A stretch of 24,484 nucleotides of DNA from positions 1 to 24,484 of IMG/VR virus record IMGVR_UViG_3300025131_000409, one strand, 5' to 3'. Shown piece by piece: positions 1-24,484 of this stretch. Origin of the DNA: a virus. Positions within the stretch are counted from its first letter, which is position 1, and every line of letters starts with the position of its first letter. The notes under the pieces are model-generated. The model searched no databases. It was not told the origin of the DNA and was given only the letters and a program-made list of their open reading frames with translations. A program made the translations under genes and the position numbers.

Positions 1-75
1 CTGTCTCCTTGTGGAGCTGTCTGCCAGATGGTATAATTGTCGAATCTGGTCTACTTTCTTGTTTTGTTTTGCCAT
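1..75 (-). CDS. N-terminus of a gene cut by the window edge, possibly portal
   Basis: Twenty-five codons are visible, beginning MAKQNKKVDQIRQ and running off the left edge. The ATG at 75-73 has a GAGGGA ribosome binding site about eight bases upstream. The visible part is basic, then polar, ending in the string DSSTRRQ. I do not recognise a domain from so little. Its place a few small genes downstream of the large terminase is where many tailed phages keep the portal gene, so portal is a positional inference only. Its start lies inside another open frame that is also open to the edge, giving an out-of-frame overlap. Confidence 0.45.
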   Translation of the reverse strand, partial: MAKQNKKVDQIRQLYHLADSSTRRQ

Positions 76-223
76 TCTTACATCCCTCTATTGGTAAGTG
101 AATGTGATCTACGTCACAAATTTTTGGACAGCTGTACCTCGCCTGCGGACATTCTGTGGTAATATAATCGCCATACCTAGCAGTCCCTATTAATATTAAT
201 CCGAATAATATATTCCATAGCAC
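1..223 (-). CDS. small secreted or membrane-anchored Cys-rich protein (partial)
   Basis: This frame is open from a GTG at 223-221 to the left edge, at least 74 codons. Residues 2-13 are strongly hydrophobic (LWNILFGLILIG), like a signal anchor. A polar stretch follows with four cysteines in the segment TECPQARYSCPKIC and IEGCKNG, so disulfides outside the cytoplasm are plausible. An in-frame TGA lies just before the GTG, so no longer ATG form exists. A GGGGAG sequence lies about 14 bases upstream, which is long for a ribosome binding site. It overlaps the start of the gene at 75 in another frame. Alternatively the frame is open by chance after the hydrophobic segment. Function unknown; a lysis accessory role such as a spanin is only a guess. 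Confidence 0.4.
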   Translation of the reverse strand, partial: MLWNILFGLILIGTARYGDYITTECPQARYSCPKICDVDHIHLPIEGCKNGKTKQESRPDSTIIPSGRQLHKET

Positions 224-226
224 AAT

Positions 227-370
227 TCATTTATGAACTCCCCGGGTAAAAGCCCACGCCCCTACATTGAGCATAGCTATTCCTAGAAGATGGTAACCCC
301 CACCATGAGTATATAAATAAATATTTATTATACCCACCATTAAGTTTAACCAACGTGCTGCTTGGAACAT
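227..370 (-). CDS. 47-aa small membrane protein
   Basis: The product begins MFQAARWLNLMVGIINIYLY and ends AWAFTRGVHK. It has two short hydrophobic stretches, roughly residues 8-20 and 28-41, with a Gly-rich turn (HGGGYH) between them and basic residues at both ends. This suggests one hairpin-like or two short membrane segments. An AAGAGA sequence about five bases upstream can serve as ribosome binding site. The gene follows the 23-aa frame by one base and ends four bases before the GTG of the next frame. Small hydrophobic proteins near terminase genes are often holin-like, but nothing here proves that. Confidence 0.55.
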   Translation of the reverse strand: MFQAARWLNLMVGIINIYLYTHGGGYHLLGIAMLNVGAWAFTRGVHK

Positions 371-371
371 G

Positions 372-443
372 TCATCTCTTTTTATTTCCATTTAAAGGCA
401 TACTTTCCAAGTATTCCAGCCTTTCTATTGCTTGTTGTGTCAT
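372..443 (-). CDS. 23-aa peptide
   Basis: A 23-codon frame, MTQQAIERLEYLESMPLNG followed by basic residues, with a clear AAGGA ribosome binding site five bases before the ATG. It stops one base before the next start, in keeping with the coupled packing of this strand. It looks like a short amphipathic helix. No family is recognised. The ribosome binding site is the main reason to list it; the frame could also be a leader that delivers ribosomes to the 47-aa membrane gene. Confidence 0.35.
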   Translation of the reverse strand: MTQQAIERLEYLESMPLNGNKKR

Positions 444-462
444 TGCTTCCTTATTTACAAAT

Positions 463-591
463 TTATTCTTCACACTCTTCTAAAGCTTTTTCTATATCGC
501 TAGGTGTGGGTTCATCTATCAAGTAATCAAAGTCTTTCTTCAGCCACTCAGCTAACAATTTTGAGAGTGTCTTTTTAATATGCTCCGCCAT
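463..591 (-). CDS. 42-aa acidic small protein
   Basis: The product starts MAEHIKKTLSKLLAEWLKKD and continues with an acidic half containing DEPTPSDIEKALEE. It is predicted helical: an amphipathic basic helix, then an acidic helix. The ATG overlaps the TAA of the preceding 52-aa gene (TAATG), and no strong ribosome binding site is visible, so translation probably depends on coupling. It sits between large terminase and the possible portal gene. Function unknown. Confidence 0.5.
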   Translation of the reverse strand: MAEHIKKTLSKLLAEWLKKDFDYLIDEPTPSDIEKALEECEE

Positions 592-749
592 TATCGCAAC
601 CCACTGCCACCCCTTCTTCGACCTCTTTGGCCTTTTCCACTACGCTTTCTTGCTTCAATTCGTAATTCCGAAAATTCGGGATTCCGAAACTGTAATTCCG
701 AAAATTCGGGATTTTGCAAGAAGGCAACAAGTATAATAGTCCCAATCAT
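591..749 (-). CDS. 52-aa protein with a tandem repeat, coupled to large terminase
   Basis: The ATG overlaps the terminase stop (ATGA at 749-746) and the TAA overlaps the next ATG (TAATG), so both ends fit translational coupling. The product has a hydrophobic N-terminus (MIGTIILVAFL), then NPEFSEL twice in tandem (residues 13-19 and 23-29), then a strongly basic Arg/Gly-rich tail (RRGGSGLR at the end). The amino-acid repeat comes from a DNA repeat with a 30-base period. The basic tail suggests nucleic-acid or membrane contact. No family is recognised. A frame on the opposite strand (580-774) covers the same DNA but lacks a ribosome binding site and is judged a shadow. Confidence 0.5.
   Translation of the reverse strand: MIGTIILVAFLQNPEFSELQFRNPEFSELRIEARKRSGKGQRGRRRGGSGLR
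662..713. repeat. two 22-bp direct repeats, 30-bp period, each an imperfect palindrome
   Basis: The same 22 bases occur at 662-683 and 692-713. Each copy holds the inverted arms CCGAA and TTCGG around a two-base centre, with flanks ATT and GAT extending an imperfect palindrome. The period is ten codons, so the repeat keeps frame in the 52-aa gene. It could be a simple in-frame duplication, or a pair of protein-binding sites lying inside the gene next to terminase. Confidence 0.75.
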
Positions 750-2299
750 GCTGTTATCCAGGATCTGGCCTTAGGTTTCTGCTTATACCAACCATCTCTA
801 GATTCTTGTAATCCAGTTGGTGGATGTGCATATTTACATGCATAAGCTAAAGCATCTATTGTATCATCGTGAGCCATTCTTGGCCCAAAAGTCATAATCT
901 CTCTGTGCAGATCATATTGGGTCTTCTTAATATGAACCTGTCCTACTGCAAATCTTTGAGCAAGAATCTCTTGAATACGATCTCTTTTGCTCATTCTAGT
1001 ACCAGGTTTCTCTTCCTTAAATGGTATAATGAATTCATTACGTCTTCTCATCTCTGCACGTATAGCTTGGAATATAGGCTTTGACATACTTGTATCTTCA
1101 ATTGTAAATAATGTAGGTTTATAAAACTTAGCATAATCAAATATATAATCCACTATTCCTTTATTGTCGGTTCCAGGAACACCAAGTACAGGTAAGGTTC
1201 TATTACGTATATAATCAAGAACATAAATATTATTATCTGCTGTGACCGCTATCACAATAATAACACTAAAATCAGTATTTCTCCTAGCACTATCTGTAGC
1301 TGGATCCACTCCTACAAAAATATTACAGGGCTTAGGGTCATCTCCATCAGGGATGACGAACATAACTTCAGTATCAGCATCCTTAGTAAAAGAGCCATCC
1401 CAATACTTAATATGATCACGATTAAAAATTGAATCTTCTTCACTTTGTACCTCCATCATATATTCCTGATAGAACTTTGCAGGAGTACCACTATCAGCGT
1501 AGAATTTCTTTTTTCTTTCCATCTCTTTATGACCAAACCATGAGGGCCATAAAGTATTACCATCTTCCATTAAGGCTTTATACGTTATTACATGCCAAGA
1601 ATAATCCCCCTCCTCCTTAGCAGATTGTTCGTGACCTATTAAAATCTTTTGAATAAAGCTATCATAGTGCACAGGTGTACCATTTATTCTGAGTCGTCCT
1701 GTCTTTGGTTCGAGTGCAGGAAAGACAACAGCTGTAACAAGATTGGAAATCTTTGCCCTGCTTTCAGGAGTAATAGTGTTGTTCTCGTCTTCAAAATCAT
1801 CCAAGACAATAAGATCATACCTTTTATGAAGTTTGGCACCCCCACGAATACCAGAAAGATTACTCTTAGAAATAAGTTTAGTACCGTTTTTAAGCTCGAT
1901 ATCATCTTCAGTCCATTTCCTTCCTTTTAAATCTCCAAAGTAATAACGTATTTTATCATTGAATTCAATATGATATTTAATATAATCTAAATTTGGCACA
2001 GAGATCTTAGAGCTTGCAGCCACCCATCCATAAAACAAAGGTTCCTTTGTAAAACAAAAGTCGTGCAGGATGTTGCACTTGGTAAGAACAGTCTTTCCAT
2101 GACCCCTGGGTAAAATAACTGCGAGCTGTCTAAGATCTTCATTCTGCAAGGCATCTGCCACTTCATAATGAAAGAAGGGTGTCTCTGACCTTTCAAAGTC
2201 ATCCGGAAGAAAAAGCTTCCCAAAAGCAATTAAGTCCTTATATGCTAATTGAAGCTCTTCTTCTGCTTGTGATACATTATGTGTATTAATATTTGCCAT
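746..2299 (-). CDS. terL: terminase large subunit (ATPase-nuclease packaging motor)
   Basis: The 517-aa product has the normal size and layout of a large terminase. The N-terminal ATPase shows Walker A PRGHGKT (64-70) and Walker B LIVLDDFE (163-170), with acidic residues after the hydrophobic strand as expected. The motif NGTP (206-209) fits the coupling motif. The C-terminal RNase H-fold nuclease shows three acidic clusters: VDPATDS (D332), FTIEDTS (E401) and HDDTIDALAY (D478, D482). It cuts concatemeric DNA and pumps it into the prohead through the portal. The start ATG overlaps the stop of the 93-aa gene (TAATG) and the stop overlaps the next ATG. The protein is complete and all key residues are present. 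Confidence 0.95.
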   Translation of the reverse strand: MANINTHNVSQAEEELQLAYKDLIAFGKLFLPDDFERSETPFFHYEVADALQNEDLRQLAVILPRGHGKTVLTKCNILHDFCFTKEPLFYGWVAASSKISVPNLDYIKYHIEFNDKIRYYFGDLKGRKWTEDDIELKNGTKLISKSNLSGIRGGAKLHKRYDLIVLDDFEDENNTITPESRAKISNLVTAVVFPALEPKTGRLRINGTPVHYDSFIQKILIGHEQSAKEEGDYSWHVITYKALMEDGNTLWPSWFGHKEMERKKKFYADSGTPAKFYQEYMMEVQSEEDSIFNRDHIKYWDGSFTKDADTEVMFVIPDGDDPKPCNIFVGVDPATDSARRNTDFSVIIVIAVTADNNIYVLDYIRNRTLPVLGVPGTDNKGIVDYIFDYAKFYKPTLFTIEDTSMSKPIFQAIRAEMRRRNEFIIPFKEEKPGTRMSKRDRIQEILAQRFAVGQVHIKKTQYDLHREIMTFGPRMAHDDTIDALAYACKYAHPPTGLQESRDGWYKQKPKARSWITA

Positions 2300-2580
2300 T
2301 AAAACTTCTTTGTTATTCCTAATCTTAGAAGATCTTTATGTCCGCCATAGGGAGATCTCTTATTTATATCAAAATTAAACATAAGGTCTTCACCAAACTT
2401 TTTCTGAAAGTTTATATCCTGCCTACGAAGATCAAGTCTAGATGTAAGTCCAAAAGGCATATCCTTCTCAACCTTACCACTCTCAAGTATGCTATATAAA
2501 TCTTCACCAAGGAGATCTATAAGGCCAACCTTCTTTGCAGCAGCTCTTACTAATGTATCTGGTTTAGACCAATTTGGCAT
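2299..2580 (-). CDS. 93-aa hypothetical protein upstream of terL
   Basis: The product starts MPNWSKPDTLVRAAAKKVGL and is rich in charged residues with short hydrophobic helices (LIDLLGEDLYSILESG). The C-terminal part (FNFDINKRSPYGGHKDLLR) looks like loops around a helix. It is joined to both neighbours by TAATG overlaps, so it is translated together with large terminase. The position suggests a packaging or head-assembly accessory. I recognise no family and see no membrane segment or metal site. Confidence 0.75.
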   Translation of the reverse strand: MPNWSKPDTLVRAAAKKVGLIDLLGEDLYSILESGKVEKDMPFGLTSRLDLRRQDINFQKKFGEDLMFNFDINKRSPYGGHKDLLRLGITKKF

Positions 2581-2966
2581 TATGGTCCTAAAACCATATT
2601 TCTAATTGCATTAAAGCCATACTTCCCACCCCAATGCCTATCTGCCTGCTTCATTATATCTTTAGCAAGAACAGCCTCAGTTTTACGAGGAGCTTTTGTG
2701 TCTTCGTAATCTTCTGAAAGCAACCTTATACGCTCTGAATTTAGAGCTTTTGCCCATTCCTTAAATGGAAGTCTTTCTTTATCTGCCAAAGGATCTGCAT
2801 TATACAAACCTTTAAATAAAGCTTTATTCTTTTCTATAAAAGCTTTCTGCTCTTTAGGCGACATATCCATCTCATATTCAGAATAATCCATTGCTCCACC
2901 ACTAATATCCATATCCGGACTTGCATTATTCATAGCATTAAATGCCTTATTATCGTATTCTGCCAT
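2580..2966 (-). CDS. 128-aa hypothetical protein
   Basis: The ATG has a strong AGAGGA ribosome binding site five bases upstream, lying inside the 33-aa gene before it. The first 40 residues are low-complexity, Asn/Met/Asp-rich and probably disordered (NAMNNASPDMDISGGAMDYS). The remainder is charged and helical (PKEQKAFIEKNKALFKGLY and KTEAVLAKDIMKQADRHWGG). A disordered acidic N-terminus with a helical tail would fit a scaffolding or adaptor protein, but no family is recognised. Its stop overlaps the next ATG. Confidence 0.75.
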   Translation of the reverse strand: MAEYDNKAFNAMNNASPDMDISGGAMDYSEYEMDMSPKEQKAFIEKNKALFKGLYNADPLADKERLPFKEWAKALNSERIRLLSEDYEDTKAPRKTEAVLAKDIMKQADRHWGGKYGFNAIRNMVLGP

Positions 2967-3051
2967 ATCGTTCCTCTTGTTTTCTAGTTAATGCCGCCCA
3001 CTTAGGCTGCTTGAAATAATCTCTAATCTTTTGTGCTGGGGTTTTCTTCAT
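2950..3051 (-). CDS. 33-aa basic peptide
   Basis: The frame starts at an ATG overlapping the TGA of the lysozyme-fold gene (ATGA) and reads MKKTPAQKIRDYFKQPKW, then ALTRKQEERYGRIR. It is basic and aromatic, a likely amphipathic helix. It overlaps the start of the 128-aa gene by 17 bases and carries that gene's ribosome binding site in its coding sequence. The coupling at the 5' end supports translation. Function unknown. Confidence 0.5.
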   Translation of the reverse strand: MKKTPAQKIRDYFKQPKWAALTRKQEERYGRIR

Positions 3052-3614
3052 GACAACATGCTCTCCATTAAGGTTTCATCTGGAAACATAACTGCAGTAT
3101 CCTTTTTATTTATTATACTTTTTAACTTTCTATCAAAATCTTTAAAATATCTTGGATCTTCACCACCTTTTGGCCCAAACCTCCAAGATCGTTTTAAGTT
3201 ATATATTCCTCCTACCCTCTTTAATTCGTAAGACATAATTTTCTTAGCAACACTTTCGTATAATTTTCTATCTTCTTTAGAGAGATCGCCAGAACCACCA
3301 TACTCATATCTAGGATCATATCCTTCCTTAGTAGGTTCCTTACCAAATTCATAAAACTTATCACCTTGTTTTTGAAATCTATCTATAAATGCCGACTCAT
3401 CTTTAGAAAAATCTATCATAGACTTGCCTTCTTTTGTTGTCTGCTTTGTGGCTCCCTCTACGAAACTACTTAACATCTGAACTGGCCCATAGGCATCAGA
3501 TCCTTCTTCTGGAGCAAATTTAGTTCTTATCCATGGATCTTTCTCTCCACCAGTTTCTGCATATGCAAAAGCTTCATAGATATCATCTATAGTTGCACCT
3601 TTAAAATCTGCCAT
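3048..3614 (-). CDS. lysozyme-fold (SLT-type) protein, putative peptidoglycan hydrolase
   Basis: The 188-aa product carries a lytic-transglycosylase-like signature: YAETGG with the candidate catalytic Glu at E20, then AYGPVQML at 41-48, matching the ES.G....GA.GLMQ pattern of the soluble lytic transglycosylase/lysozyme superfamily. The remainder is charged, with Tyr-rich and Gly-rich segments, ending in a basic helix. It would cut the glycan strand either during DNA entry, as a virion part, or during lysis. No signal peptide or membrane segment is visible. The start follows directly on the TAG of a 35-aa membrane peptide, an arrangement that would suit a holin-endolysin pair. Its place between terminase genes would also fit a virion protein. 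Confidence 0.55.
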   Translation of the reverse strand: MADFKGATIDDIYEAFAYAETGGEKDPWIRTKFAPEEGSDAYGPVQMLSSFVEGATKQTTKEGKSMIDFSKDESAFIDRFQKQGDKFYEFGKEPTKEGYDPRYEYGGSGDLSKEDRKLYESVAKKIMSYELKRVGGIYNLKRSWRFGPKGGEDPRYFKDFDRKLKSIINKKDTAVMFPDETLMESMLS

Positions 3615-3722
3615 CTAACAACTCCTTAATAAATGTAAAGCTATACTTATTATTGCCACCCATTTCCATAGTTTTAATTCTTTGGCACTTTGAGCTAATA
3701 CTTGTATGAGGATAGACCTCAT
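3615..3722 (-). CDS. 35-aa single-span membrane peptide
   Basis: The ATG overlaps the stop of small terminase (ATGA at 3722-3719) and the TAG lies directly before the ATG of the lysozyme-fold gene. The product reads MRSILIQVLAQSAKELKLWK followed by WVAIISIALHLLRSC, with a hydrophobic span at about residues 19-33. Tight coupling on both sides argues that it is translated. A small membrane peptide just upstream of a peptidoglycan hydrolase could be a pinholin-like protein, but the short span makes this uncertain. Confidence 0.5.
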   Translation of the reverse strand: MRSILIQVLAQSAKELKLWKWVAIISIALHLLRSC

Positions 3723-4456
3723 TCTCCGTCACCTAACTCCTTAGGTCTTTCGACCTCTTCCAGCTTCTCTGGAGTAAATCCTTGAAATAATGCTCCAGTT
3801 ACTGTGGTTACCTTTGTTGAATTCTTATCTTCCATATCCATAATATCTGCTAACTTAAACAAGGCCTTTAGCTTGGTATCATCCTTGTCGCAAGAGTCGA
3901 TTACCTCCTTAATATTACTAAGTACATAGTTTTCATCTAGACCTAATTCTTCCATATAGGGCTTTAACTCTTCTTTCATAGCACTCCTTACTCTTGCAGT
4001 TTTGATAAGTTGACCGGCACGCATACCGGCATAATGTGGGTTATTAGTAGGAAAGGATTTAATATAAGACTCACGTGGATCCATACCACCTGACAAATAT
4101 TTAACAAATAATTCTTCCCTTGTAGATAGATTCTCTCTGTCGTCCAATCTTTGATTTCTTTCAATGTCCCCTCCTAATGAATATATGTTAACATGTTTAG
4201 AAGTATCCATCTTTGTCTTGGGAGAAACAAGGAATGTACCAGTACAGGTACCTATATACGCAACTTCACGCACAGCACCTTTAGGTTTCTTCATTGTTCC
4301 TTTACGTAGTATCTGAATGTAGCAGCCATCATCGGCTAATACCCAGTCAAATATACCACCTTTACGCCAATCCTTCTTTGGATTAACATCAGATGGCAAT
4401 TCATCCTCTGATTCAAACACTGTATATTGTATGTTGTTTACTGTATAATGTCTCAT
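3719..4456 (-). CDS. terS: putative terminase small subunit with N-terminal extension
   Basis: The 245-aa product has a central region, about residues 110-205, that follows the small-terminase (Terminase_2/XtmA-like) pattern: LSTREELFVKYLSGGMDP, a helix-turn-helix-like SYIKSFPTNNPHYAGMRAGQ, then RVRSAMKEELKPYMEELG and a helical region LDENYVLSNIKEVIDSC. Small terminases bind the packaging site and regulate the large subunit. The first 105 residues are unusual for the family and contain a beta-rich, Cys-containing stretch (DDGCYIQILRKG, VAYIGTCTGTF). The same strand carries large terminase about 1.4 kb downstream. The start is preceded by a GGAG about eleven bases upstream, part of a hairpin. 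Confidence 0.65.
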   Translation of the reverse strand: MRHYTVNNIQYTVFESEDELPSDVNPKKDWRKGGIFDWVLADDGCYIQILRKGTMKKPKGAVREVAYIGTCTGTFLVSPKTKMDTSKHVNIYSLGGDIERNQRLDDRENLSTREELFVKYLSGGMDPRESYIKSFPTNNPHYAGMRAGQLIKTARVRSAMKEELKPYMEELGLDENYVLSNIKEVIDSCDKDDTKLKALFKLADIMDMEDKNSTKVTTVTGALFQGFTPEKLEEVERPKELGDGE

Positions 4457-4469
4457 TTTTTCGATGACT

Positions 4470-4492
4470 CCGAACCCCGCCAGGGGGTTCGG
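4470..4492 (-). promoter_or_regulatory. 9-bp perfect hairpin before small terminase
   Basis: The arms CCGAACCCC (4470-4478) and GGGGTTCGG (4484-4492) pair perfectly around a five-base loop, between the 61-aa gene and small terminase. Neither strand has a T run after the stem, so it is not a typical intrinsic terminator. On the minus strand its 3' arm ends within a few bases of the GGAG before the ATG. It may modulate small-terminase translation or act as an RNA processing or stability element. Confidence 0.6.
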
Positions 4493-4496
4493 TTGA

Positions 4497-4682
4497 TCAA
4501 GCTATTCCTAATATTCCGTCTGATTCTAGGTATTTAACTATTTCTGCTGGTAATTGTACTGTCTCTTCACCAGTATCAAGCCAAACACTACCATCATCAA
4601 CTTCTTCTAATACTTCAGAAAGGCTATCAACTTTATCACCTTTATCATCATATAGAATTGACAATTTGTACTCTTTCTTCAT
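4497..4682 (-). CDS. 61-aa acidic hypothetical protein, first gene of the leftward block
   Basis: The start is set at the ATG of 4682-4680, which has GGAGG seven bases upstream. A TTG two codons further upstream would lie within that spacing and is rejected. The product begins MKKEYKLSILYDDKGDKV and is acidic, with beta-strand-like segments (DGSVWLDTGEETVQLP) and a short C-terminal helix. No family is recognised. It is the first convincing gene downstream of the leftward promoter candidate at about 5.1 kb. Confidence 0.75.
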   Translation of the reverse strand: MKKEYKLSILYDDKGDKVDSLSEVLEEVDDGSVWLDTGEETVQLPAEIVKYLESDGILGIA

Positions 4683-4710
4683 ACTCAACCCTCCATCTTA
4701 GATAGAGTTA

Positions 4711-4737
4711 ACCCCTGAGAGCAGGGGCTCTTTTTTT
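4711..4737 (+). terminator. rightward intrinsic terminator 1
   Basis: A stem CCCCTG / CAGGGG (4712-4717 with 4722-4727), loop AGAG, is followed after CTC by seven T residues (4731-4737). On the plus strand this is a textbook rho-independent terminator. No plus-strand gene lies upstream in the window, so it would stop antisense transcription or an unseen RNA. On the minus strand it would only be a hairpin in the leader of the 61-aa gene. Confidence 0.7.
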
Positions 4738-4967
4738 GGATCTTTAACTTAAAACTTCACCAAAAGCCAGTAATTATCTCCCATACTTTCAGTTTATATT
4801 TAAGCAATTTTTGCCGGTTGTCGGGGGAATGCTTAACTCTTATATAGAGTGCCAACCCAACGTCTGACCCTTCATAGCAGAACCTTTACAGGGGTACTAG
4901 ATGGGTGATAGCTTTGATACTACCGGTGTGTTAATATACAACGATAAATAAAACGAAGCAAATACTT

Positions 4968-5090
4968 TTATATTATTTGAGAAGTAGCAATATCAATATC
5001 ATGATTACCTTGTCGAGAACCCATAGTAAAATCAGTAGATTCAATCTCTTTTCCATTGGTAAATATACGACACTTATACCGAACTTTCAA
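4968..5090 (-). pseudogene. possible gene remnant, about 40 codons
   Basis: A minus-strand frame without a good start reads protein-like sequence: KVRYKCRIFTNGKEIESTDF and then TMGSRQGNHDIDIATSQII before a TAA. The only upstream start is a TTG with no ribosome binding site, and an in-frame TAA lies two codons before it. The balanced composition suggests the C-terminus of a former small protein whose 5' part is lost. Equally it may be a chance open frame in a leader region. Confidence 0.25.
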
Positions 5091-5092
5091 AA

Positions 5093-5122
5093 ATTATAGC
5101 ATTTTAGTGTGTGGGGTTTCAT
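5093..5122 (-). promoter_or_regulatory. leftward extended -10 promoter candidate
   Basis: Reading the minus strand, TGCTATAAT is an extended -10 element with a perfect TATAAT (5098-5093). An ATGAAA hexamer (4 of 6 matches to the -35 consensus) lies 18 bases upstream at 5122-5117. Transcription would start near 5086 and run into the packaging block after a leader of about 400 bases. It is the best sigma70-like promoter I found in the divergent region; it has not been tested. Confidence 0.4.
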
Positions 5123-5129
5123 CATAGGT

Positions 5130-5152
5130 ACCCCCCTTATCGGGGGTTTTTT
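5130..5152 (+). terminator. rightward intrinsic terminator 2
   Basis: Arms ACCCCC (5130-5135) and GGGGGT (5142-5147) around the loop CTTATC, followed by an unbroken T run (5147-5152). The direction is rightward, and it lies only about 75 bases before the first rightward gene. It either ends a small RNA encoded to its left or insulates the early operon from read-through. Confidence 0.75.
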
Positions 5153-5228
5153 GTTAACACAATTACGTTATTTTTGATTTGATTATTTTTAGTTATATTT
5201 GAACTATTAATTAATAAAGGAGACAGAA

Positions 5229-5531
5229 ATGTCAGATGAAACAACCAATGATGTAGTTGAAGATGAAGTAACCAGTCAGTATGATGATGCAGTATTAGCT
5301 AGTGATACCAAGCTAGAATATGAAGAAACTAAGGCCGAATATAAATCTACCAGAAAAAAGTGTAAGAGTAGAGAGGAACGTAAGACATTGATGCGTTTGT
5401 ATGCTGATGATCTGGTGGAACTAGCTGTTCAATCTCGTATAGCTGGTGATATGGACTTCAATGCTAATCTTAATCAAGAGATTAAAGCGTTGAACCGTAG
5501 GATCTTTACTGGTCAGAACAATAGCTGGTAA
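5229..5531 (+). CDS. 100-aa acidic hypothetical protein, first rightward gene
   Basis: The ATG has a strong AAAGGAG ribosome binding site. The first 45 residues are very acidic and probably disordered (MSDETTNDVVEDEVTSQYDD). A charged helical half follows (KSREERKTLMRLYADDLVEL, then NANLNQEIKALNRRIF). As the first gene after the rightward terminator it is probably expressed early. Small acidic early phage proteins often bind and redirect host enzymes, but no motif here identifies a target. It is followed by about 800 bases of structured non-coding sequence. Confidence 0.75.
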   Translation: MSDETTNDVVEDEVTSQYDDAVLASDTKLEYEETKAEYKSTRKKCKSREERKTLMRLYADDLVELAVQSRIAGDMDFNANLNQEIKALNRRIFTGQNNSW

Positions 5532-6338
5532 ATTCTTTGGTAGTATGGTATAAGGGGCATTCATTTGTCCTTTATCAACCACATGCACATCCAAGCGTGA
5601 GGAGATAAGATAAGTACCAACTTATACCAAACATGTACCAACATAAGTCAAAGACAGGATAAAGACTTGCACCAAGTTCGTACCTCTAGAGATATGTGAT
5701 TGAGGCCCTGTAATAATTTAAAGTCTAACCTCTGGATTGCCAAGTTAGCACGAGCTTGCGTCAAGTTACCTACAAGTATCTTGAACCGGTGAAACAATCC
5801 TATTGTAGTAGGAGCGTTGACTATGGGAAGCAATATGATCAGCTACAAAATAGACAGATAATTATATTTGTCAGGGTTTAAATTACCTTTAAATGTACAG
5901 TCTGGTGAGAGTCAGACCTGATCTAATAATTTATATTTGCTAGTTTAACAACTCTAGATCTGGATAAGCCAATAGGCGGTTAATTTCGCTGGGCGGAACA
6001 GTCGGAGAACTCTGATCAGGGGACTAGCAATAATTTATCGTGCTCACGCTAATAACATATTGGCTCTAAAGCTAATCTTATTAGTATTGCAGGAATTCTA
6101 GATGTCAAATCGAAAGAATAGCAGAAGTCGAGTCACTACAATCGAGGTAAACTAACGTCACAAAACTCCTAACGTATACAGGTGAGTGGCTATTTAAGTA
6201 GACAGAGTATGGGCGAGCAGTGAGACCCACTGTTAGTGCGTGTTATTGTTCTAGACACCAATACACGAGCTTCATGGCGTTTGCGTGGAGTGCCCACTGT
6301 AAAATTTCAACCAACATAAATGTAAAGGAATTATAATA
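5532..6338 (+). ncRNA. about 800-base structured non-coding segment (segment B)
   Basis: No gene with a credible start fits here. The stretch is dense in hairpins on the plus strand. The helix at 5550-5559 with 5566-5575 has ten pairs, two of them G.U. ATAAGT-ACCA-ACTTAT lies at 5610-5625. GTCTG / CAGAC lies at 5900-5917. An 8-bp stem TTGCTAGT / ACTAGCAA (5937-5944 with 6023-6030) closes a domain of 78 bases. A nested pair of stems, CTAATA / TATTAG outside TTGGCT / AGCTAA, lies at 6049-6084. A 9-bp helix with one bulge lies at 6239-6248 with 6259-6267. G.U pairs and nesting favour RNA over DNA function. The length is in the range of the giant ornate RNAs GOLLD and ROOL known from phages, but I cannot confirm membership. 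It may be a free RNA or a very long 5' leader of the gene at 6339. Confidence 0.55.
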
Positions 6339-6698
6339 ATGAGAAGCTCTAAAGATAGGACTATTGAAAAGAAAAGACGTAATAAAGCTATGCGTGTCAA
6401 GAGGACTGAACAATCTCGTGCAAGACGTATATCAAATAAACATAAGCGTCAAGAAATACATGACATTGATCCCAATTTGAAAGTATTTATAATGAATGAA
6501 AAGATTTATGATGTTCATGGTAGTGAGATTGAAGTAATAGATGGCAAGATAAAGCCTGTTCTTGTTAACGGTATTTATAAGTTAGATGATAATGATGATT
6601 TAACGGAAGAAATGCAAAAGGAAATAGTTATAGAAAATATAAAGACCAAGAATAGATCTGCTTTAGAACGTTTAACTGATAGATTTAGGAAGAAATAA
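6339..6698 (+). CDS. 119-aa protein with an Arg/Lys-rich N-terminus
   Basis: The ATG follows TAAAGGAA by about nine bases. The first 45 residues are extremely basic (MRSSKDRTIEKKRRNKAMRV and further RARRISNKHKRQ), a likely RNA- or DNA-binding arm. A small beta-rich segment follows (KVFIMNEKIYDVHGSEIEVI, then GKIKPVLVNGIYKL), then an acidic helix and a basic end (LERLTDRFRKK). The gene sits directly downstream of the long structured segment, so RNA binding is an attractive but unproven idea. No family is recognised. Confidence 0.7.
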   Translation: MRSSKDRTIEKKRRNKAMRVKRTEQSRARRISNKHKRQEIHDIDPNLKVFIMNEKIYDVHGSEIEVIDGKIKPVLVNGIYKLDDNDDLTEEMQKEIVIENIKTKNRSALERLTDRFRKK

Positions 6699-6700
6699 CT

Positions 6701-6886
6701 ATGAATAAACATAAAAGTTCATTTCTAAATAATTGTTATGAATGGTTATTTACCGATGAAGAAAAACGACCAATAGCATATATTGTAGCAATATTCATAG
6801 CTATAGTAATATCAGTAGCTGTTGCTTTATTTATAGTAGCAGTTGATAGGCATGTAGATGGATGGGTGCAATATTTATTCAATTAA
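6701..6886 (+). CDS. 61-aa single-span membrane protein
   Basis: The start lies two bases after the stop of the 119-aa gene. The N-terminal 25 residues are polar (MNKHKSSFLNNCYEWLFTDE). A clear membrane span, IAYIVAIFIAIVISVAVALF, follows at about 25-44, and a short tail (DRHVDGWVQYLFN) ends the protein. Only a weak AGGAAGA lies upstream, so coupling to the gene before it is likely. Function unknown; a role in altering the host inner membrane early in infection is possible. Confidence 0.65.
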   Translation: MNKHKSSFLNNCYEWLFTDEEKRPIAYIVAIFIAIVISVAVALFIVAVDRHVDGWVQYLFN

Positions 6887-6911
6887 TTCGGAAGAGGATG
6901 GATAAAATTAG

Positions 6912-7004
6912 AGAGTAGTTTGAATTGGAGTTGTGTTAATCTAATAATGAAGCCAAGCTGCAGTGATAGTTAGTATACACATCAACGGTGTTGAAAGCTA
7001 CTCT
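6912..7004 (+). ncRNA. 93-base multibranch RNA element (segment C)
   Basis: The 7-bp closing stem AGAGTAG / CTACTCT (6912-6918 with 6998-7004) can extend through TTT / AAA with one bulged G. Inside are a long arm with GTGT / ACAC and CTAA / TTAG pairs (about 6933-6980) and a hairpin TCAAC-GGT-GTTGA (6982-6994). Together they make a three-way junction. The 7-bp outer stem resembles a tRNA acceptor, but the second hairpin has a three-base loop and no anticodon arm is present, so it is not a tRNA. It lies in the leader of the secreted-protein gene. Confidence 0.5.
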
Positions 7005-7049
7005 TTAGTTTTATATAATTACCAACAAATAATACAAAAGGAGTAACAA

Positions 7050-7562
7050 ATGAAGAAAGTAATGATGTCAACCATAATATTTATGCTTGTATGTTGTGGT
7101 GATGCTGAAGCTACAAGTGAATCTAGTGGTGAATATGTAAACCAAATTGAAGTTCCGCCTACTGTTAAGATTAATCTTGATGATATGACCTTCACAGATG
7201 CGTTTAAAGTGCAACATAAAGCAAAAGGGGAAGGACATGTGTTCTGGTGGAGAGGTGAGCAGTATACCACCAATTTGGCCGAAATAACTACAATCCCTGA
7301 TAGATTTGTAGCTAGACATGTCAATGATCTTGGATGGGTTAGAAATAATGATGATCCAGATGATAATTGTAGATCTAATACATTAGATGATTGTGGAGTA
7401 TGTGATGGTCCAGGTAAAGTAACTTGGTTTCGTGATAAAGATGGTGATGGATTGGGCACATTTATGGAGTGGATCACATCTTGTACATATCCAACTGATA
7501 TGGAAATAGAAAAATACCAAGCCGAAAGTCTTCTCGAAGGTGGTGGAGACCAAGGTCATTAA
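7050..7562 (+). CDS. 170-aa exported protein with a calcium-binding thrombospondin-3-like segment
   Basis: The ATG has an AAGGAG ribosome binding site. Residues 1-20 (MKKVMMSTIIFMLVCCGDAE) form a signal peptide ending in two cysteines, so it may be a lipoprotein, though the residue before the Cys is not ideal. The middle holds TDAFKVQHKAKGEGHVFWW followed by RGEQYTT, a pattern I have seen in phage-associated proteins without a known function. Residues 103-137 carry Cys- and Asp-rich motifs (DDNCRSNTLDDCGVC and DKDGDGLG), like thrombospondin type-3 calcium-binding repeats. The product probably acts in the periplasm or at the surface. An exported Ca-binding protein in the early region is unusual and could modify the infected cell surface. 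Confidence 0.7.
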   Translation: MKKVMMSTIIFMLVCCGDAEATSESSGEYVNQIEVPPTVKINLDDMTFTDAFKVQHKAKGEGHVFWWRGEQYTTNLAEITTIPDRFVARHVNDLGWVRNNDDPDDNCRSNTLDDCGVCDGPGKVTWFRDKDGDGLGTFMEWITSCTYPTDMEIEKYQAESLLEGGGDQGH

Positions 7563-7999
7563 AATTAAATTTGTGTGAGTTAGGCATGGTAATTGATCGT
7601 TATCATGTCTAGCAAATCTAGAAACTTGTGTAAAGCAGTGGATGAAGACGCTCGCAAGTATTTTAATAGAGGTTGTGCTCGCACCATTTACCAAATGGTA
7701 GGGTGAAGCCTAATCAGTATGATAAGTAGGAGCCGTAAAAAATAGACATAACTAGTCTTTTCCAATCGCTATATATACTTTAATCCATGCTTCATGGTAG
7801 TATATACTTTCAATGGGCTATGATAGCCTTGCACAATGTATTTCCCTAACATTAATGTGGGGATATGAGTGTAGGATGACAATCTAACGAAAGGGCGTGA
7901 TACTTATAGAAGCGGTAGCCTTGCAGGTAATAGTTAAATCCTGCCTAGACACATAATGTTTTCAATAATAACAACCAACAATAACATAAGGAGAATAAT
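7563..7999 (+). ncRNA. about 430-base structured non-coding segment (segment D)
   Basis: No gene is visible. Plus-strand hairpins follow one another. A 10-bp helix with G.U pairs lies at 7583-7592 with 7600-7609. TCTAG-CAAAT-CTAGA follows. ACCATTT-ACC-AAATGGT lies at 7683-7699. TATATAC / GTATATA (7772-7778 with 7800-7806) encloses CCATG-CTT-CATGG. GGCTA-TGA-TAGCC lies at 7816-7828, and GCAGG / CCTGC at 7923-7944. A core motif at about 7702-7748 is shared with segment B. The 3' end carries AACCAACA just before the AAGGAG of the next gene. It is either a leader RNA of the gene at 8000 or a separate RNA. Confidence 0.5.
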
Positions 8000-8323
8000 A
8001 TGTTACTAAGTCAAAAAGATCTCATATTAGGTCATGGGATTCCTAAGGAAATAAAGATAAGAAATAATGTAGAGCTGCCTTGTCCTGAAAGAGGAAATAC
8101 TTATAGTAAGTATGGCTTTATAAGTACATTAGAAGTAGGAGAAAGCTTTGAAGTTAATGGAGATACTCCAGCTTTTAAAGCTAAATCTCTTGCACCAGCA
8201 GCTTATGCAATTGCCAAGCATGTAAGAACAACTACAAGAAATAAGAAATTTACTGTAGCTTGTAGAACTATTCATGGAACATGCAAAAATCCAACAGTAG
8301 TAGGTGTTTGGCGTACTGCTTAG
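8000..8323 (+). CDS. 107-aa phage protein, VGxSF...VWR family
   Basis: The start has an excellent AAGGAG site. The product contains EVGESFEV (about 46-53), a basic central helix (YAIAKHVRTTTRNKKFTVAC) and a C-terminal GVWRTA. The same skeleton, VGxSFxV...R...F...GVxVWR, occurs in the gene at 11129, so the two appear to be distant paralogues. I know this pattern from small uncharacterised phage proteins (DUF7303-like); the basic helix suggests nucleic-acid binding. It is followed by a 9-bp hairpin leader of the next gene. Confidence 0.7.
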   Translation: MLLSQKDLILGHGIPKEIKIRNNVELPCPERGNTYSKYGFISTLEVGESFEVNGDTPAFKAKSLAPAAYAIAKHVRTTTRNKKFTVACRTIHGTCKNPTVVGVWRTA

Positions 8324-8333
8324 TATTATACCC

Positions 8334-8394
8334 GAGCAGGTACGCTTTGTTAACTTGATGGCGTAATTCGCACTTACCTAATAGCTACCTGCTC
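8334..8394 (+). promoter_or_regulatory. structured leader hairpin (segment E)
   Basis: GAGCAGGTA (8334-8342) and TACCTGCTC (8386-8394) pair perfectly over nine bases. Inside is GCG-TAATT-CGC (8361-8371). AGGTA in the 5' arm could instead pair with a second TACCT at 8375-8379, so two forms are possible. AACCAACATAAGGAG follows, leading into the GTG start at 8426. There is no T run, so this looks like a leader or processing structure and not a terminator. Confidence 0.5.
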
Positions 8395-8425
8395 AAATTA
8401 TTTAACCAACATAAGGAGAAAGACA

Positions 8426-8578
8426 GTGAACTTACCAACATTAGAAAGTATGCATGTATCTGAAAAGTTAGAAAATGTATATGCACAGATTATTGCAGAA
8501 GAAGATATAGGAGAAGATTATGGAACGAAAGCTATTATACAAGAAAGATTACACATTTCCAGGCAGCATATACTTTAA
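8426..8578 (+). CDS. 50-aa protein, possible helix-turn-helix, GTG start
   Basis: The GTG at 8426 has AAGGAG six bases upstream, the best site in this stretch. The product reads MNLPTLESMHVSEKLENVY and continues with an acidic part, then GTKAIIQERLHISRQHIL. The last segment resembles the second half of a helix-turn-helix. It overlaps the next gene by 59 bases in another frame and carries that gene's AGGAG site within its coding sequence. Either both are made or one frame is dominant; the site strengths favour both. A DNA-binding role is only suggested. Confidence 0.5.
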   Translation: MNLPTLESMHVSEKLENVYAQIIAEEDIGEDYGTKAIIQERLHISRQHIL

Positions 8579-8717
8579 GTATGTTGGTAACATAACCGAG
8601 GATGGTGCTATGAAACTTCAAGAGAAAGCGGGGTATCATCCTGCGGGTTATGGTTTCTATGGATTTGCTTGTATTAATAATGTAGCAAGATGGAATTGTG
8701 ATAATTCTTGTGATTAA
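8520..8717 (+). CDS. 65-aa aromatic- and Cys-containing hypothetical protein
   Basis: The ATG has AGGAGA five bases upstream. The product is MERKLLYKKDYTFPGSIYF, then KYVGNITEDGAMKLQEKAGY, then a Gly/Tyr/Phe-rich segment (HPAGYGFYGFACINN) and a Cys-rich end (RWNCDNSCD). It is a compact, probably folded small protein; three cysteines (in ACINN, WNC and NSC) could bind a metal or form a disulfide. No family is recognised. It overlaps the preceding 50-aa gene. Confidence 0.65.
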   Translation: MERKLLYKKDYTFPGSIYFKYVGNITEDGAMKLQEKAGYHPAGYGFYGFACINNVARWNCDNSCD

Positions 8718-8721
8718 TTGG

Positions 8722-8790
8722 TCATCTCTGTACGAGGCAAAGATGATTAGGCTGAGGGGAGTAGTTCTCTTAACCGATTCGCTCCCCTCA
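8722..8790 (+). promoter_or_regulatory. two-hairpin leader (segment F)
   Basis: TCATCT / AGATGA (8722-8727 with 8741-8746) is followed by a strong 9-bp hairpin TGAGGGGAG / CTCCCCTCA (8753-8761 with 8782-8790) with a 20-base loop. The TTTAGGAG of the next gene begins seven bases after the stem. No T run follows, so transcription probably continues. It resembles the other leaders of this region in ending shortly before a ribosome binding site. Confidence 0.55.
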
Positions 8791-8808
8791 ATAATTTAGG
8801 AGAAATAA

Positions 8809-9111
8809 ATGAATGATAAAATAATGAAAGTATTTACAAAGATGTTAGAAAGTACAATGAATCCAATGCCAAATCATTGTGTAGAATGTGATAAACCAAC
8901 AATGGAAACTTTATGTCCTGAATGTATGGCTAAAGAAGATGAACCTGAAAGCCCAGAAGCTCAGAGACCTATTGATGACGATTTAGTAAGTAATTGTTGT
9001 GGAGCTCAGTTTACATATCCTGGTTGGCCTGATAGTGATATGTGTAGTAAATGTCATGAACATGCTGATACAGCTATATCCGATGAAATATTTGGAGATA
9101 AAGATGAGTAA
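8809..9111 (+). CDS. 100-aa protein with two zinc-knuckle-like Cys clusters
   Basis: The ATG follows TTTAGGAG. The first cluster is C24-x2-C27...C36-x2-C39 (HCVECDKP and LCPEC). The second is C63-C64...C79-x2-C82 (SNCCGAQF and MCSKCHEHA). Both look like zinc-ribbon sites joined by an acidic Glu/Pro-rich linker. The second cluster matches a common small phage zinc-ribbon pattern that ends in CxxC-H-E. Such proteins usually mediate protein or nucleic-acid contacts; the partner is unknown. Its end overlaps the next gene by eight bases. Confidence 0.7.
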   Translation: MNDKIMKVFTKMLESTMNPMPNHCVECDKPTMETLCPECMAKEDEPESPEAQRPIDDDLVSNCCGAQFTYPGWPDSDMCSKCHEHADTAISDEIFGDKDE

Positions 9112-9391
9112 ATTATGTACACCTAAAACAGAGATGATAATGAAACAATTAATTATTAATATAAAAAAACAAAGATTAGAAATATTAAAATTAGAATTCT
9201 ACATGTATATGGAAAAACAGGGTTATCCTAATTTTTGGAAAACATGTAAAGGCATTTTATATCCTACAAAAGTATGGAATAAATCTAATGATCATACATT
9301 ATATTGGTATTTTAATTTTAAAGATGGTAACCAAGTAATAATACCATTAGATAAAGAAAACAGCAAATTTCAGGAGTTACATAAAAAATGA
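9104..9391 (+). CDS. 95-aa hypothetical protein
   Basis: An in-frame ATG exists upstream at 8999, but the start here is placed at 9104. That ATG follows TTTGGAGATAAAG, and the longer form would overlap the zinc-knuckle gene by more than 110 bases. The product starts MSKLCTPKTEMIMKQLIINI, with a long N-terminal helix (KKQRLEILKLEFYMYMEKQG) and then an aromatic, beta-like part (NDHTLYWYFNFKDGNQVIIP). No family is recognised. Confidence 0.65.
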   Translation: MSKLCTPKTEMIMKQLIINIKKQRLEILKLEFYMYMEKQGYPNFWKTCKGILYPTKVWNKSNDHTLYWYFNFKDGNQVIIPLDKENSKFQELHKK

Positions 9392-9570
9392 GTAAAATGA
9401 AAGAAAGATTAATAGAAGATATGGCAAAATATCCAGAATTATATGATGGTTCTGCTGATTATGAATTTTGGATGCAATGTCGTAAAGAAGAACTTCTTGA
9501 AAAAGAAAATAAACCAACAATCAAAATAATAAGAAAGGGTAAATCATGTCAGACAAAGAAAAAAAAGTAA
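9388..9570 (+). CDS. 60-aa hypothetical protein with a basic tail
   Basis: The ATG overlaps the preceding TGA (ATGA), and CAGGAG lies about 13 bases upstream. The product starts MSKMKERLIEDMAKYPELYD, has an aromatic middle (ADYEFWMQCRKEELLEKE) and ends in a lysine-rich tail (CQTKKKK). It overlaps the following gene by 25 bases. Function unknown. Confidence 0.6.
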   Translation: MSKMKERLIEDMAKYPELYDGSADYEFWMQCRKEELLEKENKPTIKIIRKGKSCQTKKKK

Positions 9571-9968
9571 TAACTTATAAGAAATATCAGCAAGGTGATG
9601 TAGTAATGTTTCAGGTAGATGATGAAACATTTAAAAAGAATATGGATGGTGCTACAAACGAAGCAAGCATTCATCATTATAATACTCAATCTCATAATAA
9701 TCCTGTATTAGCACTTGGTGAAGCTACTGGTCATATACATCAAATTCGTATGAAAGATATGTTAGATAAAGCTGAAGTTACACTTCATATGAATAGATTT
9801 CGTACAGTTGGTGAAGATACACCTCAAGGATTTGAAGTGCGTGAAGAAACTGTAACTCTTACTCATGAAGAGCATGATCCAATTGATGTACCACCTGGTA
9901 AATATCTTGTACGTATAGTTCAAGAGTTTGATCATATAGCTGGGAGGACAAGATATGTCGCTGACTAG
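9546..9968 (+). CDS. 140-aa conserved-type phage protein with GEATGHxH motif
   Basis: The product has QQGDVVMFQV near the N-terminus, LALGEATGHIHQI in the middle and THEEHDPIDVPPGKYLVRI followed by VQEFDH near the end. The combination of QGDv, GEaTGHxH and EEHxPi.lPpG.Y.v...rEyD is one I associate with a widespread uncharacterised phage protein. The two His of GHxH and the HEEH cluster could bind a metal, as in a small beta-barrel or cupin-like fold; that is inference. It lies inside the coupled chain, overlapping both neighbours. Confidence 0.7.
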   Translation: MSDKEKKVITYKKYQQGDVVMFQVDDETFKKNMDGATNEASIHHYNTQSHNNPVLALGEATGHIHQIRMKDMLDKAEVTLHMNRFRTVGEDTPQGFEVREETVTLTHEEHDPIDVPPGKYLVRIVQEFDHIAGRTRYVAD

Positions 9969-10989
9969 TCAAAGAGAACAGATGGAAGCTTATAGAGCCA
10001 AATATCTTCAAAATAAACAAGTTGAATGGCTTATTGAACATGGTAAAATACGTGAAAATGTATATTTTAAAGGTGAAACTGGTGATAGATATACCATTTA
10101 TATAGCTACCAAAAGAAATAAGAATGTTGTAGATTTTCATCAAATTTATAATGTTTATGATCATGGAACTTCTAATGGTCAACATATAGCTGTTATAAAA
10201 GATTATGTTTTAAAAATGATCAGTAATGGTTGTCATTATTGGTATAAACATAATAATTGTGGTTATGTTGTCAAACAGTTAATGCGTCAAGGAGTAATGA
10301 ATAAAAATTGGAAACGGCATTGGAAAATAAGATTTTGCAGATCAGCATTTCTTATGAAATTATGTGATAAGACAGAATTTACTCCATGGATAGGAATGAA
10401 GTTAAACTTATTAACTGGTAAACTTGTCAATAAACCAACTCATCAATCTGCTCTAAGTTATAGAAAAGCTAAAGAAACTGATAGCAAAGCTCGTAAAGCT
10501 AATCGTATAGCTAATAAGAATAATACTGAAGCTTTAGTTAGATACCATGCAGCTAAAGGTAACTATGCTTTACTTCCTATGGATGATGTATTTAAACATC
10601 GTAATGTAGAATATCGTACTGATATTTTAAATTTCTATGGTTTAGAGAAAGTTCTTGGAACATTAGAAACTAAAGTTGAAGATGAAGATACTATAGATGG
10701 AAGATTTTACAGGTTAATTAATGTAAAGATTCCTGATTTAGCATCTGGGCAAGAACGTCATGAATGGGGTTTATATCTTGAAATGATTAATCCTTCTACA
10801 GGAGAAAGTCATTTTGAAGGTGTAGCTAATGTTGAAGGTACTAGAGGATGGGGTAATTCCCATATAGAAGAAGCTACTGTAAAAGCTGCCTTATCTTGGC
10901 GTGACGGTGATGGATTAGTTCAAACTGGTCGAACATGGAATGCTATATCAAGTAGTGATAACTATATTCCTCCTGTCAAAATGACATAA
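9955..10989 (+). CDS. 344-aa DUF6745-like phage protein
   Basis: The N-terminal part (about 1-200) is basic and aromatic (HYWYKHNNCGYVVKQLM, NWKRHWKIRFCRSAF). The C-terminal 130 residues follow the order FYGLEKVLGTLETK, FYRLINVKIPD, WGLYLEMINPSTGESHFEGV, EEATVKAALSWRDGD. Calling it DUF6745-like rests on this C-terminal pattern: Leu/Val strand, PSTG..H.EGV, then a helix ending in A.SWR.G. No catalytic motif is recognised. The start overlaps the preceding gene by 14 bases. Confidence 0.6.
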   Translation: MSLTSQREQMEAYRAKYLQNKQVEWLIEHGKIRENVYFKGETGDRYTIYIATKRNKNVVDFHQIYNVYDHGTSNGQHIAVIKDYVLKMISNGCHYWYKHNNCGYVVKQLMRQGVMNKNWKRHWKIRFCRSAFLMKLCDKTEFTPWIGMKLNLLTGKLVNKPTHQSALSYRKAKETDSKARKANRIANKNNTEALVRYHAAKGNYALLPMDDVFKHRNVEYRTDILNFYGLEKVLGTLETKVEDEDTIDGRFYRLINVKIPDLASGQERHEWGLYLEMINPSTGESHFEGVANVEGTRGWGNSHIEEATVKAALSWRDGDGLVQTGRTWNAISSSDNYIPPVKMT

Positions 10990-11132
10990 TGCGTAAGTTC
11001 AAAAGTAACAAAGAAGAACTTGAATGGGCTAATAAACTCCTTCGGAAACTTGCTAATCCAAATACCGGAGGAGTTACACCCATTATTAAATCAATGATTA
11101 ATGAAAAATACATAAGGAGATTGAAAAAATGA
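10989..11132 (+). CDS. 47-aa basic small protein
   Basis: The ATG overlaps the TAA before it (TAATG) and its TGA overlaps the next ATG (ATGA). The product starts MRKFKSNKEELEWANKLLRK, then LANPNTGGVTPIIKS and a basic end. It appears to be two amphipathic helices around a Gly turn. Coupling on both sides supports translation; the ribosome binding site of the next gene lies within it. Function unknown. Confidence 0.55.
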   Translation: MRKFKSNKEELEWANKLLRKLANPNTGGVTPIIKSMINEKYIRRLKK

Positions 11133-11437
11133 GTAAAAGTACACAAATAGTTGGTGAATTAACTTCTAAAGTAGAAATGCCTGTAGTGGGTTGTAGAGGC
11201 CCTTTGGCAATATATAAAGCTAAAGCTAAAACTTTCTTTGAAACTATGAAAGTTGGACAATCATTTTCTGTAGAAAATAGAACTGTCGAAGCTGTAAAAA
11301 GATGGTCTAAAGATTGGCGTAGAGATTTAAGAGCTACTGGTAAGAAGAAAGATGCTATTTTAGCAGATAGAGGTTTTATTACTAAATATGAAGTAATCGG
11401 TAAGACTCGGGGTGTCCGTGTATGGAGATATGTTTAA
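11129..11437 (+). CDS. 102-aa phage protein, VGxSF...VWR family (second copy)
   Basis: The ATG has AAGGAGA upstream. The product contains MKVGQSFSV (about 40-48), a very basic middle (VKRWSKDWRRDLRATGKKKD) and the end GVRVWRYV. It shares its plan with the protein at 8000, although the rest has diverged. The long basic helix would fit nucleic-acid binding. It is the paralogue closer to the replication genes. No enzymatic motif is seen. Confidence 0.7.
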   Translation: MSKSTQIVGELTSKVEMPVVGCRGPLAIYKAKAKTFFETMKVGQSFSVENRTVEAVKRWSKDWRRDLRATGKKKDAILADRGFITKYEVIGKTRGVRVWRYV

Positions 11438-11592
11438 TGAGCGAAATAAAGATGTATGATGTTATAATTTCTTATCCAATCAAAGTTGGTGCTGAAAATA
11501 AAGAACATGTCAAGGAAATTCTTATGGCTAATGAACTTTTACGTAATGCTGCTGATTTAACTCTTAAAATAACTGAAGAAAAGTCAAAATAA
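11437..11592 (+). CDS. 51-aa small protein
   Basis: The ATG overlaps the preceding TAA (TAATG). The product starts MSEIKMYDVIISYPIKVGAE, a beta-strand-like start, and continues as a helix (NKEHVKEILMANELLRNAAD) and an acidic/basic tail. The strand-helix order could be a mini alpha/beta fold. No family is recognised. Translation probably depends on coupling, because no strong ribosome binding site is visible. Confidence 0.5.
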   Translation: MSEIKMYDVIISYPIKVGAENKEHVKEILMANELLRNAADLTLKITEEKSK

Positions 11593-11630
11593 TACTTGTA
11601 AATGTGTTCCCCGTCACAGTATTTTTACCT

Positions 11631-11786
11631 ATGGAAAGTGAGTCAGTTTTAGAAGATATCGTAATAAAATCCTATTTAGAGCTATATCTTCGTGCATTAA
11701 ATGATTCAAGACCACAGAAATTTATAAACATAATAAAGAATAGAATGTTAGTCCTTATTAAACGTAAATATCTGAAAAATAAATAA
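11631..11786 (+). CDS. 51-aa hypothetical protein, start uncertain
   Basis: The frame runs from a GTG at 11604 or the ATG at 11631 and ends in a strongly basic tail (RMLVLIKRKYLKNK). Neither start has a clear ribosome binding site; the ATG is preferred because the intervening codons (FPVTVFLP) add nothing recognisable. The product starts MESESVLEDIVIKSYLELYL, a long helix. It lies just before the Sak4-like ATPase but contains no P-loop, which matters for reading that gene as permuted. Confidence 0.4.
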   Translation: MESESVLEDIVIKSYLELYLRALNDSRPQKFINIIKNRMLVLIKRKYLKNK

Positions 11787-11812
11787 CCCTAAATAACAAG
11801 GAGAAACCCCAA

Positions 11813-12646
11813 ATGAATATATTATTATTCGATCTCGAAAATGGAAGTAAGACGCTTGGTAATAGAGGAGATATACAAAAATCTTTTGGCTTACCAGTGT
11901 TATCACCTGGATCTTTTGAAGACTTCAGTACAGTAATAACTCAACTTTATGATAAGACCGAAGATGATCATTCTGTATTAATTGGAAATCGTGAAATACA
12001 AGAACATCGCATAGTAAGAACTCTTGCAGATCCTACATTCCCAATAGATGCTTTAGTTATTGATACTTTTTCAGAATTATCTAAGAAATATCAAAGAAAT
12101 CTCACTAGAGATGATGGTGGTACAATGAAAATATCATCTTGGGGAAAGTTGAAGAATAAATTAGATGGTCTACTTGAATATCTAACTGCTCTTCCAGGCA
12201 TTCTTATATGTAATTGTCATAGCAAAATTCAAACTATGGATACTGGTGGAAATAAAGTATTGCCTTATATTGATGGCTCTACTAAAGAAGATGTTAGTAA
12301 ATGGTTTGATTTTGTATTATATGCTGCTACAGTTAATAAACCAAATGGTGATAATACATATGTATGGCGTACAAATCATACTTCAATGTATGATCATGCA
12401 AAAGATAGAACTCAATTACTTGACAATGAAATTCCTCAAGATTATCAAGTTGTAATTAATGCTGCTAATAAACGTGGATATGATGGTGCTAAAATCTTAG
12501 TAATAGGATCACCTGGTACTGGCAAAACATATTCACTTCGCACATTAAATCCCACAACAGTAAAGACCACTAAAACAAAAACACCTAAAGTAGTTGCAAG
12601 TGTTAATGGTGGTGGTACTGATATTCCAACAACAACTACAGTATAA
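11813..12646 (+). CDS. Sak4-like RecA-fold ATPase, apparently circularly permuted
   Basis: The start follows AAGGAG. Phage Sak4-type single-strand annealing ATPases begin with a P-loop, followed by a strand ending in D.E.G. Here the protein opens directly on that second strand (NILLFDLENGSKTL, 2-15). It continues in normal order with Walker B DALVIDTFSEL (79-89), SSWGKLKNKLDGLLEYL (108-124), the sensor strand GILICNCHSK (129-138) and EIPQDYQVVIN (206-216). The Walker A motif GSPGTGKT then appears at 232-239, followed by its helix YSLRTLNP and a Thr-rich tail. Joined end to end, residues 226-250 and 2-15 read like an ordinary Sak4 N-terminus. The neighbouring SSB supports a role in recombination-dependent replication. 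The ATP site is complete although rearranged. Confidence 0.8.
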   Translation: MNILLFDLENGSKTLGNRGDIQKSFGLPVLSPGSFEDFSTVITQLYDKTEDDHSVLIGNREIQEHRIVRTLADPTFPIDALVIDTFSELSKKYQRNLTRDDGGTMKISSWGKLKNKLDGLLEYLTALPGILICNCHSKIQTMDTGGNKVLPYIDGSTKEDVSKWFDFVLYAATVNKPNGDNTYVWRTNHTSMYDHAKDRTQLLDNEIPQDYQVVINAANKRGYDGAKILVIGSPGTGKTYSLRTLNPTTVKTTKTKTPKVVASVNGGGTDIPTTTTV

Positions 12647-12657
12647 GGAGAACCAAA

Positions 12658-13227
12658 ATGGCTGTAAAAACAATGGTACAAAATACAAGTACTGGCTTAT
12701 ATGATGCAGGTTGGCATGAACTCGTTATTAGTTCTGCTGCCTATGATACATGGACAGGTCCTGATGGTAAAGTGAAGAGATATGTAAATCTTCATTTTGA
12801 AGGATATGATAATATGGATCTTCGCATTTACGAAGCTAAGAATAGAGAAACTAATATAGAGTTTAAAATTGCTAATCTATTTCGTTATGCGTGTGCTGGT
12901 ATTATTGATGTTCTTAATGATCCTACAGGTAAGAATCCAGTAATTCAATATGATGATGAAGCTGAAAATCTAGTTGGTACTCGAATCAATGTTTTCTTTT
13001 ATAAAAAGAAAGCTGATGATGGTAATGAATATAGTCGTCCTTTTGATACTGTAGCTCCTGTTGAGCAAGTAACTGAACATGTAACATGGACAACTGATCA
13101 AGTTGCAAGACTTAAAGCTTCTGCAGAGAAGAATTTTGTTAGAGTAAAAGGTGATAAAGTAGATCATACTAATCATCATACTACAGCAAAAACTACTACA
13201 ACTAGTGATGCAGAATTACCCTTCTAA
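12658..13227 (+). CDS. single-stranded DNA-binding protein (DUF669/SSB-like)
   Basis: The start has AAGGAG upstream and lies 11 bases after the ATPase gene. The 189-aa product reads as a beta-rich binding domain (GWHELVISSAAYDTWTGPDG, VKRYVNLHFEGYDNMDLRIY, then VGTRINVFFYKKK). A Thr/His-rich flexible linker leads to an acidic end, DAELPF, the typical SSB tail that recruits partners. The pairing with a Sak4-like ATPase is a known arrangement in phage recombination modules. It would coat ssDNA and load the annealing ATPase and the primase-helicase. A strong hairpin follows the gene. Confidence 0.75.
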   Translation: MAVKTMVQNTSTGLYDAGWHELVISSAAYDTWTGPDGKVKRYVNLHFEGYDNMDLRIYEAKNRETNIEFKIANLFRYACAGIIDVLNDPTGKNPVIQYDDEAENLVGTRINVFFYKKKADDGNEYSRPFDTVAPVEQVTEHVTWTTDQVARLKASAEKNFVRVKGDKVDHTNHHTTAKTTTTSDAELPF

Positions 13228-13236
13228 ATAAACCCT

Positions 13237-13274
13237 GGGAAAAGGCTACATTATTAAAGATGTGGCCTTTTCCC
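13237..13274 (+). promoter_or_regulatory. 10-bp perfect hairpin after the SSB gene
   Basis: GGGAAAAGGC (13237-13246) and GCCTTTTCCC (13265-13274) pair perfectly. The 18-base loop can itself form ACAT / ATGT. CCTGG and CCAGG at the outer edge may lengthen it. The AGGAG of the next gene begins four bases after the stem. The T run lies within the 3' arm, so intrinsic termination is doubtful. Translational control or transcript processing between SSB and the following genes is more likely. Confidence 0.6.
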
Positions 13275-13288
13275 CTCCAGGAGAATAT

Positions 13289-13507
13289 ATGCGAAAAATG
13301 TCTGAAGAATCAGCTAATGAATTATGGAAAGCTTTAAATAAATTAAAAGATAAAGAAGAAGAATTTGCTAAAATATGTGTCAAATTAGAAGTTGCTACTG
13401 AAATAATTAAAGCTTGGGTTGGATATATGAATAGTCATTTATCTGAAACTGAAAAATTATTAGTTAGTAAATCTAAAGAATTTCTAGGAGAAGATAATGA
13501 ATCTTGA
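13289..13507 (+). CDS. 72-aa helical, coiled-coil-like protein
   Basis: The start is placed at the ATG of 13289, which has CCAGGAG six bases upstream. A GTG 27 bases earlier would put the hairpin arm and this binding site inside the coding region. The product begins MRKMSEESANELWKALNKLK and is almost wholly helical and charged (DKEEEFAKICVKLEVATEII), with a short aromatic part (KAWVGYMNSH). It is probably an oligomerising or adaptor protein; no family is recognised. Confidence 0.65.
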   Translation: MRKMSEESANELWKALNKLKDKEEEFAKICVKLEVATEIIKAWVGYMNSHLSETEKLLVSKSKEFLGEDNES

Positions 13508-13631
13508 TGATATAGTTAGATTATGGTATAAAACTCAGATGGGTGATATGCGGGAATGTAAGAAAAATCAATTTATCTTTGCTGATATAATGTGGAAACT
13601 TTATGAAAGATTAAAAGAGAAAGATGTCTAA
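13497..13631 (+). CDS. 44-aa small protein
   Basis: The ATG has CTAGGAG seven bases upstream, inside the end of the preceding gene. The product starts MNLDDIVRLWYKTQMGDMRE and continues with CKKNQFIFADIMWKLYERLK, two amphipathic helices with many aromatic residues. It overlaps both neighbours (11 and 8 bases). A good site and tight packing support it; function unknown. Confidence 0.55.
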   Translation: MNLDDIVRLWYKTQMGDMRECKKNQFIFADIMWKLYERLKEKDV

Positions 13632-13887
13632 AAATATCCCATTTAATATAAATAGAAGTCTAAATAAAAAAGATAAATCTAAAATAAGTAGTAGAAAATC
13701 TAGAAAACTTCATGGTATTTGTAGGGATGGTTCGTCAAGAAGTAGAGAAATGGCACAAGCTACTCGTTTCAATATGTATAGGAGAATACGAGAAGAAAAA
13801 GAAAATCCATATACAAAACATCCTCTATCATTTGAAGAATTTGATAATATTCCAGATATTGAAGATTTAATAAAGGAGAAAGAATGA
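13624..13887 (+). CDS. 87-aa basic hypothetical protein
   Basis: The ATG follows AAGAGAAAG. The first 55 residues are very basic and Ser-rich (NRSLNKKDKSKISSRKSRKL, then CRDGSSRSREMAQ), and the C-terminus is acidic (FEEFDNIPDIEDLIKEKE). The charge asymmetry suggests a nucleic-acid-binding arm with an acidic docking tail. Its end overlaps the next ATG. No family is recognised. Confidence 0.65.
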   Translation: MSKNIPFNINRSLNKKDKSKISSRKSRKLHGICRDGSSRSREMAQATRFNMYRRIREEKENPYTKHPLSFEEFDNIPDIEDLIKEKE

Positions 13888-14141
13888 AAACTTTAACAAT
13901 AAAATTAACAGAAGAAGAGTATGCTATATTAGCTGCTTTATCTAATAAACAACGAAGAAATCCCACTCAACAAGCTGCTTCTATTGTTGTTGATAAGATA
14001 AAATCTTGTCGTGGATCATTAAAAAGAGAAGTATTTGAAGAAGCTCAATGTGCTGTAGCTGTATCACCTGAGTATAGACAGTTAATTAGTGAAAAACGTA
14101 AAGAAAGAATAAATGCTGCTCATATAGATGGTAAACAATAA
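13884..14141 (+). CDS. 85-aa putative ribbon-helix-helix DNA-binding protein
   Basis: The start overlaps the preceding stop and has AAAGGAG upstream. The N-terminus MKTLTIKLTEEEYAILAAL has the strand-then-helix order of the ribbon-helix-helix family (alternating strand residues, then T-E-E-E-Y), followed by a second helix (NPTQQAASIVVDKIK). RHH proteins dimerise through the strand and bind DNA with it. The C-terminal 45 residues are charged and helical. It could be an early-operon regulator. I grade the fold as likely and the role as unknown. Confidence 0.55.
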   Translation: MKTLTIKLTEEEYAILAALSNKQRRNPTQQAASIVVDKIKSCRGSLKREVFEEAQCAVAVSPEYRQLISEKRKERINAAHIDGKQ

Positions 14142-14407
14142 TGAGTCTTAACGTAATTAAATATGAATGGGATGTTGGTGAGAACATAAAAGGGCAAGCT
14201 AACGCTATAAAAAATCTAAATTTTAATGTGTGGCTTGGTAAAAACGATAAAAATCGTCATGTAGATATTAAATTATTTGAACTTTGGGATAAAGAAGAAA
14301 CCAAAGTTATTTCAGAAGAATTAGATTTAAAACAATTAGTTTGTCTTAGAAACTTTTTAAATAGTATTCCATTCTTAGATGAAGAATTAGGAGAAAAAGA
14401 TGATTAA
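14141..14407 (+). CDS. 88-aa hypothetical protein
   Basis: Coupled to its neighbours: TAATG at the start and an eight-base overlap with the primase-helicase at the end. The product starts MSLNVIKYEWDVGENIKGQA and has beta-like (NFNVWLGKNDKNRHVDIKLF) and helical (LDLKQLVCLRNFLNSIPF) parts. Its location directly before primase-helicase suggests co-translation with it. No domain is recognised. Confidence 0.65.
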   Translation: MSLNVIKYEWDVGENIKGQANAIKNLNFNVWLGKNDKNRHVDIKLFELWDKEETKVISEELDLKQLVCLRNFLNSIPFLDEELGEKDD

Positions 14408-16139
14408 AGAATTTGCATTTGGATTAGCAAATCGACATCATTTTGGAGATGTACACGATATTGAAAAATGGGCAGGTATGGCACAAGATACTTTCATGTC
14501 CCTATGGGATTATGATAATCATGTAATTGATTATGTTAAACAGAAAGGTACTCTTGCATCATATGATGGAATGCTTTATATGCCTGATGAATTTATTCTT
14601 GATATAGATGGTGAGAATCCAGAAAGTGCTCGACAGAAAACTATCGGATTAAGTATTGTACTAGATGATTTATGTGTTCCATATCAAATTTACTTTTCTG
14701 GAACTGGATTTCATTTAGGTATACCTGGATCTGCTTTTAGATGGAAACCTGCACCTAATCTGCACCTAATGGTAAAAGATGAAATGATGGCTAAAGGTAT
14801 TTATGAATATGCAGATGTATCTGTATCTGATAAAACTAGACTTATAAGAGTAGTTAATACTCTTAATCAGAAATCAAATCTATGGAAAATTCCTCTTTTA
14901 CAGAAAGAATTACATAGTTCAATAATTGTAATACAAGAATTAGCAAAGAATAAACGCTCCACTTATCAATGGCAAACATTAGAATGTGAACCTGTGTTTG
15001 ATGTATTGAAACGTAAAACTGTTGCAAGTGATAAAACTTTTGAAACTGTTACTCTTGGTAGAACTCCAGATCCTGTATGGTATCCGTGTATTCAAACCAT
15101 GATGTCTGGTGCTGGTCAAGGATCAAGACATCAGATAGCTTTACGTGTAGCAGGATTTTTAAGATGGAGATATCCGGAACATGTAGTTAGGCTTGTTATG
15201 GAAGATTGGAGAAAACGTGTTGATTTAGATACTGCTATGCATTCATTTAGTAAGAAAGAAATGGATAAGATAGTAACTGATTGTTATGAAGGACATAAAG
15301 GTAATGGCTATAATTATGGCTGTACTGATGTTCATATGGATAATCATTGTCAATCTACATGTAGGCTTTATAAAGCTAAGAAGTCTCAACACATGATGGA
15401 TGCTAAAGCTATGGAAAAAGAACTTGTTGATTTTTTTACAAGAGATCTAGATCCAATAAATATAGGTAAATTATATGGTCAAGATTTTCCTATATATCCA
15501 GGTGAAGTAGTAGTTTTACAAGCACCACCTAAGTCTATGAAAACCATGCTCTTACAGAGTTGGATACATAAACTTAAACGTCCAACATATTTCATTGAAA
15601 TGGAAATGTCACCACGTCAAATGTGGATGAGATTCGTTATGATGGAAAAAGGTTGGGATGAAGATGAACTTAAAGCTCATTATAAACAGTATGCTAATGG
15701 AATTTCTCAGAATTTCGATTGGCTTACTATCGATTATAATAGTTGTTATTCTCATGAATTGAATAAACGTATCATGATGTTACCATATAAACCTGAGATA
15801 GTTGTTGTAGATCACATGGGTTTATTTAAATCTCAGAAACATGACAATAATATGAAGGTTGAAGAAGTATCTCAGGCTCTTATGGAAGTTGCAATTCAGA
15901 ATAATGTAGTAGTATTTGCAGTATCTGAAATAACTAAGCAAGCATTCCATGAAGGTATGGATATAACTTCAGCTAAAGGATCATTTAGAATTGGTTATAA
16001 TGCTAATAAAGTGCTCTCTCTCACACCATATAAAGATGATAAAAATCTTATCAAATCTTTAAAGGTTGTATGTACAGCCAATAGAGAAAGAGAAACTCTA
16101 AATTTAGAACTACTTGTAAATGGGACTGAAATAAAATGA
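14400..16139 (+). CDS. primase-helicase fusion: AEP-like primase, four-Cys domain, RecA-like helicase
   Basis: The 579-aa product has three parts. Residues 60-160 look like an archaeo-eukaryotic-type primase: FILDIDGEN (catalytic D68, D70), FSGTGFHLGIP (99-109, H105) and RLIRVVNT (147-154). Residues 228-325 carry four cysteines, C230, C308, C317 and C321, in a helical context (YPCIQTMM, GSRHQIALRVAGFLRW, YGCTDVHMDNHCQSTC). This order resembles the iron-sulfur domain of PriL. Residues 355-579 form a DnaB/RecA-like helicase with Walker A QAPPKSMKT (374-382), Walker B EIVVVDHMG (466-474) and VVFAVSEITK (504-513). The Walker A has Met where Gly usually precedes Lys. It would prime and unwind at the fork. 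No DNA polymerase gene is in the window. Confidence 0.8.
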   Translation: MIKEFAFGLANRHHFGDVHDIEKWAGMAQDTFMSLWDYDNHVIDYVKQKGTLASYDGMLYMPDEFILDIDGENPESARQKTIGLSIVLDDLCVPYQIYFSGTGFHLGIPGSAFRWKPAPNLHLMVKDEMMAKGIYEYADVSVSDKTRLIRVVNTLNQKSNLWKIPLLQKELHSSIIVIQELAKNKRSTYQWQTLECEPVFDVLKRKTVASDKTFETVTLGRTPDPVWYPCIQTMMSGAGQGSRHQIALRVAGFLRWRYPEHVVRLVMEDWRKRVDLDTAMHSFSKKEMDKIVTDCYEGHKGNGYNYGCTDVHMDNHCQSTCRLYKAKKSQHMMDAKAMEKELVDFFTRDLDPINIGKLYGQDFPIYPGEVVVLQAPPKSMKTMLLQSWIHKLKRPTYFIEMEMSPRQMWMRFVMMEKGWDEDELKAHYKQYANGISQNFDWLTIDYNSCYSHELNKRIMMLPYKPEIVVVDHMGLFKSQKHDNNMKVEEVSQALMEVAIQNNVVVFAVSEITKQAFHEGMDITSAKGSFRIGYNANKVLSLTPYKDDKNLIKSLKVVCTANRERETLNLELLVNGTEIK

Positions 16140-16318
16140 TACAGATCACAAAATGGCTAAATCCTAATGATGAAACCTGGTATAAAGGAACTTATATCAC
16201 TGTTCGTGAGTGGTTGATGATTGAGAAAGAACATATTGCCAATTTTACCGGTAAGACTACCACTATCAGAACTAACTCAGAAGGAGCTAAAGCTATATTT
16301 AGACAAAGGATCAAATGA
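16136..16318 (+). CDS. 60-aa hypothetical protein
   Basis: The ATG overlaps the primase-helicase stop (ATGA), and the stop overlaps the next ATG. The product starts MIQITKWLNPNDETWYKGTY, with a helix (VREWLMIEKEHIANF) and a Thr-rich strand (TGKTTTIRTNSEGAK), ending in basic residues. TGKTTT here is too short and lacks a glycine-rich loop before it, so it is not taken as a P-loop. Function unknown. Confidence 0.6.
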   Translation: MIQITKWLNPNDETWYKGTYITVREWLMIEKEHIANFTGKTTTIRTNSEGAKAIFRQRIK

Positions 16319-16473
16319 GAGATAAAATGATGGAAGAAGCTGATTGGAAAGATGGAATAAATGCTTTCAGATCTAGAGTTATAGACCAGTTAGACGGAAT
16401 AATTCAAGTACTTGATATACTTGAGAAAGACATAGCAAAATTAAAACAACAAACAAAAGGAGAACCCCAATGA
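16315..16473 (+). CDS. 52-aa coiled-coil-like protein
   Basis: The frame is coupled at both ends by ATGA overlaps. The product starts MRDKMMEEADWKDGINAFRS and continues with a heptad-like helix (VIDQLDGIIQVLDILEKDI, then AKLKQQ). It carries the AAAAGGAG binding site of the DUF932 gene in its last codons. It could form a dimer. No family is recognised. Confidence 0.55.
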   Translation: MRDKMMEEADWKDGINAFRSRVIDQLDGIIQVLDILEKDIAKLKQQTKGEPQ

Positions 16474-17270
16474 ACCCTTATTTACCAATAAGAAAAGTAC
16501 CATTAGATTATAATGGTATATCATCATCTGCTTATGCAGTTCAAATGCAACATGAATCTGGAAAAGGTACTCTAGATACTGAATGGAAAGAAACAGGTGT
16601 AGTAGGACATAGTTATCTTTTAGTAGATAATGATAGTGTAAGAAAAGCTGCAGAACAAGTAGCAGAAGAATCTAAACTTCAGTTTGTACATGATAAAACA
16701 TTCTTTAACGGCCGTAGTTACGCATATTCGTTAAAATCTGATCATGTGGTAGGTGAGGTTGCCCAAGGTGACGATGTGGCCTTAGGGATGCAATTTTGGA
16801 ACTCATATGACGGTTCTAAAGCATTTGGCTTTGCTATGATGCTTTATCGCCTCATATGTACCAATGGAATGATGAGTAAAGATCATTTCAATACTTATAG
16901 ATTTAAACATCAACCATCTAATGAAAACTGGGAAGATAGCTTGACAGAAGTAGTAACTAATATTAATAATTTAAGCAATGGATCTCATAATTTAGATGAA
17001 TTTCTTAGAAATCTCAGATCTCTTAGTAACTTAAATGTTACTACAGAAGAATTAGGTAGACTTAGACATAATCATTTGAAGGATGTTCCAATTCAATTGT
17101 GGGGTAATATAGTGGATCGTTATACTGATCCAAATAACCATGTTCCTCATAATGGTTGGACATTACTTAATGCTGCCACAGATCTTCTTTGGCACAAAAA
17201 GAAACCTACTGTTGCTAGTTATGGACAAAACTCTACAATAGTAGATGGTCTATGTCAGGCGGTCGCTTAA
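16470..17270 (+). CDS. DUF932 family phage protein
   Basis: The ATG has AAAAGGAGAACCCCA upstream. The 266-aa product follows the DUF932 plan. It has an N-terminal part with YLLVDNDSVRKAAEQ, then SYAYSLKSDHVVGEVAQGDD. The family-typical segment ALGMQFWNSYDGSKAFGFAM leads into LYRLICTNGMM. A helical C-terminal half follows (NWEDSLTEVVTNINNLSNG, RYTDPNNHVPHNGWTLLNAA). DUF932 proteins are common in phages and plasmids and often lie near recombination genes; their biochemical role is not settled. Length and motif order are normal. Confidence 0.75.
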   Translation: MNPYLPIRKVPLDYNGISSSAYAVQMQHESGKGTLDTEWKETGVVGHSYLLVDNDSVRKAAEQVAEESKLQFVHDKTFFNGRSYAYSLKSDHVVGEVAQGDDVALGMQFWNSYDGSKAFGFAMMLYRLICTNGMMSKDHFNTYRFKHQPSNENWEDSLTEVVTNINNLSNGSHNLDEFLRNLRSLSNLNVTTEELGRLRHNHLKDVPIQLWGNIVDRYTDPNNHVPHNGWTLLNAATDLLWHKKKPTVASYGQNSTIVDGLCQAVA

Positions 17271-17398
17271 AAGCACTGCAAGATATGTTTAAACGTGTTC
17301 TCCTCGAGAATGTAGAACTGAAAAGAAAAGTTCGTGTTCTTGAGGAGATACTTCGTTCTTATTTACCAATTTTAACAAGGAGAAAAAAGGATGAATAA
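17252..17398 (+). CDS. 48-aa basic leucine-zipper-like peptide
   Basis: The ATG lies inside the last codons of the DUF932 gene, with GATGGT upstream as a weak site. The product starts MSGGRLKALQDMFKRVLLEN, continues as a helix with regular Leu/Val (VELKRKVRVLEEILRSYL) and ends in a basic tail. It overlaps the next gene by eight bases. The helix looks like a short coiled coil. Function unknown. Confidence 0.5.
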   Translation: MSGGRLKALQDMFKRVLLENVELKRKVRVLEEILRSYLPILTRRKKDE

Positions 17399-17618
17399 TC
17401 AAATAGTAAAGCTAATAAGAAAACGCCTGGTTAAGGGTGAAGAACGATACGGTAAACAGAATATTGCATCTGATGGTAGAGACTTTATTCAAGAAGCTCT
17501 TGAAGAAGCACTTGATTGTTCTGTATATTTAGCAGGTCAGTTAATTGAGATTCAAGCAAAGCTGAAGAGTAAAAAAAAACTTCCTGATTATGAATGTATA
17601 GGAGATCAATGTATTTAA
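17391..17618 (+). CDS. putative MazG-like nucleotide pyrophosphohydrolase (75 aa)
   Basis: The ATG has AAGGAG about ten bases upstream. The small, all-helical product has RKRLVKGEERYGKQ (10-23) and then RDFIQEALEEALDCSVYLAG (30-49). The spacing of Glu residues (E35, E38, E39) and D42 before VYLA matches the metal-binding EExxE...D pattern of the all-alpha NTP pyrophosphatase fold. Phage enzymes of this type hydrolyse dNTPs or alarmones. The chain is short but keeps the core helices. A metal site is plausible; the substrate is unknown. A structured RNA follows directly. Confidence 0.55.
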   Translation: MNNQIVKLIRKRLVKGEERYGKQNIASDGRDFIQEALEEALDCSVYLAGQLIEIQAKLKSKKKLPDYECIGDQCI

Positions 17619-17620
17619 AT

Positions 17621-17765
17621 TGTAAACGCACCGATGAATGAGGTAGGGCAATTGTTGCCTCATAAAAATGCTGGGCATGTAAAATGTACTCTGACGAGAG
17701 TTGTGTCAGACTATAAACACACACGGTTACCATCCTGATAGCGGGATGAGGGGCTAACGTTTACA
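17621..17765 (+). ncRNA. 145-base multibranch RNA element (segment G)
   Basis: TGTAAACG (17621-17628) and CGTTTACA (17758-17765) close a domain. It contains the hairpin GGCAA-TTG-TTGCC (17647-17659), flanked by TGA / TCA; TCTGAC / GTCAGA (17690-17710) with the loop GAGAGTTGT; and CATCC / GGATG (17731-17748). This is a closed multi-hairpin junction with no coding capacity, between the MazG-like gene and a zinc-ribbon gene. One hairpin loop shares GAGAGT with a hairpin of segment B. It could be a riboswitch-like leader or a processed RNA. Confidence 0.55.
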
Positions 17766-17778
17766 TTGAAGTAGGTTC

Positions 17779-17807
17779 TGGTGCTTTCCTCTAACCAATT
17801 AGCACCA
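17779..17807 (+). promoter_or_regulatory. 7-bp hairpin at the start of the zinc-ribbon gene
   Basis: TGGTGCT (17779-17785) and AGCACCA (17801-17807) pair perfectly around a 15-base loop, and the ATG at 17814 lies seven bases after the stem. A possible GTG start (17781) lies inside the 5' arm, after TAGG. Folding would hide the GTG and leave the ATG free but without a ribosome binding site, so the hairpin may decide or limit initiation. Confidence 0.5.
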
Positions 17808-17813
17808 ACTATT

Positions 17814-18044
17814 ATGTATGGAATAAATGCAAAGTTACCTAAATCTTTATTCACGTGTTTTATGTGCCGCACCACAAAAATACAGGATTCTTATATTTGG
17901 GGAAACTTTGCTATCCCACCTGAGCATCCTTATGAAGAGCAAAGGATTTGCAAAAAGTGTGCCGTAAAAGAACACGGTAAGAAAAATAAACTAGATAAAG
18001 TAATAGATGAAAGGACTAAAGAATGGCTAAGAAAACAGCAGTAA
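17814..18044 (+). CDS. 76-aa zinc-ribbon-like protein, start uncertain (GTG 17781 or ATG 17814)
   Basis: From the ATG the product starts MYGINAKLPKSLFTCFMCRT and has two CxxC pairs, C15/C18 and C46/C49 (CFMC and CKKC), separated by IPPEHPYEEQR, then a basic tail (KEHGKKNKLDKV). The four Cys should bind one zinc. The alternative GTG adds MLSSNQLAPTI and has TAGG five bases upstream; the ATG has no visible site and follows a hairpin. Zinc-ribbon mini-proteins of this kind often bind nucleic acid or partner enzymes. The end overlaps the next gene. Confidence 0.65.
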   Translation: MYGINAKLPKSLFTCFMCRTTKIQDSYIWGNFAIPPEHPYEEQRICKKCAVKEHGKKNKLDKVIDERTKEWLRKQQ

Positions 18045-18244
18045 AAGAAAAGTATGCAGGACATAAAGTAAAATTACCAAATATGAAAGTTGAAACACCA
18101 TACCCTGAAAAAGTTAAGAAGTCTGATGTTGATTTTATAGGTGAAGAATTAGCTAAATTGTCTGAAAGACTTAATGAAGTAGAGCTTTCTGTATCTGATA
18201 TTGCTAATAAACTTAAAGTAGTAACAGGTAGAATGGGTTTATAA
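18023..18244 (+). CDS. 73-aa protein with basic N-terminus and coiled coil
   Basis: The product starts MAKKTAVKEKYAGHKVKLPN and then forms a heptad-rich helix (FIGEELAKLSERLNEVELSV, then SDIANKLKV). It overlaps the zinc-ribbon gene by 22 bases and the next gene by one base (TAATG). No strong ribosome binding site is visible, so coupling is likely. It may be a basic-arm oligomer; no family is recognised. Confidence 0.6.
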   Translation: MAKKTAVKEKYAGHKVKLPNMKVETPYPEKVKKSDVDFIGEELAKLSERLNEVELSVSDIANKLKVVTGRMGL

Positions 18245-18534
18245 TGGAAAGAGAAGGTGATTTAGGAAATTATTTAAGATTTAATTTTGAAAACGCTGTT
18301 GAAATGATAAATAAATTAACTAAAGATAATAATGCTTTACTTGATAAAATAGAAGAATTGGAAATTAAATTATATAATAAAGAAATGCCATCCATAAAAA
18401 GAGAGCCATTGCAAACTAGATTTGCTGAGATATCTAGAGAAGCTAAAACTGCAATGGAGCGATTCACAACCAAATTAAAAAAGGAGATCAATAAAGATGC
18501 CAAGTCCAAGCAAAGCCAAGGGCAACCGATTTGA
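18244..18534 (+). CDS. 96-aa coiled-coil protein
   Basis: The ATG overlaps the preceding TAA. The product contains the long helix EMINKLTKDNNALLDKIEEL, then EIKLYN, and a second basic helix (AEISREAKTAMERFTTKLKK). It overlaps the resolvase gene by 38 bases. Two consecutive coiled-coil genes before a resolvase suggest an accessory complex, but this is speculation. No motif is recognised. Confidence 0.6.
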   Translation: MEREGDLGNYLRFNFENAVEMINKLTKDNNALLDKIEELEIKLYNKEMPSIKREPLQTRFAEISREAKTAMERFTTKLKKEINKDAKSKQSQGQPI

Positions 18535-18820
18535 GAGAGAAATAGTTAATACAGTTCTGAGTTCAGGATTCAATAAATGTAAGCGTGCATGGGGGAGTAA
18601 TGGAGCTGCTCTCGGTATGCATGAAGAAGTTGATGTCCTGTTAGGTGAAGACTTTAAAATTCAAGCTAAATGTAGGAAGAAATTAGCATCATTTCTAGTA
18701 CCAACTGAACATGTAGATGCTGTAGTATGTAAGCAGGATAGAGGTGAGACCCTTATTATTATGAGATTTGATGACTGGTTAGAAGAAAGATTCATTTGTT
18801 CAATGCCGGAGGATAGATAA
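18497..18820 (+). CDS. putative PD-(D/E)XK nuclease, Holliday-junction-resolvase-like
   Basis: The start has AAAGGAG upstream. The 107-aa product shows KGNRFEREIVNTVL (8-21) with an early Glu, a conserved-looking RAWGSNGAALG (30-40), VDVLLGEDFKIQAKCRKK (45-62) with D46 and the Q56-x-K58 pair, and a final strand-helix (GETLIIMRFDDWLEE). The order E...D...(E/Q)xK is the PD-(D/E)XK nuclease pattern used by Hjc-type resolvases. In this operon it would resolve recombination intermediates or branched DNA before packaging. The length is normal for phage Hjc-like enzymes. The catalytic Gln in place of Glu is a known variation. Confidence 0.7.
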   Translation: MPSPSKAKGNRFEREIVNTVLSSGFNKCKRAWGSNGAALGMHEEVDVLLGEDFKIQAKCRKKLASFLVPTEHVDAVVCKQDRGETLIIMRFDDWLEERFICSMPEDR

Positions 18821-19029
18821 TGCACACTATGTTTAAATTCGGTGACCATTGTTTAGCTGGAATAAGTATGATGTATATTGAGCCAGTAAAAACATACTCA
18901 TTATTAGTAACATTTATGTTACTACATATAACAATAGATATATTGAATTATGGATTTAGAATCGGGTTAAATATTGGAGATGGTGAAATATTCTTTAAAT
19001 TGCAAACTGGAATAAGGGCTCGATCTTGA
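18820..19029 (+). CDS. 69-aa membrane protein, last gene of the rightward block
   Basis: The ATG overlaps the preceding stop (TAATG). The product starts MHTMFKFGDHCLAGISMMYI and has a membrane span at about 26-45 (YSLLVTFMLLHITIDILNYG), followed by a polar, Gly-rich tail. The stop codon lies inside the loop of the converging hairpin. A late position and a single span would be compatible with a holin-like or host-membrane role; neither is shown. Confidence 0.6.
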   Translation: MHTMFKFGDHCLAGISMMYIEPVKTYSLLVTFMLLHITIDILNYGFRIGLNIGDGEIFFKLQTGIRARS

Positions 19030-19042
19030 ATCGGGCCCTTAT
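19012..19042. terminator. 13-bp hairpin at the convergent junction
   Basis: The arms at 19012-19024 and 19030-19042 pair over 13 bases (ATAAGGGC / GCCCTTAT outside, CGAT / ATCG inside, one T.G pair) around a five-base loop. The stop codons of both converging genes lie in it. No T run follows on either strand, so termination would be non-canonical; it may also protect 3' ends or be an RNase target. Its symmetry suits a bidirectional element. Confidence 0.65.
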
Positions 19043-21687
19043 CTATTCTGAAGTTCAAGTATCAATCTTCTCAAATTATCATCAACATTATCTTTCTTTT
19101 TCTTCTTAAATGGTTTAACTCCAAAATATTTCTTAGAATATTTATTAATAGTTTTACGACCTTCTTTAATTTCTGATCGTGGATACCAACCAAGTTCATG
19201 ACGTATTATGTCTATACCTCTACCATCTCTAAGTGCAGGTATATTCTTTGTCCGCCACCTTGCAAGCTCTACATTCATCCTATTCCACATATTACGCTTT
19301 TCTTCAGTATCAATCTTTTTCTTTGGATTTACCCAATCAGGAACATCACCTTTGCCATAGTAATTTATATATCCAGTTAACATTTTAGCCCATTCATTAT
19401 CTGGCATCTTGTAAAGCTGAAACATATTTAACGCATATAGCATATCACCTACTATTGGGCCAGAAAAATCATTAACCATTCCACGCTTTCTTTCAAGTTT
19501 TTCATCATCTCCAGTAAAATATTCTGCAAGATCCTGTAAACGTTCTACGGTATCATTTTCTAGTGTATTAGTAAGATCTAGATTTGTAGTTAATGATAAA
19601 GCTTGTACAGCTGTATAAATACCAGCAAATCTCAATGCTTGTTTAAGTTCTGGAGCATCATATTGACCAGACAATAATGCATCATAAGAACCTTTAACAA
19701 TCTTAGATTGTAAGTTTAAAAAAGACATGGGATAATGCATAAATTGAAATGCTAATTCACCTAATGCTGTATTATAATCTTTTGCTTGCATTTTTGGCTT
19801 ACCATCAGCAGAAAGTTCCGTTGAACGTGGAGCGGTTCCTCCTATAGCTCGTGCTTTAGCATGTGCTGCATACTCAAATGCAAAAGTATTTACAGCCTTA
19901 ATAGCAAATTTAGTAGCCATACGCTCTATTGCTTTCTTATTAGCACTACCTGGATCTTTAAATTTAGCAGCATCTACTACGCTATGACCATTAAGCGTCT
20001 CATAAGCTTCCACCCATGCTATACGAAACATCCACTGACGTGTAGCATTCTCAGTAAATCTGTGGAACATTAAGGATTTACCAACAGCCCAATCAATTCT
20101 TGGATCCAATTTCTTTAACACACCCTTATCTCTATATGAAACTGTATTTCTAATTGGATCATACTTAATATCTGATACATTTACACCTTCAGAAGGGATA
20201 AGACCCTCTGCTACCAATTCTCTACCAGCTTCCTTAAACTTAAAACCCTGTTCTTTCTCTATTTCTGAGAGTGTTCCCTCATAATGAGAATGATATTTAC
20301 CTACCGCCCTAGCAGCACTTAAAACCCCATTTTGTGTAAAGAAGTAGGCTGCACTTGCACCGTTACGTATAGCACCAGTAACAGATAATCCCATAGATTT
20401 TAATGTTTCTACAGCCATCAATCCTCTAACAGTAGCATTAACCCAATCAGGTCTCTCCATTAATCCTTTAGTAGCTATCTGAAATGTATCGTCAATAAAA
20501 TGACGCATATCCCTAACAAATTCTATGTCTACATCTTCCTTCTGCATACGTCTCATAGCAGGAATATACTGTTCTTGAATAAAGTTTATCTTATTAAAGG
20601 CAATTACATCTTTAGAATACTGTGTTAGGATGAAGAATGGGTTCTTTGCCCATATATTATTAATATTTTCATTTCTTCCCTTAGCCTGATCTGGAATCAT
20701 GGTTTCTATACGTCCAATTAAAGTTTCTACAGCTTTATTCTTAGAATTTACATCCTTAGCTTCCATCAGACCACGCATTCTATAATTCATTTCAACTACA
20801 CTATCTAATACATAATGTGGTAAATAACCACCTCTATCCATCCCAACTTTAATACGTTCACGTGCTTCCTTGATACGCTTTATATAATTACGAGCATTTT
20901 TAGGTAAAATAGGAGAATCGTAAGTCATTTTGACTACATTTTCCATCCTTTCCAACCCATTTAGCATAACTTTACCCATACGATCAAGCAATTCCCTAGA
21001 TTCCTCTACAGCAAGACGAGTATCTCTAGAATACTTACCACTTTCAGCAGAGTAAGTATTCTTGTCCATCTCCATGAGCTTTATGTAATCTTCAATAACC
21101 TTTCCACCATTTTGATTAAATAAATTAGTATATTCTCTGTAATACTCACTTGTATTATCTTCAGTACCTGCACTAAGAATTTTAGTTTCAAGCTCCTGCA
21201 TTCTAGTCTGATATTTTTTAACTTCTTTCTTAGACATGCCTGTTTCTGAAATAAGAGCATTTCTTATATGTTTAGAGATAGATTTTGAATATGAAAGATA
21301 TTGATCCATATTATTACGTTCATAATTAATGGCCATATTTACATTTTCATAAAACATTCTTGTAACTGGAGATTTATTGGCAATAGCATCAGGTACATAG
21401 AAATATTTCCTAAATACCCCTATCTTCCCACTCTTATAATTACCCTCTATATTGTCAATCTCACGTTTCATCCGATTAACCATACCTTGAGAGAACTTAA
21501 AATCACTATTAAATGGAAGACGGAACAAATGCTCTGCTACATCATTTAAATAAGTTTCAGCATGCAGATCCTCAGCTTTATTGCCACCTATCTCACCTAA
21601 ATGTTTCCTGATAATAGCCTTACTATTCCAATGCTTTACTATGTCTTCAAAATCCTTATTACGCTCACCATAGAAGCAACTATTCAT
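19039..21687 (-). CDS. 882-aa large virion-type protein
   Basis: The ATG has AAAGGAG seven bases upstream. The protein is large, mostly helical and charged, with a coiled-coil-like middle (TRMQELETKILSAG, RIKEARERIKVGMD). A more hydrophobic region follows (MAVETLKSMGLSVTGAIRNG, then ASAAYFFTQNGVLSAAR), then aromatic segments (ATRQWMFRIAWVEAYETLNG, LGELAFQFMHYPMSF). The C-terminus is strongly basic (KPFKKKKKD). This composition resembles large phage polyvalent or internal-virion proteins that travel with the DNA. No enzyme motif is recognised. It is the last gene of its strand and shares a transcription unit with the giant gene upstream. Confidence 0.7.
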   Translation of the reverse strand: MNSCFYGERNKDFEDIVKHWNSKAIIRKHLGEIGGNKAEDLHAETYLNDVAEHLFRLPFNSDFKFSQGMVNRMKREIDNIEGNYKSGKIGVFRKYFYVPDAIANKSPVTRMFYENVNMAINYERNNMDQYLSYSKSISKHIRNALISETGMSKKEVKKYQTRMQELETKILSAGTEDNTSEYYREYTNLFNQNGGKVIEDYIKLMEMDKNTYSAESGKYSRDTRLAVEESRELLDRMGKVMLNGLERMENVVKMTYDSPILPKNARNYIKRIKEARERIKVGMDRGGYLPHYVLDSVVEMNYRMRGLMEAKDVNSKNKAVETLIGRIETMIPDQAKGRNENINNIWAKNPFFILTQYSKDVIAFNKINFIQEQYIPAMRRMQKEDVDIEFVRDMRHFIDDTFQIATKGLMERPDWVNATVRGLMAVETLKSMGLSVTGAIRNGASAAYFFTQNGVLSAARAVGKYHSHYEGTLSEIEKEQGFKFKEAGRELVAEGLIPSEGVNVSDIKYDPIRNTVSYRDKGVLKKLDPRIDWAVGKSLMFHRFTENATRQWMFRIAWVEAYETLNGHSVVDAAKFKDPGSANKKAIERMATKFAIKAVNTFAFEYAAHAKARAIGGTAPRSTELSADGKPKMQAKDYNTALGELAFQFMHYPMSFLNLQSKIVKGSYDALLSGQYDAPELKQALRFAGIYTAVQALSLTTNLDLTNTLENDTVERLQDLAEYFTGDDEKLERKRGMVNDFSGPIVGDMLYALNMFQLYKMPDNEWAKMLTGYINYYGKGDVPDWVNPKKKIDTEEKRNMWNRMNVELARWRTKNIPALRDGRGIDIIRHELGWYPRSEIKEGRKTINKYSKKYFGVKPFKKKKKDNVDDNLRRLILELQNR

Positions 21688-21910
21688 TTAAAGCTCCTTT
21701 ATTGTTAAAGTGGTACTTAGTGTCCAGAAAAGAAAGAAACGGCCTTCTAGACCCCTTTACGGGCCTTATATGACCCCATACTGATCTTACATAAGGTACA
21801 AGAGGTTTCAAAACTTTATACGCTGGGTAGGGCCACTTTCTTAAACCAAAATCAAAAGTTGATATATGTGGTATAGAATTTTCGTTATTTTTCATTTGAT
21901 TAAAGCCCAC
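21680..21910 (-). CDS. small protein between two giant genes, start uncertain
   Basis: The frame starts at a GTG (21910) or an in-frame ATG five codons later. AAAGGTGG lies just before and over the GTG, so it could serve the ATG with wide spacing. The product contains FDFGLRKWPYPAYKVLKPL, then basic and aromatic residues (VWGHIRPVKGSRRPFLSFL) and overlaps the next gene by eight bases. It is 71-76 aa, basic and Pro-rich, with no recognised family. Overlaps with both giants favour a real gene. Confidence 0.5.
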   Translation of the reverse strand: MGFNQMKNNENSIPHISTFDFGLRKWPYPAYKVLKPLVPYVRSVWGHIRPVKGSRRPFLSFLDTKYHFNNKGALNE

Positions 21911-24484
21911 CTTTACACGTTTTCCTCTTATCTATTCTATTTTCCTTCCAATTGCTGAACATATTTCTTACTTCCCTGATTTGATACTCACCCTCCTTAA
22001 CTTTAGTAACCTCACCACGATAAGTACCTATCCCCATACCTTGTAGTTTAATTTCCATGTCTGGAGTAATAACGCCATCAAGTACAGATCGTAAAACATT
22101 GTTAGCCTTCACTGGATCTAAATTATATTTTGTTTGATATAATGGGCTGGGTCTTAAATCAAAAGTCAGATCATTACTATAGCCTGCAAAATAATTCTTT
22201 ATTCTATTATATTCACCAGCTATTTCAGAAGCTACATCCATATGTCCATTGTTATTAAGCCAAGTAAAAACTTCTTTAAAGATTCTATTATTTAAAGCCA
22301 TAAATGGTAGTTCTGTATCACCTTTAACAAAATGTCTTGGAACTACATTGGAACGCAAGAGCATCTTTGCTTTATAATATATAAATGCCTTGTCTTCTCC
22401 AAAATCTCCCAACTGATATTGCTCTAATACTTTTGGTTCTCCTTCCTGAGAGTAAGACTTTTTAAAATAATTTTCCAAAAGTAAAGTATTTTCATTAGAT
22501 GCTTTACTAAAAGGGCCAAAGTCAGCTCTGTTTTTTCTCCATCTATTAAGAGCCCTACTCCAAACACCTACTAACCTTTGTGCTACCTCCTGAGAATCTG
22601 CATCATATCTATCAAAAGCTTTTTTACTTGCAAACATTGGAGTACTATTGTGTACATAATGCCATGTATATCCTTCTAAAGTTGACTCACGAGAAGCTCT
22701 ATGTCCAACAATAGGATTCTTTAACACAAGAAATTTACCACTTCGCTTCTTAGAAGATCTACCATTAGCACGTATTGTTTCCACATATTTAACTGCATCC
22801 CAATTAGGAGTACCATCCTTACTATATAAATTACCAACAATTTTATATAAAGTCTGAGGTTTATCTGTAGGATTATTTATAAAGCCAGCTTTCTTTTTAT
22901 TAACAGTGTATTTATTTTGAGCTGCATAAGAGCCATCCTCACCCTTTTCTCCCCTAATAATTTTAAGAGTTTCCTGACCTCTAATGGATTCAATTATATT
23001 TCTTGCAGCTACAGCATTATCCATACGATTAACTATCCCTGATATCACAGAAGTATTTCCATTCTTAAATCCTAATTGATACTCTAGCTTGCTAGCAAGG
23101 AAACCTTCTTCTTGCAGGATGAGATCATATAGTAAAGCTGCATTTTCATCCATCCTTAGATATTGATTCTTAGCCACATCAAATATTTTTTCATGATGAA
23201 TTATCATTTCCTCATGAGAGATACCAATCACTTTCATAAGGCTTAATTGATCAAGAAAAGTTTCAGATTTAATTTTCATGTCACTAATATCTTTATGATG
23301 AGACCATGCCAAATCCATTTCTTCAGTTCTAAACATAGAATTCTGCACCACTCCATCCATCACACGTCCTGCATTACTTAGCTTCATTAATTTATCAAGA
23401 TTTTTTTCTGTAAACTTAATTACATTATTGGTAGGCGTAGCCTTACCCTCTAATACTAACCTTTTAAGACCTATAACGTCACGTGCCATAGGTTCCTTAT
23501 TATCTGTTGTCTTAAAAAATAATGGTATGAGTTCATTTAATTTAGCAGTCATATCAACATCAGCATTCTGAAATTTCCTAACCAAAGCTCTAAATATATA
23601 ACTATTAGGATCATTAAAAAACTTTCTCATGCGAACATAATGTGAATGTATATCATATGCAGTAGCTTGCTTCCCACCCATCTCACTAAATTGATTATTA
23701 AATATTGAAGAAGGTCTACGCATTACATCCATTACTTGATATAAGATATCAGCTTGTATACTGCCGGGATCAAAGTCCATCAATTTTGTCATCAATTCAG
23801 GTTCCTTCTCGGCAAGAAGCATATAGTCATATGGTTTTTCCCTCATTGTTGGATCTAAATTTTTAATAAAATCAACTATACTTTGATTACCTTTCTCTAG
23901 TCTTCTAAATAAATCTCCATTAGCAACCAAGTTATCAACATCATATCCTAGTTTAGTATTTATATTCTGATTTCCTATTGAAAGACCACCTAAACTTGCC
24001 CACTCAATGGCAGACTGCATACCAATAACCTTACCAACAGCTCTTTGATCTGCTAATATATCAGCCTTTAAATTATGTATATTATCTGTAACCCTACTTC
24101 CTGCATGCATTAGATCACCCTTAGCATCAAATCCAGTACCCCAAAGATTAGCTTTTCTCACACCAGGTTCAAGTATATTATATTCTTCATTATTGCTTGA
24201 TAGTTTAAATGAATTCTTCAAGAATCCCCACTTTAATTCCTTACCATCAACACGTGAGAAATCATGAGTACCTCTTCCCCTGTCTCCATCATGATCTCCC
24301 TGTAAATTAGAACGTACATCAAGAGAGTTCATTCCTTCCATGGTACCAATACTAGTAGCCCTTTCATCTTTAGATCTAAATCTTAACCTGACAGGAACAA
24401 AATCAGAAGCACCCTTTCTGGGGCCACGTTCTACCTGCTTTATTAAATGAATTTTATGTTCATTGATAGCAACCTTCATCTTTC
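21900..24484 (-). CDS. C-terminal part of a giant virion-type protein with a DxDGD motif (partial)
   Basis: At least 859 residues are visible. The frame is open to the right edge and the visible N-terminus does not look like a true start, so the gene continues outside. Near the visible N-terminus, residues 26-66 read like the catalytic barrel of two-barrel RNA polymerases: VPVRLRFRSKDERATS, a short spacer, then DVRSNLQGDHDGDRG. D62, D64 and D66 form DHDGD, matching the DxDGD metal loop of YonO/crAss-type and cellular polymerases. The remaining 790 residues are helical and unassigned. It could be a virion RNA polymerase or a polyvalent injected protein; the motif alone is suggestive, not proof. 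Confidence 0.6.
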   Translation of the reverse strand, partial: KMKVAINEHKIHLIKQVERGPRKGASDFVPVRLRFRSKDERATSIGTMEGMNSLDVRSNLQGDHDGDRGRGTHDFSRVDGKELKWGFLKNSFKLSSNNEEYNILEPGVRKANLWGTGFDAKGDLMHAGSRVTDNIHNLKADILADQRAVGKVIGMQSAIEWASLGGLSIGNQNINTKLGYDVDNLVANGDLFRRLEKGNQSIVDFIKNLDPTMREKPYDYMLLAEKEPELMTKLMDFDPGSIQADILYQVMDVMRRPSSIFNNQFSEMGGKQATAYDIHSHYVRMRKFFNDPNSYIFRALVRKFQNADVDMTAKLNELIPLFFKTTDNKEPMARDVIGLKRLVLEGKATPTNNVIKFTEKNLDKLMKLSNAGRVMDGVVQNSMFRTEEMDLAWSHHKDISDMKIKSETFLDQLSLMKVIGISHEEMIIHHEKIFDVAKNQYLRMDENAALLYDLILQEEGFLASKLEYQLGFKNGNTSVISGIVNRMDNAVAARNIIESIRGQETLKIIRGEKGEDGSYAAQNKYTVNKKKAGFINNPTDKPQTLYKIVGNLYSKDGTPNWDAVKYVETIRANGRSSKKRSGKFLVLKNPIVGHRASRESTLEGYTWHYVHNSTPMFASKKAFDRYDADSQEVAQRLVGVWSRALNRWRKNRADFGPFSKASNENTLLLENYFKKSYSQEGEPKVLEQYQLGDFGEDKAFIYYKAKMLLRSNVVPRHFVKGDTELPFMALNNRIFKEVFTWLNNNGHMDVASEIAGEYNRIKNYFAGYSNDLTFDLRPSPLYQTKYNLDPVKANNVLRSVLDGVITPDMEIKLQGMGIGTYRGEVTKVKEGEYQIREVRNMFSNWKENRIDKRKTCKGGL

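Follow-up and report, generated by a model that had tools for sequence, protein, structure and literature searches.

A Sak4-like phage ATPase with a circularly permuted chain

The window considered here is the whole 24,484-nucleotide stretch of the viral record IMGVR_UViG_3300025131_000409. One of its genes encodes a Sak4-like ATPase in which the P-loop (GSPGTGKT) lies at the C-terminus, and the question is whether this order of elements reflects a genuine circular permutation that still yields a working protein. The initial annotation had proposed such a permutation, and the reading frame and P-loop coordinates that it gave are correct (Table 1). To our knowledge, no natural circular permutation has been published for the RecA/Rad51 family, and the permuted P-loop enzymes known to us are GTPases. 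A literature search, with subscription journals outside its coverage, found no permuted Sak4, RecA, AAA or P-loop ATPase.

Table 1. Positions of the permuted Sak4 gene, its structural elements and related genes in the window
Feature	Position	Strand	Basis
Circularly permuted Sak4-like ATPase, 277 aa	11813..12646	+	ORF and profile matches, conservation, AF2, hhalign
Ribosome-binding site AAGGAG ahead of the permuted Sak4 gene	11798..11803	+	Sequence; RBS-like sequence at 77/77 homologues
Strand beta2, residues 3-11; D7, E9, G11 invariant; consensus FDLEHG	11819..11845	+	Invariant columns; hhalign
Beta-hairpin insertion, residues 46-71, 26 aa	11948..12025	+	AF2 secondary structure; gap in hhalign alignment
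Walker B strand, residues 80-84, then TFSEL; D84 and E88 invariant	12050..12064	+	Alignment, AF2
AKDR motif, residues 196-199, invariant	12398..12409	+	Family alignment; AKDR also in several conventional Sak4s (AKDRSG)
Permutation joint, residues 211-226: former C-terminal helix and short linker directly before the P-loop strand	12443..12490	+	AF2, hhalign
Walker A/P-loop GSPGTGKT, residues 232-239, C-terminal	12506..12529	+	Sequence, family alignment
P-loop helix xSLxTL, last conserved element	12530..12565	+	Family alignment, AF2
Thr-rich disordered tail, lineage-specific	12560..12643	+	pLDDT <50 at residues 250-277; tail length varies in family
Segment swapped for an ERF gene in contig L190	11805..12654	+	blastn blocks stop at 11804, resume at 12655
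SSB-like protein, predicted OB fold, acidic tip ...DAELPF	12658..13227	+	AF2, Foldseek; neighbour in 77/77 Sak4 loci
Primase-helicase, same replication module	14400..16139	+	phrog_16345 and DnaB_C
PDDEXK Holliday-junction resolvase-like protein	18497..18820	+	phrog_244, E 5e-10

Most of the chain is homologous to the Sak4 core domain. Residues 2-200 align to positions 24-195 of the Pfam profile AAA_24 (PF13479; E 5e-18); since the match begins at profile position 24, the first 23 positions, which are the site of the P-loop, are absent at the N-terminus. Residues 3-216 correspond to positions 66-255 of the Sak4-like annealing family phrog_124 (E 3.5e-23), and homology to the core domain (PF13479, phrog_124) was found in all 59 members of the family alignment. 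The C-terminal residues 226-253 match positions 3-30 of phrog_2872, another Sak4-like family (E 8e-6), as do 58 of the 59 members. When the phrog_124 profile was run over 17 longer contigs, positions of about 65-258 were followed directly downstream, in the same ORF, by positions of about 31-65 in 8 contigs. No convincing second Sak4 match was found in these 17 contigs, one weak match (7e-4) being present in a different 187-aa ORF of one of them (G002), and the possibilities that another subunit of a split gene supplies a second P-loop, or that a further Sak4 is encoded on these contigs, were rejected. Neither a duplication intermediate nor a leftover upstream P-loop was found in 77 loci, which contained one chance motif.

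Profile-profile comparison (hhalign) with the Sak4 of phage Seurat gave two complementary segments: residues 3-219 pair with Seurat 40-239 (E 6.4e-15) and residues 224-247 with Seurat 15-38 (E 1.1e-7, 50% identity). Residue 3 pairs with Seurat residue 40, so that the chain opens with beta2 and follows the conventional Sak4 from residue 40 on; the claim that it begins at the strand after the P-loop helix is thereby borne out. Joining the end to the beginning restores a conventional Sak4, as had been proposed: on a doubled Sak4 profile, one continuous alignment pairs residues 3-247 with 40-280 (E 1.4e-20), and the score rises to 150 from 103 on a single copy. The same pattern was seen with 15 conventional Sak4s from named phages, which the permuted-family profile matches as two pieces in swapped order. 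When these references were doubled in tandem, a single match spanned the joint, and doubled shuffled controls gave about 2 bits. Rotation improved the single-domain score of Seurat, Mcat31, CGphi29 and XX1924, the four best-scoring informative references, by 8-10 bits, with the maximum where the cut falls immediately behind the P-loop helix; the remaining ones were uninformative because only part of each aligns. From the swapped complementary alignments it follows that the new chain ends lie between the P-loop helix and beta2, and that a few residues connect the original C-terminal helix to beta1. The protein is homologous to Sak4 and departs from the canonical order with an N-terminal P-loop; it is therefore a circularly permuted variant and not an ordinary member.

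Homologues were gathered by scanning IMG/VR with the window protein and with alignments. This gave 80 distinct intact sequences, mostly about 45-84% identical to the window protein (L007 is 100% identical). The P-loop is present in 80 of 81 distinct family ORFs, exactly one in each and always C-terminal, a regularity that chance could not produce; the remaining ORF is truncated at the edge of its contig. Start codons stand directly at the beta2 strand, and an RBS-like sequence precedes the gene in all 77 loci checked. In the 59-member alignment, which includes members just 47-50% identical to the window protein, D7, E9, G11, D84, E88, K197, D198 and R199 are invariant, together with G232, P234, G235, G237, K238 and T239 of the P-loop (GxPGxGKT). 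Both Walker A and the Walker B aspartate of a Sak4 are thus retained.

The permuted Sak4 is carried by a family of mostly uncultured phages. A tblastn search with the window protein against 50,697 phage records gave no match at a threshold of 1e-3; relaxing this to E 10 yielded just weak partial matches to conventional Sak4s. With the family member L079, three weak partial matches to RecA-like recombinases were obtained in the phage records; with L062, none. Two pattern scans of about 85,000 bacterial and archaeal genomes found no member of the permuted family.

The window protein ends in a Thr-rich tail, which the initial annotation had described as free and as possibly changing filament contacts, and which is predicted to be disordered. 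Its importance is weakened, since the part of the chain past GKT varies from 7 to 77 aa across the family and is variable in sequence; the Thr-rich tail is accordingly specific to the window lineage and is not a family feature. In the most divergent permuted Sak4 found (L181, 2237-2981), the chain stops right after the P-loop helix (SLKTIK), and the tail is therefore not needed.

The AlphaFold2 model built on the 59-sequence alignment is confident (pLDDT 85.7, pTM 0.82). The blocks with beta1 and the P-loop reach pLDDT values of 93-97, and disorder is confined to residues 250-277 (pLDDT <50). The high pLDDT and the correct secondary structure bear indirectly on the structural check proposed for the gene, and suggest that the P-loop packs beside Walker B. 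The ATP site would then be built from both chain ends, with E9 N-terminal and Walker A C-terminal, as the model and the invariance of Walker A, Walker B and E9 indicate. E9 occupies what we take to be the catalytic-glutamate position of RecA-type enzymes, where the role of the RecA residue is established. A single-sequence phmmer search of the PDB gave no relevant match for the window protein. The best PDB match of the model in Foldseek is the Sak4 structure 8rc5, a complex with Stl2 (E 3.8e-3, probability 0.97), and the modest E-value is expected because Foldseek is a sequential aligner. The best match in BFVD, A0A516LUR7 (248 aa, 44% identity), appears to belong to the permuted family without having been recognised as such. 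Apart from the core, the model shows a short disordered tail and no additional N- or C-terminal DNA-binding domain of about 70 aa as in RecA/Rad51. The beta-hairpin, which follows the first helices and precedes Walker B, is an addition of the permuted family that conventional Sak4 lacks.

Conventional Sak4s (phrog_124/PF13479 AAA_24; phage HK620, staphylococcal phage 52A, PDB 8rc5) have the core elements in an identical cyclic order. The permuted protein shares with them the AKDR motif, the adjacent SSB-like gene and the lack of the RecA extra domain at either terminus, and differs in the site at which the chain is opened. The YRG or RsgA/YlqF GTPases (G4-G5-G1-G2-G3), which the initial annotation had named as a precedent, are likewise natural circular permutations of a P-loop NTPase. 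However, they belong to the GTPase class and have another cut site; judging from their motif order, the P-loop, helix 1 and strand 2 are contiguous in them. In the cpRAS GTPases (G3-G4-G5-G1-G2), the P-loop has likewise moved towards the C-terminus of the domain, while strand 1, helix 1 and strand 2 are kept together (PMC2430557). Unlike cpRAS, the permuted Sak4 is of the RecA class and has strand 2 at the opposite chain end from the P-loop.

The gene directly downstream of the permuted Sak4 belongs to one SSB-like family in all 77 loci and often overlaps the Sak4 stop codon. Sak4 genes usually adjoin an SSB gene with an acidic C-terminal tip, and the permuted family has an SSB-like gene in this place. 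The partners have a predicted OB fold and a disordered acidic end (...ELPF, ...DDIPF), many tips being of the PF type. Some members of the SSB-like family end in DPWD or DDW and not in DDIPF. The best structural match of the window partner is the ssDNA-binding protein PrgE (Foldseek E 1.5e-4), below which several SSBs rank with insignificant E-values. At the sequence level the partner family, which is unannotated, matches SSB families weakly, no Pfam match is convincing, and the HK620 SSB reached a probability of just 2% against the partner profile.

Anchoring the search on the SSB-like gene rather than on Sak4 gave 100 loci, of which 61 contained an ERF single-strand annealing protein, 36 the permuted Sak4 and none both; three short contigs had neither, and no conventional Sak4 was found among the 100. 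ERF (PF04404) takes the place of the permuted Sak4 immediately before this SSB-like gene; it belongs to an unrelated fold family and is a functional counterpart of the permuted Sak4, not a homologue. It was identified in four tested sister contigs with E-values of 8e-18 to 9e-23, and by HMM in the near-identical phage contig L190; the window protein has no match to it. Comparison of L190 (1-5068) with window positions 10921-16944 showed 88-89% DNA identity up to 9 bases before the Sak4 start, no similarity over the Sak4 gene and resumed similarity from 3 bases before the SSB-like start. In L190 a known annealase thus stands in, one for one, for the permuted Sak4, and this exchange is the strongest evidence for the permuted protein being a functional annealase or recombinase. 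The SSB-like gene is 71% identical between the two and the DNA further on 89%, with the primase-helicase proteins 94% identical; the greater divergence of the SSB-like gene relative to its surroundings suggests co-adaptation.

Elsewhere in the window, a 344-aa protein without a significant family match (9955-10989) is also encoded before the recombinase slot in some of the phages with ERF and some of those with Sak4. The minus strand bears two genes for proteins of 882 aa (19039-21687) and 859 aa (21900-24479) without significant PHROG matches, possibly virion proteins, as well as the terminase large subunit (746-2299).

Because this virus record is of metagenomic origin, a conventional gene might have been cut and rejoined during assembly or at a contig end. 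This would be extremely improbable, and is refuted by the 80 distinct complete ORFs that show the same order on many contigs, with an RBS-like sequence 5' and the SSB-like gene 3' in the 77 loci checked; an assembly rearrangement, which the initial annotation had named as a possible refutation, is excluded by the same homologues. It is also very unlikely that the protein is a chimera, in which a Sak4 lost its N-terminal P-loop and acquired an unrelated element of, for example, the AAA+ or RuvB-like type by C-terminal fusion. The C-terminal piece does match RuvB and AAA_19 weakly, but its best family is the Sak4-like phrog_2872, it fits the larger Seurat match without overlap at the identity given above, and the phrog_124 profile alone yields the same swapped order.

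The unusual order of elements could also mark a decayed or non-catalytic Sak4, whose fold is kept for structure or regulation alone. This is unlikely, as Walker A, Walker B, E9 and AKDR have stayed invariant despite the low identity within the alignment and the protein is exchanged one for one with ERF annealases. A circularly permuted Sak4, supported by the profiles, the homologues and the confident model, is very probably what the gene encodes: a working protein and most likely an ATP-dependent annealase or recombinase with the SSB-like protein as its partner, for which we infer ATPase activity, annealing, SSB contact and filament form.

The likeliest origin of the permuted gene is a tandem duplication from which both outer parts were later lost. 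Its product would be a RecA/Rad51-class ATPase core in which the former C-terminal helix is linked to the P-loop strand. By likeness to the Sak4 of HK620, it would most likely bind ssDNA coated by the neighbour-encoded SSB-like protein via the acidic tip and anneal complementary strands in an ATP-dependent manner during phage recombination and replication. The HK620 protein carries out ATP-dependent ssDNA annealing, and its stimulation by the neighbouring SSB needs the last six residues of that SSB (PMC5928155). More tentatively, the permuted Sak4 may be the first member of the RecA/Rad51 superfamily found to be circularly permuted in nature, with the chain opened within the beta1-P-loop-helix1-beta2 unit, a two-ended active site and an assembly on SSB-coated DNA unlike RecA-type filaments. 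Such an assembly is conceivable because the lost N-terminal lead-in and the gained beta-hairpin and free tail would alter protomer contacts.

It has been proposed that P-loop enzymes grew from an ancestral strand-P-loop-helix-strand fragment (PMC7758060). The strand1-P-loop-helix1-strand2 unit is intact in the known permuted GTPases and is split in the permuted phage Sak4, where the P-loop is now the last structured element of a chain whose gene has been kept in at least 80 distinct versions. With this family one can ask, on natural material, which connections within the chain a RecA-type motor requires for folding, ATP hydrolysis and filament growth. It provides a new scaffold for recombineering and, through the sister phages that have ERF in its place, a natural functional comparison.
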